Of a stretch of DNA of 64,000 nt, positions 1 to 64,000 are shown one piece after another. The notes below the pieces were generated by a model. It had not been told where the DNA came from, did not search any database, and saw only the letters and a list, made by a program, of their open reading frames with translations. Each line of letters starts with the position of its first letter. The first letter of the stretch is position 1. Both the position numbers and the translations under genes were made by a program. Source of the DNA: an uncultured Synergistales bacterium (lineage in GTDB: Bacteria > Synergistota > Synergistia > Synergistales > Aminobacteriaceae); assembly GCA_905235735.1 (NCBI GenBank), contig CAJOMU010000004.1, positions 62,001 to 126,000 of the forward strand. Reading direction: 5' to 3'.

Positions 1-933
1 GTAAACGGAGTCGCGAAGAAACATGCGGAAGTCAGCAATGCAATGTTCAACATGGAGACGGTTGACTGGGTAACGAATGGAATTCACCCGACAACATGGA
101 TAAGTTCAGGAATGCGTAAGCTCTACAATAAGCATATACCTGGCTGGGAATTAGATCCCGGAAGACTGGTACAGGCACTAACGATTCCGAAGGATGAATT
201 ATGGTCTGCACATCAGGCATCAAAACTCAGGCTGTTTGCTCGAATCCTTGAGACCAATGGAATACAGCTTGACCCAGATGTACTTACATTAGGATTTGCG
301 AGAAGAGCAGCGACGTACAAGAGAGCTGACTTGTTGCTTTCGGATATAGATAGACTGAAGAAAGTAGCAGGAGGCAAAAAGGTACAGTTCGTTTTCGCAG
401 GAAAATCACATCCTCACGATGACGGCGGAAAGAGATTGCTTCAGAAAATCCGCAAAGCCTCAAAGGAACTCAAGAACGACATCACGATAGTATTCATTGA
501 CAATTACAACATGGAGATTGCATCACTCCTCACACAGGGCGTTGATGTCTGGCTGAACACACCTATGCGTCCAAGAGAAGCAAGCGGTACTTCAGGAATG
601 AAATGCGCAATGAATGGCATCATGAACTTCAGTGTTCTTGACGGCTGGTGGATTGAAGGCTGGATTGAAGATGTAACCGGCTGGTCAATCGGGCCTGCAC
701 CAAGCGAGGCAGAGGCGAAGAATGCATCAGCACATTACGATGAAAGCCTTGATGCGATAGACTTATACGACAAACTCGAAAAGAAAGTTATTCCCACGTA
801 CTACAACAATCATGACAAGTGGGTAGACATGATGAGACATACGATAGCCCTTGATGCAAGTTTCTTCAACACACACCGGGTAGTCAGAGAGTATGCTTCA
901 AAGGCATATTCGATTGATTTCAGGGGCATGTAA
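1..933 (+). CDS. glgP: Alpha-glucan (glycogen) phosphorylase, 3' part
   Basis: The gene runs in from before the window; its reading frame is open from base 1, and 310 residues to the stop are visible. It releases glucose 1-phosphate from glycogen or maltodextrin using pyridoxal phosphate. The first visible residues read VNGVAKKHAEVS, typical of the short alpha-glucan phosphorylase family. The PLP-lysine region is clear as EASGTSGMKCAMNG followed by VLDGWW, and TLGFARRAATYKRADL lies upstream of it. The stop is followed 50 bases later by glgA on the same strand, so breakdown and synthesis genes share a locus. The N-terminal half cannot be judged. Confidence 0.95.
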   Translation, partial: VNGVAKKHAEVSNAMFNMETVDWVTNGIHPTTWISSGMRKLYNKHIPGWELDPGRLVQALTIPKDELWSAHQASKLRLFARILETNGIQLDPDVLTLGFARRAATYKRADLLLSDIDRLKKVAGGKKVQFVFAGKSHPHDDGGKRLLQKIRKASKELKNDITIVFIDNYNMEIASLLTQGVDVWLNTPMRPREASGTSGMKCAMNGIMNFSVLDGWWIEGWIEDVTGWSIGPAPSEAEAKNASAHYDESLDAIDLYDKLEKKVIPTYYNNHDKWVDMMRHTIALDASFFNTHRVVREYASKAYSIDFRGM

Positions 934-983
934 AAAATTTAGCTGGAAAATTTCAGCAGTGAAAGGAATGTAGTTTAACAGTT

Positions 984-2444
984 ATGACGAAAAGCGGTAG
1001 TGCTGTGAAAGTTTTATTTGTTACAACAGAACTTGCTCCCTTCTCGAAAGTTGGCGGGCTTGGTGATGTTGCAGGTTCATTGCCTAAGGCGTTGCGTCAG
1101 GCAGGCGTTGATGTACGTGTAGTAACACCTGCATGGCCTGGAGTGCTTGAGAGAGTTGCGGCTTTGGGTATTAAGACTACGACAGTGAAGACGAAAGTAT
1201 ATGCAGCGTATGACTGGCGTATTCATTCAGCGAATGTGATTAAGGCGACAGTAGACGGAGTAACGATATATTTCCTGAATTCGGAAGACTATTCGGGAAG
1301 TCAGTATCCATCACAGTTAAATTTCTGGTCAGCTTCACCCTTCGCGGTATTCTGTATGCAGGCACTCGAATTGAAGGACGCAATCGACTGGGAACCTGAC
1401 ATCTATCATTGCCACGACTGGACGAGCGCATTTCTCCCCTGTGCATTAGCCTGGCACAGACACTACCGTCAGACCGGCGGAAAGAGCATAATGACACTTC
1501 ACAACGTTGCGTATCAGGGAATACTTGAGCCTTCACCGTTCTTAGAGGCATCAGGGCTTGAACCCTGGAGCTTCAATTCATCGACGATGGAATTTTACGG
1601 TCAGGTGAACCTTCTGAAGGGCGGAATAGTAGCGGCAACAGCAGTAACGACAGTATCACCGACATACGCGAATGAGATTCAGACATACGAATCAACTCGT
1701 GAGCTTTCAGGGATACTCTATCAGCAGAGGAGCAAATTACGCGGCATAATCAACGGTCTTGATGTAAAGTTCTGGGATCCGAATGGAGATAAGGCAATTC
1801 CTGCGAAGTTCTCAGCAAAAGACCTCAAAGGCAAGGCTGCATGCAAGAAAGCACTTCTTGAACGTGCAGGTTTCGATCCGAAATCAGATGCACCCGTAAT
1901 CGTATGCGTGAGCCGTCTCGTTGAACAGAAAGGCTTCGATATGGTCTTCAACGGTGCGGCACAGATAGCGGAGACAGGAGCGAAGTTATTGATTCTCGGT
2001 TCGGGCAATGACTGGATAGAGAACGGAATCATTCAGGCTTCAGAGACGTATCCGCAGAGCATAAAACTCTTCAAGGGCTATGATGAACCGTTATCGCACT
2101 TAATGTATGCAGGCGGAGATATTTTCCTTATGCCTTCAGTATTTGAGCCTTGCGGTTTGAGTCAGATGATTTCAATGCGTTACGGAACTGTTCCTGTAGT
2201 GCGTGAGGTCGGCGGACTGAGAGATACTGTGTTCGATGTTGACAGACCTGAAGGAGGAAACGGATTCACATTCCAGACGTGCGATGTTGACGGAATGATG
2301 TGGGCATTGAGACGCGCAGTTGACCGATACAATAACAATAAAGCGCAATGGAAGGAAATTATGCTTGAGGGAATGCATGAAGATTTCACGTGGGACAAAT
2401 CCGCAGGTCTCTACAAGAATCTTTATGATGAATTGATGCAGTAA
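984..2444 (+). CDS. glgA: Glycogen synthase (ADP-glucose)
   Basis: This is a GT5 family glycosyltransferase that moves glucose from ADP-glucose onto the growing alpha-1,4-glucan. It has 486 residues, the normal length. The N-terminal substrate loop KVGGL is at residues 22-26, HCHDW at 142-146, INGLD at 256-260, RLVEQKG at 311-317 and the C-terminal EPCGLSQ motif at 388-394. It lies between glgP and glgC. The ATG start has only a weak purine-rich stretch upstream; a GTG at 1005 is an alternative. A hairpin terminator follows the gene. Confidence 0.97.
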   Translation: MTKSGSAVKVLFVTTELAPFSKVGGLGDVAGSLPKALRQAGVDVRVVTPAWPGVLERVAALGIKTTTVKTKVYAAYDWRIHSANVIKATVDGVTIYFLNSEDYSGSQYPSQLNFWSASPFAVFCMQALELKDAIDWEPDIYHCHDWTSAFLPCALAWHRHYRQTGGKSIMTLHNVAYQGILEPSPFLEASGLEPWSFNSSTMEFYGQVNLLKGGIVAATAVTTVSPTYANEIQTYESTRELSGILYQQRSKLRGIINGLDVKFWDPNGDKAIPAKFSAKDLKGKAACKKALLERAGFDPKSDAPVIVCVSRLVEQKGFDMVFNGAAQIAETGAKLLILGSGNDWIENGIIQASETYPQSIKLFKGYDEPLSHLMYAGGDIFLMPSVFEPCGLSQMISMRYGTVPVVREVGGLRDTVFDVDRPEGGNGFTFQTCDVDGMMWALRRAVDRYNNNKAQWKEIMLEGMHEDFTWDKSAGLYKNLYDELMQ

Positions 2445-2456
2445 AAAGAGAAACAT

Positions 2457-2490
2457 GCTCCTTGTTGTGAAAAAGCAGGGAGCGTTTTTA
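2457..2490 (+). terminator. Intrinsic terminator after glgA
   Basis: GCTCCTTG and CAGGGAGC form an 8-bp stem allowing one G-U pair, followed by GTTTTTA. It separates glgA from glgC, so glgC may be read at a lower level or need read-through. Confidence 0.75.
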
Positions 2491-2513
2491 TATACAAAGG
2501 AGGTCAAGTTTTC

Positions 2514-3845
2514 ATGTACACAGGCAAACACGGAAGAGTACTCGGCGTTGTCCTTGCGGGAGGAGAAGGAAAACGCTTGATGCCCTTGACACAATACCGC
2601 GCAAAACCTGCCGTTTACTTCGCCGCAAAGTACCGTATCATTGATTTTGCACTCTCCAACCTCATCAACAGCGGAATCTATGCAGTTTATGTTCTCACGC
2701 AGTTTAAGAGCCAATCACTGAATGAGCACATTGAACGAGGCTGGCAGTTCGGAGGAGCAATGAGAGGAAGAGACTTCTTCGTAACAACGATACCAGCACA
2801 GATGTGGAGCGGACAGCATTGGTATCAGGGAACAGCGGACGCAGTGTATCAGGCGAAACACATGATCACTCGTTACAGGGCTGATCGTGTATGTATCTTC
2901 GCAGCGGATCACATCTACAAAATGGACGTTGACCAGATGATTGAGTACCACATGGCTCAGCATGCAGATGTAACGATTGCCGCAAATGTTGTTCCTGTTG
3001 AAGAGGCATCAGCATTCGGATGCATTAAGACGGACAATAGCGGAAGAATAATCGAGTTCATGGAGAAACCAGCAAATCCGCCGGAGATTCCAAGCAAGCC
3101 GGGATTCAGTTATGTCTCAATGGGAAATTACGTTTTTGAGCGTAACGTTCTCGAAGTTGCACTTGATGATGATGCAATGAAGGAAGAAACGAGTCATGAT
3201 TTCGGCAAAGACATTATTCCTGACCTTGTTGCACACGGAATGAAAGTTTGTGCTTATGACTTCTCAACGAATGTCCTTCCTCACCCGTCAGCAGAGACTG
3301 AGCTTATTCACCAGTGGAGAACAGACAAACCATACTGGCGCGATGTAGGTACGCTCTATGCATATTGGAAGGCACACATGGAACTTATCGGACATGAATC
3401 AGAAATGACGCTCTATAATCCGATGTGGCCGATTCGCACGGTATCTTACGGAGATCCGCCATCATACTGCTATCCTGACAGCGGACATCCTGCGAACATC
3501 GACCGAGTTATGTTATCGGAAGGCAGCAGAGTATTCGGAGCTGATGTATCGCATTCAGTTCTTGCACGAAACTGCTTGGTTCAGGCAGGAAGCGTTGTGA
3601 AGGAAAGCATCATAGGCCATGACGTTATCATCGGAAGGAACTGCAGAATCAGCAAGGCAATTATTGACGGTAATAATATCATTCCAGACGGCACAGTTAT
3701 CGGTGAAGACCCTGAAGAGGACGCGAAGAATTATTTTGTTGACAAGAAGACAGGCATAGTTGCAATCGGAGTTCCGAAAGAACTGTATCTGACTGGCAGC
3801 GATAAACTCTATGAAGAAGCACATAGCTGGGATACAATGGGCTAA
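2514..3845 (+). CDS. glgC: Glucose-1-phosphate adenylyltransferase
   Basis: The enzyme makes ADP-glucose from ATP and glucose 1-phosphate, the committed step of bacterial glycogen synthesis, and is usually controlled by allosteric effectors. It has 443 residues. The nucleotidyltransferase loop GGEGKRL is at 16-22, followed by RAKPAV at 29-34 and YRIIDFALSN. The C-terminal part contains left-handed beta-helix-like hexapeptide repeats (HDVIIGRNCRI and neighbours). A strong AAAGGAGGT ribosome binding site about 10 bases upstream fixes the start. It completes a glgP-glgA-glgC cluster; branching enzyme is not visible. Confidence 0.97.
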   Translation: MYTGKHGRVLGVVLAGGEGKRLMPLTQYRAKPAVYFAAKYRIIDFALSNLINSGIYAVYVLTQFKSQSLNEHIERGWQFGGAMRGRDFFVTTIPAQMWSGQHWYQGTADAVYQAKHMITRYRADRVCIFAADHIYKMDVDQMIEYHMAQHADVTIAANVVPVEEASAFGCIKTDNSGRIIEFMEKPANPPEIPSKPGFSYVSMGNYVFERNVLEVALDDDAMKEETSHDFGKDIIPDLVAHGMKVCAYDFSTNVLPHPSAETELIHQWRTDKPYWRDVGTLYAYWKAHMELIGHESEMTLYNPMWPIRTVSYGDPPSYCYPDSGHPANIDRVMLSEGSRVFGADVSHSVLARNCLVQAGSVVKESIIGHDVIIGRNCRISKAIIDGNNIIPDGTVIGEDPEEDAKNYFVDKKTGIVAIGVPKELYLTGSDKLYEEAHSWDTMG

Positions 3846-3866
3846 TAACTCAAGAAATTTTTTGCG

Positions 3867-3901
3867 GCATCTCCTGAAGTGATTCGGGAGGTGCTTTTTT
3901 T
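3867..3901 (+). terminator. Intrinsic terminator after glgC
   Basis: A 12-bp stem (GCATCTCCTGAA with TTCGGGAGGTGC) and a 4-base loop are followed by seven T. It ends glgC, and its T-run touches the end of the convergent mnmA gene. Confidence 0.9.
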
Positions 3902-4983
3902 CATGCAAGGTTACGCGTGATTGTCCCTCCGCCTATCACATAATCTCCCTCATATATCACTGCCGCCTGTCCCCTTGCTGGCATTCTCTGAGGTTCACTG
4001 AATTCAATAACGAGTTCATCATGTTTGGTCTGATTGATTATTGAGGGAATTTCCTTTTGTCTGTAACGAATCTTCACACATGCATGAAAGTTATCGGGCA
4101 ATTCATCAAATGCAATTATGTTTATGTCATTCACTATCACTCCTCGTGAATACAATCTGCCCTCTGAATCATCAGCTAACGTTATCGTGTTCTCATTCGG
4201 ATTTATATCTGACACATACAATCTCGATTTCGCCGCTACACCTAACCCTCGTCTTTGTCCTGACGTGTAATGAATGATGCCTTTATGCCTGCCTATTACG
4301 TTTCCATGAACATCAACGAAATCACCTGAAGGGTATTCATGACCCGTGTATGTCTGAATGAATGATGCATAATCTCCGTCTGGAACAAAGCATATATCCT
4401 GTGAGTCATGTTTGCGTGCATTCGAAAAGTGAAGTGATTCGGCCAAGTCCCGAACATCTGACTTCTTCATGTTGCCTAACGGGAATTCAATTCGTGATAG
4501 CTGATTCTGATTCAGCATGTACAGAACGTAACTTTGATCGCGAGATAAATCTTCTGCCTTGCGCAACATGTAACGCCCTGATGAATCACGTTCTATCTTC
4601 GCGTAATGTCCTGTCGCAATCATATCAAGCCCCGTATCATTCGCATGTTCAAGCATAGTCTCAAACTTCATGTACCTGTTGCAGTCTATACATGGATTAG
4701 GAGTGCCGCCATTCTCATAGACATTCACGAACTTCTTTATCACGCATTCTTCAAAAGCGGCCATGTAGTTCAATATCTCATGCTCAATCCCTAATTCATC
4801 ACATACTGCCTTTGCATCAATGATATTCTCACGTGAACAGCACGGATACTTTCCTGATATGCCGAGCGACTCATTCAGAAAGAGAAGCATCGTTGCTCCC
4901 CTGCATACGTCATGTTTCTGAGACATCAAATAAGCGGAGACGCTGCTGTCAACTCCTCCGCTCATTGCCACAAGTATACTCAT
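3901..4983 (-). CDS. mnmA: tRNA-specific 2-thiouridylase
   Basis: MnmA adenylates and thiolates the wobble uridine (U34) of Glu, Gln and Lys tRNAs. The protein has 360 residues. The PP-loop SGGVDS is at 8-13. The two catalytic cysteines known for the family fit C98 (in NPCIDC) and C198 (in SQDICFV). The C-terminal beta-barrel with GQAAVIYEGDYVIGGG is present. It is convergent with glgC and 12 bases downstream of the aminotransferase gene, probably co-transcribed with it. Confidence 0.96.
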   Translation of the reverse strand: MSILVAMSGGVDSSVSAYLMSQKHDVCRGATMLLFLNESLGISGKYPCCSRENIIDAKAVCDELGIEHEILNYMAAFEECVIKKFVNVYENGGTPNPCIDCNRYMKFETMLEHANDTGLDMIATGHYAKIERDSSGRYMLRKAEDLSRDQSYVLYMLNQNQLSRIEFPLGNMKKSDVRDLAESLHFSNARKHDSQDICFVPDGDYASFIQTYTGHEYPSGDFVDVHGNVIGRHKGIIHYTSGQRRGLGVAAKSRLYVSDINPNENTITLADDSEGRLYSRGVIVNDINIIAFDELPDNFHACVKIRYRQKEIPSIINQTKHDELVIEFSEPQRMPARGQAAVIYEGDYVIGGGTITRNLA

Positions 4984-4995
4984 GGGAAAACTGTA

Positions 4996-6174
4996 TTACT
5001 TTAAGAGGTCGCTTAACTTGCTGAGTCGTCGAATGCATTCATTCAGGGTATCGTCTGAACGTGCAAAATGGAAGCGTATGAGGTTGTTGATTGGTTCACG
5101 GAAGAAACTTGAGCCGGGCACTGCCGCAACTCCGATGTTCTTTATCACCCATTCGCAGAACTCTAAATCTGTGTAGTCTTTGAACTGCGGTAATTCGAGG
5201 AAGTTCGAGATGTCTACCATGACAAAATATGAGCCTTGCGGAATATTATGTTTCATTCCGATTCTGTCTAATCCCTCAATGAATAGATTTCTCTTTCGCG
5301 TGTACTTGTCCTGAAGTTCCTTGTAGTAACTCTCTGGCAACTGGAACGCTCTCACTGCCGCCTCCTGCAATGGTGCTGCTGCTCCTACTGTCAGGAAGTC
5401 ATGAACTTTCCGTGCTCCGTCAACAACATTCGCAGGCCCAATCAGATAGCCCAAACGCCAGCCCGTAATCGAATACGTCTTCGAGAGTGAGTTGCATGTG
5501 ATGACATGGTCGAACATTCCAGGAAGACCTGAAGCGTAAACGTGCTTGTAAGGTTCAAAGATTATGTGCTCGTAAACCTCATCAGTTACGATATATGCAT
5601 CATACTTCAGTGCAAGATTACCTATCTCTGTGAGTTCTTCCTTCGTGAATACTTTTCCGCATGGGTTGCTTGGGTTGCAGATTACTATTGCCTTTGCTCC
5701 CTGCTTGAATCCATCTTCAATTATGTTGATGTCGTAATTGTATGTCGGCGGAACTAACGGAACGTATATAGGGCTTGCACCTGAAAGAATCGCATCTGCT
5801 CCGTAATTCTCATAGAACGGTGAGAACACGAGAACTTTATCTCCGGGATTGCATATCGTCATCATCGCGGACATCATCGCTTCCGTACTGCCGCATGTAA
5901 TTACTATTTCGGTCTCAGGGTCAATCTCGCGTCCTATCTTTTGGCTCTGTTTTGCACACACTGCATCCCGGAAGTTCTTTGCTCCGAACGTTATCGCATA
6001 CTGATGCGGGCCTGTCTTTGCTGCTTCTGCAAGTGCATCTGTCATTTCAACGGGAGGATCCCAGTCAGGAAACCCCTGCGAGAGGTTAATTGCTCCGTAC
6101 TTCATGCTGATTCTCGTCATTCTGCGTATTACGGAGTCTGTGAACGTGCCAACTCTGTCGCTGAGTTTTGGCAT
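4996..6174 (-). CDS. Class I/II PLP-dependent aminotransferase
   Basis: This is a fold-type I aminotransferase of the aspartate / kynurenine-oxoglutarate transaminase group. It has 392 residues counted from the ATG at 6174. The PLP lysine is K232 in NSLSKTYSITGWRLGY, preceded by YIVTDEVYEH with the pyridine-binding aspartate and by NPSNPCGK. The C-terminal substrate arginine is in NLIRFHFA. A TTG at 6186 could extend the frame, but the AAAGGA motif sits almost against it and is better placed for the ATG. The amino acid substrate cannot be told from sequence. It is divergent from the phospholipase D gene. Confidence 0.9.
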   Translation of the reverse strand: MPKLSDRVGTFTDSVIRRMTRISMKYGAINLSQGFPDWDPPVEMTDALAEAAKTGPHQYAITFGAKNFRDAVCAKQSQKIGREIDPETEIVITCGSTEAMMSAMMTICNPGDKVLVFSPFYENYGADAILSGASPIYVPLVPPTYNYDINIIEDGFKQGAKAIVICNPSNPCGKVFTKEELTEIGNLALKYDAYIVTDEVYEHIIFEPYKHVYASGLPGMFDHVITCNSLSKTYSITGWRLGYLIGPANVVDGARKVHDFLTVGAAAPLQEAAVRAFQLPESYYKELQDKYTRKRNLFIEGLDRIGMKHNIPQGSYFVMVDISNFLELPQFKDYTDLEFCEWVIKNIGVAAVPGSSFFREPINNLIRFHFARSDDTLNECIRRLSKLSDLLK

Positions 6175-6270
6175 AATTGCTTTCAAGTCCTTTCATGTTT
6201 CAAAATATCCAGACAATTTTAGATTTTCTTTGCATTATTTGCAACACGTCTTAATTCCCACAGAATAGAA

Positions 6271-6276
6271 TATAAT
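6271..6276 (+). promoter_or_regulatory. -10 box close to a start codon (leaderless mRNA)
   Basis: A perfect TATAAT ends seven bases before the A of the ATG at 6283. Transcription would then start at or within a base or two of the start codon. No Shine-Dalgarno sequence is present. The -35 region (GTCTTA at 17 bases) is poor. Confidence 0.55.
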
Positions 6277-6282
6277 ACTCTA

Positions 6283-7380
6283 ATGCAGAAAATTATCACG
6301 CTCAATAACAACGTAAGGCTTCTATTGAATGGCCATGAAACTTTTTCCGAAGTCAAGAACGCTCTCACTCATGCAGAACGCTCAATAAACCTCGAATACT
6401 TTTCATTTCACGATGATGAAACAGGTAATGCAATCAAAAATATTCTCATGGAACGTGCGCGTAAAGGTGTAACTGTCAGAATGATTCTTGATGCTGCCGG
6501 AAGCTGGAGACTGGGAAATAGATTCAAACGTGAACTTAAAGATTCGGGGATTAACCTTCAAATATTCATGCCCTTAACGATTCGCAATATAAATCACGGA
6601 GTAATTCACAGAGATCACAGAAAGATTATCACTGTTGACGGCAGAACCGGTTTTCTCGGAGGCTTCAACATCGGCGATGTTTATCTTCGTCAATGGAGAG
6701 ATACTCACCTGAAGATTGACGGAGATGCTGTGAGTGAACTCGATAAAATATTCTTCGGAATGTGGAACAAGATAACAGGTTCAGATTTGAATCATGATTC
6801 ATATTCATTCACTGAAGATTTGAATCACAATGTACCTGCGAGAATCATTGCCGGAGGAAAAGGCAACGGGGAATTCAGAGCTGTAGCCGATGAGTATGTG
6901 AGGATAATAACGTCAGCGAAAAAACGAATATGGATTACTACACCGTATTTCGTGCCTGACAGAAAATTTCTGAATGCCCTCTACTTGGCCTCACGCAATA
7001 ACGTCGATGTCAGAATCATAATCCCTTCATGGTCAAATCACCCGTTAGTGTCTTGGGCTTCACAATCATATATCGATTTACTGCTCCGTAACGGCATAAA
7101 GATATTCGTTTACCGCGACAGGTTCATTCATGCTAAGACACTCATAGCTGACTCACATGTTGCATCTGTCGGAACTGCTAATCTTGATTCTTTGAGCTTC
7201 GAGATAAACTATGAGGTTCAGGCGTTCGTATATTCGACCAGACTTGTGCGTGAACTTGAAGAGGTATTCATTAAGGACTTGAATAACTGCACGGAGGAGA
7301 TAATAGAGAACAGAAAAAACCGTCCCTTCATCAGCAGAATCAAAGCATGTATAGGACGGTTGTTGTCATCGTATTTATGA
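6283..7380 (+). CDS. Phospholipase D-type cardiolipin synthase-like protein
   Basis: This is a phosphatidyltransferase/PLD superfamily protein of 365 residues, probably joining phospholipids to form cardiolipin. Both HKD motifs are intact: H112-R-K114 with D119, and H283-A-K285 with D290. The second is followed by GTANLD. It lacks the two N-terminal membrane segments of ClsA-type synthases, so it resembles the shorter, soluble or peripheral forms. There is no ribosome binding site; a TATAAT just upstream suggests a leaderless message. Its stop overlaps the end of the convergent VTT-domain gene by 6 bases. Confidence 0.85.
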   Translation: MQKIITLNNNVRLLLNGHETFSEVKNALTHAERSINLEYFSFHDDETGNAIKNILMERARKGVTVRMILDAAGSWRLGNRFKRELKDSGINLQIFMPLTIRNINHGVIHRDHRKIITVDGRTGFLGGFNIGDVYLRQWRDTHLKIDGDAVSELDKIFFGMWNKITGSDLNHDSYSFTEDLNHNVPARIIAGGKGNGEFRAVADEYVRIITSAKKRIWITTPYFVPDRKFLNALYLASRNNVDVRIIIPSWSNHPLVSWASQSYIDLLLRNGIKIFVYRDRFIHAKTLIADSHVASVGTANLDSLSFEINYEVQAFVYSTRLVRELEEVFIKDLNNCTEEIIENRKNRPFISRIKACIGRLLSSYL

Positions 7381-8205
7381 ACGCTTAATCTTCAGGAAAT
7401 CGTATACCCATTCCTCGATTATCTCCCAGAACAGCCATAGCAATACTGACGCAATCATCATCACTGCGAATAATATCTCTACCCAGAGTGTCAGACCTTC
7501 AGCAAAACCTGCACCTGTGAGTGATAGCACAAGCATTCCAGGAGCACGGCCAAGTAAACATACGAGTGATAGAGGAAGCAATTTCAGTTTCGTCAGGCCA
7601 GCGAGAAAACATACTGCATCATCAGGGAGTGCAGGCAGCAGGAATATCATGAAGAACGTCATGTATCCTCCGTCAGATACAACCTTATCGAAACGCTGAA
7701 TTATCGAATCAGGCACTACCTTACGAACAAGAGATATTCCCAGCAATCGCGCTAAGACCATTGCGATTAAACTTCCAATCACAAGGCCGAGTGTCGTCAG
7801 GAACCATCCCTTCCAGAACCCAAAAATGAATCCTCCTGCTAATGCCGCAGCCTGTCCTGGTATTGGTGCAATAACAACCTGCAGCACTTGTACTAGTATG
7901 AATACCCATTCTGAACCTTCGCCGAGCGTCCTCAGTTCTGACGGGTTATGTGCATAGTACGATATGCTTTCGATTACTCCTTCGGGCAATATGAATCTCA
8001 ATGCCAAGAGTACAGCCGAGAGGACTAACATGATGACGAATGCGGGAATGACGATCATGATTAGTGAAGAGAACTTCCGCTTGAGCAGATCAATGAACCA
8101 CTGCTTTGTAAATCTTTTTTCGAATGACTTCGTTTGTGTTATCTGATTTTGATTCAGCTTAACGGGATTAGGTTTACGTTTAATTTTCTTCTTTTTCTTT
8201 GACAT
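7375..8205 (-). CDS. VTT-domain (TVP38/TMEM64, DedA-like) membrane protein
   Basis: This is a polytopic membrane protein of 276 residues from the VTT/SNARE-associated family, whose members are linked to lipid movement across membranes. A very basic N-terminus (SKKKKKIKRK) precedes several hydrophobic segments. The family core is seen as IPGQAAALAGGFIFG, GSLIAMVLARLLG and LLPALPDDAVCFLAGL. AGGAG seven bases before the ATG supports the start. Its 3' end overlaps the phospholipase D gene, and the pairing with a phospholipid synthase fits a membrane-lipid role; the actual substrate is unknown. Confidence 0.85.
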   Translation of the reverse strand: MSKKKKKIKRKPNPVKLNQNQITQTKSFEKRFTKQWFIDLLKRKFSSLIMIVIPAFVIMLVLSAVLLALRFILPEGVIESISYYAHNPSELRTLGEGSEWVFILVQVLQVVIAPIPGQAAALAGGFIFGFWKGWFLTTLGLVIGSLIAMVLARLLGISLVRKVVPDSIIQRFDKVVSDGGYMTFFMIFLLPALPDDAVCFLAGLTKLKLLPLSLVCLLGRAPGMLVLSLTGAGFAEGLTLWVEILFAVMMIASVLLWLFWEIIEEWVYDFLKIKRS

Positions 8206-8220
8206 CTTTAACTCCTGAAT

Positions 8221-8259
8221 AAAAAATGGACACCAGCAAAATATATCAACTGATGTCCA
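8221..8259 (-). terminator. Intrinsic terminator after the 8291 gene
   Basis: On the minus strand TGGACATCAG pairs with CTGGTGTCCA (one G-U) and is followed by six T. It isolates the small exported-protein gene from the VTT gene downstream. Confidence 0.8.
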
Positions 8260-8290
8260 ATATTATCTCATATCAAATTGCATTACAACG

Positions 8291-8689
8291 TTACTTCCAG
8301 CCCACAGACGATAAACTTATCCATTGATTTTCCTTGAACACACTGTTGCCTAAGAGATTCATTCCGTTGCTGTCTCGCAGAACACTCACCATTATTGTGC
8401 CGTCGGACTTCTTTAGATTCATCTCAACAAGCATTTCATGTTTTCGCCACCAGCCCTGATAATACATTCTCACTCTTGCGCGTATTACTCCGGATTCTTT
8501 CTCAAATGGATTTTCATCATACTCCGCAACTGCCTTCGAGGGGTTAGCTGTCGGGTGAAAGTCCGTAAGCACCTTTTCTTTTGCAAACGCGACAAAGTCA
8601 AAGCCTGACTCCTGTGCTGATATTGAGCAGGCCAAAATCATGATGAAAATTAACGATATTACGATGGAAATTGTCTTTTTCATCTTCAC
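8291..8689 (-). CDS. Small exported protein, paralogue of the 8907 gene
   Basis: The protein has 132 residues and no family I recognise. It starts with a basic, hydrophobic signal sequence ending in ILACSIS, which may be a lipobox (C21). The mature part contains FDFVAFAKEKVL, DFHPTANP, YDENPFEK and GVIRARVRMYYQGW, all closely matched in the neighbour at 8907-9371, and ends in GWK like it. The two are tandem duplicates about 45-50% alike by eye. It is expected in the cell envelope. An 11-bp tandem repeat lies in its upstream region, and it has its own terminator. Confidence 0.75.
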   Translation of the reverse strand: MKMKKTISIVISLIFIMILACSISAQESGFDFVAFAKEKVLTDFHPTANPSKAVAEYDENPFEKESGVIRARVRMYYQGWWRKHEMLVEMNLKKSDGTIMVSVLRDSNGMNLLGNSVFKENQWISLSSVGWK

Positions 8690-8724
8690 AATTACCTCCT
8701 TGATTGTAATTTCGTATACTTTAT

Positions 8725-8779
8725 CAGTATAAAATCAGTATAAAATCAGTATAAAATCAGTATAAAATCAGTATAAAAA
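8725..8779 (-). repeat. 11-bp tandem repeat, five units, upstream of the 8291 gene
   Basis: The unit cagtataaaat (plus strand) starts at 8725, 8736, 8747, 8758 and 8769. On the minus strand each unit carries TATACT, close to a -10 box, and the 11-bp period nearly matches one DNA helical turn. It lies 36-90 bases before the gene's start codon, in promoter position. Confidence 0.9.
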
Positions 8780-8831
8780 ATAAATAAAAATACTTTATTA
8801 TTTGAAATTGATGTTATGAGAATTTGAGCAT

Positions 8832-8869
8832 AAAAAATCGGCACCAGCTTTATATTTCACTGATGCCGC
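8832..8869 (-). terminator. Intrinsic terminator after the 8907 gene
   Basis: On the minus strand CGGCATCAG pairs with CTGGTGCCG (one G-U) and is followed by a T-rich run. The stem closely resembles the terminator of the paralogous gene at 8221-8259, so the duplication probably included the terminator. Confidence 0.8.
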
Positions 8870-8906
8870 GAAATAATCATTGATGGTTTTTGTAAAAAGG
8901 ATTGAC

Positions 8907-9371
8907 TTATTTCCAGCCCATTGCCGCAACGCTTACCCATTCGCCTTCTTTGAAGAATCTGTTGCCGACAATGTTCATGCTGTTCGTGTCCTTGATGAGG
9001 GAAATCTTAATCTGATTGTCTGATTTCCTGTAATCCATATCGATCAACATTGAGTGCTGACGAATCCAGCCTGAATAGTATATACCTACTCTGGCTCTGA
9101 TGATTCCGTCTCCCTTGTCGAAAGGCTTCTCATCATACTGAACTTCTGCTTTTTCAGGGTCTGCTGTCGGATGAAAATCTTTCAGAACTCTCTCTTTTGC
9201 GAAATTCAGAAAATCAAACTCGCCTTCTGCTGCTTCAGTTGGTGCGGCTGCCTCTGTCTTTGAGGTATCTGTGATTGCGCCATACACTGATGATGCTTCT
9301 TCTGATGATGCACATGAAACTATTCCTGCGAGCAACATAATAACTAAAACGCTGATTGTTATCTTCTTCAT
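8907..9371 (-). CDS. Small lipoprotein, paralogue of the 8291 gene
   Basis: This 154-residue protein has a signal sequence ending in a good lipobox (IVSC, C20), so it should be a lipid-anchored envelope protein. A low-complexity linker (EAAAPTEAAEGE) follows, then the shared domain: FDFLNFAKERVLKDFHPTADP, YDEKPFDK, GIIRARVGIYYSGW and a final GWK. I know no family for this domain. Function is unknown; the domain is probably beta-rich with conserved aromatic residues. It is followed by its own terminator and then by the 8291 paralogue. Confidence 0.78.
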   Translation of the reverse strand: MKKITISVLVIMLLAGIVSCASSEEASSVYGAITDTSKTEAAAPTEAAEGEFDFLNFAKERVLKDFHPTADPEKAEVQYDEKPFDKGDGIIRARVGIYYSGWIRQHSMLIDMDYRKSDNQIKISLIKDTNSMNIVGNRFFKEGEWVSVAAMGWK

Positions 9372-9457
9372 TATGTAATGAAACCTCCTATGTGAGTTAA
9401 TTCTTGCATTCAGATTTTACTATGCTGAATTCAAAAGTCAACTGATTCAAAATTGCT

Positions 9458-10090
9458 TTACATGTTCAGGATAACCAAAAGCAGATTACCTTCACGCAGG
9501 TAGACTTCAGAATCACATTCAGGACTCAGGACTTCATTGCTTATCCCGTACTGATATTCGCTCGTGATTTCTGCATCATTGAGATTGTATTTTGCGTTCG
9601 AGATTCTGATTCCCTTCGCGAGACCTGTAATGTTAATCAGCGAGAAGAATTTACAGCCGTATTTTATGTGTACAGTTTCACCAGCAGAAATGATTCGCAT
9701 TCTCGAATAGTCATCAATAATCTCCGCATGTTTTCCCTCATTCGCGAGCATAAGAAGTGCATAAATATTTCCAAGCGTATGGTCTATGCGTCCTCCAGTT
9801 GCGCCGATAAGAACGAAGTCATCAAAGCCTCGTTTCATGGCCTCCTTGACGGCATAAATCGTATCAGTGTCATCTTTCACGACAGGAAGCACAATGACTT
9901 CACACTCTGCGTTCTCTGGTCTCTCGTGTGAATCAAAATCGCCTATGATGAGATCAGGAGAATGTCCGAGATTATGTTCATGTTTCAATCCGCAGTCGCA
10001 ATAGATGAAGAAGTCATCATGCCTGAAATATTCACGGAGAGATTCATAGTTCCGAATCTCAGCACCTCCGATGATAATGCATCTACTCAT
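9458..10090 (-). CDS. thiN: Thiamine pyrophosphokinase
   Basis: The enzyme converts thiamine plus ATP to thiamine pyrophosphate. The protein has 210 residues from the ATG at 10090, which overlaps the stop of the thiD-tenA gene (ATGAGTAG). Family motifs are present: GGAEI near the N-terminus, LIIGDFDS, VKDDTDT and IGATGGRIDHTLGN. It is the last gene of the TPP-riboswitch operon. Because it acts on thiamine rather than on thiamine monophosphate, the operon needs a phosphatase step (see the HAD gene at 11540). A longer frame to 10156 exists but lies inside thiD-tenA. Confidence 0.93.
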   Translation of the reverse strand: MSRCIIIGGAEIRNYESLREYFRHDDFFIYCDCGLKHEHNLGHSPDLIIGDFDSHERPENAECEVIVLPVVKDDTDTIYAVKEAMKRGFDDFVLIGATGGRIDHTLGNIYALLMLANEGKHAEIIDDYSRMRIISAGETVHIKYGCKFFSLINITGLAKGIRISNAKYNLNDAEITSEYQYGISNEVLSPECDSEVYLREGNLLLVILNM

Positions 10091-11540
10091 TGGCCATGTC
10101 CCAGAATCCCATTTCGTAGAGCGAGCATACTCTGAAGATTTCAGCGATATGTTCAAGCTGTTGTTCTGAATAATCCTTCACTGCCTCTTCAAGTGTATTC
10201 AGCAATACTCTGTTCAACTTGCTGTATTCTTCACCTGAATAACATTTCACCCAGTTCCCGTAAAGCTCATGTTCGACTGCTTTAGGATTATTCCGCAGCA
10301 TTTGTTTCGCGATGTCCTCATAGCTCAATGCACACGACAATATAGCCGCAAGTACTTCGGGTTCACCTTCTTCATATGCGATTCTGAGCATGTATGATGT
10401 GTATGACAGGTTTGGAAGTTTTCGCTGAGTTTCATCGAGTTCTGACTGTGATACGTTGAAGCGTCCCATGTAGCCGTTGTGTACATTCATTTCGACATTC
10501 GTTATCGCCTGAATTACTCCTGAGAATAACTTCATTGTGTCGAGACTTTTTGCCTTTGCAACTCCGAGCGCAAATACCTTCGAGTACTCATTGAGATAAA
10601 GATAGTCCTGAATGATGTAATTCTTGAACTTCTGAGGATCAAGCGTTCCCGTCTCAATTCCCTTCACGAATGGGTGATTATTGTATTCCGGCCATATATC
10701 TTTGACTGAATCCATGAGCCTCTCAAGAAGTCCGTTATGATGTTCTGAGAATTTGCCGGTGAGATTAAACGCGTGATTCATTGGGCCTCTTCCCTTGCCG
10801 AGATTGAGCATTGCACTTAATGCACCTGAGATATATTCCTTTGCACGTCCGACAGAATCATTCAGCGAATATCCTTTTGCGAGGTTAGCGGCGATTGCAC
10901 TTGAGAGAGTACAGCCAGTGCCATGCGTGTTGGGATTGTCGATATGATTCCCGTAGAACCATGTGAATGAATCATGTCCTGTGCAGAGCAAATCATTCGC
11001 ATCATTTACATCATGGCCTCCCTTAACGAGAACAGAACACCCATACTTCGCATTGATTTTTGCGGCGGCTTCTTTCATGTCATTCTGATTATGAATCTCA
11101 ATGCCCGATAATATTTCTGCCTCTGGGATATTCGGAGTTGCGACTGTCGAGAGGGGCAGCAATTCTTCTGCGAGTGTCTTCACTGCGTCCTCTGCTATGA
11201 GCCTTGATCCGCTGGTCGATACCATAACGGGATCAACTACGATGTTACGTGCATGATAGTGCGTGAGTGATTCTGCGATAACGTGAATCAATTCTGAACT
11301 TGAGACCATTCCGATTTTTACTGCATCAGGGAATATATCCTCAAATACTGCATCAATCTGTTGTCTCAAAAACTCCGGCGATGATTCAAGAATTCCAGTT
11401 ACACCTGTAGTATTCTGTGCTGTAAGTGCTGTTACCGCGCTCATTGCAAATACGCCGTTCATTGTGATTGTCTTTATGTCCGCCTGAATTCCTGCACCAC
11501 CTGACGAATCACTTCCTGCTATCGTTAATGCCGTCTTCAT
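10083..11540 (-). CDS. thiD: ThiD-TenA fusion: HMP(-P) kinase and thiaminase II
   Basis: This is a 485-residue bifunctional thiamine salvage protein. The N-terminal part (about 1-260) is a ribokinase-fold HMP/HMP-phosphate kinase: it begins TIAGSDSSGGAGIQADIK and has the NTHGTGCTLSSAIA anion hole. The C-terminal part (about 265-485) is TenA-like, with FKNYIIQDYLYL and SCALSYEDIA carrying the expected nucleophilic cysteine. TenA releases the pyrimidine from degraded thiamine and ThiD phosphorylates it, so fusion couples salvage to activation. Its start overlaps the HAD stop as TAATG. Confidence 0.93.
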   Translation of the reverse strand: MKTALTIAGSDSSGGAGIQADIKTITMNGVFAMSAVTALTAQNTTGVTGILESSPEFLRQQIDAVFEDIFPDAVKIGMVSSSELIHVIAESLTHYHARNIVVDPVMVSTSGSRLIAEDAVKTLAEELLPLSTVATPNIPEAEILSGIEIHNQNDMKEAAAKINAKYGCSVLVKGGHDVNDANDLLCTGHDSFTWFYGNHIDNPNTHGTGCTLSSAIAANLAKGYSLNDSVGRAKEYISGALSAMLNLGKGRGPMNHAFNLTGKFSEHHNGLLERLMDSVKDIWPEYNNHPFVKGIETGTLDPQKFKNYIIQDYLYLNEYSKVFALGVAKAKSLDTMKLFSGVIQAITNVEMNVHNGYMGRFNVSQSELDETQRKLPNLSYTSYMLRIAYEEGEPEVLAAILSCALSYEDIAKQMLRNNPKAVEHELYGNWVKCYSGEEYSKLNRVLLNTLEEAVKDYSEQQLEHIAEIFRVCSLYEMGFWDMANE

Positions 11541-12193
11541 TATGCTTCTATTGCCTCCTTCATGAAATCCTCAATGAAATAATCTGATACTTCAATAATT
11601 CTTTTGCGGTCTTCTATGCTTTCATTATCTGCAATTCCGACCGTGAAAAATCCTGCGTTCTTAGCTGTGTTCAATGCGTAAAATACATCTTCAAATACTG
11701 CAACGTCTTCGGGTTTGAGTTTCATATAATCCGAACAGGCCATGTAAATTTTTGCATCGTGTTTATTCGTTTCAAGTTCAGTGCACGTGAATATTGCATC
11801 AAAGTATTCATACACTTCCAGTCTCTTTAACGCTGAAGTCAAAAGCTCACGGTCTCCTGAAGTTGCAATGACCATAGGGATATGTTCAGCCTTCAATGCA
11901 GAAAGGAATTCACGAACACCATCTTTCAGTTTTACATGATGAACATAGAAATCACTAATCATATTGATAATGCCTGAACGAATTTTCTCCGCTGTCTGAT
12001 TCAAATCATAATGCCTGCTGAGATATTCACAGCCCTGTTCAAACGACATCACGAACAATTTCTGATTAAGAGATTCATTCTCATGTATTCCGAGCTTCTG
12101 AAGATACTGAAGGCCAAGACTGTGCCACATGTACATAGAATCAATCAGTGTGCCGTCAGCATCAAAAATTGCTCCCTTGAACGTTATCTGCAT
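11540..12193 (-). CDS. HAD-superfamily phosphatase in the thiamine operon
   Basis: This is a 217-residue HAD subfamily IA hydrolase of the beta-phosphoglucomutase-like type. Motif I is FDADGTLIDS, motif II VIATSGD and motif IV VAVFEDVFYAL. It overlaps thiE by 10 bases upstream and thiD-tenA downstream, so it is translated as part of the thiamine operon. No thiL is visible and ThiN needs free thiamine, so I infer it may dephosphorylate thiamine monophosphate. General sugar-phosphate phosphatase activity is the alternative. Confidence 0.85.
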   Translation of the reverse strand: MQITFKGAIFDADGTLIDSMYMWHSLGLQYLQKLGIHENESLNQKLFVMSFEQGCEYLSRHYDLNQTAEKIRSGIINMISDFYVHHVKLKDGVREFLSALKAEHIPMVIATSGDRELLTSALKRLEVYEYFDAIFTCTELETNKHDAKIYMACSDYMKLKPEDVAVFEDVFYALNTAKNAGFFTVGIADNESIEDRKRIIEVSDYFIEDFMKEAIEA

Positions 12194-12822
12194 ACATCAA
12201 CCACCAGTTCTCTCAATTCATGCGCAGCTGCTCTTATGTTCTCAGAGGCGAATATCGCGCTTATCACTGCAACTCCCTTAATGCCTGAACCTGAAAGCTC
12301 ACGTATATTCTTCGTGCTTATTCCTCCGATTGCCACAACAGGAATCTTCACGGCACTGCATATTTCCTTCAACACCTCATGTGTAATGTCTACTGCGTCA
12401 GACTTTGAGCCTGTATGAAACACTGCACCTGCACCGAGATAATCTGCACCGTTAGCTTCAGCAATCAATGCCTCTTCGCGTGTACGAACTGACACTCCAA
12501 GTATCTTGTCAGGCCCGATTAAGGCTCTAACGTCTCCTGCTTTCATATCCTCTTGTCCAACGTGAACGCCATCAGCATCAACGTCTTTAGCGAGCATTAC
12601 GTTATCATTTATCACGAAGGGCACATTATGTTCTCTGCATAATTCTTTCAGTTCGAGTGCCTGATACTTGAATGCCTCATACCCTAAGTTTTTTTCTCTA
12701 AGCTGAACGAAACTTGCTCCTCCGAGAATTGCATCACGGACATCATCATACAGTTTTCTTCCGTTTAGCCATGTCCTGTCAGTAACCGCGTATAACAGCA
12801 AACTCCTGCTATCGAATTTCAT
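12184..12822 (-). CDS. thiE: Thiamine phosphate synthase
   Basis: ThiE joins HMP pyrophosphate and thiazole phosphate to make thiamine monophosphate. It is a TIM-barrel protein of 212 residues with YAVTDRTWL, FVQLREKNL, INDNVMLAKDVDADGVHVGQED, GVSVRTREEA, DYLGAGAVF and VAIGGI in order. The ATG at 12822 is chosen because AAGGAG lies six bases before it; an ATG at 12837 sits on top of that motif. It overlaps the end of thiM. Confidence 0.95.
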   Translation of the reverse strand: MKFDSRSLLLYAVTDRTWLNGRKLYDDVRDAILGGASFVQLREKNLGYEAFKYQALELKELCREHNVPFVINDNVMLAKDVDADGVHVGQEDMKAGDVRALIGPDKILGVSVRTREEALIAEANGADYLGAGAVFHTGSKSDAVDITHEVLKEICSAVKIPVVAIGGISTKNIRELSGSGIKGVAVISAIFASENIRAAAHELRELVVDVCR

Positions 12823-13633
12823 ACTTTGCTCCTTCATCGAGAAATTCGCCTGTCATGTTGTATATCGCATTTATGATTCTGTCTCTGTATGTTGCATTTC
12901 CCTCGCCAGGCTGAAGATAAGAGTATCCGATTTCACCTGCAAGTCCCATCATGCAGACGGCGGCAGCGGAGGCATCAAGTTTGTGTTCAGGGTTAGCGGC
13001 AATGAACGCAGTCATGATTCCTGAGAGCATACAGCCTGTACCTGTTATGCGTCCCATTTCAGAACGACCGTTGCGAATCACATAACATCTCTGTGAATCA
13101 GCGACTAAATCAATTGCACCAGTGAGAGCGATAACTGAACCGTAAGATTTTGCGAATCCCTTCACAAATTCAATCATTGAATCAAGATTTGAATCGTTCA
13201 CCGCATCAACAGCACTTGCATCTACGCCGTGAGTATTGCCTGAACCCATGAAGAGCGTCTTAATCTCCGAAGAATTTCCGCGTATGACATCAAATTTGAT
13301 TTCCTTCATGAGATCCAATGCCGTATTTGTTCTCCGTGAACTTGCTCCTGCTCCAACGGGGTCAAGTAATAACGCATGGCCAAGTTCCGACGCTTTATGT
13401 CCTGCCCTGAACATTGAAGGTATTGTCCTTGCGTTCAGAGTTCCGATGTTGATGTTCAGACCGTTGCATATCTGCGTGATTTCGTATGCGTCATCGGGGT
13501 CATCAGCCATGATAGGACTTCCTCCGCAGGCGAGTATGATATTTGCGACATCATTTACCGTAACGTAATTCGTGATGTTGTGAATGAGCGGTGATTTCGT
13601 TCTGACGTTCTCAAGATAAACACTAAGGGACAA
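12809..13633 (-). CDS. thiM: Hydroxyethylthiazole kinase
   Basis: ThiM phosphorylates salvaged thiazole alcohol (THZ). It has 274 residues of the ribokinase fold: SPLIHNITNYVTVNDVAN at the N-terminus, LLDPVGAGAS in the middle, VIRGNSSEI, and the ITGTGCMLSG anion hole. The start codon is TTG, eight bases after a strong AAAGGAGG. It is the first gene behind the TPP riboswitch. With thiE, thiD-tenA and thiN it makes a pure salvage route: no thiC, thiG or thiS is seen here. Confidence 0.95.
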   Translation of the reverse strand: MSLSVYLENVRTKSPLIHNITNYVTVNDVANIILACGGSPIMADDPDDAYEITQICNGLNINIGTLNARTIPSMFRAGHKASELGHALLLDPVGAGASSRRTNTALDLMKEIKFDVIRGNSSEIKTLFMGSGNTHGVDASAVDAVNDSNLDSMIEFVKGFAKSYGSVIALTGAIDLVADSQRCYVIRNGRSEMGRITGTGCMLSGIMTAFIAANPEHKLDASAAAVCMMGLAGEIGYSYLQPGEGNATYRDRIINAIYNMTGEFLDEGAKYEIR

Positions 13634-13699
13634 AAATTATTCCTCCTTTTTGAGAATGCCTGTATAATCTGCATATTGGGAAAAATATTTCGTTCTGAA

Positions 13700-13786
13700 T
13701 TCCCTACGCCGGCATTATCCGGATCAGGTTCTTATGGTCGGAATATAAATTAACATTCCCTCTCAGCCTGTTATACAAGCTCCCAT
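13700..13786 (-). ncRNA. TPP (THI-box) riboswitch
   Basis: Read on the minus strand, the element begins GGGAGCTTG, contains the invariant CTGAGAGGGA, then AACCTGATCCGGATAATG and CCGGCGTAGGGAA, the conserved parts of the thiamine pyrophosphate aptamer. It ends about 67 bases before the thiM TTG start. It should lower expression of the thiM-thiE-HAD-thiD/tenA-thiN operon when TPP is plentiful. No clear terminator stem lies between it and thiM, so control at translation is more likely. Confidence 0.96.
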
Positions 13787-13856
13787 TTTTACATGATTGT
13801 GTTGCAAAAATTATTATATTACAAAAAATGCATTATGTCATTCAACTTTTTAGTAC

Positions 13857-13885
13857 TTGACGTTATTTATTAGAACAGGTAAGAT
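13857..13885 (+). promoter_or_regulatory. Sigma-70-type promoter for the cold-shock gene
   Basis: TTGACG and TAAGAT are separated by 17 bases. The predicted 5' leader before the ATG at 13976 is about 85 bases long and AT-rich, in line with cold-shock mRNAs that use a structured leader. Confidence 0.65.
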
Positions 13886-13975
13886 ATGCATTACGTAGAG
13901 CTATGAATTATATTAACATGATTTTAGCAAAACGAAAAATTTTTTTATAATCAATTTTCAGGAGGCTATTTTTTA

Positions 13976-14176
13976 ATGTCACAGGGTACCGTAAAGTGGT
14001 TTAACGAGAGTAAAGGGTACGGATTCATCACCGCTGATGAGGGTAAAGACGTTTTCGTTCACTTCAGCGCAATTCAGGGCGAGGGGTTCAAAACTCTCAA
14101 CGAAGGTCAGAAGGTTTCATTTGACATCGTCAACGGCGAGAAAGGCCCTCAGGCTGCCAACGTCGTAAAACTGTAG
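13976..14176 (+). CDS. Cold-shock protein (CspA family)
   Basis: This 66-residue single cold-shock domain binds single-stranded RNA and DNA as a chaperone. RNP1 is KGYGFI and RNP2 is VFVHF; the N-terminal [13 protein letters not shown] is typical. The start follows AGGAGG. It is a single-gene unit with its own promoter and a terminator directly after it. Confidence 0.97.
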
Positions 14177-14242
14177 TGTAAAGTCTCCTGCAACCGCGAA
14201 AACTACAAGGCAGCAGATAAAATCACTTTAGAGAAAAGAGTT

Positions 14243-14284
14243 AATGAGGACCCTGTGAAAGTTACGCAAGGCCCTCATTTTTTA
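14243..14284 (+). terminator. Intrinsic terminator after the cold-shock gene
   Basis: AATGAGG-A-CC pairs with GG-C-CCTCATT and is followed by a T-rich run. One internal mismatch is present. Confidence 0.85.
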
Positions 14285-14314
14285 TTTCTTCACTCTTATT
14301 CTCAACAGTAGGAC

Positions 14315-14354
14315 AAAAAAAGCACCCCGCCTGATTGGAGGTTGGGCGGAGTGC
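14315..14354 (-). terminator. Intrinsic terminator after the Ig-repeat gene
   Basis: On the minus strand GCACTCCGCCC pairs with GGGCGGGGTGC-like bases and is followed by seven T. It lies 45-84 bases after the stop of the giant gene at 14399. Confidence 0.85.
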
Positions 14355-14398
14355 CTCTCTCAATAAGATGTCTTACCTTATTGTCTTACTTTATGACT

Positions 14399-17300
14399 TT
14401 ACTCTGCTGCTTCCTCTTTCGCGTTTGATTCTGCAGCTTCATTAAGTCCATCTTCAGTTAAAACTTCTCCTGATTCTGCATCCTCTGCCTTAACAGCGAT
14501 TACAGGGCTATATGTTACGTTCGCTCTGAGCCACGGATACACCGCAACGATCTTATTCTCTGGAACGACTTCAGTATCTTTTCCGTCAATTTCAAAGAAG
14601 TCGATTATTGCATCATCCTCTGATCCTGCATCATTCGGGAATGCGAACCAGTAGAGTTTTGCTCCTGCTTTCACATTCTCTGAAAGATCAACCTCGAAGC
14701 CGTACTGACCATCTGCTGTTGCGCTTATCTCAGGAAGGATTGCCGCGATTACGTATCCGCCTTCACTGAGTATCTGAGACTGTCCTGCAGTGATTGATGA
14801 TACAGTGCGTTCTTCACCGAGTGTTACTTCACCTTCGCCGAGTTCAGCAGTAAGTTCATCATTGGTTACGATGTCCTCTTCAAGCTCTGATGTCTCACCG
14901 ATTGTTTCATCTTCAGGTGTTTCATTGAGGTTAGCAGGCAATGAGGTAACGAGATTGCCCAAGCTAGTCATTGAAACCTTGATGTCCTGAGAGAATACAG
15001 TCTTATTTTTACTTCCGTTGTTTGTAACTGTCAGTCTGTATGTCGCTGAGATGTCGTTTGATGCAGCTACAACAGCACCGTCTCTACTCACAAGCTGTAT
15101 TCCCTTGCTTATCGTTGCTGTGAGTGTAGCTTTGTTCTCGTTGTCTCTTCCGTTTTCTTTGACCTTCGCAACCTTCATCTTGATACGACTATCGCCGCTT
15201 ACGAAACTCACTCTCCATGTAGTTTTTGAAGTGCCGCTTGCATCTTTGCCCGATGCGAGTATTACAGTGGTATCTTTTGAAGCTGCCGCAGAAAGTTTAG
15301 CTTTCGTGTCATAGCCAGGACTCGTCAGGGTTATCTCGCTCACGTTTGGAAACTCTGGTTCAGGGTCATACACAGTGAACTTCACACTGCCGGTTTTTAC
15401 ATTGCCCATATGGTCAACGGAAACGGTTACGCTCTTGTTCTTCACTGCCTTCGAATTAGCTGCATTTCCGTCAAACGTAATCTTGCCGTCATTAGCGAGT
15501 TCTATACCAGTCACATCATAGTTGGCGAAAGTTTTCCCGTTCGCAACTGCCCACTTCATATCTGCACTATCGCCGCCGGTCGCAACAAGATAATCACTGC
15601 TTGCTGTCCCTCTGACGAATTCAAGAGACTTCGTTGTGATTGTAGGCTTGCCACCTTTTACACCGATCTTGAAGTCTACAGGCTGTGAAATACCAGCAGC
15701 ATTACCAGCTACTACCTTGAAGTCAAACGAAGCATATGCTGTTCCGTTCTTCGTTATCTTAGTTTCTGCAGTGCTTCCTCCTGCTATACCCTTTATCGTT
15801 CCCTTGCTGGTATCAAATGTCAGACCAAGTTTCGTTAAATCAGCTGAGTTATGCAGTGAATCGCTTGCAAGATCCCATGAGATCGGAGCTGTACCTGATG
15901 ACGTAGAGAACGTAATGCTAATGCTCTTTCCGCTCTCAACTTCCTTATCATAGTTGCCTGTTCTGATTGTCGGAGCATCCTGACCGATAAACGTTATTGC
16001 AGTCTTCACCTGACCTGCCGCATTCTTTCCCGTTATGCTGATTTTCGTCTTCTTCGCTTCACTGCCGTCAGCCGTCGTAATCGTAACAGTCGCTCCATCA
16101 TCCGTATCTGCGCTCGTAATCGTGAGTCCTGCTGTGCCACTCTTAGGCGAAATAGTCAGGGCTATGGGCTTATCTCCGCTGATCGTGATTGTCTTTAATG
16201 TCCCTGCAACCCCTGCTTTGAAGGTAACTTCACCCAAATCCGCGCTTGTCGTCTTTGCATTGTCATACCAAATCTCAGGAAGTGAACCGTCAACTTTGAG
16301 CTTGAATGTCTTCACAACTGGCTTACCGATTCCATTATCCGCTGAGACAGTAACAGTGAGGCTCTTGAACGCAAGGCTGTTTGCACCCTTCGTGAGTATA
16401 ACTTTCTTTCCTCCGTCTATGTCTTCTGATTCCAGCTTGAGCTTAGTGTTTGCGGCTGTATCTTCTTCTGCACCCAGAACAATCTCATTCGCAGGAAGTC
16501 CGGCTGCCTTCGCATCAGAAGCCTTGATGTACGCACAAACCTCAATGGGCTTCGTTCCTGTAACATCAATCTTGTATTCCTGAGATGCTTTTGTGGTTGC
16601 TGCTGTGGTCGGAGTCATTGTACCGAATCTAGGGGCTGAACCCTTCAGCGTTATCTTTGCGTCCTTGCTTACAGCTCCTGCAGGGCCTGATCCTGTAACT
16701 ATTGCATTCACCGTATCGACACGTTTACTGCCTGACACAGGAAGCACATCAAGTGATCCAGTGATTTTGCCCGTTGAAGCCTCAAGCGTTAAGCCTTCAG
16801 GAAGTTTATTGTCAGGAAGATCCGTTGAAACTGACCATTCAGTAATGCTCGTGCCCTTGAACTCATTGGTGTATGCACTGCCAAGCGTGATAGGCTTGAA
16901 TGTCGCTGATGAAATCTTCGGTAATGCATAAACAGCAAACTTATCCGTTGATGCTGACGTGCTGAGTTTCGTGTTGGGATCAGTTGCCGTTATCGTTATG
17001 ACATCTCCGTCCTTCGTTGCCGCAGTGAATTTTCCTGAAATTGTCGCTAACGTAGGATCATCTTTATTCGGCGTAAGTTTCAATCCGCTGGGAAGTTTCG
17101 TTGCCTTCCATGTTACAGGGCCGTCCGCAGAAATCGTAAGTGATGCGAATTCATCTCCGACTTTGAACTCTCCGCCTGCCTTGAATGCATCAGCTGAGAT
17201 TGTTGGAGCTGGAGCAGTGATGTTGAACTTCAACGCTACTGTGTCATTGCCTGCACCGTTGGAGGCTCTGAATGTTACGCTCTTATTCTTCGCTGATTCT

Positions 17301-18985
17301 TCTGGTTTTCCGTAGATTGTGAGAGTGCCATTGCCATTATCTTTGCTCTCAATTCCCTTAGGCAATGTACCCTGTGATATATCCCACGAAATTTTTGTGC
17401 CCGGTGCTGAAGCCTTAAGCGTTACACCATTGTCTTTTGATACATTTGTTCCCTTCGTGAGCTCCAAATCATCAAGCAATGTCTGAGGAGTTCTCTTGTC
17501 GCTGATTGTTGGTTTCATTGGGAGGAATTTCAGCGTCTTCTTAACATCCTTCGAGGCTGTGAACGCCGCATTTCCGAGTTTGAATGTTATCGTCTTATCC
17601 ACTGAGGTGTCAGAACCGAAATAGATTTTGTCAGTATCAGAAGCATCCGTACCTATGTTGCCTTCATCTTCAGCGAGTTTACCCGAAATCGTCAGCTTAT
17701 CAGGATCGAATTCGAATCCCGTCGGTAAACCCTCCGCAGTAACTGAAACAGAATGTTCATTCGTTCCGCCAGACACTGTTAATCTCTGAGTGTACGTTTT
17801 GCCGTAGGTAACATTATTCAGATTCGCCGTTGTTATGTCTGGTGAACCAAGAACTGTAAGCGTGAAGGTCTTCGTATTCTTGCCGTAAGAGTTCTGAGTT
17901 TGCAGAGCAATGTTATACGTTCCTGCTACCTTCGGAGTTCCTGATAGAGTGTAAGTGAACCTCTGAGGATCATCTCCGCTTGGTGTTGAAGCTGTCGTCA
18001 TGCTGAGACCTGTTGATGACGGAAGCCCTGTTACAACAAGAGGTTGTATTCCTATTTCTCCTGCCGGCGATTTCGGCGATGCACTTACGGTCGCAAACTC
18101 AACAGCCTTAATTGGTGTACCAACTCCCGGAACAGTTACGCCGTCTGGTGCTGCAAGTGAAGTTATGTCTGTTGAGGCCGGGCTGTTGATGCTCGGAGCA
18201 ATTCCGGCTATCTTCAGTGTGAACTCTTTCGTTGTTGTCCCTTTCACTACGGTCGTTGACGAGCCTTTTTTATCATTCGTTGCTGTAACTTTGAACTTTT
18301 GGCCTGTAGTTGATGTCGGTTTCAGGAGCTTATCTGACGAGAGTATCAGGTCTCCGCTTGCATCATTGCTTACTGTAATTCCGTAACCATTGAGGATGGT
18401 CTGAACATCAGACGTAACTGTCATGTTGACGAATTTATCCATAGAGTCCTTATTGCCCGTTACGCTGATCACTTGATAATATGTGTCGCCGTGTTTGCCG
18501 TCAGCAATCTTTGTCGTTGTGATCTTTGGATCTGATTTTTGAAGAGGTGGCACAACAGTTATAGTTAAAGTAACTGCGCTTCCAAAAGTATCCGTCCTGC
18601 CTTCTCCTCTTAATGCTTTTAACTTAAATTGAAATGCACCACTGGAAGAGGGTTTTCCACTAACTGTAACGCTCCCTACACCATTGTTAGTCGTAATTGT
18701 AACATTTAAACCTGCTTTTTTTATCGCAGCTTCTGCTGTTATGTCGGTGGAAAACACAGCAGCAGTCTGATATTCATTCTCATCCCTCATATAAACGTAC
18801 TGAACCGTTTGTGTTCTTGTCTCATTCTGAATAAATCCAGTATACTCAGACCCGTTAGGTACTCCATCCTTACTAGTACCATTCCATAACTCTATAGCTG
18901 CATAAGCTCCTGAGACAAACGTAAGAGAAAGTATCATACTCAAGAGCATAGCAAGACCTATAGTACGCCTTCCATTTTTCACCAT
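14399..18985 (-). CDS. Giant exported protein with Ig-like repeats (copy 1)
   Basis: This 1528-residue exported protein starts at the ATG at 18985, which has AAGGAGG five bases upstream; the frame is open further upstream but without a ribosome site. A signal peptide (basic start, hydrophobic LAMLLSMILSLTFVSG, cleavage after AYA) is followed by about a dozen beta-sandwich repeats of roughly 90 residues. Many fit the putative Ig (He_PIG) pattern, GLPxG-L followed by ISG-P and TF-L-V. The C-terminal ~130 residues (GGYVIAAILPEI, YWFAFPNDA, NVTYSPVIAVK) are shared with the protein at 45437. There is no LPXTG, S-layer or Synergist-CTERM signal, so the attachment mode is unknown. It is likely a surface adhesin or matrix protein. 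Confidence 0.88.
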   Translation of the reverse strand: MVKNGRRTIGLAMLLSMILSLTFVSGAYAAIELWNGTSKDGVPNGSEYTGFIQNETRTQTVQYVYMRDENEYQTAAVFSTDITAEAAIKKAGLNVTITTNNGVGSVTVSGKPSSSGAFQFKLKALRGEGRTDTFGSAVTLTITVVPPLQKSDPKITTTKIADGKHGDTYYQVISVTGNKDSMDKFVNMTVTSDVQTILNGYGITVSNDASGDLILSSDKLLKPTSTTGQKFKVTATNDKKGSSTTVVKGTTTKEFTLKIAGIAPSINSPASTDITSLAAPDGVTVPGVGTPIKAVEFATVSASPKSPAGEIGIQPLVVTGLPSSTGLSMTTASTPSGDDPQRFTYTLSGTPKVAGTYNIALQTQNSYGKNTKTFTLTVLGSPDITTANLNNVTYGKTYTQRLTVSGGTNEHSVSVTAEGLPTGFEFDPDKLTISGKLAEDEGNIGTDASDTDKIYFGSDTSVDKTITFKLGNAAFTASKDVKKTLKFLPMKPTISDKRTPQTLLDDLELTKGTNVSKDNGVTLKASAPGTKISWDISQGTLPKGIESKDNGNGTLTIYGKPEESAKNKSVTFRASNGAGNDTVALKFNITAPAPTISADAFKAGGEFKVGDEFASLTISADGPVTWKATKLPSGLKLTPNKDDPTLATISGKFTAATKDGDVITITATDPNTKLSTSASTDKFAVYALPKISSATFKPITLGSAYTNEFKGTSITEWSVSTDLPDNKLPEGLTLEASTGKITGSLDVLPVSGSKRVDTVNAIVTGSGPAGAVSKDAKITLKGSAPRFGTMTPTTAATTKASQEYKIDVTGTKPIEVCAYIKASDAKAAGLPANEIVLGAEEDTAANTKLKLESEDIDGGKKVILTKGANSLAFKSLTVTVSADNGIGKPVVKTFKLKVDGSLPEIWYDNAKTTSADLGEVTFKAGVAGTLKTITISGDKPIALTISPKSGTAGLTITSADTDDGATVTITTADGSEAKKTKISITGKNAAGQVKTAITFIGQDAPTIRTGNYDKEVESGKSISITFSTSSGTAPISWDLASDSLHNSADLTKLGLTFDTSKGTIKGIAGGSTAETKITKNGTAYASFDFKVVAGNAAGISQPVDFKIGVKGGKPTITTKSLEFVRGTASSDYLVATGGDSADMKWAVANGKTFANYDVTGIELANDGKITFDGNAANSKAVKNKSVTVSVDHMGNVKTGSVKFTVYDPEPEFPNVSEITLTSPGYDTKAKLSAAASKDTTVILASGKDASGTSKTTWRVSFVSGDSRIKMKVAKVKENGRDNENKATLTATISKGIQLVSRDGAVVAASNDISATYRLTVTNNGSKNKTVFSQDIKVSMTSLGNLVTSLPANLNETPEDETIGETSELEEDIVTNDELTAELGEGEVTLGEERTVSSITAGQSQILSEGGYVIAAILPEISATADGQYGFEVDLSENVKAGAKLYWFAFPNDAGSEDDAIIDFFEIDGKDTEVVPENKIVAVYPWLRANVTYSPVIAVKAEDAESGEVLTEDGLNEAAESNAKEEAAE

Positions 18986-19253
18986 AAAAACCTCCTTAAA
19001 TTTTTTTTCTTGACTTATCGGCTCGCGGATGAGAGAATGAGTACCGAAAAATCGAGAGAAAAAATTGAATTTTGAGTGTAAAAATAATTTCCTATGATAC
19101 TTTTGCGCAATAAAAAAAGTTATCACGAAAAAGCATCGCCCTATGTGCGCGTTTTGCTATGGTTATTTTTTCGCGTACCTCCTTTCGCATTATTTTATGT
19201 GTCGGATGTTTTTTTGCATTGCTTTACTTTCGGGTATCTTATCATTCATATTT

Positions 19254-20021
19254 TCAAACTGCAAGATTGAAAGTATTTCTGTTGATGTTATATTTCACCT
19301 TCCAGAACCATAAACCACATGCAGGAACGTTCATAGCTGATTCAATTCTTTCTCCTCCCGATAACAATCCTTCAAGCCATTCGAGATTACGTTTCCCTGA
19401 TGCTATTTCGTTTACGTTCCCAACGATTATGCGTACCATGTTAGTCAGGAATGATTGTGCCTTAATGCTTATGATTGAGAGTTTGCCTCGCTTGCGTATC
19501 CTGAGTGTATCAATCGTTCTGTATGGGTCATCAGGACATTCACCGGCTCTGCAGAATGCTCTGAAGTTGTGCCTGCCCTGAATCATTTCACATGCCTTCC
19601 TTGCAAGTGTCATATCCCATTCATGGCCTTTACGCCACCAGACGAAATTATTCATGAACGGAGGACAGACGTAATCATTCCAGATGAAATATTTGTATTC
19701 GCGTGAGACAGCAGAGTATCTTGCACTGAAGTCATCGGGAACGTGATAGATTTTCATTATGCGAATGTCTTCGGGAAGATAGAAGTTAATTGCGAGGCGT
19801 AATTTGTCGGGAGTGAAATCTTTTGCGAGTTCAAAACTTGCAACCTGTCCGTATGCATTAACACCCTTATCTGTACGTCCTGCACCTATGATTCTGACAG
19901 GAGCACCTGAGATTTTCCCAAGTGCCCCTTCGATTACTTCCTGAATACTTAATGCATCGGGCTGAATCTGCCAGCCTGAATAATTTTTGCCGAGATAGCT
20001 TATTTTTGCGGCATACTTCAT
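19254..20021 (-). CDS. truA: tRNA pseudouridine(38-40) synthase
   Basis: TruA makes pseudouridine at positions 38-40 of the tRNA anticodon arm. The protein has 255 residues. The catalytic aspartate is D51 in GRTDKGVNAYG; GWQIQP near the start and the LTNMVRIIVGNVNEIA segment are typical. In related phyla truA follows the rplQ-ecfA-ecfT genes directly; here a small-protein/GNAT pair separates it from ecfT. Only nine bases separate it from the GNAT stop. Confidence 0.96.
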   Translation of the reverse strand: MKYAAKISYLGKNYSGWQIQPDALSIQEVIEGALGKISGAPVRIIGAGRTDKGVNAYGQVASFELAKDFTPDKLRLAINFYLPEDIRIMKIYHVPDDFSARYSAVSREYKYFIWNDYVCPPFMNNFVWWRKGHEWDMTLARKACEMIQGRHNFRAFCRAGECPDDPYRTIDTLRIRKRGKLSIISIKAQSFLTNMVRIIVGNVNEIASGKRNLEWLEGLLSGGERIESAMNVPACGLWFWKVKYNINRNTFNLAV

Positions 20022-20030
20022 TCGTTACAC

Positions 20031-20603
20031 CTAGATGAACCTCAACAGCTGATTCAAATTAACGTTATCCTGAGTTATTCGCGAATTGAAAAACTTGAAG
20101 CCGTTCTGATGATAAAAATTCATAAGCTGCGGTTTATCTTCGCATTCAAGAAATTCAATGACCCCTCCAAGAAAATATTTAGCATGAAAGATAATATCAT
20201 GTGCCATATTCAGAAGAGCAGAACCATTTATGCGCTTGTCTTCTGGAAGAGCGAAATTTTTTCCAAGCTGTGCGATAAAATATGCCGATGCCGTGTATGT
20301 ACTTGTATCTTCATTGAGAACTGAAACCCGCGAAATTTTTCTGCGCATAGAATTACTCAGTACAGAAGCTAGAACAGATATAGGTTTTACGGCTATGGAA
20401 AAGTAACCTGCCAGTTCAAAATTATCCTCTGAGAACACAAGATAAGTAACTGACTGGTCTTTTCTCGTGAAATTAACAGAATTGTGCAGTAAAAATTTTT
20501 CAACATCATGATTTATCGGGCATGAAAAGCTCATCAATATATCATTAAGTTCTTCGTTATCAATGTATGCCCTAATATTAACGACTGAATACTTTTCTGA
20601 CAT
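20031..20603 (-). CDS. GNAT-like acetyltransferase of a two-gene module (copy 1)
   Basis: This 190-residue protein is paralogous to that at 44243. Shared stretches include CPINHDVEKFLLHN / CAPNSDVEHFLKHN, RKDQSVTYLVF / KKDQSVTYFVF, IRRKI-type and AQLGKN. The C-terminal part, FLECEDKPQLMNFYHQNGFKFF, looks like GNAT motif B. Its start overlaps the upstream small gene by 26 bases and has no good ribosome site, so it is probably translated by coupling. The size and pairing resemble GNAT-type toxin-antitoxin systems, but the target is unknown. Confidence 0.75.
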   Translation of the reverse strand: MSEKYSVVNIRAYIDNEELNDILMSFSCPINHDVEKFLLHNSVNFTRKDQSVTYLVFSEDNFELAGYFSIAVKPISVLASVLSNSMRRKISRVSVLNEDTSTYTASAYFIAQLGKNFALPEDKRINGSALLNMAHDIIFHAKYFLGGVIEFLECEDKPQLMNFYHQNGFKFFNSRITQDNVNLNQLLRFI

Positions 20604-20781
20604 GATGCTTTTTCCAGTTTTCCATAAGATTCATAATCTCTTTTCCGTCCGTCAGTAACTTTCCGATTGAAGGCTGTCGTTCTGTTCTGTCCTGTTCAGC
20701 CTCATCAAGTGCATTAATGAAACGCACAGCACTTTCCGTATCGGTAATCACGAAATTATGCATAATGCTTGAAGTAGCCAA
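20578..20781 (-). CDS. Small partner protein of the GNAT module (copy 1)
   Basis: I start this 67-residue protein at the TTG at 20781. AGGAG lies nine bases before it, and the product then begins MATSSIM, aligning with MATSSIF of the copy at 44850. An ATG at 20790 is too close to the ribosome site. The pattern is a short beta strand (HNFVI), a helix (ESAVRFINALDEA), a variable loop and a second helix. It is charged and could be an antitoxin or a GNAT partner. It begins 17 bases after ecfT. Confidence 0.7.
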   Translation of the reverse strand: MATSSIMHNFVITDTESAVRFINALDEAEQDRTERQPSIGKLLTDGKEIMNLMENWKKHHVRKVFSR

Positions 20782-20797
20782 AAATCTCATCTCCTGT

Positions 20798-21568
20798 TCA
20801 TATAATGAATACTAACACTCCTGCAATCACTCCCGAAAGAATAACTGCACATGTATCTTTGAATTTCCAGACTAACGGCTTTCGTCTCGTCCTTCCTTCA
20901 CCGCCGTTATACCCTCGTGCTTCCATCGCAATAGCAATCTCATCTGCCCTCCTGAATATTATAACGAACAGAGGTATCAGTACAGGCATGAACGCCATAG
21001 CACGCTTAAAGATATTCCCCTGATCCAGTCTTGCACCTCGTGATAGCTGTGCTCGTATTATCTTGTCTGTCTCCTGCATCAGTAACGGAATGAATCGAAG
21101 TGCCATAGCAATCATCATCGAGCATTCATGAACTGGAAATTTGAATCTCTCAAGAGGATACAGCATAGCATCAAGACCGTCTGCGAGTTCCAGAGGTGCA
21201 GTAGTGAGAGGAAGCATTACGGCAAAGAGCATGAGAATGAAAAGCCTGAACGACATAAATAGCGCGTGAGCCAGAGCATTGATGAACGAATCACTGAATA
21301 AACCAGCTATTATGTTGAATACGAACGTGAATATCACGAGGAACATAACAGGTTTAGCTGAACGCAGCAGTGAAGGCCATGAAATTTTTGACGCATGAAC
21401 CAGAACGAACAAAATTAATGTCCATATGGCAATTTCAGGGACATTATCTGCGGGAAATACGGCGGATACAATGAACATAAGCGAGAAAAATTTAGCTCTT
21501 GGGTCAAGGCTGTGAATAAATGAATCTGTTGGTATGTACTGTCCTAAAGTTAAGTTTGCGAAATTCAT
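20798..21568 (-). CDS. ecfT: ECF transporter transmembrane subunit
   Basis: EcfT is the membrane scaffold of energy-coupling-factor vitamin transporters and links ATPases to substrate-binding S proteins. It has 256 residues with several membrane segments. The two coupling-helix motifs are present as LSRGARLDQG and AMEARGYNGG. Its ATG overlaps the TGA of the ATPase gene. No S component lies nearby, so it probably serves several S proteins encoded elsewhere, as in group II systems. Confidence 0.93.
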   Translation of the reverse strand: MNFANLTLGQYIPTDSFIHSLDPRAKFFSLMFIVSAVFPADNVPEIAIWTLILFVLVHASKISWPSLLRSAKPVMFLVIFTFVFNIIAGLFSDSFINALAHALFMSFRLFILMLFAVMLPLTTAPLELADGLDAMLYPLERFKFPVHECSMMIAMALRFIPLLMQETDKIIRAQLSRGARLDQGNIFKRAMAFMPVLIPLFVIIFRRADEIAIAMEARGYNGGEGRTRRKPLVWKFKDTCAVILSGVIAGVLVFII

Positions 21569-23241
21569 AGTATCAGTGAAATAAAATCTTCATAATTATA
21601 TAGTAACGGGAAATTTTGATTTACCCTTCTGACTTCTGACGATAATCTTAACACATCAGGCCATGCTTCAGGCTCAAGTGTATTCATGATTCCCTCGAGG
21701 ACTTCATGAGGAGTACCTTCCTGAATCACAGTTCCGTCTCTGAGCATTAGAATTCTGTCGCTGTAATTCAAGGCCATGTTCAGATCATGCGATATAGTGA
21801 TAACAGTCTTGCCTTCATCGCGTAACCTTGAGAGCATAGATAGCAGCTTCTTCTGATATGACGCGTCTAATCCTGCTAAAGGTTCATCGAGAACAATGCA
21901 GTCAGGTTTAGCGGACAGAACTGAAGCAATAGCTACAAGTCTTCGTTCACCGCCAGATAATGCGATTGGGTTACGTTCCAGAAAAGATTTATCGAGACTT
22001 ACGCATTCAAGACCGTAAAGTATCGCATCATCGAGTTCATGATTCTTAAAGCCTGCATTCTTGGGAGCAAAAGCTAATTCCTCGCGTACTGTCGGAGAGA
22101 ATAACTGATCTTCGGGATGTTGAAACACTAATCCGACCTTCTGACGCAATGAATGAACTTCTTCACCTTTCTGCGGAATGTCTGAGCCGTTGAAATATAT
22201 TTTTCCCTCCTGAACCTTATATAGCGCATTCAAGTGCTGAACCAGTGTTGATTTTCCTGAACCTGTCCTGCCGATTACGGAGAGCCATTCACCGCTGTAA
22301 ATCTTCGCATTAATATTCCTGAGCACATAGCTGTTCACATCATCATACATGAACGATAAGTTTTCGATTCTGAACTTCTCCGCCAAATTATCCCTTTGAG
22401 TATGAGTTAATATTTTCGGCTTAATGTCTGCAAGGTCATCGGGGAATTTGATATTGTGTTCAGCGAAATATTTCTGTACCTTTAATTCATCAGGTATCCC
22501 GAAGCCTAAACTCACTGCATCATTCCAGAATTCGGACGTATTACCTTCCCATATGACCTGGCCATGTGAAAGCACAATTACGTGCTGAATGTCATCGAAA
22601 TTATCTGCTTCAATCTGATGTGTAACCTGTATTATAGTCATGCCTTCAGAATGAAGTTCGCGTAATGCATTCTCAACATCAATTCTGCCTTTTGGGTCTA
22701 ACATTGCAGTAGCCTCATCGAGAATGAGACACTCAACTTTAGCCGCAAGTGCACCAGCGAGAGCTACACGCTGCTTTTCACCTCCAGACAGGGCATACAC
22801 AGCCGAATCGCGTTTATGAATCATGTTCACGCGTTCAATTGACGAATCAACACGAGCCTGAATTTCATTTGACGGCAGACCTTGATTTTCAGGTGCAAAC
22901 GCAATGTCATCTTCAACCATAGCCGCGACAATTTGATTCTCCGGGTCTTGAAAGACCATGCCTATTGTGCCTCGCAAGTCTCTGAAGTTCATAGTCTGAA
23001 TGTCAGTTCCGTTTATGAGACATTTGCCTTCTATGGGAGCTTCGAGACCTCCCATAATTTTCACCAGCGTAGATTTTCCTGATCCGTTATGACCGAGAAT
23101 AGCAATGCGTTCGCCTCTGTTTACAAAAAACGAGACGCGGTTTAAAGCACGTCCCGTATGTTTTGCATCGTATGAGAACGAAACAGATTGCACCTCGATT
23201 AACGGTGTATCATCTCTATTTCTGTTCTTCTTTTTCAACAA
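21565..23241 (-). CDS. ECF transporter ATPase, EcfA1-EcfA2 fusion
   Basis: Two ABC ATPase domains are joined in one 558-residue chain. Domain 1 has Walker A GHNGSGKST (50-58), signature LSGGE (151-155) and Walker B LILDE (172-176). Domain 2 has Walker A GRTGSGKST (324-332), signature LSGGE (428-432) and Walker B IVLDE (449-453). Both look catalytically intact. Usually ecfA1 and ecfA2 are separate adjacent genes. The TTG start overlaps rplQ by 26 bases, so exact initiation is uncertain and may depend on coupling. Confidence 0.93.
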   Translation of the reverse strand: MLKKKNRNRDDTPLIEVQSVSFSYDAKHTGRALNRVSFFVNRGERIAILGHNGSGKSTLVKIMGGLEAPIEGKCLINGTDIQTMNFRDLRGTIGMVFQDPENQIVAAMVEDDIAFAPENQGLPSNEIQARVDSSIERVNMIHKRDSAVYALSGGEKQRVALAGALAAKVECLILDEATAMLDPKGRIDVENALRELHSEGMTIIQVTHQIEADNFDDIQHVIVLSHGQVIWEGNTSEFWNDAVSLGFGIPDELKVQKYFAEHNIKFPDDLADIKPKILTHTQRDNLAEKFRIENLSFMYDDVNSYVLRNINAKIYSGEWLSVIGRTGSGKSTLVQHLNALYKVQEGKIYFNGSDIPQKGEEVHSLRQKVGLVFQHPEDQLFSPTVREELAFAPKNAGFKNHELDDAILYGLECVSLDKSFLERNPIALSGGERRLVAIASVLSAKPDCIVLDEPLAGLDASYQKKLLSMLSRLRDEGKTVITISHDLNMALNYSDRILMLRDGTVIQEGTPHEVLEGIMNTLEPEAWPDVLRLSSEVRRVNQNFPLLYNYEDFISLIL

Positions 23242-23587
23242 GTTCTATCACTGCCATTGGTGAGCCGTCGCCTTTCCTTGCGCCCAGCTTTACGATTCTA
23301 GTGTAACCGCCCTTATCGAAGCTCTTATATTTCGGTGCTATATCCCGAAATAATTTCGTGGCTGCTTCTTTATGCGGCATCTTCGAAAACACTACGCGGA
23401 TGTCATGAACTGAACCGCCTCTTGCACGCGTGATTAATTTTTCGGCAACTCTGCGTAACTCTTTTGCTCTTGTTACTGTCGTGATAATGCTGCCTTTAAG
23501 GAATAAACTTGCGGCCATGTTACCGAGCATTAATCTTCTGTGGCTGCCGTAACGTCCGAGTGTCCTGTGATCAACATGATGTCTCAA
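23216..23587 (-). CDS. rplQ: 50S ribosomal protein L17
   Basis: L17 is a large-subunit protein near the exit tunnel. The 123 residues begin MRHHVDHRTLGRYGSHRR and contain LITRARGGSVHD, typical of the family. It is the last ribosomal gene of the alpha operon, 27 bases after rpoA, and its end overlaps the ECF ATPase gene. Confidence 0.97.
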   Translation of the reverse strand: MRHHVDHRTLGRYGSHRRLMLGNMAASLFLKGSIITTVTRAKELRRVAEKLITRARGGSVHDIRVVFSKMPHKEAATKLFRDIAPKYKSFDKGGYTRIVKLGARKGDGSPMAVIELVEKEEQK

Positions 23588-23614
23588 TTTCTGTTTGCAC
23601 CTCCCTGTTATGAG

Positions 23615-24811
23615 TTATTCTTTTGATTCTGATTCTGATTTTGCTTCTGCATCTGCGTCAGATTCTGATTCTTCGCTTGATTCTTCACTTGCTTTTTCGC
23701 TTACGTCTTCTGCATTCTCGTCAGATGATTCATCACTGCTGTTTTGAGCATCTTCTGATGTTGGCGTGGGTTCAACCTTGAGAGCATGGCCAAGAGCAGT
23801 GAGTTTTTTCTCAATTTCAGTCAGCGAAATTTTTCCGAGATTGCGAATCTTCAATAAATCCTCGCGTGATCTCTGGAGCAAATCTCCTACGGTCTGAATT
23901 CCTCCGCGTAACAGGCAGTTCTCACTTCTGATTGAGAGTTCAAGTTCATGAATCGAATGCGAGAACAGCTCATCATCTCCTGTTTTAGTCGCGCTTGATG
24001 TCGGCTTTGTCGGTGGTTCGCTCGGCTTCTCTATTTCTAATACGGCTGGTTTTACAGGCATAAGCGGAGCAGTTCCGACGGTATCCGCAATCTGTGAGAA
24101 ATAATCCTGTGCAATTCTTGATGCCTCACCTACAGCGTCTTCAGGTGAAATTGCGCCGTTAGTCCAAACTTCGAGAACAAGACGCTCATAATCAATGCTC
24201 TGTCCGACTCTTGCAGGCTCAATCGTATAGTTCACTCTCTTAACGGGTGAGAAGATTGCATCAGCCAGTAACGCATTAACGGGTAACGGAGGCTGAGAAG
24301 GTCTCTCACGTTCAGCAGAGAGATAACCTACGCCGCGTTCAACGTAAATTTCCATTAAGAGATGAGCTTTAGGTTCAAGAGTGCAGAGAAAGCCATCTCC
24401 GAAGAATTCAAAATCATTATCCCACGGCATATCTTTTGCTGTTATGACTCCGGGATTCTCTTCGCGTGTGAAAAAGTCTTTAGGCAGATCATCAGAATCG
24501 AGCGTGATAATCTTGAAGCCGTCAGCATTGAGTTCACTCTGTTCAGTCTTTGCTCTTATGGGAATATGTTTAAGGTTCATTAGAATCTCTATGACATCCT
24601 CGCGTACTCCTTTAATCGTGCTGAACTCATGAAGTACTCCCTCAATCTTTACGGCAGTAACAGCCGCACCTCTGATTGATGAGAGCAGCAATCTTCTGAG
24701 AGCATTCCCTAAAGTATCACCGTAACCCCTTTCGAGAGGCTCAAGATACAATTTTCCGTAATCCTGAGTCTTTTCCTCGATATAAACTTTAAATCTGGTG
24801 TTGTTCTCCAA
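23615..24811 (-). CDS. rpoA: RNA polymerase alpha subunit with acidic tail
   Basis: Alpha starts polymerase assembly and contacts upstream promoter DNA and activators. I place the start at the TTG at 24811, eight bases after AAGGAG, giving MENNTRFKVYIEE; a GTG at 24841 overlapping the rpsK stop is the alternative. The N-terminal domain has GYGDTLGNALRRLLLSS. The C-terminal domain has LSIRSENCLLRGGI (with the DNA-contact arginine) and LLKIRNLGKISLTEI. Beyond it is an unusual ~50-residue Glu/Ser/Asp-rich tail. The product is about 398 residues against a usual 315-340. Confidence 0.96.
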   Translation of the reverse strand: MENNTRFKVYIEEKTQDYGKLYLEPLERGYGDTLGNALRRLLLSSIRGAAVTAVKIEGVLHEFSTIKGVREDVIEILMNLKHIPIRAKTEQSELNADGFKIITLDSDDLPKDFFTREENPGVITAKDMPWDNDFEFFGDGFLCTLEPKAHLLMEIYVERGVGYLSAERERPSQPPLPVNALLADAIFSPVKRVNYTIEPARVGQSIDYERLVLEVWTNGAISPEDAVGEASRIAQDYFSQIADTVGTAPLMPVKPAVLEIEKPSEPPTKPTSSATKTGDDELFSHSIHELELSIRSENCLLRGGIQTVGDLLQRSREDLLKIRNLGKISLTEIEKKLTALGHALKVEPTPTSEDAQNSSDESSDENAEDVSEKASEESSEESESDADAEAKSESESKE

Positions 24812-24840
24812 ATTCAAAACTCCTTCAGATTCAACGACCA

Positions 24841-25239
24841 CTAAACTCTTCTCCTCTTAGGCGGTCTGCATCCGTTGTGCGGGATAGGTGTAGCGTCCTT
24901 GATTAAATTAACCTGTAGACCTGCCGCCTGCAGTGCCCTTATCGCACTTTCACGGCCTGGTCCTGGCCCTTTGACAACAACGTCAATCTCCTGAACTCCC
25001 TGATCCTGTGCACCTTTCGCAACCTGCTGTGCCGCAATCTGAGCCGCAAATGGTGTTGATTTCCTTGCACCCTTGAAGCCTACATTGCCGCCTGATGCCC
25101 ACGTGATTATATTTCCGCCTCTGTCGCTGATACACAGAACCGTATTGTTGAACGTTGAGTATATGTGTGCAACTCCGTAATTTATATTTTTCTTCTCGCG
25201 CCTTTTGCCTTTACGAGCCTGCGCTGTTCTCTTTGCCAA
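24841..25239 (-). CDS. rpsK: 30S ribosomal protein S11
   Basis: S11 forms part of the mRNA exit platform. The 132-residue protein has [36 protein letters not shown] and a final [10 protein letters not shown], all family hallmarks. rpsD, often found between rpsK and rpoA, is absent here. Confidence 0.98.
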
Positions 25240-25267
25240 CTTTAATTTACCTCCTGTTTAAGCTGCC

Positions 25268-25645
25268 TTATTTCGTAGCAACCTTCTTGTTCGCAACTGT
25301 TCTTCTTGGGCCTTTGCGGGTTCTTGCATTAGTCTTTGTGCGCTGACCTCTGACTGGAAGGCCAAGACGATGGCGAATTCCTCTGTAGCATCCGATGTCC
25401 ATCAATCTCTTGATATTCATCGAAATCTCGCGTCTGAGATCTCCTTCAACTTTGTAGTTGTCTTCAATCTCGCGTCTCAATTTCTGACTGTCTTCTTCGC
25501 TGAGGTCTTTCACTCTTGTGTCAGGATTAACGCCTGTAGCCGCAAGAATCTTCTGTGAAGTTTTAAGGCCGATTCCGAAAATGTACGTTAAACCGATTTC
25601 TACCCTTTTCTCTCTGGGCAGATCTACTCCTGCTATACGTGCCAT
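25268..25645 (-). CDS. rpsM: 30S ribosomal protein S13
   Basis: S13 sits in the small-subunit head and bridges to the large subunit. The 125-residue protein begins [22 protein letters not shown] and carries [22 protein letters not shown]. Its ribosome binding site AGGAGG lies in the last codons of rpmJ. Confidence 0.98.
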
Positions 25646-25654
25646 TTAAATCAA

Positions 25655-25780
25655 TTACCTCCTGACACCCTGACGCTGTTTATGTCTTGGGTTACGCGAG
25701 CAAATTACGCGCACGACACCATGACGGCGGATAACTCTGCAAAATTCGCAGATAGGTTTTACTGATGGGCCTACTTTCAT
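25655..25780 (-). CDS. rpmJ: 50S ribosomal protein L36
   Basis: This is a 41-residue gene between infA and rpsM. The product begins [14 protein letters not shown] and ends [12 protein letters not shown]. Zinc ligands are C11, C14, C27 and H33, so it is the zinc-binding form. The last codons double as the rpsM ribosome binding site. It is slightly longer than the usual 37-38 residues. Confidence 0.97.
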
Positions 25781-25798
25781 TTTTTATATCACCTGAAT

Positions 25799-26026
25799 TT
25801 ATTTGTATCGATAAATTATTCTGCCCCGCGATAAATCATATGGGGTGATTTCAACGAGCACTTTATCACCTGGTAATATCTTGATGAAGTGCATTCTCAT
25901 TTTTCCGCTGACGTGTGCCAAAACACGATGTCCATTTTCAAGTTCAACTCTGAACATTGCGTTCGGCAGTGGTTCGGAAATTACACCTTTAACTTCGATT
26001 ACGTCCTCTTTGCCGGAATTTGCCAT
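25799..26026 (-). CDS. infA: Translation initiation factor IF-1
   Basis: IF-1 binds the A site of the small subunit during initiation. The 75-residue OB-fold protein has [42 protein letters not shown] and [12 protein letters not shown]. Its ATG overlaps the stop of the KOW protein gene. Confidence 0.97.
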
Positions 26027-26283
26027 TAATCCATTACGCTCCTGTAAAAATATCCCCGGTCAATGTCTTTACCTGCCTTTATGTATTCTAGTAAATTTTC
26101 TGCGCGTCTCAACGTCGATTGCAAATGTCTGGGGTTCTTCATCTTTGGTCTTGAAACATTAAATTTGTCTGGCCGGATTAACTTCACTCTGCCGTTTGAA
26201 TCAAAACCTGCAACTACATATTCAAGCCCGGTATCTTTGCCTTGCCTTGAGATTACTACCTGGCCTATCTCGAACTCTGCCAT
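26026..26283 (-). CDS. KOW-domain RNA-binding protein
   Basis: This is an 85-residue protein of the L14e/KOW-like type that many Gram-positive-type operons carry between map and infA. The KOW-like start is [21 protein letters not shown]. It is basic and probably binds RNA or ribosomes; no precise role is established that I can name. It overlaps map by 19 bases and infA by one. Confidence 0.8.
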
Positions 26284-27044
26284 TTGGTTAAAATCTCAGG
26301 CCCGTCGTCAAGGATTACAATCGAGCGTTCAAAATGTGCGGCATCGGAACCGTCAGCTGTCGTAACAGTCCAGCCATTAGCATCAGTGTTCACATCTTCG
26401 CGCCCGGACATAATCATAGGCTCAATTGCTATTGTCATGCCTGCCTTTAGCGTCATACCCTGTCCTGCCTTACCGTAATTCGGTATCTGCGGAGCTTCAT
26501 GCATCTTCTTTCCGATTCCGTGTCCTGTGTAGTCCCGAACGATTCCATATCCCAGAGGCTTAACGTAACTCTCAACTGCATAGCCTATATCGCCGAGTGT
26601 ATTTCCCTTCACAGCTTTGGCTATTGCCCTGTTCAATGAATCCTCTGTAACTTCAAGAAGATGTTTTCGTTCTTCACTTATACTTCCGACGGGGTAAGTG
26701 CACGCAGCATCACCGCAGTAACCGTTCACATAAGCTCCGACATCTATGCTGATAATATCGCCTTCCTGAAGTATTCGGTTGAAATCAGGAATTCCGTGAA
26801 CAACTTCCTCATTGACTGAGGCGCATATAGTTCCCGGAAACGGTGTGAATCCGAAGCCTGGCTTATAGTTCTTGAATGCGGGTATGCCGTTATTAGCGCG
26901 TATGTGTTCTTCCGCGAGCCTGTCTAATTCACCTGTTGAGATGCCAGGACGCACAGCCTCACGCATTATGTCTAACACTTCAGCTGTAACACGTCCTGCG
27001 ATTCTCATTAACTCTATTTCGTCAGCGGTCTTAATTTTTATCAT
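26265..27044 (-). CDS. map: Methionine aminopeptidase type I
   Basis: Map removes the initiator methionine from new proteins. It has 259 residues. The metal ligands fit D in SIDVGAYVNG and GDAACTYPVG, H in DYTGHGIGKKMHE, and the glutamates in AIEPM and HFERSI. Its start overlaps the adk end by 14 bases, part of the usual secY-adk-map-infA order. Confidence 0.97.
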   Translation of the reverse strand: MIKIKTADEIELMRIAGRVTAEVLDIMREAVRPGISTGELDRLAEEHIRANNGIPAFKNYKPGFGFTPFPGTICASVNEEVVHGIPDFNRILQEGDIISIDVGAYVNGYCGDAACTYPVGSISEERKHLLEVTEDSLNRAIAKAVKGNTLGDIGYAVESYVKPLGYGIVRDYTGHGIGKKMHEAPQIPNYGKAGQGMTLKAGMTIAIEPMIMSGREDVNTDANGWTVTTADGSDAAHFERSIVILDDGPEILTKWQSSR

Positions 27045-27651
27045 GGCTCAGTAGTCCGATGACACGTTCAAAAATTTCTTCGGGCATTCCAGTTGCATCG
27101 ACTTCAAGCAAAAGTTTTCTTGCCTTATAAAATTCTATGAGTGCTTCTGTCTGTTCATGAAAAACTTTAAGGCGGCTTCTGATTGTCTCTTCATTATCAT
27201 CTGCTCGTCTGTAGAGTTCTCCTCCGCATGAAGGGCATTTATCGTTGTCCCAGTTCGTGATAGCCCCGCATGAACGGCAAACAGCGCGGTTAAGCAATCT
27301 CTTCACGATGTCATCATCGGAGACCGTGAACATAATAACGCCGTCAATTTTCGTCTTACTTTCGAGGAATTCTGCCTGCTTCACTGTTCTAGGGAAGCCG
27401 TCAAGCATGAATCCCTCATCAGGTTTGAGTGAATCGAGACGTTCACCTATCATCTGCATCACAACTTCATCGGGAACAAGTTCGCCTTTGTCCATGTATT
27501 TTTTTGCTTCAAGTCCCAAAGGTGTCCCTTGATTCAAATTATGCCTGAGAATATCACCCGTTGAAATGTGAGCGAGACCATGACGTTCTTTAAGGAAAAC
27601 GGCCTGAGTACCTTTACCGGCACCAGGCGCACCTAACAATACTAACTTCAT
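27031..27651 (-). CDS. adk: Adenylate kinase
   Basis: Adk interconverts ATP plus AMP and two ADP. The 206-residue protein has the P-loop GAPGAGKGTQ at 7-16, the AMP site DGFPRT and the lid arginine-rich region. The lid carries four cysteines (CRSC and CPSC), the zinc-binding long-lid form seen in Gram-positive bacteria and several other phyla. Confidence 0.97.
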   Translation of the reverse strand: MKLVLLGAPGAGKGTQAVFLKERHGLAHISTGDILRHNLNQGTPLGLEAKKYMDKGELVPDEVVMQMIGERLDSLKPDEGFMLDGFPRTVKQAEFLESKTKIDGVIMFTVSDDDIVKRLLNRAVCRSCGAITNWDNDKCPSCGGELYRRADDNEETIRSRLKVFHEQTEALIEFYKARKLLLEVDATGMPEEIFERVIGLLSHDKN

Positions 27652-27653
27652 GA

Positions 27654-28958
27654 TTAACCTCTCAACAGACCACGCGAACGACCGCCGCCGGATTTCTTCA
27701 GTATGCCGTCATAATGCCGCATGAGTAACTGTGCTTCAATCTGGTTGATCGTGTCTATTGCAACTCCGACAACGATTAGTACCGCAGTTCCGCCGAAATA
27801 GAAGCTGCGAACGTTCAAGACTGACGACATAATATTCGGAATCAATGCAACGATTGCTAAGAACACGCCGCCTCCGAGTGTTATGCGTTCCATTACGCGC
27901 GTAATGTAATCCGATGTAGGTTGTCCTGGTCTTATGCCGAGAATGAATCCTCCGTACTTCTTCATGTTGTTGGCTATGTCTGTTGGGTTAAAGACGACTG
28001 CCGTATAGAAATACGAAAAGAAAATAATCAGGGCAATGTTGCAGAGAATATAAAATACGCTGTTCGGAGCAAACAAATTGCTGAAGAATCTTCCCACAGA
28101 ACTATCACTGAAATAATTTGCGATTGTATACGGGAATATTAAGAGTGAACTTGCAAAAATTATCGGGATAACTCCTGCCTGATTCACTTTCAGAGGGATA
28201 AATGTGCTCTGTCCTCCGTAAATCTTATTCCCAACTACTCGCTTTGCATACTGAACGGGAAGTCTTCTCTGCCCTTCCTGAAGCATAATGCATCCTGCAA
28301 CAACGACAACCATTAATACGATTCCGAGCAATAATGCAATCACGCTCAGTGAACCCAGTCTGACCATGCTCCATGTCTGAAGTATTGCCTCTGGGATTCT
28401 CGCAACGATACCGGCAAAGATTAACAGTGAAATTCCGTTGCCTATACCGTGATCTGTGAGTTCCTCGCCTAACCACATGACCGCCATTGAACCCGCAACC
28501 AGTGTCAGAACGACTAAAATCCATTCGAGAACACCGACCTGCATGATTCCGAGACTGCGAAGCCATGCCGTCATACCTACTGCCTGAACGACTGCGAATA
28601 TGACCGCTCCGTAACGTGTCCATTGAGTTATCTTTTTATGACCGTCAGCTGAATCCTTCTGTAACTTCTCCAAGTACGGGAAAATTACTACGAGTAACTG
28701 CATGACGATGCTTGAGTTGATGTACGGAGCAACACCCAGCGAGAATATTCCGAAACGGCTCAAAGCTCCCCCTGAAAATAGATTCAGGAAGTCCATAACG
28801 CCGCCGCCTGTATTGAATAAATTTGCCATAGCAGCACGGTCAACGCCTGGACTGGGGATGTAAGCTCCCAGTCTGAAGATGAACAGAATGAATATCGTGA
28901 AGAATATTCTGCGCTTCAGATCCGGCAGCCTGAAAATATCACCCAGAGACCCGAACAT
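27654..28958 (-). CDS. secY: Protein translocase subunit SecY
   Basis: SecY is the channel of the general secretion pathway. The 434-residue protein has about ten membrane segments, with FRLGAYIPSPGVD and YINSSIVMQLL near the N-terminus and GQSTFIPLKVNQAGVIPIIFASS in the middle. It follows rplO in the spc operon, as in most bacteria. Confidence 0.98.
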   Translation of the reverse strand: MFGSLGDIFRLPDLKRRIFFTIFILFIFRLGAYIPSPGVDRAAMANLFNTGGGVMDFLNLFSGGALSRFGIFSLGVAPYINSSIVMQLLVVIFPYLEKLQKDSADGHKKITQWTRYGAVIFAVVQAVGMTAWLRSLGIMQVGVLEWILVVLTLVAGSMAVMWLGEELTDHGIGNGISLLIFAGIVARIPEAILQTWSMVRLGSLSVIALLLGIVLMVVVVAGCIMLQEGQRRLPVQYAKRVVGNKIYGGQSTFIPLKVNQAGVIPIIFASSLLIFPYTIANYFSDSSVGRFFSNLFAPNSVFYILCNIALIIFFSYFYTAVVFNPTDIANNMKKYGGFILGIRPGQPTSDYITRVMERITLGGGVFLAIVALIPNIMSSVLNVRSFYFGGTAVLIVVGVAIDTINQIEAQLLMRHYDGILKKSGGGRSRGLLRG

Positions 28959-29407
28959 CAGATTACCTCATGAGTTCCGCCGGCAGACTCAATTTTTTTC
29001 ACGGCTTCTTCGCTGAATGCACTTGCTTTTATTTTAAGGGACTTGTTGAGTTCTCCGTTGGCTAAAATCTTCACAGGAATGTTCTTTTTACGAATCACTC
29101 TTGCCTCGAACATGATTTCGGGATTGACTTCATCGCCAGCTTTGAACTTCTTATCGAGAACATCAAGATTAACAACCTGAAAGACTTTCGCAAATCTCGC
29201 ATTATTGAAGCCTCTCTTAGGTGTGCGTCTCGTTAAAGGCATCTGTCCTCCCTCGAAACCCGGACGAACTCCGCCTCCAGTTCTTGATTTGTCGCCTTTA
29301 TGACCTTTGCCTGCTGTTTTGCCTTTGCCGCTTCCAGGCCCTTGACCAAGACGTTTATTCTTGTGTGTTGAGCCTTCTGCGGGATGCAAATCATGTAACG
29401 TTATCAT
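28958..29407 (-). CDS. rplO: 50S ribosomal protein L15
   Basis: L15 is a late-assembling core protein of the large subunit. It has 149 residues from the ATG at 29407, six bases after GGGAGGT and overlapping the rpmD stop as ATGA. HDLHPAEGSTHKNKRLGQG and RPGFEGGQMPLTRRTPKRG are typical. An ATG at 29422 lies in the ribosome site and is not used in my view. Confidence 0.97.
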   Translation of the reverse strand: MITLHDLHPAEGSTHKNKRLGQGPGSGKGKTAGKGHKGDKSRTGGGVRPGFEGGQMPLTRRTPKRGFNNARFAKVFQVVNLDVLDKKFKAGDEVNPEIMFEARVIRKKNIPVKILANGELNKSLKIKASAFSEEAVKKIESAGGTHEVI

Positions 29408-29586
29408 TCTACAACCTCCCATTTAACCAGATGACGCACGTGATTTATCATTCCGCGTATCTGCGGTGTATCTTCGTGTTCAACTTCGGAGTTCAATTTC
29501 TTGAATCCAAGTGCCTTAATCGTGCGTTTCTGCCTTTCGGGGAAAGCTATTGCGCTCTTGATCCACTTTGCTTTTATCCTGGCCAT
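29404..29586 (-). CDS. rpmD: 50S ribosomal protein L30
   Basis: This is a 60-residue large-subunit protein beginning MARIKAKWIKSAIAF. The ATG at 29586 has GGAGAG eight bases upstream. TIKALGFKKLN and TPQIRGMINHVRHLV match the family. It lies between rpsE and rplO. Confidence 0.93.
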   Translation of the reverse strand: MARIKAKWIKSAIAFPERQKRTIKALGFKKLNSEVEHEDTPQIRGMINHVRHLVKWEVVE

Positions 29587-29591
29587 GTGAA

Positions 29592-30134
29592 TCACTCTCC
29601 AATTACTGCTGCTTCTTCAGGAGCAGTTTCTTCATTCGTCTCTTCACCTGAAAGCCCTCTGAGTTTCATTATCTCATCTGCTGTTCGGGTTATCTTTATG
29701 GCCTCAAGAGTAGCGTGTGCAACGTTGATTGCGTTTGATGTTCTGCCTGTAACTTTCGTAACAACGTCCTTCACTCCGCCAAGTTCCATTATTGCACGGA
29801 CAACTCCGCCTGCAATAACTCCTGTTCCATCTGGGGACGGCTTGAGCAAAACTCTTGCTGCACCGAACTCACCGACTACAGGATGAGGAATCGTATTGCC
29901 TGCATGACGGACTTCGACCATATTCTTCTTGGCCTTATCGATTCCTTTTCTGACTGCTTCAGCTATTTCTTTTGCCTTGCCTATTCCTGTTCCGACCTGA
30001 GAGTTTCCGTCTCCGACCACAACAAGAACTGCGAACCTGAATCTCTTTCCGCCTTTTACAACTTTACTTACGCGGTTAATCGCTACTACGCGTTCCTGAA
30101 ATTCTGGTGCTTCTGTATCATTTCTTCTAGGCAT
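29592..30134 (-). CDS. rpsE: 30S ribosomal protein S5
   Basis: S5 shapes the mRNA entry channel and decoding fidelity. I use the ATG at 30134 (MPRRNDTEAPEFQ), just after the rplR stop; the frame is open further into rplR. The 180-residue protein has VAINRVSKVVKGGKRFRF, VGTGIGKAKEI and VLLKPSPDGTGVIAGG. The C-terminus is slightly extended and Glu/Ala-rich. Confidence 0.96.
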   Translation of the reverse strand: MPRRNDTEAPEFQERVVAINRVSKVVKGGKRFRFAVLVVVGDGNSQVGTGIGKAKEIAEAVRKGIDKAKKNMVEVRHAGNTIPHPVVGEFGAARVLLKPSPDGTGVIAGGVVRAIMELGGVKDVVTKVTGRTSNAINVAHATLEAIKITRTADEIMKLRGLSGEETNEETAPEEAAVIGE

Positions 30135-30135
30135 C

Positions 30136-30501
30136 TTAGAACACAAGCCCTCCTTCACGAGCAGCATCAGCCACTGCCATAACTTTCCCTAAATACGCGT
30201 GGCCTCCTCTGTCGAACACTACCGTGCTTATTCCTTTGGCCTTTGCACGTTCCGCTATCGTCTTTCCGATAACTTTTGCGGCTTCTATGTTGCAGCTTCC
30301 CTTGAGTTCCGGCTGTAATGCCTTCTCTAATGTTGAAGCTGATACGAGAGTGTGCCCTTTCTCATCATCAATGACCTGAACGTAAATATTCTTCAGGCTT
30401 CTGAACACACAAAGGCGGGGTTTCTCTGCTGTACCCGAAAGAGTACGGCGGAGTCTCTCATGCCTTATAACGCGCATATCATTTCTGCTTTTCTTCTTCA
30501 T
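30136..30501 (-). CDS. rplR: 50S ribosomal protein L18
   Basis: L18 binds 5S rRNA in the central protuberance. The 121-residue protein has [31 protein letters not shown] and a final [11 protein letters not shown]. Confidence 0.98.
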
Positions 30502-30507
30502 CTTAGT

Positions 30508-31047
30508 TTACTTCGCCCCAGTCTTACCGGCTTTACGGATTATGTATTCATTCTCGAACTTGATACCTTTTCCGTGATAAGGCTCCGGCGGTCTGAATTC
30601 CTTAATGAGGGCACATGTCTGCCCAACGAGTTCCTTGTCGATTCCCCTGACGTGAAACTTAATCGGGTTCTCAACAACTATCTCTATTCCTTCGGGAGGC
30701 GTGAACTCTATCGGATGTGAATAACCGAGATTCATCACGAGCTTCTTTCCCTGAAGTGCTGCACGCCAGCCTACTCCGACAATCTCCATTGTCTTTGAGA
30801 ATCCTGCTGTTACTCCCGTTACCATGTTTGCGATTAATGCTCTGGTCATTCCGTGCCACGCTTTAGTCTGCTTCTCTTCGTTAGAGCGTGAGACTTTGAC
30901 TTCTGAGCCTTCAATATCAACATTGATACCGGGCATTAACTTTGCGTGAAGTTCACCTTTCGGGCCTTTCACTACGATGTCATTTCCTTTGAGTTCAACG
31001 CTTGCACCTTTTGCGATTTCCACTGCTTTGCGTCCAATACGAGACAT
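30508..31047 (-). CDS. rplF: 50S ribosomal protein L6
   Basis: L6 lies near the factor-binding site. The 179-residue protein begins MSRIGRKAVEI and has VKGPKGELHAKLMPG, two L6 folds and a C-terminal FRPPEPYHGKGIKFENE motif. Confidence 0.98.
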   Translation of the reverse strand: MSRIGRKAVEIAKGASVELKGNDIVVKGPKGELHAKLMPGINVDIEGSEVKVSRSNEEKQTKAWHGMTRALIANMVTGVTAGFSKTMEIVGVGWRAALQGKKLVMNLGYSHPIEFTPPEGIEIVVENPIKFHVRGIDKELVGQTCALIKEFRPPEPYHGKGIKFENEYIIRKAGKTGAK

Positions 31048-31063
31048 GATTTATTCTCTCCTC

Positions 31064-31468
31064 CTACCAGACATAGCAGAGAACTTCTCCGCCTAGACCA
31101 AGTTTATTGGCTTCTGCGCTGGTCTTCAAACCCTTTGACGTTGATAGAATTGCGAGACCTAATCCGCCCATTACAACGGGTAATTTGTCGCGGCCTACAT
31201 AAATTCTTCGTCCTGGTTTGCTGATCCTTCTAAGTCCCTGAATAACTCTCTCACGATGTGATCCGTATGATAAATAAATTCTTATCTCTGTATATGGTTT
31301 ATCGGGATCAGTTATCATTCTGAAATTTCTTATATAGCCTTCATCCTTTAATATTCTGGCTAAGGCTAATTTCATTTTGCTCGAAGGAACATCAACGCTC
31401 TCTGAATAAATCATATTGGCATTGCGTATCCTCGTGAGCATATCTGCAACAGGGTCATTTACGTACAA
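31064..31468 (-). CDS. rpsH: 30S ribosomal protein S8
   Basis: S8 is a primary 16S rRNA binder and, in other bacteria, a translational repressor of the spc operon. The 134-residue protein has [24 protein letters not shown] and a C-terminal [11 protein letters not shown]. Confidence 0.98.
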
Positions 31469-31481
31469 CTTGATTTACCCC

Positions 31482-31667
31482 CTACCAGCTTGATTTGACA
31501 ACGCCGGGAAATACTCCCTCACGTGCCATTTTTCTGAAGCAGCAGCGGCACATATCGAACATTCTGATGTATCCGTGAATACGACCGCATAACGGACATC
31601 TGTTATGTTGTCTTGTGCTGAATTTCGGGGTGAGTGTTGCTTTGTATCTCAGTGCTTTTCTTGCCAT
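31482..31667 (-). CDS. rpsN: 30S ribosomal protein S14, zinc type
   Basis: This is the 61-residue zinc-binding form: CPLC and CRCC supply the four ligands, with [17 protein letters not shown] and [11 protein letters not shown] as hallmarks. Confidence 0.98.
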
Positions 31668-31676
31668 TTTTCTCCG

Positions 31677-32240
31677 TTACACCCCCTGATTACTCGTTCT
31701 GAACGGCATTCCTAGTCCCTTCAGCAATGCGAATGCTTCTTCATCACTCTTAGCTGTCGTTACTATTGAGACGTTCATACCTCTTGATCTGATTACCTTA
31801 TCGTAGCTTATCTCCGGGAAGATTAACTGCTCGCGTAAACCTAAATTATAATTTCCGCGGCCATCGAATCCCTTCCTTGTTATTCCCTGAAAATCTTTAA
31901 TTGCAGGAAGAGCAAGCGAAATAAGCCTGTCAAGAAACTCCCACATCTTTGCACCCCTGAGCGTTACTGCACATGCAACCGGCATATTCTGACGCACTTT
32001 GAATCCTGCGATTGATTTCTTTGCGCGTTTCAGTAACGGCTGCTGTCCTGTAATTGCTCTGAGTTCATTGATTGCCGCGTCCATGAATTTAATATCGAGC
32101 TTTGCATCACCAACACCAATATTGACGACTACCTTCTCGATTTTAGGAAGCTGCATAACGTTTTTATATCCGAACTCGCGCATCATTGCAGGAGATACTT
32201 CGCTTTTATATTTTTCAAGCATTCTCGGTGTCATTGCCAT
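31677..32240 (-). CDS. rplE: 50S ribosomal protein L5
   Basis: L5 binds 5S rRNA and contacts the P-site tRNA. The 187-residue protein has [35 protein letters not shown], and [20 protein letters not shown]. Confidence 0.98.
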
Positions 32241-32243
32241 AGT

Positions 32244-32573
32244 TTAAAGTCCTCCGCGATCTATAATCTCTCCGCACTTTTTGCAGACGCGGACTTTCTT
32301 CCCATTCTCAAGGAAAGATGCACCGACTCTTGTAGCCTTCCCGCACTGAGGGCACACTAACATAGCCTTGCTTGCGTATATCGGAGCTTCCTGCTTGATT
32401 ATTCCTGACTGAGGATTATTCTGCGAGGGCTTTACATGACGTGAAACCATATTAACGCCTTCAACAACAATCAGATCTCTCTCAGGTATACGGCGAATGA
32501 TTTTGCCTTCTTTGCCCTTATCTTTTCCGGTGATTACTTTCACTCGGTCATTCTTCTTTAATCTTACTGACAT
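32244..32573 (-). CDS. rplX: 50S ribosomal protein L24
   Basis: L24 starts large-subunit assembly. The 109-residue protein has the KOW motif [30 protein letters not shown] and a C-terminal part with four cysteines (CPQC, CKKC) that could bind zinc. Confidence 0.97.
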
Positions 32574-32585
32574 GATTTTTTTCTC

Positions 32586-32954
32586 CTACACGACTTCAGG
32601 AGCCAGCGATAATATACGCATGTACTTCTTAGCTCTGAGTTCACGACCTACAGGCCCGAATATACGAGTTCCTCTAGGCTCACCGTTTGCATCAATCAGA
32701 ACAGCAGCGTTGTCATCGAATCTTACATACGTACCATCACGTCTGCGGACTTCTTTCTTCGTGCGAACTATGACGGCCTTCACTACACTGCCCTTCGGAA
32801 TGTTGCTGTTGGGAATTGCTTCACGCACTGACGCAACGATGACATCACCGATTGTGCCGTAACGTCTCTTGCTGCCTCCCATAACCTGAATGCAGAATAA
32901 TTTTCTTGCTCCTGAATTATCAGCGACGTTCAAGACAGTTGTTAGCTGAATCAT
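32586..32954 (-). CDS. rplN: 50S ribosomal protein L14
   Basis: L14 forms an inter-subunit bridge and the RsfS docking site. The 122-residue protein begins [19 protein letters not shown] and has [11 protein letters not shown] and ILSLAPEVV at the end. Confidence 0.98.
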
Positions 32955-33251
32955 TTACTCCTGAACCTCCTCTGATACTTTCTCAAGTGTCTCATCTGTA
33001 CCGAACACAGGTGCACGTCTCGTTACTTCAAGAAGTTCCCAGCGTTTAGTTTTGCTGAGAGGTCTTGTTTCACGAATGCGAACTTCATCACCCATACGGC
33101 ATGTGTTCTCTGCATCATGAGCCACGTACTTTTTTGCACGCTTGATTCTCTTTCCATATAACGGATGCTCGGCCATTCGCTCAACACGGACTACTATTGT
33201 CTTGTCCATCTTGTTGCTTACGACTATTCCCGTTCTTACTTTACTCGGCAT
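32955..33251 (-). CDS. rpsQ: 30S ribosomal protein S17
   Basis: S17 is a primary 16S rRNA binder. I start it at the ATG at 33251 ([18 protein letters not shown]), which overlaps the end of rpmC; 98 residues. [19 protein letters not shown] is the family core. It has a somewhat long acidic C-terminus. Confidence 0.96.
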
Positions 33252-33468
33252 TGTCTGCTTCCTTTTCTGCAACTGCCTTCTCAGTCGCTATCGTTAAGAG
33301 CCTTGCAATAGTCTTTTTGACTTCACGAATACGGCTCGTGTTCTTTAAATGCCCGACAGCATTCTGAAAACGCAGATTGAATAATTCTGTCTTATACTCC
33401 TTAATCTTTCCGGCTAACTCTTCTCTCGTAAGTTCACGGAGTTTTTCCGGCTTCACGCTCGCGTCCAT
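33241..33468 (-). CDS. rpmC: 50S ribosomal protein L29
   Basis: L29 sits at the tunnel exit. The 75-residue protein starts at the ATG at 33468, just after the rplP stop; the frame extends far into rplP but that part is not L29-like. [15 protein letters not shown] and [24 protein letters not shown] are typical. Confidence 0.95.
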
Positions 33469-33472
33469 CAGG

Positions 33473-33889
33473 CTAATCACTCCCTCCGCTGCGCACCATG
33501 CGAACCTTAACGGGCAGTTTATGTGATGCTGTCCTGAAGGCTTCCTGTGCGAGATCTTCGCTGATACCAGAGAACTCGAACAATACACGGCCTCTCTTTA
33601 CGGCGGCTACCCAGAACTCCGGCGCACCTTTACCTTTTCCCATTCTTGTTTCAAGGGGCTTCTTTGTATACGGTCTATCGGGGAACACACGTATCCAAAT
33701 TTTTCCGCCTTTCTTCATCTTTCGTGATATTGCTACACGAGTTGCCTCAATTTGTCTGGCAGTGAGCCAAACGTTTTCGAGTGCCTGTATACCATAATCA
33801 CCGAATGATACTTCTGTGCCTCCCTTAGAGATTCCTCTTAACGGAGACCTGTGAGACTTGCGGAATTTTACTCGGCTTGGCATTAACAT
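33473..33889 (-). CDS. rplP: 50S ribosomal protein L16
   Basis: L16 is needed for A-site tRNA binding. The 138-residue protein begins [14 protein letters not shown], the usual L16 start, and has [22 protein letters not shown] and [21 protein letters not shown]. Confidence 0.98.
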
Positions 33890-33895
33890 GATTCA

Positions 33896-34582
33896 CTATG
33901 CCCCCTTATTCGCTGGCCTGTTACGCGCAGTACGTGTAGGTGCCTGAGCTTTTTTCTCATTCTCGCGGTCTCTGTATATCCAAACCTTGCAGCCTATTAC
34001 ACCGTACATTGTTACAGCCTCTGCAAATCCGTAATCAATATCAGCTCTGATTGTCGAAAGCGGTAACTGACCTTCGTTGTACCATTCAGTACGAGCGATT
34101 TCTGCTCCGCCTAAACGACCTGCAACCTGTGCTTTGATTCCCTTTACGCCTGCCTTAGTTGCGCGGAAGATTGCCTGCTTCATTGCGCGTCTGAAAGATA
34201 CTCTGCGTTCAAGTGAGCTTGCGATTCCTTCTGCTACAAGCTGGGCTTCAACATCAGGATTATTTATCTCATGAACGTTTACCATGACCTTTCCGCCGGT
34301 TATCGCCTGAAGTTCATTCTTGATGTTCTGAATCTCATTGCCGCCTTTGCCGATTACGACACCAGGACGAGCAGTGAAGATAGTAAACCTTACGACAGGC
34401 CCGACACGCTCAATGTCTATACGGGAAATGCCTGCGCCTTCCCATTTCTTCATTATGTACTTACGCAGCTTTATATCTTCGTGTAACTTCTTTGCGTAAT
34501 TCTTTTTGTCCGCATACCATCTCGCCTGCCATTCGCTTGACACTCCGAGACGATAGCCTACTGGGTGAACTTTCTGTCCCAT
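33896..34582 (-). CDS. rpsC: 30S ribosomal protein S3
   Basis: S3 lines the mRNA entry tunnel. The start is the ATG at 34582 (MGQKVHPVGYRLGV), preceded by AGGAGG; 228 residues. The KH domain is seen as RPGVVIGKGGNEIQNIK, and the C-terminal domain as VAGRLGGAEIARTEWY. The extreme C-terminus is basic (ARNRPANKGA). Confidence 0.97.
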   Translation of the reverse strand: MGQKVHPVGYRLGVSSEWQARWYADKKNYAKKLHEDIKLRKYIMKKWEGAGISRIDIERVGPVVRFTIFTARPGVVIGKGGNEIQNIKNELQAITGGKVMVNVHEINNPDVEAQLVAEGIASSLERRVSFRRAMKQAIFRATKAGVKGIKAQVAGRLGGAEIARTEWYNEGQLPLSTIRADIDYGFAEAVTMYGVIGCKVWIYRDRENEKKAQAPTRTARNRPANKGA

Positions 34583-34598
34583 TCTGAAAATTTTCCTC

Positions 34599-34946
34599 CT
34601 ACTGACGTTCGCCGAGAGCAATCACTACATGTGATGTCTTATGCACATACGGATGAGCGCGTCCCATTGAGACTGGTCTGAATCTCTTCATCATAGGGCC
34701 TTGATTTGCATATGCCTCATGAACATAAAGTTTATCGAGATCCATTCCGTAATTATGCTCTGCGTTCGCCATTGCACTATTCAGCACTTTCAATATTATG
34801 CGTGCTGCTTTCTTGTCGCTGAATTTTAATATCACTACGGCGCGTTCTGCACTTTTCCCGCGAATGAGTTCCAAAACCTGACGGACTTTATACGGGGAAA
34901 TTCTTGCGTTTTTCGTCATAGCCTTTGCGGTTTTAATCTCTGCCAT
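34599..34946 (-). CDS. rplV: 50S ribosomal protein L22
   Basis: L22 lines the exit tunnel and its loop is a macrolide-resistance site. The 115-residue protein has ISPYKVRQVLELIRGKS, VLNSAMANAEHNYGMD and PMMKRFRPVSMGRAHP. Confidence 0.98.
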   Translation of the reverse strand: MAEIKTAKAMTKNARISPYKVRQVLELIRGKSAERAVVILKFSDKKAARIILKVLNSAMANAEHNYGMDLDKLYVHEAYANQGPMMKRFRPVSMGRAHPYVHKTSHVVIALGERQ

Positions 34947-34955
34947 GATTTACCC

Positions 34956-35225
34956 CTATTTCTTTTTGTCCTGTCCTGCGTGATGTCCGAACTTCCTCGT
35001 CGGAGCGAACTCACCGAGTTTATGACCTACCATGTTCTCACTTATGTAAACGGGCAGATGCATACGTCCATTGTGCACAGCTATTGTGTGTCCAATCATC
35101 TGAGGCACAACCGTTGAACGTCTCGACCACGTTTTGACCACGTGCTTATTGCCTGAAACGTTCATGTCCTCTATTCTGTCAAGAAGCCTCTGTTCAACAA
35201 AAGGCCCTTTCTTTGTCGAGCGCAT
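34956..35225 (-). CDS. rpsS: 30S ribosomal protein S19
   Basis: S19 sits in the small-subunit head with S13. The 89-residue protein has [32 protein letters not shown] and [17 protein letters not shown]. Confidence 0.98.
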
Positions 35226-35242
35226 TTATTTTTCAGCTCCTT

Positions 35243-36070
35243 TTACTTATCATAACGCCTGCGGATTATCAGCCTGTCTGACGGCTTACGCTTGCGTGTC
35301 TTGTAACCCTTTGCAGGAGTTCCCCAAGGTGAGACAGGGTGCTTATTGGATTTTGATTTTCCTTCACCGCCGCCCATCGGGTGATCTACAGGGTTCATTA
35401 CCATTCCTCTGACTGACGGCCTGCGACCCTTCCAGCGAGTTTTACCAGCCTTGCCGAGAGAGATATTATCGTAATCTTCATTGCCGACCTGTCCGACTGT
35501 GGCCATGCATTCAAGAAGCACAAGACGTAATTCACCGCTCGGCATTCTGATATATGCATACTTTCCCTCTTTGGACATTAACTGCGCTGATGTTCCCGCT
35601 GAACGTACAAGTTTTGCACCGCATCCGGGCTGTAACTCGATGTTATGAATGACCGTACCGACAGGAATATCTTTGAGCTTCAACGCATTGCCGGGAGTTA
35701 TATCGCTCTCAGGGCCTGAATAAATCACATCGCCTACGTTCAAACCTTTGGGAAGAATGATGTATCTCTTCTCGCCGTCTGCATAATTTATCAGTGCGAT
35801 TCTTGCGTTCCTGTTAGGATCATACTCAACTGTCGCTACCTTTCCGGGTATGCCGAGCTTCTCCCGCTTGAAATCTATTATCCTGTATGCGCGCCTGTGT
35901 CCGCCTCCGATATGACGCATGGTGATTCGGCCTGTATTGTTTCTGCCTCCATGCTTTCGGAGCTGAACTACAAGTGAACGTTCTGGTTTATCTGCCGTAA
36001 TATCATCCCTGCTCTGTATCGTCATATGACGACGGCCAGGTGTATACGACTTAAACTGTTTAATTGACAT
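35243..36070 (-). CDS. rplB: 50S ribosomal protein L2
   Basis: L2 is required for subunit joining and peptidyl transfer. The 275-residue protein has [11 protein letters not shown] near the start and the C-terminal signature [20 protein letters not shown], with the conserved histidine. Confidence 0.98.
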
Positions 36071-36090
36071 CTTGAATTAAATCTCCTGTT

Positions 36091-36387
36091 TTATATCGAA
36101 GCTCCCTCGAAGAACTCTATACGCTGATCCGGCTTCAGTTGTACAATAGCTTTCTTCCATGAACGCGTATAACCCTTCGATGCTCCTCTGCGGCGTAACT
36201 TTCCCTTAACGTTGATTGTGTTCACACCGGCGACCTTCACGTTGAATACTTCTTCAACTGCATCACGAATCTGAATCTTGTTCGCACTCTTGTGAACTTC
36301 AAACGTGTACTTATTCAGTGCCATTAATGAACTTGTCTTCTCCGTAATAATCGGTCGAATGATAATGTCATGAGCAGTTAGATTCAT
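36091..36387 (-). CDS. rplW: 50S ribosomal protein L23
   Basis: L23 is the docking site for trigger factor and SRP at the tunnel exit. The 98-residue protein has DIIIRPIITEKTSSLMAL and YTFEVHKSANKIQIRDAVE. Its start overlaps the rplD stop by four bases. Confidence 0.97.
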   Translation of the reverse strand: MNLTAHDIIIRPIITEKTSSLMALNKYTFEVHKSANKIQIRDAVEEVFNVKVAGVNTINVKGKLRRRGASKGYTRSWKKAIVQLKPDQRIEFFEGASI

Positions 36388-37010
36388 TTTGAATATACCT
36401 CCTCAATTTTCGCTACAACTTCCGGTGTTACGACTAAGTTCTTAGCGTTCAGAATGTCATATACGTTTATGCTCGCAACGTTAATGCATTTTGCCCCGGG
36501 TAAATTTCTCACTGACCTGGTTACGTTCAGACCATTGTTGTGATAGATGACTAATGTCTTGCCTACACCGAGTGCATCAAAGAGATTCTTGATTGCCTTC
36601 GTTGATGGCTTTTCGATTGCGTCAAAACCTTTCACAACAGATAAAAGATCTTCGCGGACTTTATCAGAGAGCACGCTCCTCAATGCGAGACGCATTACTT
36701 TCTTGTTGACTTTCTGGTGATAGTCTCTTGGGTGCGGGCCATGTGCAACACCGCCGTGTACCCATATAGGTGAACGTGTACTGCCCTGACGAGCACGTCC
36801 TGTATGCTTCTGTCTCCAGGGCTTTTTGCCTCCGCCTGACACATCACCGCGTGTCTTCGTGCTTGCTGTACCCTGACGGCAGTTAGCTAAATGCGCAACG
36901 ACTACCTGATGTATCGCAGGCATATGAACGGGTGTATCAAAGACTTCTGCTGAGACTTCCATTTCACCGGCACGTTCTCCTGTGAACTCGTATACTTTTA
37001 CGAATGGCAT
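36384..37010 (-). CDS. rplD: 50S ribosomal protein L4
   Basis: L4 lines the exit tunnel and, in enterobacteria, represses the S10 operon. The 208-residue protein has QGTASTKTRGDVSGGGKKPW and GRARQGSTRSPIWVHGGVAHGP, split by a few residues in the family signature. Confidence 0.97.
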   Translation of the reverse strand: MPFVKVYEFTGERAGEMEVSAEVFDTPVHMPAIHQVVVAHLANCRQGTASTKTRGDVSGGGKKPWRQKHTGRARQGSTRSPIWVHGGVAHGPHPRDYHQKVNKKVMRLALRSVLSDKVREDLLSVVKGFDAIEKPSTKAIKNLFDALGVGKTLVIYHNNGLNVTRSVRNLPGAKCINVASINVYDILNAKNLVVTPEVVAKIEEVYSK

Positions 37011-37028
37011 TGTATTCTCTTTCCCTCC

Positions 37029-37655
37029 TTAGGCTTTCTTGCAGAGGGCAAGCAGACTGTTCTTTGCACCAGGTACTGCGCCTTTTACCAGAATCAAATT
37101 ATTCTCAAGGTCAACGGCCATGACAGTCAGATTCTTCACGGTTACTTTATCGCTTCCCATATGTCCGGGCATTCTCTTGCCGGGAAATACTCTGCCGGGA
37201 TACGATATTGCTCCGCTTGAACCTCCGTGCCTATGCTCTACCGATGTACCATGACTGAACTGCTGACCTCCGAAGTGATGACGCTTCATGACTCCTGCGA
37301 AGCCTTTTCCTTTGGAGATACCCTTAACATTAATCTTCTCTCCAGCTTCAAACAAGTCGGCTTTTATTTCCTGTCCTACTTCATAGCCTTTCACGTCATC
37401 AAGCCTGAATTCCCGAAGTGTTTTCTTTGGTTCAAGATTCAATTTCTCGAACATTACCTTCTGCGGTTTGGACAGCTTATGAGCCTTAACAGCCCCGAAG
37501 CCGAGAAGAACGGCGGAATACCCGTTCTGTTCAGGGGTACGAATGGCAATCACTGAACACGGCCCCGCAAGGACTACCGTAACAGGTACGGCTTGTCCTT
37601 CGGAATCATATATCTGTGTCATGCCGAGCTTCTTCCCCAGAATCCCTATTGGCAT
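37029..37655 (-). CDS. rplC: 50S ribosomal protein L3
   Basis: L3 reaches the peptidyl transferase centre. The 208-residue protein has GILGKKLGMTQIYD, FAGVMKRHHFGGQQFSHG and the GRVFPGKRMPGHMG loop. Confidence 0.98.
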   Translation of the reverse strand: MPIGILGKKLGMTQIYDSEGQAVPVTVVLAGPCSVIAIRTPEQNGYSAVLLGFGAVKAHKLSKPQKVMFEKLNLEPKKTLREFRLDDVKGYEVGQEIKADLFEAGEKINVKGISKGKGFAGVMKRHHFGGQQFSHGTSVEHRHGGSSGAISYPGRVFPGKRMPGHMGSDKVTVKNLTVMAVDLENNLILVKGAVPGAKNSLLALCKKA

Positions 37656-37676
37656 AATTACTTTGTCTCCTTACGA

Positions 37677-37982
37677 CTAAAATTTAATCTGTATGTCTAC
37701 ACCTGACGCTAAATTTAACTGCATCAGAGCATCCATCGTCTTCTGTGTCGGGTCAATAATGTCAATCAACCTCTTGTGCGTGCGCATTTCAAACTGCTCT
37801 CTTGCATCTTTGTCCTTATGCGGTGATTTCAGAATCGTAATTCTTCCAACTTCAGTAGGAAGCGGAATAGGCCCTGAAACTCTTGCGCCGGTACTCTGTG
37901 CTGTCTCTGCTATCTGTGCAGCTGAAACATCAAGCACTCTGTGATCGAATGACTTCAACCTTATGCGGATTTTGCGTGCCAT
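37677..37982 (-). CDS. rpsJ: 30S ribosomal protein S10
   Basis: S10 (NusE) also acts in transcription antitermination. The 101-residue protein has [29 protein letters not shown] and [18 protein letters not shown]. It starts the S10 block only 16 bases after tuf, with no visible promoter in between. Confidence 0.98.
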
Positions 37983-37998
37983 GATTATCTGTCCGACT

Positions 37999-39201
37999 TT
38001 ACTCGATTATCTGTGTTACGACTCCCGCACCTACTGTGTGGCCGCCCTCACGAACTGCGAAGCGTAATCCTTCTTCCATTGCGATAGGAACGATTAAGTC
38101 AACTTCAAACGTTGCATTATCGCCCGGCATTACCATTTCTACGCCCTCAGGAAGTTTAATGTTGCCGGTAACGTCCGTAGTTCTGAAATAGAACTGAGGC
38201 TTGTATCCCGCGAAGAACGGTGTATGTCTTCCGCCTTCCTCTTTCTTTAAGACGTAAACCTCACCCTTGAACTTCGTATGAGGAGTAACTGAACCCGGCT
38301 TTGCGAGAACCTGACCGCGCTGTACTTCGTCCTTATCGATTCCTCGAAGGAGTACACCAACGTTGTCGCCTGCTTCTGCACTGTCAAGAATCTTCCTGAA
38401 CATTTCAAGTGATGTTGCAACTGTCTTGCGTGTGTCTCTGGTCATTCCGACGATTTCAACTTCCTCGCCTGCCTTGATGATTCCACGCTCAACTCTTCCC
38501 GTTACGACTGTGCCGCGTCCCGTAATCGTGAATACGTCTTCAATCGGCATAAGGAACGGTTTATCAATCTCACGTACAGGATCAGGAATGTAGTTATCGC
38601 ATGCATCCATAAGATCAAAAATGCATTTGCATACAGGGTCATCTCTCTTGCCTGTGCCTTTTTCGAGAACTTCAAGTGCTGAACCGCGAATAATCGGAAT
38701 ATCATCGCCGGGGAACTCGTACTTGTTGAGGAGTTCGCGTACTTCCATTTCAACGAGGTCAAGAAGTTCGGGGTCATCAACCTGGTCTGTCTTGTTCATG
38801 AACACGACGATCGCAGGAACGTTGACCTGACGGGCAAGAAGAACGTGCTCACGTGTCTGGGGCATTGGGCCGTCTGCCGCACTGACAACAAGAATCGTTC
38901 CGTCCATCTGTGCAGCACCGGTGATCATGTTCTTGATGTAGTCTGCATGTCCCGGACAGTCGATGTGTGCATAGTGCCTCTTTGCTGTCTGATATTCAAC
39001 GTGTGCAATGTTAATCGTGATTCCGCGCTCTCTCTCTTCGGGAGCCTTATCGATCATGTCATATGCTGTGAATTCTGCATTGCCCTCTGTAGCAAGGCAC
39101 TTTGTGATAGCCGCTGTAAGTGTCGTCTTACCGTGATCGATATGCCCGATCGTACCAATGTTCAAATGGGGCTTGTTGCGTTCAAATTTTTCTTTTGCCA
39201 T
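37999..39201 (-). CDS. tuf: Elongation factor Tu
   Basis: EF-Tu delivers aminoacyl-tRNA to the ribosome. The 400-residue protein has [10 protein letters not shown] (G1), RGITINIAH (G2), DCPGHADY (G3) and NKTDQVD (G4), with the beta-barrel domains following. Only this one copy is in the window. It lies between fusA and rpsJ. Confidence 0.99.
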
Positions 39202-39224
39202 AACTCATTTCTCCTTTTTTACTG

Positions 39225-41288
39225 CTAAATTCTTCCCTGCAAAATCTTTTCACTGACTTCTGCGGGGGTCTGTTCATAGTGATCAAACTGCATCGAGTAA
39301 TTCGCACGTCCTGATGTCTTGCTTCGTAAATCCGTAGCGTAACCGAACATTCCGACTAAAGGCACGAATGCACGTATGATTCTTGCGTTTGCTCTAACGT
39401 CCATTCCGTCAATGCGTCCTCTCCTCGATGACAAATCACCAATGACATCACCAACATATTCCTCAGGCGTTACTACTTCAACTGACATTACAGGTTCCAT
39501 AAGCACAGGGTCTGCGCGTTTCATGGCCTCCTTGAATCCCATTGATGCCGCTATCTTGAACGCCATCTCCGAGCTGTCGACTTCATGATATGAACCGTCA
39601 ACTAATGCTACCTTAACGCCTATTACAGGATACCCTCCAAGCACACCTGACTGTACAGCTTCTTCAAGTCCTTTTTCGACTGCCGCAATGAATTCCTTCG
39701 GGATTACACCGCCTACAATCTTATCTTCAAACTCGTACTTGCCGCCTTCAAGAGGTTCAATCTCAAATACAACATGTCCATACTGACCTCTTCCGCCTGA
39801 TTGACGGATATACTTTCCTTCTGCACGTGCTGCCTTTCTGATTGCCTCACGATATGCTACCTGAGGATTTCCTACCTTCACATCAACTCCGAACTCACGC
39901 TTCAGCCTGTCAACGATTATCTCAAGGTGAAGTTCTCCCATTCCTGATATTACGGTCTGACCGCTTTCCTCGTCATTATGTACCTTGAATGTAGGGTCTT
40001 CGTCAGCTAAGGCCGTTAATCCCTTTGAGAGTTTCACTTTATCGTTCTGAGTTGCAGGTTCTACTGCGAGCGATATAACTGGTTCAGGGAATTCAAGGCT
40101 CTCAAGGACTATCTGATTCGATTCATCGCAGAGAGTATCACCTGTTCTCGTTGCGCGCAGTGAAGGTACTGCTACAATCATTCCTGCTTCCATTGAGTCA
40201 ATATCTTCGCGCTTGTTTGAGTGCATTCTCATTATGCGTCCGATTCGCTCTTTCTGTCTCGATGTCGGATTGTATAACGCATTGCCCTTCTCAAGTTTAC
40301 CCGAATATACTCTCAGGAAACATAATTTTCCCAAAAATGAATCAGAAGCAATCTTAAATGCCAATGCCGCAAATGGTTCATCAGGACTGCTATGTCTCTC
40401 AAGAATCATTTCAGGATCATTCGGTGATAATCCCTTAACCGGCGGAATATCTATCGGACTTGGAAGATATTCAACAACCGCATCAAGCAGAGGTTCTACG
40501 CACTTGTTCTTGAATGCTGATCCGCATAATACCGGCACTGCTTTCAGGCTTATCACTGCCTCTCTGAGTGTCTTGCGAATCAATTCAGGACTAACTGGCT
40601 TTCCCTCAAGGAACAACATCATAATATCATCGCTGAAATCCGATAACGCTTCTATTATAGTGTCTCTTCCCTGCTTGGCTGGCATCGCAAGTTCTGCGGG
40701 GATTGGTCTCTCTGTTGGAGCCTGGCCAAGTACACCCGAAAAATAAAATGCTTTCTGTTCAATTAAATCTACTACTCCGGCGAAGTCATCTTCTGCTCCT
40801 ATCGGAAGCTGTATAGGAATCGCATTAGCTCCAAGCCTCTCACGCATGGCACTCACTACGGACGGAAAATCAGCACCGATTCTGTCCATCTTATTGACGA
40901 ACGCAATTCTCGGAACATGATATTTATCCGCCTGTCTCCATACCGTTTCGGATTGAGGCTCTACTCCTCCTACCGCACAAAACACTGCTACAGCTCCGTC
41001 AAGTACTCTCATAGACCGCTCTACTTCCGCTGTAAAATCCACGTGGCCTGGCGTATCAATCAGGTTGATAGTATGACCCTTCCACGCGCAAGTTGTAGCA
41101 GCACTCGTGATTGTTATTCCCCTCTCACGTTCCTGCTCCATCCAGTCCATAGTCGCGGTTCCCTCGTGAACTTCACCGACCTTGTAATTACTTCCCGTGT
41201 AATAAAGTATACGCTCGCTTGTCGTTGTCTTTCCCGCATCAATGTGGGCCGCTATACCTATATTACGTACTTTAGAAATGTCCTGCAA
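39225..41288 (-). CDS. fusA: Elongation factor G
   Basis: EF-G drives tRNA translocation. The 687-residue protein has [41 protein letters not shown] and [10 protein letters not shown], and the C-terminal domain with [19 protein letters not shown]. It is in the usual rpsL-rpsG-fusA-tuf order. Confidence 0.99.
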
Positions 41289-41315
41289 AAATTTACACCT
41301 GCAATAATATTAGTT

Positions 41316-41786
41316 TTACCAGCGATAATGCGCAAATGCCCTGTTCGCTTCCGCCATTCTGTGAGTATCATCACGGCGTTTTATTGAAGCTCCTTCATTC
41401 TTGTAGGCATCCATTAATTCACGCATTAATCTCTCTGACATGGGCATTCCCTTTTTCGCTCTCGCAAATGATACTATCCAGCGAATCGATAACTGCACTC
41501 CACGTTCTGGCGTTACTTCTACCGGAACCTGATACGTTGCTCCTCCTACACGGCGGGGACGTACTTCGATGTTCGGTGTAACGTTCTTCATTGCAGTCTC
41601 GAATACTTCAAAGGGTTCTACTCCAAGTTTCTCCGCTGCCTGCTCAAGTGCTCCGTAAAAGATTTTCTCGGCAAGGCTTCTCTTTCCGCCCATCATCAAC
41701 GCACTTATGAACCTTGATGCTGCCGGGTTACTGAATCTTATATCCGGCACTGGCGGACGCTTCTTAACATGTCCTTTTCTCGGCAT
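41316..41786 (-). CDS. rpsG: 30S ribosomal protein S7
   Basis: S7 organises the small-subunit head and, in enterobacteria, represses the str operon. The 156-residue protein begins MPRKGHVKKRPP and has PNIEVRPRRVGGATYQVPVEV and ANRAFAHYRW. Confidence 0.98.
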   Translation of the reverse strand: MPRKGHVKKRPPVPDIRFSNPAASRFISALMMGGKRSLAEKIFYGALEQAAEKLGVEPFEVFETAMKNVTPNIEVRPRRVGGATYQVPVEVTPERGVQLSIRWIVSFARAKKGMPMSERLMRELMDAYKNEGASIKRRDDTHRMAEANRAFAHYRW

Positions 41787-41806
41787 CTTGTGTAATTCTC
41801 CTTCTG

Positions 41807-42184
41807 CTAATTAGCTTTCGGTCTGCGTGCTCCATACTTTGAACGGCTTCTCTTCCTGTTTTCTACACCACCGCAGTCAAGCGTTCCTCTGATTATGTGA
41901 TAGCGTACACCTGGAAGGTCTTTCACTCTTCCGCCTCTCACTAATACCACTGAGTGCTCCTGCAAGTTATGTCCGATTCCTGGAATGTATGAAGTAACTT
42001 CGATTCCGTTTGTCAGTCTCACACGCGCAACTTTCCTTAATGCTGAGTTCGGCTTCTTGGGAGTTATCGTATATACACGTGTGCATACTCCTCTTCTGGC
42101 CGGATTCCCCTGCAATGCCGGAGAATTACTTTTGCTCTTTTTCTCTTCACGTCCAAGACGCACTAACTGATTAATTGTTGGCAC
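41807..42184 (-). CDS. rpsL: 30S ribosomal protein S12
   Basis: S12 controls decoding accuracy and is the streptomycin-resistance protein. The conserved product has [30 protein letters not shown] with the susceptible-type lysine, and [13 protein letters not shown]; 125 residues. The GTG at 42184 matches the usual S12 N-terminus but has no good ribosome binding site. A strong AGGAGG lies about 65 bases upstream, six bases before an in-frame CTG; see findings. This is the first gene of the str operon. Confidence 0.97.
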
Positions 42185-42286
42185 AAGTCTCTGCTGTTGA
42201 ATGATTCTATTTTCGGGTTTATGATACTGCCCTATCAGCAGCAGATTACACCTCCTCTCTAAACATTACGTAAAAACAGCCTGTTA

Positions 42287-42316
42287 ATATTAGCAAATTG
42301 CTATCTTCAATGTCAA
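42287..42316 (-). promoter_or_regulatory. Strong promoter for the str operon
   Basis: On the minus strand a perfect TTGACA (42316-42311) and TAATAT (42292-42287) are 18 bases apart. Transcription would start near 42280, giving a leader of about 95 bases before rpsL. It likely drives much of the 23-kb ribosomal series. Confidence 0.8.
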
Positions 42317-42390
42317 CATTTGCTTTTATCTGTTATCGTAATAAAGTTCATTATAAATCAAGGACATGAATATCTAAACATCATTTCACA

Positions 42391-42399
42391 TGCTATAAT
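42391..42399 (+). promoter_or_regulatory. Extended -10 promoter for the ATPase/DUF4276 pair
   Basis: TGCTATAAT is an extended -10 element with a perfect TATAAT, 30 bases before the ATPase ATG. The -35 region is weak. It is divergent from the str operon promoter, 75 bases away. Confidence 0.55.
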
Positions 42400-42428
42400 C
42401 TCAAAAACTATTCAAAGATGGTGGCGTA

Positions 42429-43598
42429 ATGCTAGTACATTCTATTCGGCTGAACAGTTTTTTAAGTTACAGTGAGAAGAGTAATCTCATTAAGTTAAAG
42501 AATCTAAATGTTATTATTGGCCCTAATGGTTCTGGAAAATCTAATCTCATCGAAGCATTTGACTTGCTGCGTTCTGCACCTCGTGATCTTAGAACTCCTA
42601 TACGCGATGGAGGAGGCGTTCGTGATTGGCTATGGAAAAATAGTAATAACTCTTTCTCGAATGCAAAAATTGAAGCGGTCTTCGATAACCCCAAAGGCAA
42701 AAGAAACCTGAGATACAGCCTTTGCTTTACGGAAGAAGCTCAGAAATTCATCATCACAGATGAAAGAATTGAAGGTGAGTATCCAGATAGTGCAGATAAA
42801 TCTCAGCCATATCTTTACTACGAATTTCATGGCGGAAGGGCAACAATAAATGTCCGTGATCATTACCGGAAACTTCAAACCGAAGATATAGACCCAACAC
42901 AATCCATTTTGGCACAGCGCAAAGATCCCGATCAATACCCGGAACTCACATATCTTGGTGATGTTCTGCCGAAAATACGTCTATATAGAAACTGGAGTTT
43001 CGGACGTTACACACCTCCGCGTTTACCTCAGAAAACAGATCTTCCAAGTGATGTGCTTGAATCTAACGCGGAAAATCTTAGTCTCGTTCTAAATTCGTTT
43101 AATGATTTCTCTAAAGAAAAGAAAAATCTTATGACTGCCCTGCGTGAATTATATTCGGGGATAGACGATTATTACCTTAAGATTGAAGGAGGAACAGTAC
43201 AGTTATTCCTTCGTGAGGGCGAACGCAGTATCCCGGCAACTCGTCTCTCTGATGGAACGTTACGTTTCTTATGCCTGTTATCGTTTCTCTGTCATCCAAG
43301 TCCTCCTCCGCTCGTCTGCATTGAAGAACCTGAATTAGGCTTGCACCCTGACATATTGCCGGTCTTGGCCAATCTTCTCAAAGATGCCTCCAATCGATGC
43401 CAGCTTATTGTTACGACGCATTCTGATGTCTTAGTTGATGCTATGAGTGATCAGCCTGAAGCTGTAGTTGTTGCGGAAAATTTCGGAGATGGAACGACAC
43501 TTCAGAGACTTAATGCGACGGAATTGAAGCCTTGGCTTGAGAAGTATAGATTAGGTCAATTGTGGACGCAGGGACATATCGGAGGTACACGATGGTAA
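42429..43598 (+). CDS. AAA/ABC-type ATPase of a two-gene defence-like module
   Basis: This is a 389-residue RecF/SMC/OLD-like ATPase. Walker A is GPNGSGKSN (31-39), the ABC signature is LSDGT (273-277), Walker B with catalytic glutamates is CIEEPE (297-302) and the switch histidine is in THSD (330-333). RSAPRDLRTPIRDGGGVRDWLW is characteristic of ATPases paired with DUF4276 proteins. Its end overlaps that partner gene by seven bases. Pairs of such ATPases with TOPRIM-like proteins are common in phage defence; here this is inference. Confidence 0.88.
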   Translation: MLVHSIRLNSFLSYSEKSNLIKLKNLNVIIGPNGSGKSNLIEAFDLLRSAPRDLRTPIRDGGGVRDWLWKNSNNSFSNAKIEAVFDNPKGKRNLRYSLCFTEEAQKFIITDERIEGEYPDSADKSQPYLYYEFHGGRATINVRDHYRKLQTEDIDPTQSILAQRKDPDQYPELTYLGDVLPKIRLYRNWSFGRYTPPRLPQKTDLPSDVLESNAENLSLVLNSFNDFSKEKKNLMTALRELYSGIDDYYLKIEGGTVQLFLREGERSIPATRLSDGTLRFLCLLSFLCHPSPPPLVCIEEPELGLHPDILPVLANLLKDASNRCQLIVTTHSDVLVDAMSDQPEAVVVAENFGDGTTLQRLNATELKPWLEKYRLGQLWTQGHIGGTRW

Positions 43599-44227
43599 TT
43601 GCAAAAATTTTCGTTGAGGGCGGCGGAGATGCAAATCTTCTCAGAACAAATTGCCGTAAAGGCTTCTCAAATTTCCTCAAGAAAGCAGGTTTAGAGGGAT
43701 TTATGCCTCGCATTGTTGCCTGCGGAGGAAGAGAAGCTACATTTAATTCTTTCTGTACAGCGATTAAAAACGGGGAGAATGCATTCCTCTTAGTGGACAG
43801 TGAAGAACCTGTGAAAGCAGAATATCAAAATGGATCTCCAGAAACATGGAAACCTTTTTCACATCTTCAAGAGAGAGACAAATGGGACAAGCCGCAGAAT
43901 GCAGATGAAACACACTGCCATCTTATGACGCAGTGCATGGAGACATGGCTCATAGCAGACAGAAATGCTCTCGCAAAATACTTCAGCAAACATTTCAATG
44001 CTAATGCTCTTCCTGCATTGGGAACTGACCTTGAGGCCAAGACCAAAAGTGATATTTATGACATTTTGAGACGAGCCACATCACGATGCAATAAGCACTA
44101 TGACAAAGGGGATAATTCATTCGAGATTCTTGAAACCATTGATCCCGCTATTGTAACTTCACAATGTGCGTGGGCAAAACGTTTCGTTGATATTCTAAAG
44201 GTGAAGTTGAAAGAATTATCGCGATAA
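43592..44227 (+). CDS. DUF4276 TOPRIM-like partner of the ATPase
   Basis: This is a 211-residue DUF4276-type protein. The start at 43592 has GGAGG six bases upstream and overlaps the ATPase stop. The TOPRIM pattern is present: a strand ending in glutamate (FVEGGGD, E9) and a later D-x-E (FLLVDSEEP, D69 and E71), which would bind metal. MPRIVACGGREATF and METWLIADRNAL are typical of the family. I infer a nuclease or nucleotide-acting effector driven by the ATPase; activity is not shown. Confidence 0.85.
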   Translation: MVIAKIFVEGGGDANLLRTNCRKGFSNFLKKAGLEGFMPRIVACGGREATFNSFCTAIKNGENAFLLVDSEEPVKAEYQNGSPETWKPFSHLQERDKWDKPQNADETHCHLMTQCMETWLIADRNALAKYFSKHFNANALPALGTDLEAKTKSDIYDILRRATSRCNKHYDKGDNSFEILETIDPAIVTSQCAWAKRFVDILKVKLKELSR

Positions 44228-44242
44228 ATCAGCTAGTTTCAA

Positions 44243-44863
44243 TCATATTATTCTGAACATTTGAACAAGTTCATTATTGTTCATACTGTGGGTGGCGAGA
44301 AGATGAAAACCATTGTGTACGTAAAAATCAATCAGCTTCTCGTTATCCTCAGTCTCAACAAACACAACCGTACCTCCAACAAGATATTGCGCCTGTCTTG
44401 ATAGATTCAACGCCGCATTCAGAAGTTCATCTCCCGTGATTAATTCGTTCAATCCGTTTCTGTAATTCTTCCCTAACTGAGCTACAAGGTACGCTGACAT
44501 TGTATAGTTCTGTTTCGATTCGTCCAGCCTGCATATACGTTCTATTTTCCTTCGTATTGTATTGCTTGGAATGTCGCTTGATTGAATAATCAAAGGTTTC
44601 GTTGTAACTGTGAAATAACTAACCGGCAGTGTAGCATCTGAAAATCCATCTGCAATATCATCTTTGGGAAAAACAAAGTACGTTACCGATTGATCCTTCT
44701 TCGTGAAGTCGATTGCATTATGCTTCAAGAAATGTTCAACATCACTGTTAGGTGCACAAGTAAACTGCGCAATTATCCTTAACAGCCAGTCTTCTCCCAA
44801 CCCTCTAGAATCCCTCAACGCATCTCTGAAACTCACATAGAAAAACGCATTATTCCTGTCCAT
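44243..44863 (-). CDS. GNAT-like acetyltransferase of a two-gene module (copy 2)
   Basis: This is a 206-residue paralogue of the protein at 20031. Shared elements include SDVEHFLKHNAIDFTKKDQ, SVTYFVFPKD, a TTKP strand, NTIRRKIERI and YLVAQLGKNYRN. The C-terminal GNAT-like part is FVETEDNEKLIDFYVHNGFHLL. It overlaps the small upstream gene by 14 bases, so the two are coupled. It is convergent with the ATPase/DUF4276 pair, 15 bases apart. Confidence 0.78.
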   Translation of the reverse strand: MDRNNAFFYVSFRDALRDSRGLGEDWLLRIIAQFTCAPNSDVEHFLKHNAIDFTKKDQSVTYFVFPKDDIADGFSDATLPVSYFTVTTKPLIIQSSDIPSNTIRRKIERICRLDESKQNYTMSAYLVAQLGKNYRNGLNELITGDELLNAALNLSRQAQYLVGGTVVFVETEDNEKLIDFYVHNGFHLLATHSMNNNELVQMFRII

Positions 44864-45071
44864 AATTCGCCTCTTTTAGTCTCTCTTCTGCTTCAAGCCT
44901 CTCAACACCCTTCTTTAATCTAATGAAAAGAGTTTCAATCTCTTTCGGATCTGTGAGAAGTCTCGCATTAGGTTCAATTGGTTCTGGTTCACTGTCCAGC
45001 AGATTCACAAACGCTTCAACTTCCTCTTTGCCCTTTATCACAAACGTCTTAAATATGCTTGATGTTGCCAT
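44850..45071 (-). CDS. Small partner protein of the GNAT module (copy 2)
   Basis: This 73-residue protein begins MATSSIFKTFVI, as does copy 1 at 20578. A beta strand, a helix (KEEVEAFVNLLDSE), a Pro/Glu loop and a long charged helix (PKEIETLFIRLKKGVERLEAEE) follow. GAGGAG lies 11 bases before the ATG. It precedes and overlaps the GNAT gene, the usual antitoxin position. I see no classic DNA-binding motif, although strand-helix-helix would fit a ribbon-helix-helix fold. Confidence 0.75.
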   Translation of the reverse strand: MATSSIFKTFVIKGKEEVEAFVNLLDSEPEPIEPNARLLTDPKEIETLFIRLKKGVERLEAEERLKEANYGQE

Positions 45072-45213
45072 CGCAAATACATCTCCTCAAAAAATTTTTT
45101 TGCATTTGAATTATATTTCAGCAGCAACAATTTTTGCATTAAAGAGCAAAAGATAAATCGCCGAAAAAACTATTGAGAGGAAAAAGTAAAACCTCACAAA
45201 TAATCTTTACGTG

Positions 45214-45242
45214 TTGTACATTTTATGCTTTGTCATTAAAAT
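45214..45242 (+). promoter_or_regulatory. Promoter for the second Ig-repeat gene
   Basis: TTGTAC and TAAAAT are 17 bases apart. The message would begin near 45249. Confidence 0.55.
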
Positions 45243-45377
45243 ATGACTACTCTGGGAAGCACAAAGACTACATCACAGTTCATATTCAACTCACAAGGAG
45301 GGGATCGGAAAAAAACAAAACGGGCGCACGGAGGCGAATTCTTCTCTGATAAGTTCAAGAATAGTGGAGAGGAATTC

Positions 45378-45410
45378 ATGGAAAAAATTAAATGTCTTAT
45401 CTTAATTTAG
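45378..45410 (+). CDS. Possible ten-residue leader peptide
   Basis: The frame MEKIKCLILI has GGAGAGG five bases before its ATG and stops 26 bases before the Ig-repeat gene start. It could be a translated leader affecting the downstream giant gene, or chance. Confidence 0.3.
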   Translation: MEKIKCLILI

Positions 45411-45436
45411 CATGAACAAAAGGGAGGTTTTGTTTC

Positions 45437-48400
45437 ATGAAAACAAAGAAGCGTTTTATTGGGTTCGCAGTCGTTGCAGGGTTCTTGTTATCTTTGGCAG
45501 GAAGTGCGTGGGCAGCGTATACTAAGTCTGCGATTAACATGCGAGAGAATGAGACTCCATTCGAGAAAGCAGAAGTAGATGCAACTTATAATCAGACAGT
45601 GAAGTACATATATGCTTCGTCTAGTGGAAGCGTAACAACTGCATACTTTTTTTTAGGAAGCAGTTCAAGCTCATACGCAAATAACGGTACTGCGGGTCCA
45701 GATTCGCTGGATTTAGGAAGTGGTCTTTCCGCAACTGTCGCTACAAGTTCTAATATAGCTTCTCTTACGATATCTGGAAAACCAACGTCATTAGGTGATA
45801 TATCGTTTAAGCTCTGGAGGAGTTCAGCAGCTCTCACTAGTAAGCTCACAAATGTTGCTTATTTAGACATTACAATTTCTGTTAAAGAAGCCTACAGCGC
45901 ACCAAAAGGTAAACCAGCATTCAAGACAGCAACAAAACTTGCGGATTGTGAGATTAATGATTCTTTCGAATACACTATTGAAGTTACAGCAAACCAGAGC
46001 GGAGTAGCTGATATAGAGCTTGGTGATCTTCCAGAAGAAACTGAAAGTGGCATAAACGAACTCACAATAACCGAGACAGGGGACAACAAAGCAACTCTAA
46101 CAGGTACGCCTAAGTCAACGGGTACATTCACAATTCCTATTAAAGCAAAATGGGATGAAACAAAAAGCGGAGGCGAAGTACCAGAAGATGAAACAACAGC
46201 TAACTTCACGCTCAAAGTTACAGGCATAAAACCCTCAATTACAGCAACAGCAGGCGGCACAGAAGTTGAATCCGGCGGCGACCTTTCAGCAGGTTTCGAC
46301 GTAGACGGCGTTGATGACGAGGGCACAGTAGTTGCAACTACAGCCATGAAGGATGGCGGAATTGTCTTCACAGCAACAGGCTCAAAGGGAAATAAGTTCG
46401 ACATCACAGTATCAGGGCTTCCAACAGGCATGACAGCAACAAAGGGCAAAGTTACCAAGAATGAAGATGAAACGATGTCCGACTTAACTGCAACCATAAC
46501 CGGCAGCCCAACCAAAGCAGGAACGTACACCATCAAAGTTTACGGAACAAATGATGACGGAAAAGGCGATGAAGTATCGTACACTCTCAAGGTATCATCA
46601 AATCCTGACCTCTCCAGCCTGAAGCTCTCCGATGTAACGTGGGGTACAGCATACAATGCAACACTCACAGCTAAGGGACTTCAGACCGGCGAAAAAGTTA
46701 CGTGGTCAATCGAAGACCCTGAAGAGGGTGCAAAAGGAAACTGGCTGAAGACATCTGATTTCGGAGACGATGGAACAACCGGCCTCACTCTTGATTCTGA
46801 GACAGGGAAAATCTCAGGAACATGGGACAAAATGGATTCTGATACAGAGGGAGTTGGAGTTGCTTTAGGTTCAGCAAAGGACAAGACCTACAATCTGAAA
46901 ATTAAGGCTACACTCGGAAAAGCAGAACCTACAAAGACAGTTACGCTGAAGTTCAAAGCCGCAAAACCGACAATCGGAACACCTAAATTAGATGACTCTG
47001 AACTAGATGGTGCGGCAGAATTTGACTATGATGCTGAAGCGGCACAAGAACTCAAAGTTTCAGCAAAAGGTCCCGGAAAAGTTAAACTGAGTGCTTCAGG
47101 GTATCCTAAATGGATGACAGTTACATCAGGAACAGATGAAGAAACCAAAGAACCCACGCTCACAATCACGGGTACACCTACGGAACTTGCAAGCAATGCA
47201 TCATTCACACTTACGGCAGAAAATGCTGCTGGAAAAACAACGTCCACAATAAGATATTCTGTTACCGGCACATTGTATTGGGACACTACAGAAGAAGGGG
47301 CTGTTGATCCTACTGGAGAAGGTACACTCCCGGACGGAGCATACAAGAAAGGTGAAGACATTACAGCAGAGGGTTCAAACCTTAACGTAGAAGCTCTTCC
47401 AGGAAACGCAAAGGCAGATGCGCTAGGTACAATTACACTCTGTGCGAGACCAGGCCCGATTCAGTGGAAAGCTACGGGACTTCCTGCAGGCGTAACACTC
47501 ACGCCAGACAAGAAAAACGGTACAATTGCATATCTCTCAGGAAAGCCTACAGCAGTAACTACGAAACTTGATGATGACGGAGAGAGCAAGTACACGATAA
47601 CGGCAACGAATACAGTTACCCGAAAGTCGCTTGACCCGATAACCAAGAGCATAGTCGTTTACGATACGCCTGTCATCACTACTAAAACTCTTCCAGCACT
47701 CTCAACTGGCAAGAACTATTCAGCGAAACTTGCGGTATCGAACGCACAGTTCAACGCAAAATGGACTGTAGGATTCGGCGAAACTGAAGATGAAGCAAAA
47801 GCAGACACTACAGGGAAAATAACAATTGGAGACGGAACTCTTGAGTTTGACTCTGATACACTCACGATCACTGGAGATTCAGACATTAACAGAGTGAAAA
47901 ATGTCTATGTTTACATCAAAGTTGAGAACCCTGCAGGTGAGGATGAAGATACATTGTCCATCACCGTTAAGGGAGTTGCCGCGAAGATTGATAACGTAAC
48001 ATTCGGAGATCTCGCTGACGAGGAAAGCATAGAGTTCACAGCAACAGGTACTCAGCCAATCACAATGACTGCATATATCGATAAAGCGGCGGCCAAGTCG
48101 ATGTTCGGAGTTACTGACGGAACAAGCATTGATCTCTCAGATGAAGATAACGTTGCTAAACTTGTGTTCGCACCTAATACAGGCACATCCAATGTAGGCG
48201 CAAGAAAGAAGAATGTAGGTAAAGCTCCTGTAAACGTGAAGGACGGTGAAGGGACAGAAGATAACGGAACTGGACAGCTCTCTGCTGCTGATGGCTTGAA
48301 AGCTATCTATAAGAATGTTCCTGTAACGATTGCTGTCATTAACGCTGGAATGACTAAACCTGCGACTAAGGTCTTCAAGATCAACTACACGCCTAACGAC

Positions 48401-50332
48401 TACGAGAAACCTTCTCTGACAGTCAACGGTACGGCACTCGAAGAAGACCCCGATCCGATTCAGGGTAAGGCTGGCGAGGATGTAGCAAACTACGTGATAA
48501 CTGTGGAAGGAACTGATCCGATCGACATCAAGGTAAGCGGTGCGGCAAAAGATACTGCAGAGGAAGGCGTAAAAGCAGCAGTAAGCGACAAGACCATAAC
48601 GATCAGCGGAAAATATCCTGCAGACAAAGAGAGCAAGACCACGATAACGGTAACGGCAACGAACACATCAACGAAGGATAAAGTTTCTCGCAAGTTCACG
48701 TTTGTGGGAGCACTTGCACCGTCAATCACAACTGCAGAATCAGGACTTAAGAAGGAAGTTGAGGTCGGAAAGTCTGTAAATATTTCACTCGCCGCAAAAG
48801 GAACGAAAACACTCACATGGTCAGTTGCAAACGACACATTATTACCTGATGGGCTTATGCTGGATACTGAAAAGGGCAAGATTTCAGGAACGCCTACAGC
48901 ACCGACAGTTAACGACGCAGGAGAATATGAACCTGCTGTTGTTCCTATCAAGGTAGAAAACGCTGCCGGAGATGATACGAAAGACGTAACGATTGGTGTC
49001 AAAGGCAAGAAAGCAACCCTCAAGACGAAGACCGTTACGATTCAGAAGGGCGACGACCTTGCAAACGAGTTAACAGCTGCAGCACTTGAAGTATCCGGCG
49101 TTGATGATACTGACACTGTGAAAATAACTCCTGCTGAAACGATAGTCAACAAGGTCAGCGATGGAGGCGAAGCAGAGACAGCAAAACTCACAGCACTTGG
49201 CCTTACGCTTGCTAAGGACGGCACATGGACAGGTCCAGATCTCATTGCAACAAAGGGAACGAGCGTTAAACTTGCAGTCGAGAACATCGGAACGATAACA
49301 ACTGGCAGCGTGAAGATCATCATCAAGGATGTACCTCCAGAGATTGAATGTGATGATAGTGCAAGCAGGATTAATATTGAAGGCAGTGCAACAGGCGCAG
49401 TTACGAAAACTTACGAACTTTCAATCAAGGACGGCACAGTAACAGGTGATACTGCGGTAAACTGGAAAATTTCAAAGAAACCTTCAAAGATTCAGGCAAC
49501 AATCACGCCGAGCAAGAAGACCGACGATGCAATAGCTGGTGCAACTGCTACACTGACGGTTACAGTTCCGAAAGGTTTCAAGAACAATCAGAAGAAGGAT
49601 ACGGCAAACCCTGTAGTTGACGAAGAAACCGGAAAGAAAACGTATCACTACACGGATGAGTATCTCTACACAGAATTAACTGTAACGCTGACGAACAACA
49701 GCACAAAAGACACTGGCGAAATGGTCTTCAAGTTCAAGGTAAAACCAGCTGAACCAACTGCAAAAGATATGGCCGACTTTAATGTTGAGCCTGGTGAAGA
49801 TCCTGACGATGAAGACAGTGAAGTAGAAAATACGAATGCTCTTCCTCAAAACGTTACGGAGAATAAATCAGAAGCCGATGAAGCTGAAGCAGACGAAAGA
49901 CTCATAGTCGGTGAAGCAAGAACTGCAGACAGCCTCACAGCCAGTGAACGTGCATTCCTCGCTGAGAATGGATATGTCATCGCGGCAATCCTTCCTGAGG
50001 TGAAAGCAACTGAAAGCGACTGGTACAATATGAACGTTGCACTCGCAGAAGAAGCACCCAAAGGCGGAGAACTCGTGTGGTTCGCATTCCCCAGAAATGC
50101 AGAAGCTACAGAGGACGATGAAGCAGTGTTCTACGATGCAGAAGGCGCAGAGATTACTTCAGTCCCAGAAGAACACAAAGCGGAAGTGTCTGCATGGTTA
50201 AATGAGGACGTAACATATGCACCTGTTATCGCAGTCAAAGTTGATAACGCAACAGGAGCAAAAGATACTCTCAATGACGCAGACGCAGGAGACGTTGTAA
50301 CTGAAGATGCATTGAAAGAAGCAAAAGAGTAA
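45437..50332 (+). CDS. Giant exported protein with Ig-like repeats (copy 2)
   Basis: This is a 1631-residue exported protein, paralogous to the one at 14399. GGGAGG nine bases upstream supports the ATG. The signal peptide (MKTKKRFIGFAVVAGFLL, cleavage near AWA) is followed by an N-terminal domain with NQTVKYIYAS and then about a dozen beta-sandwich repeats with the He_PIG-like pattern (GLPTGM, ITGSPTKAGTYTIKV, LPAGVTLTPD). The last ~130 residues (NGYVIAAILPEV, LVWFAFPRNA, DVTYAPVIAVK) match copy 1. The chain is rich in Thr, Lys, Glu and Asp. No anchor motif is seen. A surface adhesin role is inferred. Confidence 0.88.
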   Translation: MKTKKRFIGFAVVAGFLLSLAGSAWAAYTKSAINMRENETPFEKAEVDATYNQTVKYIYASSSGSVTTAYFFLGSSSSSYANNGTAGPDSLDLGSGLSATVATSSNIASLTISGKPTSLGDISFKLWRSSAALTSKLTNVAYLDITISVKEAYSAPKGKPAFKTATKLADCEINDSFEYTIEVTANQSGVADIELGDLPEETESGINELTITETGDNKATLTGTPKSTGTFTIPIKAKWDETKSGGEVPEDETTANFTLKVTGIKPSITATAGGTEVESGGDLSAGFDVDGVDDEGTVVATTAMKDGGIVFTATGSKGNKFDITVSGLPTGMTATKGKVTKNEDETMSDLTATITGSPTKAGTYTIKVYGTNDDGKGDEVSYTLKVSSNPDLSSLKLSDVTWGTAYNATLTAKGLQTGEKVTWSIEDPEEGAKGNWLKTSDFGDDGTTGLTLDSETGKISGTWDKMDSDTEGVGVALGSAKDKTYNLKIKATLGKAEPTKTVTLKFKAAKPTIGTPKLDDSELDGAAEFDYDAEAAQELKVSAKGPGKVKLSASGYPKWMTVTSGTDEETKEPTLTITGTPTELASNASFTLTAENAAGKTTSTIRYSVTGTLYWDTTEEGAVDPTGEGTLPDGAYKKGEDITAEGSNLNVEALPGNAKADALGTITLCARPGPIQWKATGLPAGVTLTPDKKNGTIAYLSGKPTAVTTKLDDDGESKYTITATNTVTRKSLDPITKSIVVYDTPVITTKTLPALSTGKNYSAKLAVSNAQFNAKWTVGFGETEDEAKADTTGKITIGDGTLEFDSDTLTITGDSDINRVKNVYVYIKVENPAGEDEDTLSITVKGVAAKIDNVTFGDLADEESIEFTATGTQPITMTAYIDKAAAKSMFGVTDGTSIDLSDEDNVAKLVFAPNTGTSNVGARKKNVGKAPVNVKDGEGTEDNGTGQLSAADGLKAIYKNVPVTIAVINAGMTKPATKVFKINYTPNDYEKPSLTVNGTALEEDPDPIQGKAGEDVANYVITVEGTDPIDIKVSGAAKDTAEEGVKAAVSDKTITISGKYPADKESKTTITVTATNTSTKDKVSRKFTFVGALAPSITTAESGLKKEVEVGKSVNISLAAKGTKTLTWSVANDTLLPDGLMLDTEKGKISGTPTAPTVNDAGEYEPAVVPIKVENAAGDDTKDVTIGVKGKKATLKTKTVTIQKGDDLANELTAAALEVSGVDDTDTVKITPAETIVNKVSDGGEAETAKLTALGLTLAKDGTWTGPDLIATKGTSVKLAVENIGTITTGSVKIIIKDVPPEIECDDSASRINIEGSATGAVTKTYELSIKDGTVTGDTAVNWKISKKPSKIQATITPSKKTDDAIAGATATLTVTVPKGFKNNQKKDTANPVVDEETGKKTYHYTDEYLYTELTVTLTNNSTKDTGEMVFKFKVKPAEPTAKDMADFNVEPGEDPDDEDSEVENTNALPQNVTENKSEADEAEADERLIVGEARTADSLTASERAFLAENGYVIAAILPEVKATESDWYNMNVALAEEAPKGGELVWFAFPRNAEATEDDEAVFYDAEGAEITSVPEEHKAEVSAWLNEDVTYAPVIAVKVDNATGAKDTLNDADAGDVVTEDALKEAKE

Positions 50333-50375
50333 ACGCATTCATTCAGTTTAACGCGAAACATTAACAATAACGAAG

Positions 50376-50407
50376 GCATCCTGTCTTAAATGGCAGGGTG
50401 CTTTCTT
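50376..50407 (+). terminator. Intrinsic terminator after the second Ig-repeat gene
   Basis: GCATCCTGTC pairs with GGCAGGGTGC (three G-U pairs), with a 11-base loop, followed by TTTCTTA. Confidence 0.75.
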
Positions 50408-50425
50408 ATGCACGAAAATTCATGA

Positions 50426-50676
50426 TTGACTTGACAATTCAAGATTCATATGTGATCATTTACTCGCAAAAATTTTTTCATAAACGGAGATTTTAAGTTG
50501 CATAACAGAAGTCTTAACTCAGCAGATTTTTTCAGCTTTACGTTTTACCGCTGGTATCACTACCAGAGGTTTAATTCGCTTTGGCTGACTTGAGGCTTCA
50601 ATAATACAACTGAATACACGAACCAAAACAGAAGCACCTTCTGAGACAGTCAAAGAGTTTCGGAGGGTGCTTTTGT
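50426..50676 (+). ncRNA. Possible leader RNA or small RNA upstream of the aroB homologue
   Basis: Two overlapping -35 boxes (TTGACT at 50426, TTGACA at 50431) have TATGTG or GATCAT 17 bases on. The stretch then contains a hairpin (CTGGT-ATCACT-ACCAG near 50552) and ends in an intrinsic terminator at 50634-50676: GCACCTTCTG pairs with CGGAGGGTGC and TTTTG follows. There is no open frame with a ribosome site. It is either a terminated small RNA or an attenuated leader of the next gene. I cannot match it to a family. Confidence 0.45.
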
Positions 50677-50712
50677 TATCCCGAAATTTAAACGCGAGGA
50701 GAGAAGCAATAC

Positions 50713-51789
50713 ATGCCTGCCAACGTTAAAATCAATGCCGCGAATCACTGCTACACAATCAAAATACGAAAAGGTCTCGTAGAACGTCTTGGTCTTGAGA
50801 TACTGAATCTCAATGACTATTCAGATACGGAAATCGCATTAATCACTGACGAAAAAGTCTCTGGTCTATATCTTCAGAAAGTCATCATGAACTTCCAGAG
50901 ATGTCCCAAACCTGAAGGAACAAAATTACGAATCTGTGAACTGCTCATCGATTCACATGAAGCATCAAAGAACTTCAGAACAGTCTCGAAATTGCTCGAA
51001 GATTTAGCTTCACTTGGCCTCAGTGAAAAAGTATGCATAGCTGCACTTGGAGGAGGAGTTGTATGTGATGCGGCAGGGTTCGCGGCTGGATGCTACAAAA
51101 ATGGTGTCAGGCTCGTGCTCATTCCCACAACGATTGCAGCTATGGTGAAATCATCTGCTGGAGGTCATGCACGTTTAAATCTCTCTGCCGGTGAAAATCT
51201 CGCTGGAATGTCATATAACCCTTCACTCGTCCTATGCGATACTGAATGCCTCAGAACTCTTCCTGATGATGAATACAGAAGCGGATTATCAGAAGCATTC
51301 AAGACGTCGATTGTTGCAGGAGGAGACGTGTTCAGGATGTTCGAACGCGGAATTGATTCAGGGAATATCGAGAAGGTCATTGAGGAATGCGTGAAGTTCA
51401 GAGCAGACATTTCAAGCAATGATGATATGCAGAAGTCTTTGAAGCTCGGCTGTGTTGTCGGTAGCGCAATAGGTGCACTGAGCATGTACGAGATTCAGCA
51501 CGGACTTGCAACGGCTCAGGGCATAGCAATAACTGCAAGGGCAGCGGCAAAAATGAAATGGTGCAGTGATGAGACCTCAGATAGAATCATAAACGCAATG
51601 AAGAAAAATAATCTGCCGGTTTCATGCAGGAGTTTCACAGCTCAGGAGATTACACAGGCCGCGCTCGCCAACAGGACACAGGGAAGCATGATTGATATGG
51701 TGATTGCGTCCGAAATTGGGAAGTGCGAAATAAAAAGTGTAAAGGCGGAGGAACTTGAAAGCATTATTTCTATGGGCATGACCGCATAA
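50713..51789 (+). CDS. Divergent 3-dehydroquinate synthase homologue
   Basis: This is an AroB-family (sugar phosphate cyclase) protein of 358 residues. AALGGGVVCDAAGF, LIPTTIAAM and GLSEAFKTSI show the fold. Several residues that are conserved in true dehydroquinate synthase differ: the VGGKT lysine is H152, the GKN lysine is E161, the GHTxGH histidines are C247 and S251, and HGE is HGL (L265). E194 and H263, expected metal ligands, remain. It may be inactive or act on another substrate. A start with GAGGAG is clear. I leave the symbol blank for this reason. Confidence 0.75.
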   Translation: MPANVKINAANHCYTIKIRKGLVERLGLEILNLNDYSDTEIALITDEKVSGLYLQKVIMNFQRCPKPEGTKLRICELLIDSHEASKNFRTVSKLLEDLASLGLSEKVCIAALGGGVVCDAAGFAAGCYKNGVRLVLIPTTIAAMVKSSAGGHARLNLSAGENLAGMSYNPSLVLCDTECLRTLPDDEYRSGLSEAFKTSIVAGGDVFRMFERGIDSGNIEKVIEECVKFRADISSNDDMQKSLKLGCVVGSAIGALSMYEIQHGLATAQGIAITARAAAKMKWCSDETSDRIINAMKKNNLPVSCRSFTAQEITQAALANRTQGSMIDMVIASEIGKCEIKSVKAEELESIISMGMTA

Positions 51790-51843
51790 ATGTAATATAA
51801 TATAGCTACATACTTTTCATGCTTTTCAGGAGGTGCTATACAC

Positions 51844-52374
51844 ATGGAAATACGTTTTGTTCAGCGAGGCACTGAAGTAGACAGCAAGCTCAGGGAGTAT
51901 ATGGAGAAGAAAATCTCGAAACTTGAGAAATTCTTCAAGAAAATACTGAACTGTCAGATTGTAGTTACTCATCACAAAGGCAGCTTCAACGTTGAGACGA
52001 CAGCTAATGCTAACGGAGTAATTCTCAGAGCAGAAGAAGATGCATCAGAACCAAGAGAGGCATTTGATCAGGCACTGAAGAATCTTGAGAGACGAATCAA
52101 GAAGCATAATTCGTATCTCAAGGACAGGGCGCAGTTAGGTGCAGGTGATTTCACATTCAGCCTTGAAGAGGTTGAAGAGCCTACAGAGTCATCAAATGCA
52201 ATTGAGAAGGTCAAGAAGGTTCAGCTGAATCCTATGGAGCCTACAGAGGCTATCATGCAGATGGAGCTTATTGGTCATGCGTTCTTCATGTTCCAGAATG
52301 CGGAGACGGGAGAGATTAACGTAGTCTACAAACGCAAAGAGAACGGCTACGGTCTTCTTGAACCCGTAAGATAA
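51844..52374 (+). CDS. hpf: Ribosome hibernation promoting factor, long form
   Basis: Long HPF pairs idle ribosomes into 100S dimers. The 176-residue protein has the N-terminal domain (EIRFVQRGTEVDSKLREYMEKK, where EDASEPREAFDQALKNLERRIKKH ends it) and the C-terminal dimerisation domain (PMEPTEAIMQMELIGHAFFMF and NVVYKRKENGYGLLEP). AGGAGG lies upstream of the ATG, and the gene has its own terminator. Confidence 0.95.
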   Translation: MEIRFVQRGTEVDSKLREYMEKKISKLEKFFKKILNCQIVVTHHKGSFNVETTANANGVILRAEEDASEPREAFDQALKNLERRIKKHNSYLKDRAQLGAGDFTFSLEEVEEPTESSNAIEKVKKVQLNPMEPTEAIMQMELIGHAFFMFQNAETGEINVVYKRKENGYGLLEPVR

Positions 52375-52387
52375 TTCCTGCGAATCA

Positions 52388-52426
52388 TTTTCCCTCTGGC
52401 TTAATCGTCAGGGGGAATTTTTTTTT
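52388..52426 (+). terminator. Intrinsic terminator after hpf
   Basis: TTCCCTCTG pairs with CAGGGGGAA (one G-U) and is followed by nine T. Confidence 0.9.
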
Positions 52427-52456
52427 GCGTGATATTATTCTCCATGAGGTGAAACA

Positions 52457-54259
52457 ATGAATAATATCAGAAACTTTTGCATAATCGCTCACATCGATCA
52501 CGGGAAATCTACTCTCGCTGACAGATTATTAGAATCAACAGGCACTATCGCTTCAAGAGACATGAAAGCTCAGATATTAGACTCACTAACTCTTGAACGT
52601 GAAAGAGGCATAACCATAAAACTCGTTCCAGTCCGAATGAATTACACGGCTGATGACGGCAATCAATACATTCTCAATCTCATAGATACTCCAGGCCATG
52701 TTGATTTTGCATACGAAGTCTCACGCTCACTCGCCGCTTGTGAAGGTGCATTACTGGTCGTCGATGCCTCACAGGGAGTTGAAGCACAGACAGTAGCGAA
52801 TGCATATCAGGCAATAGAACAGGGACTCGAAATTCTTCCCGTAATCAACAAAATAGATTTGCCCTCAGCAAGACCAGATAACGCTAAACAGGAAATCTCA
52901 GAGGTTGTTGGTCTCGATGCAAGTGATGCAGTTCTGACAAGCGCAAAGACAGGTGAAGGTGTTCATGATATTCTTGAAAGAATCGTTAAGGACATTCCTG
53001 CTCCGGCTGGAAACCCTGATGAACCATTGCAGGCTCTCATATTCGATTCTGTTTACGATAACTACAGAGGCGTTATATGCTATGTCCGCGTAATCAACGG
53101 GAGGATTCGTGCAGGTCAAAACATAATGTTCATGTCCAACGGAATCACTTATCCCGTAAATGAAGCTGGAGTATTCAGACCGTCATTCACTCCCGTAGAA
53201 GAACTATCAGCCGGTGAAGTCGGTTACATCACTGCGAGCATTAAGACACTTGCAGAAGCTCAGGTAGGCGATACGATAACTGACGCTGCAAATCCTGCAC
53301 CCGAAGCATTACCAGGATACAAAAAAGTTAAGAGCGTTGTGTTCTGCGGATTCTATCCTGTTGAACGCGATAACTACCCACAGCTTAGAGACGCACTCGA
53401 AAAATTATGCCTGAATGATTCCGCCGTAACATATGAACCTGAAAGTTCAGAGGCATTAGGATTCGGATTCAGGTGCGGATTTCTTGGCCTCCTTCATATG
53501 GACGTTGTACGCGAGAGATTACGCGAAGAATACGGCGTTGAACTCGTTGCTACTGCCCCCAACGTAATATATGAGGTCGTGAAGTCATCAGGTGATGTGA
53601 TTGAAGCTCATCGTCCTTCTGATTTTCCTGACGCAAGCGAGATTGTTGAAATCAGAGAACCATATATCAAACTCTCTGTGTTCATGCCGTCAGAATACAC
53701 TGGAAGGGTCATGCAGTTAGTGCAGGATAAACGCGGAACATATAAGTCGATGGATTACATTACGCCTGAACGTGTCAGACTGGTCTATGAAATGCCATTA
53801 TCAGAATTCATTGTAGATTTTCACGACAAACTTAAATCTCAGACAAGAGGCTATGCTTCACTGGACTATGAGCTTGTCGGTCTCAGAGCAAGTGAACTCG
53901 TTCGCGTTGATATTCTCGTAAATGGTGAGGCGGCTGATGCGTTCTCGTTCGTGTGTCATAAGGATCAGGCATATAATCGAGGTCATGCTGTCGTTACGAA
54001 GCTCAAAGAGTTAATTCCGTCTCAATTGTTCGAGATTCCAATTCAGGCATCAATAGGCAGAAGGGTAATCGTTCGCGTGAATGTCCGTGCACTGCGAAAA
54101 GACGTTCTAGCTAAATGCTACGGAGGAGACATAACACGTAAGCGTAAATTGCTTGAGAAACAGAAGGAAGGCAAGAAGCGTATGAAACAAATCGGGAAGG
54201 TTGCAATTCCGCAGGAGGCATTCTTAGCGTTTATGCAGGTTGATTCGGGCGAGAAATAA
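52457..54259 (+). CDS. lepA: Elongation factor 4 (LepA)
   Basis: LepA is a translational GTPase linked to ribosome back-translocation or assembly. The 600-residue protein has [40 protein letters not shown] and [10 protein letters not shown], and the LepA C-terminal domain ([47 protein letters not shown]). It is followed by hemW one base later. Confidence 0.98.
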
Positions 54260-54260
54260 T

Positions 54261-55343
54261 ATGCCGGGATTGTACGTTCATGTTCCGTTCTGTGAGAAGA
54301 AATGCAAATACTGTTCGTTCTATAGCGTCGTGAATCATGAGAGCCTGATTGATTCGTATCTTGATGCACTCGAAGCTGAATCACGACGGCTTGAATCTCA
54401 TCCGCAACTGAAGACACTGTACATCGGCGGCGGAACTCCGAGCGTATTATCACTCTCACAATGGAAGAGGCTCATCAGCATAATCACTTCATATTTCGAT
54501 ACGTCATCGCTCATTGAAGCAACAACGGAGGCTAATCCGAACTCAATCACGAATGAGCATATATCATTCTGGAAGGATAATAATATTACGCGTGTAAGTC
54601 TGGGAGTTCAGAGCATGAATGATGGTGAACTTGCGATACTTGGCCGTATTCATGACAGTATGCAGGCATTGAAGGCAATGGAACTCGTGAATACTTCAGG
54701 AATGAATCTGAGCTGTGATTTAATCTTCGCAATTCCCGGACAGACTTTAAGAACATGGAATGATTCACTTCATACGGTCATGAATTATGCTTCTCATATC
54801 TCGACGTATCAGCTCACACTCGAACCTGATACACCGCTTGCACGTGAACTCGGCGATACAGACTTAAACGCTCAGGGTTACATGTTCTATCGTTATGCGC
54901 AATATATGCTGCCAGGAAAGAATTTCATTCAGTATGAGATTTCCAGCTTTGCACAGGAGAATCACGAATGCATTCACAATCTTTCATACTGGAATCATGA
55001 TGACGTAATTGCACTTGGCCCTTCCGCTGTTGGATACATTGACGGCATAAGATACACGAATCCCCGAACACTCAGCAAATATCTCAATGCGGCCAAGAAG
55101 AATTTTCCTGATGAATCATTCTCACGTGAGGAACTCTCTCCTCATGAACGCAAAATCGAACTCGCAGTGTTATCACTTCGCACAAGATACGGCATAAGTC
55201 GCAAAGACATGTTGCCTGAAATCGAACACGTTTTAGCTTCAATGCCTGATGACCTCTTCATTAAGACACCTGAAAGAATATCACTCAGCAAAAGAGGAAT
55301 GAGACTAGGCAATTCAATATGGTCTGAGCTAATAGATTTGTGA
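54261..55343 (+). CDS. hemW: HemW-type radical SAM protein
   Basis: HemW is a radical SAM haem chaperone, often misnamed coproporphyrinogen oxidase. The product has 360 residues from the ATG at 54261; GGCGAG upstream is a modest ribosome site. The iron-sulfur cysteines are C11, C15 and C18 in CEKKCKYC. TLYIGGGTPSVL, EANPNSI and RVSLGVQSM follow, then SYWNHDDVIALGPSAVGY. It follows lepA, a widespread arrangement. Confidence 0.93.
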   Translation: MPGLYVHVPFCEKKCKYCSFYSVVNHESLIDSYLDALEAESRRLESHPQLKTLYIGGGTPSVLSLSQWKRLISIITSYFDTSSLIEATTEANPNSITNEHISFWKDNNITRVSLGVQSMNDGELAILGRIHDSMQALKAMELVNTSGMNLSCDLIFAIPGQTLRTWNDSLHTVMNYASHISTYQLTLEPDTPLARELGDTDLNAQGYMFYRYAQYMLPGKNFIQYEISSFAQENHECIHNLSYWNHDDVIALGPSAVGYIDGIRYTNPRTLSKYLNAAKKNFPDESFSREELSPHERKIELAVLSLRTRYGISRKDMLPEIEHVLASMPDDLFIKTPERISLSKRGMRLGNSIWSELIDL

Positions 55344-55355
55344 TAAAATATCTCA

Positions 55356-55452
55356 TGTCCGGCTCAATGCGGCGGAGACCTGCGAATCGTGTCAGATCGG
55401 GAACGAAGCAGCACTAAACAGAATTCTTCGGGTGCCATTGAATACCGGGCAC
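55356..55452 (+). ncRNA. ffs: Signal recognition particle RNA, small bacterial type
   Basis: The conserved Ffh-binding tip is clear: GTCAGATCGGGAACGAAGCAGC around 55391-55412, with the GGAA-type tetraloop and the internal symmetric loop. Outer ends pair (TCCGG with CCGGG, CAATG with CATTG). A T-rich tract follows at 55453. It is about 97 bases long, as in Gram-negative-type 4.5S RNA, without an Alu domain. Confidence 0.92.
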
Positions 55453-55861
55453 TTTTTATGCTTGTTTCTGTTCACATGAAAAAAGAGAGGCCGTCTCATT
55501 CTTGTTGGGTCTCTCCTTATTTGAGGGGGGTAAAACTATACAAAACGATCAAACAAGAACGAGGGTTTATTAATTAATTCCTTCAAAACCATTCTTTCAC
55601 GAAAGCTCACTTGCAGGTGTAAAGCTCATTGTGATTGACTTGCTATTTCGTATTTGTTCGTTACGTCAAACATTATAGCTTTAAATTTTCGCATGTCAAT
55701 ATTTTTTTCTCATAATTAAACGCTAAGTAACAAGTCTAATGTGCATTAATGAAAAGATGCTAGAATAACCTAATCACATTACCCCACTGAATAGAGATAA
55801 ACGGCGGGGTAAAATTTTTTTTTGACATGTGCAAACAAGATATGAAAGGAGAGAATGAAAA
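55453..55861 (+). other. About 400-bp intergenic region between SRP RNA and the antiporter
   Basis: There is no convincing gene. A hairpin of GAGAGGCC with GGTCTCTC lies at 55485-55516. The region is AT-rich, with an extended -10 (TGCTAGAAT, 55758-55766) and then a terminator-like hairpin at 55779-55823 directly before the antiporter gene. Confidence 0.7.
55758..55823 (+). promoter_or_regulatory. Promoter and terminator-like leader of the antiporter gene
   Basis: An extended -10 (TGCTAGAAT) predicts a start near 55773. Just after it TTACCCC (55779-55785) pairs with GGGGTAA (55806-55812), and nine T follow. The antiporter gene starts 39 bases later, so it is transcribed past this terminator, which suggests attenuation. 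Confidence 0.5.
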
Positions 55862-57304
55862 TTGTTTGCTCAGTTTGTTAGTTTTCTTAATGAAGGTTCA
55901 TCAGCTTCAGCAGGGATAATCAGTGTTGCAATAATGCTTCTATGCGGTTTTGCCCTCACGAGAATTACGAAACTTCTAAAGCTCCCGAATGTTACTGCCT
56001 ATATCATCACGGGAATATTAATCGGCCCTTACTGCCTGAATCTCGTTCCTGAAATCGTAACATCTCGTACAGCGTTTCTTCCTGATATTGCACTGGCATT
56101 CATAGCGTTCAGTACAGGACAGTTCTTCAGGTTCAATGCACTCAAGGGGAACGGAATGAAGGTTCTAATCATTACTGTAGCTGAGGCATGTATAGCTTCA
56201 GTCTTCGTGTTCATTGCAGTGTATTATGTCCTCAGAATGGATTTAGCTTTCTCAATTGTACTGGCTGCATTGGCTTCGGCTACTGCTCCTGCATCTACAA
56301 TGATGACTATCCGACAGACAGGTGCAAAAGGGGATTTCGTGAACACATTATTGCAAGTTGTAGCACTCGATGATGTGGTAGGACTGCTCGCGTACAGCAT
56401 TGCAATATCACTCGCACTCGCGTCTTCAATGTCAGAAACGTCTTCAGGATTCGATTTTCATAACGTAATCCTGCCTTTGATGATGAATTTGGCATGTATG
56501 ATTCTCGGTGCATTACTTGGAATTCTCATGAAGATTATGATTCCCGAAAACAGGTCTAAAGATAATAAGCTAATAATATCAGTTGCAATTCTATTCGGAT
56601 TCTGCGGAATATGCCAGATATTAGAAGTGTCGCCTCTCTTAGGCTGTATGTTCATGGCCACTGTCTATGTGAATATCACTGACGATGATAAATTATTCAA
56701 GCAGCTCAATAACTTTAGTCCGCCGATATTGTTGTTGTTCTTCGTCAGGTCTGGTATATGCTTTGAGCTTGGTGCATTATCCGGTTCAGGTAACAGCGGA
56801 AATGCATCGTTACTGATGCTCGGTATCGTGTATTTCATAGTCAGAATATTAGGAAAATATGCAGGAGCTTTTATCGGATGCTTCGCTACGCACAAAGATA
56901 AACTCGTAAGGAATTATCTCGGTCTCGCTTTAATTCCTCAGGCAGGAGTTGCGATAGGTCTCGCTGAATTAGGAGCACGTACATTAGGCGGTGAAATGGG
57001 AAGTGCATTGCGTACAGTCATTCTTGCTTCAAGCGTATTGTATGAGCTTATAGGCCCGGCATGTGCAAAGTTATCGCTTTCACTCTCGCATTCATATGAT
57101 AAAGATGCAGTTGATGAGCCTGTAATGAAACCTGAAGACGAAGATAAACTTATCGTGAACCTTTTGATTGAACGCATTCGTGAGATTCAAAGTGAGATAC
57201 CCCAGCACAGTCCCGTTATGGTGAATGAAACTGCGGGCAATAACATACAGGGAATGCATACGACACAGAAACATTTTCACACGAACAACACGAATTATCA
57301 CTGA
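55862..57304 (+). CDS. Cation/proton antiporter (CPA2/Kef-like)
   Basis: This 480-residue membrane protein belongs to the CPA2 monovalent cation/proton antiporter family. It has about twelve membrane segments. TGILIGPYCL near the N-terminus, ALASATAPASTMMTIRQ in the middle and VVALDDVVGLL with two adjacent aspartates fit electrogenic CPA2 exchangers. A soluble C-terminal tail of ~60 residues follows, ending in a His/Asn-rich stretch; there is no TrkA domain. The start is TTG after AAAGGAGAG. It probably exchanges Na+ or K+ for H+. Confidence 0.88.
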   Translation: MFAQFVSFLNEGSSASAGIISVAIMLLCGFALTRITKLLKLPNVTAYIITGILIGPYCLNLVPEIVTSRTAFLPDIALAFIAFSTGQFFRFNALKGNGMKVLIITVAEACIASVFVFIAVYYVLRMDLAFSIVLAALASATAPASTMMTIRQTGAKGDFVNTLLQVVALDDVVGLLAYSIAISLALASSMSETSSGFDFHNVILPLMMNLACMILGALLGILMKIMIPENRSKDNKLIISVAILFGFCGICQILEVSPLLGCMFMATVYVNITDDDKLFKQLNNFSPPILLLFFVRSGICFELGALSGSGNSGNASLLMLGIVYFIVRILGKYAGAFIGCFATHKDKLVRNYLGLALIPQAGVAIGLAELGARTLGGEMGSALRTVILASSVLYELIGPACAKLSLSLSHSYDKDAVDEPVMKPEDEDKLIVNLLIERIREIQSEIPQHSPVMVNETAGNNIQGMHTTQKHFHTNNTNYH

Positions 57305-57327
57305 TGAAAAGCATCTCAGAACATAAA

Positions 57328-57360
57328 GCACCTCCTGAAAATTTACGGGAGGTGTTTTTC
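57328..57360 (+). terminator. Intrinsic terminator after the antiporter gene
   Basis: CACCTCC pairs with GGGAGGTG-type bases and is followed by five T. The stem is very like those at 3867 and 50634. Confidence 0.85.
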
Positions 57361-57445
57361 TTTGCAAAATTCTTAAAGTCTGTGATATTGATATATAATT
57401 ATTTCACTCACAATAATTTTTTCATGAAAGGATTTGATTCACAAC

Positions 57446-58618
57446 ATGGAGATGTATTTAACCGCTTTAAAGGATCTCATGCTTCAGTCAGGTTTCTTCG
57501 GACTGACTACGGGCAATATTATCATGCTCATAGTCTCATTCGTTCTGCTCTATCTTGCAATTGGAAAAGGTTTTGAGCCATTGCTTTTAGTCCCGATAGC
57601 TTTCGGCTGTCTTCTGGTGAACCTTCCGTTATCAGGAATATGGGATGAGTTCAACGAGACGACACACACAATAGGCTTTTTGCGTTCACTGTATTACGGA
57701 GCAGAATTCGAGATTTACCCGATACTGATATTCTTAGGCATCGGAGCAATGACGGACTTCGCACCGTTAATTGCTAACCCAATAACGTTTTTGCTCGGAG
57801 CAGCAGCACAGTTCGGAGTGTTCGTAGCGTTCATAGGAGCTAACTATCTTGGGACTTTGACGGGAGGATTCGTGTCATTCAACATCAAGGAAGCGGCAAG
57901 CATCGCAATCATTGGAGGTGCAGACGGCCCTACGAGCATATATCTGACGGTCATGTTAGGACAGACGCAGATACTCGGTGCGGTTGCAGTTGCGGCATAT
58001 AGCTACATGTCATTAGTACCGATGATTCAGCCGCCGGTTATCTATCTCATGACGAGCAAGAAGGACAGAGGAATCATAATGGGACAGCTCAGACCCGTAT
58101 CACATCGTGAAAAGGTTCTCTTCCCGATTATATGCACGGTTGTATCTGGATTAATTCTTCCTGCATGTGTGCCGCTTGTCGGAACGTTAATGTTTGGAAA
58201 TCTGCTTAAAGAATGCGGAGTTACTGACAGGTTGAGCAATACAGCACAGAATGAGCTGATGAACATCGTAACGATATTCCTTGCATTGTCAGTAGGTTCA
58301 ACGATGGCAGCAGAGAGATTCTTAACGGTCGGAACTCTCGCGATAATTGCACTTGGTCTTGTTGCATTTGCGTTCTCAACGTTCGGCGGACTTGTTTTCG
58401 GTCAGATAATGAAAGTGTTATCGGGCGGAAAGATTAACCCGATGATAGGTGCGGCAGGAGTTTCAGCAGTTCCAATGGCGGCACGTGTTGTTCAGAGGTG
58501 CGTACAGAAGGAATATCCTGGTCATTTCCTGCTGATGCACGCAATGGGTCCGAATGTTGCAGGAGTTATCGGCACGGCAGTTGCGGCAGGTGTTATGCTG
58601 ACACTGCTCAGAGGCTAA
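57446..58618 (+). CDS. Sodium-translocating decarboxylase beta subunit
   Basis: This is a 390-residue multi-pass membrane protein of the OadB/GcdB/MmdB family, which couples carboxybiotin decarboxylation to sodium export. IIGGADGPTSIYL and ALSVGSTMAAERFL are family signatures, with GAAGVSAVPMAARVVQ and LMHAMGPNVAGVIGTA at the end. I use the ATG at 57446; a TTG at 57434 is too close to the GAAAGGA motif. No alpha, gamma or biotin carrier gene is adjacent, so which decarboxylase it serves is unknown. It follows a cation antiporter, fitting a sodium-cycle theme. Confidence 0.94.
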   Translation: MEMYLTALKDLMLQSGFFGLTTGNIIMLIVSFVLLYLAIGKGFEPLLLVPIAFGCLLVNLPLSGIWDEFNETTHTIGFLRSLYYGAEFEIYPILIFLGIGAMTDFAPLIANPITFLLGAAAQFGVFVAFIGANYLGTLTGGFVSFNIKEAASIAIIGGADGPTSIYLTVMLGQTQILGAVAVAAYSYMSLVPMIQPPVIYLMTSKKDRGIIMGQLRPVSHREKVLFPIICTVVSGLILPACVPLVGTLMFGNLLKECGVTDRLSNTAQNELMNIVTIFLALSVGSTMAAERFLTVGTLAIIALGLVAFAFSTFGGLVFGQIMKVLSGGKINPMIGAAGVSAVPMAARVVQRCVQKEYPGHFLLMHAMGPNVAGVIGTAVAAGVMLTLLRG

Positions 58619-58661
58619 TTAGGACATTCAAAGTTTGAGTTATTTGCTCACATGAAAAATA

Positions 58662-58700
58662 TCACCGGGCGGTTTGTTAATGAATCTCCCGGTATTTTTT
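58662..58700 (+). terminator. Intrinsic terminator after the decarboxylase beta gene
   Basis: ACCGGG pairs with CCCGGT, followed by a six-T run; the loop is large. Confidence 0.75.
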
Positions 58701-58720
58701 CAGAGAACGGCGGATAAATT

Positions 58721-59872
58721 ATGTCTTCATTCATAAATAAATTTTTGGGGTTCGTTAAGAATATTGTCGCAGGCAGAAAGAAAGAATCACCTGAGCCTGA
58801 AATTATACGTGAATCAGAAACACAGCCATCACAGGAAATCGTACACGAAGAAGAAATACCAGAACAGGAGATGATACCCGAACCAGAACTGCAAGAACCA
58901 GAGCCTGAAGTGATACCTGAACCAGAACAGACGGATACAGAATCAGAATTAGAACCTGAGCTTGAACTTGAAGTACAAGCTGAACTGTCTGAACCTGAAT
59001 CTGAAATACAAGCTGAACTGCCGACACCTGAACCAGAACAGGCAGATATAGAACCAGAACCTGAACTTGAAATACAAGTTGAACTGCCTGAACCTGAATC
59101 TGAAATACAAGCTGAACTGCCGGTAGCTGAACCTGAACAGACAGATATAGAATCAGAACCAGAGCTTGAAATACAAACTGAACTGCCTGAATCTGAATCT
59201 GAAACACCAGCAATAGAACCAGAATCTGAACTGCATACTGAACTTCCAGCACCAGAACCAGAACGCAAAGATGAATACGATTACACGCAGATAATGCACG
59301 CAATCAGAAACATAATCACTCAGCATTACGGGTATTACGGGTTCAATATTGCAGATACAAAAGGCTATGAACGTTTTAGGACATACGCGAAGAATTATGA
59401 GATTTTGCTTCCAGAGTCAGATAACGAACTACGAAGGCTGATTGTTCGTTCAGGTACTCTCATTGACGGAACAATTTACGTGTTTGATTCTGAAGACGTG
59501 AAAATGATGCTGTGTGAAGTTCAGAGGCTCATTGATAAGGGTGTGAACGTGATATATTTCCGTGAACTTGAGAGTTTCATTGAGGAGAGCAATCAATATC
59601 ATAATCTCAACAGTAGAAGAGCAGTACGTGAGATACTCATGGATAGTTATGACGGGTGTACATTCACTGAGCTTTACATGGAGACATCATCAGGGCCGAA
59701 AAAATTCAGGTCATACATGGACGGATTGAAATATGTGCTGTCGAAATATTTCCCCGATGGATTCAATGCAGATTATGCATTGCTGAGAGAATATGCCGCT
59801 AAAGAGAATATTATTCTTTCAGGAAACGATAAGGCACTGAAGCGCGAAACAGACGCGTTATTGATGAAATAA
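58721..59872 (+). CDS. Glu/Pro-rich repeat protein with unknown C-terminal domain
   Basis: I do not recognise this 383-residue protein. Residues 1-22 form a possible amphipathic helix (SSFINKFLGFVKNIVAG) with a basic end. Residues ~25-185 are an acidic Glu/Pro repeat region; a unit of about 33 residues containing EPEQ-DIE-EPELEIQ-ELPEPESEIQAELP occurs about three times. The C-terminal ~200 residues look globular and helical (YDYTQIMHAIRNIITQHYGYYGF, YVFDSEDVKMML, RRAVREILMDSYDGC). No signal peptide is seen. The extended repeat could act as a spacer. Confidence 0.7.
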   Translation: MSSFINKFLGFVKNIVAGRKKESPEPEIIRESETQPSQEIVHEEEIPEQEMIPEPELQEPEPEVIPEPEQTDTESELEPELELEVQAELSEPESEIQAELPTPEPEQADIEPEPELEIQVELPEPESEIQAELPVAEPEQTDIESEPELEIQTELPESESETPAIEPESELHTELPAPEPERKDEYDYTQIMHAIRNIITQHYGYYGFNIADTKGYERFRTYAKNYEILLPESDNELRRLIVRSGTLIDGTIYVFDSEDVKMMLCEVQRLIDKGVNVIYFRELESFIEESNQYHNLNSRRAVREILMDSYDGCTFTELYMETSSGPKKFRSYMDGLKYVLSKYFPDGFNADYALLREYAAKENIILSGNDKALKRETDALLMK

Positions 59873-59899
59873 AAAACGGGAGACATATGCGCCTCCCGC
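59871..59899 (-). terminator. Intrinsic terminator after guaA
   Basis: On the minus strand CGGGAG pairs with CTCCCG and six T follow. It lies directly after the unknown gene on the other strand. Confidence 0.8.
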
Positions 59900-59907
59900 A
59901 CAACGAT

Positions 59908-61440
59908 TCATTCCCATTCAATCGTTGCTGGCGGCTTCGATGTTACATCCATTACAACACGGTTAATCCCTCGTACCTCATTGCAGATTCGCTTTGAGAT
60001 TCTATCCAGCACATCATAATCTATCCTCGACCATTCCGCTGTCATTGCGTCCTGTGAATGAATCGCCCTCAGCACTACCGCTTCATTGTATGTCCTGCTG
60101 TCCCCCATTACACCCACGCTTCTCACTGGCAGCAGCACACAGAATGCCTGCCATATTCCCTCATACAGACCTGCACGTTTCAGTTCATCCCTGAATATCG
60201 CATCTGCCTCACGCAATACATCAAGCCTCTCACGCGTAATTTCTCCCAAGCACCTCACCGCCAGACCTGGACCAGGAAAAGGCTGACGGTTCACTATTGC
60301 TTCAGGTACTCCGATTATCTTTCCGATTACACGAACTTCATCCTTGAATAAATCCCTCAATGGCTCAAGCAGTTTCAGGTTCATGTGCTCAGGCAATCCC
60401 CCTACATTGTGATGTGATTTAATCACCGCTGCTCCCTTCTTCAGTCCACTCTCTATGACATCAGGATATATCGTTCCCTGCAAAAGCCATTCTGCATTTT
60501 TAATCTTTCTGGCCTCTTCTTCAAACACTTCAATGAATAACTTTCCGATTATCTTTCGTTTCTTCTCAGGGTCAGTTACTCCTGCAAGCTCACGAAGGAA
60601 TCTATCTGACGCATCAACGTATATCACATTCAATCCCATATCCTTATATGAGTTCATGACTGCTTCAGGTTCATGTAAACGCATGAGGCCATGATCAACG
60701 AACACGCATTGAAGTTTGCCGCCTATTGCACGGTTCACCAGTGCCGCTGATACACTCGAATCAACTCCGCCTGAAAGTCCGCATACTACTCTTCCGTCTC
60801 CTACGTCCCGTCTTATGCTGGCTATCGTTCCTTCAACCCAGTCCTCTAAATCCCAATCTCCCGAACATTTGCATATCCCGAACACAAAGCTCTTTATGAT
60901 TTCATTTCCCTGTTCAGTGTGTACGACTTCAGGGTGAAACTGCAAGCCGTAAAATTTCCTCTCTGAATTCTCGATTGATGATGTAATTTCGCCTTCAGTT
61001 GATGACGTGATGATGAATCCTTCAGGAAGTCCTGATACGTTATCTCCATGACTCATTAAGACGTTTATGCTCTCATGAATCGAATTGTTCAGGAGTTCAG
61101 ATTTCCCTGTTCTGCGAATCTTCGTTACGCCGTATTCTTTTGCATTGCCTGATGAAACAATGCCTCCTGAGAGTTTAGCGAGTAATTGCATTCCGTAGCA
61201 TATGCCCAGAACAGGACAGCCGAGATTCAGAATCTCAGGGTCAATTGTAATTGCATCAGGGTCATTCACGCTGTCAGGGCCTCCAGAGATTATGATTCCC
61301 TTCGGTGAATATGCTTTTACTGTCTCGCATGAAGAATCCCAGTTCAGAATTACGCTGTGTACTTTCATTTCACGAAGCCTTCTTGCGATTAGCTGTGTGA
61401 ACTGTGAACCGCAGTTGATGATAATGATGTTTTCGTTCAT
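59908..61440 (-). CDS. guaA: GMP synthase (glutamine-hydrolysing)
   Basis: GuaA converts XMP to GMP using glutamine nitrogen. The 510-residue protein has the class I amidotransferase nucleophile C81 in GICYGMQ, the LQFHPEV histidine, the PP-loop GLSGGVDSSV and the C-terminal dimerisation part ending RVVMDVTSKPPATIEWE. It stands alone, with its own terminator, divergent from the subtilase gene. Confidence 0.98.
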   Translation of the reverse strand: MNENIIIINCGSQFTQLIARRLREMKVHSVILNWDSSCETVKAYSPKGIIISGGPDSVNDPDAITIDPEILNLGCPVLGICYGMQLLAKLSGGIVSSGNAKEYGVTKIRRTGKSELLNNSIHESINVLMSHGDNVSGLPEGFIITSSTEGEITSSIENSERKFYGLQFHPEVVHTEQGNEIIKSFVFGICKCSGDWDLEDWVEGTIASIRRDVGDGRVVCGLSGGVDSSVSAALVNRAIGGKLQCVFVDHGLMRLHEPEAVMNSYKDMGLNVIYVDASDRFLRELAGVTDPEKKRKIIGKLFIEVFEEEARKIKNAEWLLQGTIYPDVIESGLKKGAAVIKSHHNVGGLPEHMNLKLLEPLRDLFKDEVRVIGKIIGVPEAIVNRQPFPGPGLAVRCLGEITRERLDVLREADAIFRDELKRAGLYEGIWQAFCVLLPVRSVGVMGDSRTYNEAVVLRAIHSQDAMTAEWSRIDYDVLDRISKRICNEVRGINRVVMDVTSKPPATIEWE

Positions 61441-61549
61441 AAATTATTCTCCATTACCTGATAATTTTCGTAAAATTATACATGCCATAAAAAATTTAAA
61501 ATGTTATATAATTGCATGTTAGAAATAGTTTAAGGAGGCAATGAATTTT

Positions 61550-63106
61550 ATGAATTTACGTAAAATATTTCTATTCTCATTTCTCATTATGATTCTCTCT
61601 TCTGCACAGTCATTCGCAGAGAGCACTTATGTTGCTGGTGATGTAGTTGTTGTTCTCAGGTCATCAGGACAGGTTTCAGCATCATCATCTTCAGTAAGTT
61701 CAGCAGCATCGTCATTCGCAGAGATGAACGGGGCATCACTCACGAAAGTATATCCTGCGTTATCGAAGGCAGGCAATGAGATATTCGCATTGATTCACTC
61801 TGATGATATTGACCCTGAAGAGTTCTCGAAACTTCTCATGAAGAACCCTAACGTCATAGCAGCTTCACCGAACCATATCGTGAGAGCAGCAGCTGTTCCC
61901 AATGATACATATATGTCTCGGCTATGGGGATTTGAGGCAATCAATATGCCGAACGCATGGGACAAGGAAACAGGAAGCAGCAATGTCTATGTTGCAATAG
62001 TAGATTCAGGAATCGATTGGACTAATCCGGATCTCACTGCGAATGTAGCAAGCAATCTCGGCTTCACAGCAATAGGCATACCTGCATCAGCATATGACGG
62101 TTTCGACAATTATGGTCATGGGAGTCATGTAGCGGGTACAATCGGAGCAGTAAGCAACAACGGGGTAGGTATAGCAGGAATAAACTGGTATGTCAGAATG
62201 ATTCCCGTGAAAGTTCTCGACAATAGTGGTTCAGGTACAACAGATACGGTAGTTGAAGGAATGAATTACATTGCACAGCTAATGTCCGAAGGCTATAACA
62301 TCAGGGCAGTAAATCTCTCCCTCGAAGCATATGTAGTAATGGCACCAACACATGATAATCTCATTCAATATCCTATGTGGCGTGCATTCAAGGCAGTAGA
62401 TGAATACAATCAGGCAGTGATAGTTGTAGCGGCAGGGAATCAGGGAATAGCGATAGGTGAGGCAACTACATACACAAAGCGAGATTCTGGCGGCATAGTA
62501 TTTGAGAGGGGCAGTTATGCATACCCTGCATCATTCAAAGGCTTGAACAACATGATAAGCGTATCAGCGGTGAACATAAGCGGAAATCTTTCATCGTACA
62601 GCAACTATAATGCTGATATATCTGCTCCTGGCGGAGATCTCGATACTGATGAAGGTTTGATTCTAAGCACATGGATTCAGAATTCCCAATTCCTAAATGA
62701 CGAAGGAATATCTATCCGACCACTACGGGGTACATCAATGGCCGCACCTCATGTAGCTGGAGCAGCAGCACTTCTTTCCGCACATGATCCTAGTATGACT
62801 GCATACCAGATTAAGACGTGCATTTTAGATAGTAGTGCTCCAGGCGGTGAAGGGCTTCTTGATGTAGATGCGGCGATACTGTATCAGGAGTATTATGGCA
62901 AGAGTCTGAGCAGTGAGGGTACAGAGGGGAATTCATACAGTGATTGGAGAGGTAACAACAAGGACGACTACGATTATGGTCGTGATTATGATTATGGTCG
63001 TAATGAATCGTCTTCAGGTTCTGGTGGCTGTAACGGATTCATGTCAGTATCAGTAATATTTGCGATGATTTTGGTTTATCCGCTTGCAAGAAAGTTAATG
63101 AGCTGA
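61550..63106 (+). CDS. Exported subtilisin-like serine protease with Synergist-CTERM tail
   Basis: This is an S8 family protease of 518 residues. AGGAGG lies 11 bases before the ATG at 61550; an ATG at 61541 is too close. A signal peptide ends near SFA. An I9-like propeptide (VAGDVVVVLRSSG) follows. The catalytic residues are D152 (IVDSGID), H190 (HGSHVAG), N297 (AAGN) and S396 (GTSMAAPHVAG). The C-terminus has a Tyr/Asp/Arg spacer, then SSSGSGGCNGF, a hydrophobic helix and ARKLMS: the Synergist-CTERM layout, probably cut and lipid- or membrane-anchored by a dedicated sortase-like enzyme. Confidence 0.92.
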   Translation: MNLRKIFLFSFLIMILSSAQSFAESTYVAGDVVVVLRSSGQVSASSSSVSSAASSFAEMNGASLTKVYPALSKAGNEIFALIHSDDIDPEEFSKLLMKNPNVIAASPNHIVRAAAVPNDTYMSRLWGFEAINMPNAWDKETGSSNVYVAIVDSGIDWTNPDLTANVASNLGFTAIGIPASAYDGFDNYGHGSHVAGTIGAVSNNGVGIAGINWYVRMIPVKVLDNSGSGTTDTVVEGMNYIAQLMSEGYNIRAVNLSLEAYVVMAPTHDNLIQYPMWRAFKAVDEYNQAVIVVAAGNQGIAIGEATTYTKRDSGGIVFERGSYAYPASFKGLNNMISVSAVNISGNLSSYSNYNADISAPGGDLDTDEGLILSTWIQNSQFLNDEGISIRPLRGTSMAAPHVAGAAALLSAHDPSMTAYQIKTCILDSSAPGGEGLLDVDAAILYQEYYGKSLSSEGTEGNSYSDWRGNNKDDYDYGRDYDYGRNESSSGSGGCNGFMSVSVIFAMILVYPLARKLMS

Positions 63107-63131
63107 TAGAATTTCACATTGTGTTGAAGTT

Positions 63132-63203
63132 GCCGGTGTGGCTCAGAGGTAGAGCAGCGCACTCGTAATGCGCAGGTCAACAGTTCGAATCTGTTCACCG
63201 GCT
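63132..63203 (+). tRNA. tRNA-Thr (CGT anticodon)
   Basis: The acceptor stem GCCGGTG pairs with CACCGGC. The anticodon arm is GCGCA-CTCGTAA-TGCGC, giving anticodon CGU for ACG codons. The T loop is TTCGAAT. CCA is not encoded. Confidence 0.95.
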
Positions 63204-63241
63204 TCATGAAGAAAACTCGGTAAAGACCGATAGAAAATAGA

Positions 63242-63266
63242 AATCCGCTTGCGAGGCGGATTTTTT
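63242..63266 (+). terminator. Intrinsic terminator after tRNA-Thr
   Basis: AATCCGC pairs with GCGGATT around a seven-base loop, and a six-T run follows. Confidence 0.85.
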
Positions 63267-63282
63267 GCACTTATTACTCTGA

Positions 63283-63423
63283 TGGAATAGCGATGTGATC
63301 GAACGACAGCTTGCGTATTGAAAAAATGCAGTGCGCGGTGTATATAATCACGCAGAATATATTCCTGAAAGAATCAAGCTCATGCAGTGGTGGGCTGATT
63401 ATCTTGACGGTCTTGCTGAATGA
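63283..63423 (+). pseudogene. Remnant of a P4-type tyrosine integrase (C-terminus)
   Basis: Read in one frame, the 46 codons give WNSDVIERQLAY, a TGA stop, KNAVRGVYNHAEYIPER, then IKLMQWWADYLDGLAE and a stop. This matches the last part of P4-type phage/island integrases (DVIERQLAH, the A-Y-N-AEY block with the catalytic tyrosine, MQWWADYLD). The in-frame TGA at 63319-63321 and the absence of everything upstream make it a dead fragment. It lies between tRNA-Thr and tRNA-Val, the usual place for such elements. Confidence 0.85.
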
Positions 63424-63450
63424 AAACGGCCTCCTAATTATGGAGACCGC
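63424..63450 (-). terminator. Intrinsic terminator after tRNA-Val
   Basis: On the minus strand GGTCTCC pairs with GGAGGCC (one G-U), followed by GTTTTC. It lies about 50 bases after the 3' end of tRNA-Val. Confidence 0.6.
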
Positions 63451-63498
63451 GATCAAGTGAAACGCAGTACACAACACGCAATGAGTGTACTACAAAAA

Positions 63499-63570
63499 TG
63501 GGTGATAGAAGAATCGAACTTCTGACCTCTTCCGTGTCAAGGAAGCGTTCTACCTCTGAACTAACCACCC
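63499..63570 (-). tRNA. tRNA-Val (GAC anticodon)
   Basis: On the minus strand the acceptor stem GGGTGGT pairs with ATCACCC (one G-U), and the discriminator is A. The anticodon arm is CTTCC-TTGACAC-GGAAG, giving anticodon GAC for GUC and GUU codons. The T loop is TTCGATT. CCA is not encoded. Confidence 0.95.
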
Positions 63571-63588
63571 AATTCCAAAACGAAATGT

Positions 63589-63616
63589 ATAATACCAAAA
63601 TTTACCCGAATGTCAA
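63589..63616 (-). promoter_or_regulatory. Promoter for tRNA-Val
   Basis: TTGACA (63616-63611) and TATTAT (63594-63589) are 16 bases apart on the minus strand, about 20 bases before the tRNA. Confidence 0.65.
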
Positions 63617-63678
63617 ACCTTCAGCTATAATCTCTGCAATCCAAAATTAAAATCAAAATTAAACGGGGAAATAAATTC

Positions 63679-64000
63679 ATGAACAGCATAATGCAATATG
63701 AAACAGTATCTCTCAATGATGAGGAATCATCTCTCGTCATTCTGAATCAAACAAAACTCCCGAACGAAATCGAAATACTTCACCTGAAAACTCAAAATGA
63801 AATCTGGAATGCAATCTACTCTCTTCAGGTCAGAGGTGCTCCCGCAATAGGAATAGCCGCAGCTTTCGGTCTATATCTCGCGGCCAAGAAGATAGAAGCA
63901 AATGATTATGCTTCATTCATGAGGGAATTACGGGATGCAAAAGATTATTTGAACTCATCACGTCCAACTGCAGTTAATCTCTCATGGGCATTAAACAGAA
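63679..64000 (+). CDS. mtnA: S-methyl-5-thioribose-1-phosphate isomerase, 5' part
   Basis: This gene runs off the right edge; about 107 residues are visible. MtnA converts methylthioribose 1-phosphate to the ribulose form in methionine salvage. The [28 protein letters not shown] block, split here by family numbering, and [12 protein letters not shown] are typical. It belongs to the eIF2B-like family. A TATAAT at 63626 may be its -10. Confidence 0.93.

Follow-up and report, generated by a model that had tools for sequence, protein, structure and literature searches.

A recurrent two-gene module of a GNAT-fold acetyltransferase and a small partner protein, probably an unnamed toxin-antitoxin family, in a Synergistales genome and in phages and plasmids

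The window analysed here, a stretch of 64,000 nucleotides from an uncultured Synergistales bacterium, carries two overlapping genes on the reverse strand between ecfT and truA, referred to below as pair A. The first gene (20578..20781, TTG start, MATSSIMHNFVI...) encodes a small partner protein of 67 aa, the proposed antitoxin, and was called from its open reading frame, an AGGAG motif and a family-like N-terminus. The second (20031..20603) encodes a GNAT-fold acetyltransferase of 190 aa, the proposed toxin, called from its open reading frame, a match to PHROG 1758, a profile search of the PDB, a structural model and Foldseek. On the same strand the pair is preceded by ecfT, a CbiQ-type transporter subunit (20798..21568, Pfam CbiQ, E 1.3e-33), and followed by truA, a tRNA pseudouridine synthase (19254..20021, Pfam PseudoU_synth_1, E 2.2e-33). 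A preliminary description of this DNA had reported overlapping genes of 67 and 190 residues separated from ecfT and truA by gaps of 17 and 9 bases; the open reading frames are as claimed, with an overlap of 26 nt, and the gap of 9 nt on the truA side holds, whereas the gap on the ecfT side is 16 nt. The small gene has an alternative in-frame ATG at 20790 that would give a product of 70 aa. The AGGAG (Shine-Dalgarno) motif lies 9 nt upstream of the TTG and leaves no gap before the ATG; an N-terminus of the MAT type found in the family (MATSS) results from the TTG start alone. Since both the spacing and the N-terminus favour the TTG we regard 67 aa as the better call, the ATG being ruled out by its Shine-Dalgarno spacing. 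As there is room for only 16 nt upstream, pair A probably relies on the promoter of the ecf-truA operon; scans for promoters and inverted repeats around pair A and the second pair described below returned nothing convincing. The GC content of pair A is 36.8% compared with 42-45% for its neighbours.

The earlier claim that ecfT and truA normally adjoin is mostly right. A truA gene was found in 40 of 43 congeners, and among the 19 in which ecfT could be placed the two genes adjoin in 16 (gap of up to approximately 90 nt) but are separated in the other three by an SGNH/GDSL hydrolase gene. In a fourth congener such a gene also lies beside truA (hydrolase genes in this position are seen at L128 794-1504 and also in L130, L139 and L147). 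The GNAT/small gene pair occupies the junction in the window's genome only; ecfT overlaps truA in a close relative (G046), and in the closest relative (G083, truA 93% identical) the junction holds an SGNH hydrolase gene. Because ecfT and truA adjoin or flank this gene in close relatives, the junction is a variable site and pair A a lineage-specific acquisition. Pair A probably replaced the SGNH hydrolase gene, since that gene has no match in the window's genome and the sequence immediately preceding truA, GTGTAACGAATGAAG as against GTGAACGAATGAAG in G083, resembles its last codons, a comparison that covers about 10 bases.

The window contains a second pair on the reverse strand, pair B, whose small gene (44850..45071, ATG start, MATSSIFKTFVI...) encodes 73 aa and overlaps by 14 nt a gene for a GNAT-fold acetyltransferase of 206 aa (44243..44863) that was called from its open reading frame, its paralogy and PHROG 1758. 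The two pairs are clearly paralogous, as had been proposed from the sequence, with 41% identity between the GNAT proteins (E 8e-46) and 43% between the small proteins (E 7e-10). A third pair is found in the same genome on another contig (C33; L003 1474-2249), where it sits within an island that includes a radical-SAM-like gene fragment and a gene for a cysteine-rich small peptide. Of the 43 genomes of the genus, 22 have between one and four matches, some of which are shortened or contain stops. Adjoining pair B in convergent orientation is a candidate two-gene defence system, HEC-01 (window 42429-44227), made up of an AAA_21 ATPase matching HEC-01A (E 1e-174) and a DUF4276 protein matching HEC-01B (E 2e-76) in PADLOC.

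The small gene and the enzyme gene form a recurrent two-gene module. Among loci with at least 300 nt of upstream sequence, an ORF of 40-110 aa starting with MAT lies directly upstream of the enzyme in 107 of 109 relatives, compared with 4 of 234 unrelated control ORFs from the same DNA; the 109 loci include many near-identical C. difficile phages, with 34 of 79 left at 93% identity, and two couples of loci (L004/L019 and L005/L017) apparently represent the same genomes from two collections. The upstream MAT genes encode 54-73 aa, and one of the two exceptions encodes the same protein with a start of MST. Public annotation agrees, nine of ten annotated phage and plasmid relatives having an annotated MAT gene of 54-64 aa directly upstream (for phiC2 the annotation begins a few codons ahead of the MAT), and in the tenth, a Solobacterium phage, the small gene is present and unannotated. 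The linkage also holds in the other direction, as 27 of 29 small-protein profile matches in the genus adjoin a GNAT gene or part of one. The two genes overlap in relatives mostly by 1-4 nt, and the distances between enzymes and between partners correlate (Mantel r 0.72 versus a permuted maximum of 0.34). Partner exchange seems to occur, since a distant relative of the enzyme on a Helicobacter plasmid (L187 833-1547) has an unrelated upstream partner of 69 aa without the MAT motif.

With regard to mobility, phage records (21) and plasmid records (53) both contain members of the family, which also occurs on satellite phages and at varied chromosomal sites. Its hosts include C. difficile phage phiC2, phages and satellites of Staphylococcus and Streptococcus and a Latilactobacillus phage, together with Acinetobacter plasmids of 6.7-20 kb, on some of which, including plasmids of 6.7 and 8.2 kb, the pair lies near replication genes. 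In a rumen Synergistaceae genome (L005 2922-4956) the pair adjoins what by eye appears to be a TnpB gene of the IS605 type, which might serve to mobilise it.

The downstream product had been described as GNAT-like, and both the sequence profile and the structural model bear this out, matching GNAT toxins of toxin-antitoxin (TA) systems. The enzymes match PHROG 1758 ('acetyltransferase'; E 8e-32 for pair A and 1.5e-32 for pair B) and none of the curated GNAT families of Pfam and NCBIfam, while none of the four proteins of pairs A and B matched the PADLOC defence library. When a profile of 14 relatives was searched against all PDB sequences (E up to 1), the 12 entries recovered were all acetyltransferases, with GmvT the best (E 5e-8). 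We assigned these matches, partly by entry titles, to the type II TA toxins GmvT, TacT, TacT3, AtaT, AtaT2 and KacT, some of the entries being ones that we take to belong to this class. Vaccinia H7, seen at E 0.09 in a single-sequence search of the PDB, was a chance match that was gone with the profile. The AlphaFold model of the pair A enzyme, built with window and contig-derived sequences, has a pLDDT of 95.6, and in a Foldseek comparison with the PDB the best 31 of 268 matches (E up to 0.001) are all GNAT TA toxins, below which rank all the housekeeping GNATs and the N-terminal and polyamine acetyltransferases. A fold search of BFVD returned only generic viral GNATs. A strong match to a housekeeping acetyltransferase, which would have spoken against a toxin, was therefore not found, as no curated family matched and TA toxins outranked all others.

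At the level of single residues, Y164 within the motif FYxxxGF is invariant in 36 of 36 enzymes and aligns to Y144 of AtaT, the residue mutated in 6gtp (Y144F), and is thus the counterpart of the catalytic tyrosine of TacT (Y140), KacT (Y145) and AtaT (Y144). Also invariant are QLGKN, which includes Q112, and G127. The strict R/Q-x-x-G-x-G/A motif of the acetyl-CoA loop is absent and is represented by QLGKN...(I/L)TG, which lacks the first Gly and keeps the last. Because the pyrophosphate loop is kept only in part, the use of acetyl-CoA is likely rather than certain, and backbone contacts could suffice for binding despite the altered loop. The two GNATs of the window are acidic (pI 5.5-5.9) whereas relatives are mostly basic (median 8.6), which weakens a tRNA target for these two enzymes in particular. 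Both genes are under purifying selection, pN being 0.24-0.26 in the enzyme and 0.31-0.35 in its partner at saturated pS.

The small partner is less readily placed. That of pair A gave weak matches to PHROG 6339 and 3291, both of unknown function, and NCBIfam returned no match; searches of 14 partners against Pfam (E up to 1) gave scattered chance matches only, with no DUF1778, DUF4065 or helix-turn-helix (HTH) domain, and weak matches to FliT, BssS and others were rejected as inconsistent from member to member. Neither a sequence match nor a fold match was found in the PDB. The model (pLDDT 80.8) consists of two helices, at 15-30 and 46-66, joined by a linker and preceded by an extended N-terminus, and the length of this linker gives a spacing that is not that of a ribbon-helix-helix. 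In the aligned partners M-A-T is invariant while the rest of the protein is approximately 37% conserved. As the members of this alignment were gathered by requiring M-A-T, its invariance is better judged from the 107 of 109 count and from position 5, which was not used in selection and is S or T in 36 of 36. No DNA-binding domain was detected in the small partner and no clear operator palindrome upstream of pair B, and for these reasons the autoregulation usual in type II systems is unsupported here.

Taken together these results support the toxin-antitoxin reading first suggested from the gene layout, with profile matches exclusively to TA toxins, the fold, the invariant tyrosine, the co-occurrence of the two genes and patchy, decaying copies all in its favour and the role of toxin a predicted one. 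We consider it likely that the two genes constitute a mobile, type II-like TA module in which a GNAT toxin that acetylates aminoacyl-tRNA is held in check by a small antitoxin. In such a module the toxin would transfer the acetyl group of acetyl-CoA to the alpha-amino group of at least one aminoacyl-tRNA and so block translation, while the small antitoxin encoded by the first gene would bind newly made toxin and keep it inactive, with the overlapping and translationally coupled genes helping the antitoxin to catch the toxin. The pair may act as an addiction or anti-invader module for mobile elements, which the Synergistaceae chromosome would have captured several times. By homology, acetylation of aminoacyl-tRNA by the enzyme and silencing of the enzyme by its partner are the most likely activities; toxicity, neutralisation, formation of a complex, the tRNA target and the biological role are inferred.

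For the silencing itself we can offer only a tentative and doubtful suggestion, namely that the small protein represents a new class of antitoxin acting through its exact N-terminus, the Ala-Thr amino group entering the GNAT active site. Exposed by removal of the Met, the Ala-Thr end might mimic or act as a decoy for the amino group of aminoacyl-tRNA, and the antidote might then inhibit the toxin or itself be acetylated, a DNA-binding domain being unnecessary in either case. The suggestion has a single basis, the invariance of M-A-T amid variable flanking sequence.

The same contrast between an invariant M-A-T and a poorly conserved remainder would also suit a substrate-modifier pair, in which the GNAT protein is a dedicated N-terminal acetyltransferase and the small protein its substrate, acetylated at the Ala-Thr end after Met removal, so that the pair regulates the element or its host without poisoning. 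N-terminal acetyltransferases of the Ard1 type are among the fold matches that come next after the TA toxins, and other functions have been allowed for GNATs outside the 'true TA clade' (Bikmetov 2022, PMC9177977). We think this unlikely, however, as TA toxins outrank every N-terminal acetyltransferase by both sequence and structure, and small plasmids, satellites, patchy copies and decay suit addiction modules better. Quite unlikely, too, is a phage superinfection-exclusion or anti-host module, in which the enzyme would hit translation or transcription of the host or of a rival phage with the small protein as accessory or activator. In Staphylococcus, Streptococcus, Clostridioides and Latilactobacillus phages and satellites the pair does lie beside lysis genes, an integrase or phage ends, and pair B adjoins the HEC-01 candidate, but such contexts are not specific since TA modules share these places and can be defensive, and both genes lack a match in the defence library. 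An ordinary metabolic or resistance acetyltransferase beside an unrelated small neighbour is very improbable, for although the GNAT superfamily is very broad and public records say only 'acetyltransferase', the two-way linkage of the genes across phyla, profile matches exclusively to TA toxins, which rank first in sequence and fold alike, and the lack of any curated NCBIfam GNAT family all oppose it.

The proposed toxin-antitoxin module shares with TacAT, KacAT, AtaRT and GmvAT the order antitoxin then toxin, the gene overlap, the size of the toxin, the GNAT fold and the FYxxxGF tyrosine; these systems are likewise mobile and multi-copy and their toxins are its best sequence and structure matches. 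It differs from the GNAT-DUF1778 systems in that its small partner has neither a DUF1778 Pfam match nor a ribbon-helix-helix, its acetyl-CoA loop is divergent and Bacillota, a group described as almost devoid of GNAT toxins (Bikmetov 2022, PMC9177977), are well represented in the family. That survey described DUF1778 and DUF4065 partners of GNATs, and in its VcaAT (GNAT-DUF4065) the DUF1778 antitoxin is swapped for an unrelated one, as is proposed here, whereas the partner in the present family is an unrelated protein of 54-73 aa with a MAT N-terminus and no DUF4065 match. The GNAT-Xre/HTH systems PacTA, CheTA and GacTA also join a GNAT to a regulator-type partner, and CheTA likewise occurs on Acinetobacter plasmids, but their partners carry a helix-turn-helix for which our small partner has no Pfam match; the CheTA antitoxin being an HTH protein, identity with CheTA of Acinetobacter is ruled out, and in PacTA the gene order is reversed and PacT acts on Fur. 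As the partner is not of the DUF1778, DUF4065 or helix-turn-helix type, we judge the pair to be a variant of the GNAT TA kind in which the antitoxin is new, and file it outside the named subfamilies.

The pair had been put forward as undescribed and without a name. We found no family name, and searches of the available literature library for a name, a printed form of the N-terminal motif, a tested member or an experiment on the family returned none, so that this is probably an unnamed TA family; the enzyme, however, is already catalogued in phages as PHROG 1758, the same enzyme family, and similar pairs have been mentioned. Outside the 'true TA clade', Bikmetov 2022 (PMC9177977) noted TA-like GNAT pairs whose short ORFs are divergent and without DNA-binding domains, and left open whether these are TA systems with unidentified antitoxins; compared by description only, our family fits these pairs. 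The PHROG catalogue does not link the enzyme with the small partner (weak matches 6339/3291) as a module or call them TA, and as no Pfam, NCBIfam or PADLOC model could be matched, current annotation misses the family. If our reading is true, GNAT acetyltransferases that the 2022 survey left unassigned would gain a partner family, and the range of GNAT toxins would come to include Bacillota together with phages, satellites and plasmids, among them those of Staphylococcus, Streptococcus, Clostridioides and Acinetobacter. The antitoxin would also be one that lacks a DNA-binding domain and whose invariant N-terminus hints at another mode of silencing the toxin.

The window also encodes two very large, repetitive and secreted-looking proteins whose ends are similar (approximately 1575 and 1631 aa), one near pair A (14399-19126) and one near pair B (45437-50332).

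What the first reader, a model, noticed from the sequence alone, without database searches (positions are those of the whole stretch)
50713..51789. AroB homologue that has lost key dehydroquinate synthase residues
The fold and E194 and H263 are kept, but the conserved VGGKT lysine is H152, the GKN lysine is E161, the GHTxGH histidines are C247 and S251, and HGE is HGL. The second metal ligand is thus missing or replaced by cysteine. Comparison is with the E. coli sequence from memory. The protein is full-length and well-started, so it is not decaying in an obvious way; a changed substrate or altered metal use is possible.
Basis: partly seen in the sequence, partly recalled or inferred. Interest (0 to 1): 0.58.

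Follow-up and report, generated by a model that had tools for sequence, protein, structure and literature searches.

The report
Starvation leader before dead AroB and HPF
In gut bacteria that appear to have lost the pathway for making aromatic amino acids, one enzyme of that pathway survives as a seemingly dead protein, still under what looks like an aromatic-amino-acid starvation switch and now next to the gene that puts ribosomes to sleep.

Summary
In detail: the 358-aa AroB homologue has lost most catalytic residues of dehydroquinate synthase. HGL, however, is no loss: 20 of 21 canonical relatives also lack that Glu. The gene is not decaying: dN/dS is 0.06-0.19 in the 24 closest pairs. The same degenerate protein occurs in 31 of 43 genomes of the genus and forms one clade. 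The host genome (99.78% complete) shows no chorismate synthase, EPSP synthase, DAHP synthase or chorismate-using enzyme, so DHQ synthesis is very unlikely.

The unexpected part lies upstream. A conserved Phe/Tyr/Trp-rich leader peptide (window 50498-50593; 30 of 30 testable genomes) overlaps covarying, mutually exclusive 1:2, 2:3 and 3:4 helices ending in a terminator: a classical aromatic-amino-acid attenuator, inherited from an ancestral aromatic operon. Downstream lies hpf in 30 of 31 genomes. Best reading: aromatic starvation switches on an AroB pseudoenzyme and extra ribosome hibernation factor; hpf probably also has its own promoter. What the AroB-like protein does is unknown.

The parts
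50431..50459 (+). promoter-like site: -35 TTGACA (50431-50436), extended -10 TGTGATCAT (50451-50459)
   Evidence: conserved in the alignment of 30 upstream regions. The consensus scan alone is not above chance (4 found, 4.5 expected).
50498..50593 (+). leader peptide ORF, 31 codons (TTG start, TGA stop), 10 Phe/Tyr/Trp; GGAG at 50486-50489
   Evidence: homologous aromatic-rich ORF in 30 of 30 testable orthologous loci
50513..50529 (+). attenuator region 1, pairs with region 2
50575..50596 (+). attenuator region 2 (3' end and stop codon of the leader ORF), pairs with region 1 or region 3
50633..50658 (+). attenuator region 3 (5' arm and loop of the terminator), pairs with region 2 (antiterminator) or region 4 (terminator)
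50634..50674 (+). terminator hairpin (regions 3:4) with T run
   Evidence: 98.8% of cells paired in 28 sequences
50713..51789 (+). degenerate AroB homologue, 358 aa
51773..51801 (+). promoter-like site for hpf overlapping the 3' end of the aroB-like gene (TGGGCA, 17 nt, TATAAT)
   Evidence: a TATAAT is seen in each of the 24 gap sequences printed
51844..52374 (+). hpf, long-form ribosome hibernation promoting factor
   Evidence: PF02482 + PF16321; next to the aroB-like gene in 30 of 31 genomes
52390..52427 (+). terminator after hpf (11-bp stem and T run)

Best explanation
The gene is the surviving member of an aromatic-amino-acid operon whose other genes were lost. Its leader works as a ribosome-mediated transcription attenuator. 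With enough charged Phe/Tyr/Trp-tRNA the ribosome reads the 31-codon leader to its stop codon, covers region 2, and the terminator (3:4) forms. With scarce aromatic tRNA the ribosome stalls on the aromatic codons, region 2 pairs with region 3, the terminator is blocked, and RNA polymerase reads into the aroB-like gene and on into hpf. The AroB-like protein cannot make dehydroquinate; it is a pseudoenzyme that keeps the fold and probably the NAD side in a non-catalytic (binding or scaffold) role, made on aromatic starvation. Extra HPF then favours ribosome hibernation in a bacterium that cannot make these amino acids. Shown by sequence: loss of catalytic residues, absence of the pathway genes tested, purifying selection, leader peptide, covarying exclusive helices, gene order. 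Inferred: stalling and antitermination, read-through into hpf, NAD binding, and the protein's role.
For: Catalytic residues lost in 31 orthologues, kept in 21 of 21 canonical relatives. Purifying selection. No AroC, EPSPS above cut-off, type II DHQS or chorismate-binding enzyme; the only DAHP-synthase-family hit lies among Kdo genes. Leader peptides with 274 aromatic of 928 residues in 30 of 30; filter hits 28 of 30 real versus 38 of 1500 shuffled. Cognate 1:2, 2:3 and 3:4 duplexes beat 20,000 of 20,000 permutations each, controls do not; pair counts. The same leader precedes tyrA-aroA-aroC-pheA-aroK in G021 and G036 and, more weakly, aroF-tyrA-aroB-aroA-aroC-pheA elsewhere. hpf follows in 30 of 31 genomes; no terminator found between the two genes in the window.
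Against: hpf probably has its own promoter inside the 3' end of the aroB-like gene, so the leader may add little to HPF level. In G013 the two genes lie apart. Eight of ten genus genomes without the AroB-like gene in the set have hpf without it. E194 and H287 persist in nearly all orthologues, which a pure scaffold would not need. No expression, binding or activity data.
Confidence: 0.55

Rival explanations
1. The attenuator controls only the AroB-like protein in any meaningful amount. The linkage to hpf is incidental, kept because the hpf promoter lies inside the 3' end of the aroB-like gene.
For: TATAAT in each of the 24 gap sequences printed; promoter-like site at 51773-51801; a gap of about 320-350 nt in G010 and G030.
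Against: Linkage in 30 of 31 genomes while other neighbours change; it also holds in the two genomes whose gene lost its C-terminal domain; no terminator found between the genes in the window.
Confidence: 0.3
2. The protein is an enzyme of altered specificity: a sugar-phosphate-cyclase relative with a new substrate or metal site, still controlled by aromatic starvation.
For: E194 (29 of 31), H287 (29 of 29), K197 (24 of 31), N162 (26 of 31) and NAD-side residues persist; fold kept.
Against: Substrate-site positions vary among orthologues without a new consensus; G007 and G020 keep only 236 residues yet are under purifying selection.
Confidence: 0.12
3. It is an ordinary dehydroquinate synthase of this phylum.
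For: Fold and both Pfam domains kept; the only AroB homologue in the genome.
Against: Below the NCBIfam aroB cut-off; catalytic residues lost while relatives in the same family keep them; no AroC, EPSPS, chorismate-binding enzyme or apparent DAHP synthase in the genome.
Confidence: 0.02

Closest known systems
3-dehydroquinate synthase AroB (TIGR01357; PF01761 + PF24621)
   Same: fold, full length, NAD-side residues, E194 and H287; descends from canonical AroB of related bacteria
   Different: substrate and metal residues lost, score below the equivalog cut-off, no shikimate pathway in the host
Phe/Tyr/Trp operon attenuators with leader peptides (trp, pheA type; mechanism recalled)
   Same: aromatic-rich leader ORF, three alternative helices 1:2, 2:3, 3:4, terminator before the first gene
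   Different: controls an AroB pseudoenzyme and lies upstream of hpf instead of biosynthetic genes
uORFC-13-1 motif upstream of aroF in Acholeplasma (PMC8632094, passages seen)
   Same: short ORF with proposed attenuation of a shikimate-pathway gene
   Different: other lineage, other gene; not compared by sequence here
(p)ppGpp-dependent induction of HPF (PMC9226507, passages seen)
   Same: starvation-linked expression of a hibernation factor
   Different: here the candidate signal is specific to aromatic amino acids and acts in cis by attenuation

Membership tests
3-dehydroquinate synthase (AroB) | DHQS fold and domains | tested here: met
3-dehydroquinate synthase (AroB) | score above the curated equivalog cut-off | tested here: not met
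   209.2 against 305 bits
3-dehydroquinate synthase (AroB) | conserved metal ligands and substrate-binding residues | tested here: not met
   R130, D146, K152, K161, R264, N268, H271 and H275 sites all changed in the window protein
3-dehydroquinate synthase (AroB) | shikimate pathway in the host | tested here: not met
   AroQ, AroD and AroK not searched
3-dehydroquinate synthase (AroB) | converts DAHP to dehydroquinate | not testable with these tools
   needs an assay
ribosome-mediated amino-acid attenuator | short leader ORF with an RBS, rich in codons of the regulating amino acid | tested here: met
ribosome-mediated amino-acid attenuator | mutually exclusive 1:2, 2:3 and 3:4 helices supported by covariation | tested here: met
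ribosome-mediated amino-acid attenuator | terminator between leader ORF and first gene | tested here: met
ribosome-mediated amino-acid attenuator | starvation-dependent read-through | not testable with these tools
   needs a reporter or RNA-seq
pseudoenzyme | catalytic residues lost while the protein stays under purifying selection | tested here: met
   lack of activity not measured

The most novel reading that the evidence does not exclude
An aromatic-amino-acid attenuator has been taken over as a starvation switch for ribosome hibernation: in aromatic-auxotrophic gut bacteria it co-induces HPF and an NAD-binding AroB pseudoenzyme that acts on HPF or on the ribosome.
Probability: 0.3. Interest if true: 0.85.

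Novelty: new variant of a known kind. Interest (0 to 1): 0.7.

Why it matters
A biosynthetic attenuator that outlived its pathway and drives a pseudoenzyme, and perhaps a hibernation factor, would show how bacteria rewire nutrient sensing after gene loss. It makes amino-acid-specific control of ribosome hibernation, otherwise ascribed to (p)ppGpp (PMC9226507, passage), directly testable with a reporter. It also suggests why a seemingly dead AroB is kept in 31 genomes of one genus.

Tried and rejected
Another aroB or type II DHQS in the genome: none (the second hit is weak, E 2e-4, and was not followed). The second cyclase homologue in G034 (362 aa) keeps canonical motifs and lies in a different cluster. 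Rfam families for the leader: none at gathering score, only chance-level hits at E up to 10. I first took the upstream element for a riboswitch (note), then found that it encodes a leader peptide (note). Depletion of aromatic residues in the AroB-like proteins: 5.1% (30) against 5.9% (21 canonical), but the four canonical proteins of Fretibacterium and G019 span 4.2-7.0%, so inconclusive. Faster evolution of the C-terminal domain: 6 of 9 pairs only. The leader before hpf in genomes without the AroB-like gene: no convincing hit. Weak further hits of the leader model in this genome (E 0.02 and 0.09) were not followed. Purifying selection on the leader peptide itself: pN/pS 0.59 over 7 of the 10 pairs tried (3 skipped for unequal length), weak, and confounded by the RNA structure. 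Paper searches (listings seen) showed no report of this operon; only passages of PMC8632094 and PMC9226507 were read. Subscription papers are not held, so absence from print is not shown.

Full report
What was checked. The ORF 50713-51789 (+) encodes a 358-residue AroB homologue. Pfam gives both DHQS domains. NCBIfam aroB scores 209.2 bits, below the 305-bit equivalog cut-off. The closest solved structures are DHQS by sequence and by fold, from an AF2 model built on 24 orthologues (mean pLDDT 85).

How far the loss goes. I aligned 31 degenerate orthologues (one a contig-end fragment, two truncated) with E. coli AroB and 21 canonical relatives. Numbering is that of Aspergillus DHQS; numbering and residue roles are recalled. 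Kept among those with a letter at the site: R130 0 of 30, D146 4 of 30, K152 0 of 31, R264 0 of 27, N268 3 of 29, H271 0 of 29, H275 0 of 29. All are kept in 21 of 21 canonical proteins. K161 is kept in 19 of 31 but is Glu in the window protein. K250 is Arg in 28 of 31. Retained are E194 (29 of 31, Asp in two), H287 (29 of 29), K197 (24 of 31), N162 (26 of 31) and, on the NAD side, E83 (28 of 28), K86 (26 of 28), T139 (29 of 30) and T140 (30 of 30). D119 is kept in 14 of 30. A new C118 is present in 30 of 30 where all 21 canonical proteins have Gly. The HGE glutamate is absent from 20 of 21 canonical relatives, so HGL is ordinary.

Distribution and descent. The genus, as held, has 43 genomes; 32 match, of which G019 is canonical and 31 degenerate. 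Named records of the same or near contigs are Synergistaceae or Synergistales MAGs, mostly from ruminant gut, two labelled Fretibacterium. The 30 degenerate proteins put into a tree (the fragment left out) form one clade (SH-aLRT 100, stem 1.0) next to canonical proteins of Fretibacterium and G019 (quick tree). dN/dS is 0.06-0.19 in the 24 pairs of lowest dS among 23 sequences, against 0.03-0.11 for hpf in the pairs where both were held. Two genomes (G007, G020) keep only 236 residues, with hpf starting about 64 nt after the stop. That pair still shows 16 synonymous against 5 non-synonymous differences over about 155 and 547 sites (Fisher p 1.2e-7).

The pathway is absent. In the window's genome (99.78% complete) there is no chorismate synthase PF01264, no type II DHQS, no EPSPS above cut-off (the sub-threshold hit is read as MurA) and no chorismate-binding enzyme PF00425. 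The one PF00793 hit lies among genes that look like Kdo synthesis genes and is read as KdsA (by eye). An AroE-like gene lies in what looks like a catabolic cluster with a TRAP transporter (by eye). AroQ, AroD and AroK were not searched. Of 37 genus genomes, AroC is found in three: G019, G021 and G036.

The neighbour. hpf (PF02482 + PF16321) follows in the same direction in 30 of 31 genomes with the degenerate gene. The gap is about 40-93 nt in 28 and about 320-350 nt in G010 and G030. In G013 the two genes lie on different contigs with other neighbours. Other flanking genes vary. In the window a strong terminator follows hpf and none was found between the genes. A TATAAT lies in each of the 24 gap sequences printed, so hpf probably also has its own promoter; this counts against full dependence of hpf on the leader.

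The leader. Upstream of each of the 30 degenerate genes that have upstream sequence lies a conserved segment: promoter-like site, RBS, a short ORF of 27-37 codons, and a terminator hairpin shortly before the gene. The ORF products resemble one another and are 23-39% aromatic; 274 of 928 residues are F, W or Y (the start codon was chosen as the candidate with an RBS-like string and the most aromatic residues, which favours a high count). A fixed filter (at least 7 aromatic residues, at least 23%, RBS-like string) finds such an ORF in 28 of 30 real upstream segments and in 38 of 1500 dinucleotide-shuffled ones; in the whole window it finds one other, on the minus strand at 59236-59153. In the window the leader ORF is 50498-50593.

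The switch. Region 1 (50513-50529) pairs with region 2 (50575-50596). Region 2 can pair instead with region 3 (50633-50658), and region 3 with region 4 (50657-50670) as the terminator. For 26 sequences (30 less four near-duplicates) the mean duplex energy of cognate regions was lower than in each of 20,000 permutations for 1:2, 2:3 and 3:4. For the control combinations 1:3, 2:4 and 1:4 it was not: 8313, 16896 and 12770 of 20,000 permutations were as low. Related sequences are not independent, so these are not probabilities; the controls share the same relatedness. On alignment A3 (28 sequences) 83.1% (1:2), 91.4% (2:3) and 98.8% (3:4) of cells are paired, with changes on both sides in 16, 12 and 16 cells, above all 500 shuffles and above every slid version. 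Fewer pairs of 1:2 stand out: 110 of 500 shuffles reach its count of pairs with a change on both sides. Mean folding energies of the three segments are -24.2, -18.4 and -19.4 kcal/mol. The aromatic run starts directly after region 1, as expected if a stalled ribosome masks it; that step is inference.

Where the leader came from. A covariance model run over 100 relatives found the 30 degenerate loci at E of 1e-20 or lower (the model was built from 28 of these), plus G036 (2e-14) and G021 (4e-12). In those two the leader precedes tyrA-aroA-aroC-pheA-aroK and encodes a similar aromatic peptide. Weaker matches (E 8e-5 to 0.05 over the 18 loci given) lie before aroF-tyrA-aroB-aroA-aroC-pheA operons of Fretibacterium and of Clostridia. 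The fixed filter found aromatic leader ORFs there in L097, L104, L099, L100, L102 and L103, and missed L098 (F. fastidiosum), where one appears only under a looser filter. Gene names in these operons are read by eye from translations, except aroA and aroC of G-handle genomes. No leader was found for canonical G019. So the attenuator is most likely ancestral and the degenerate locus a collapsed operon.

Reading. The architecture of a classical attenuator is strongly supported. That it now couples aromatic starvation to a pseudoenzyme, and through read-through to hpf, is the best explanation, tempered by the internal hpf promoter. The role of the AroB-like protein is inference: its retained NAD side and the N-terminal-only variants suggest a binding or scaffold role.

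Noticed in passing
L153 (G021:C75) and L154 (G036:C20): Two genomes of the genus keep tyrA, aroA, aroC, pheA and aroK behind the same leader but show no aroB match, as if they take up shikimate; both assemblies are incomplete (83% and 79%).
   Followed up: partly
L147 (G000:C18), about 8186-9055: An AroE-like gene (PF08501) sits in what looks like a catabolic cluster with a TRAP transporter in a genome without the rest of the shikimate pathway.
   Followed up: no
L141 (G034:C20): A second sugar-phosphate-cyclase homologue with canonical motifs, beside a thiamine-diphosphate-enzyme-like gene and a short-chain dehydrogenase, possibly a secondary-metabolite or sugar cluster.
   Followed up: no
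L116 (Mageeibacillus sp. UBA6976): A more distant AroB homologue that also departs from several active-site motifs, perhaps an independent case of degeneration.
   Followed up: no
window 45437-50332: A 1631-aa secreted-looking protein with Ig-like domains (PF05345) lies directly upstream; similar proteins precede the aroB-like gene in about half of the regions compared.
   Followed up: no
L021 (G024), AroB-like gene: One orthologue carries an insert of about 45 residues in the middle of the protein, next to the point where the 236-aa forms end.
   Followed up: no
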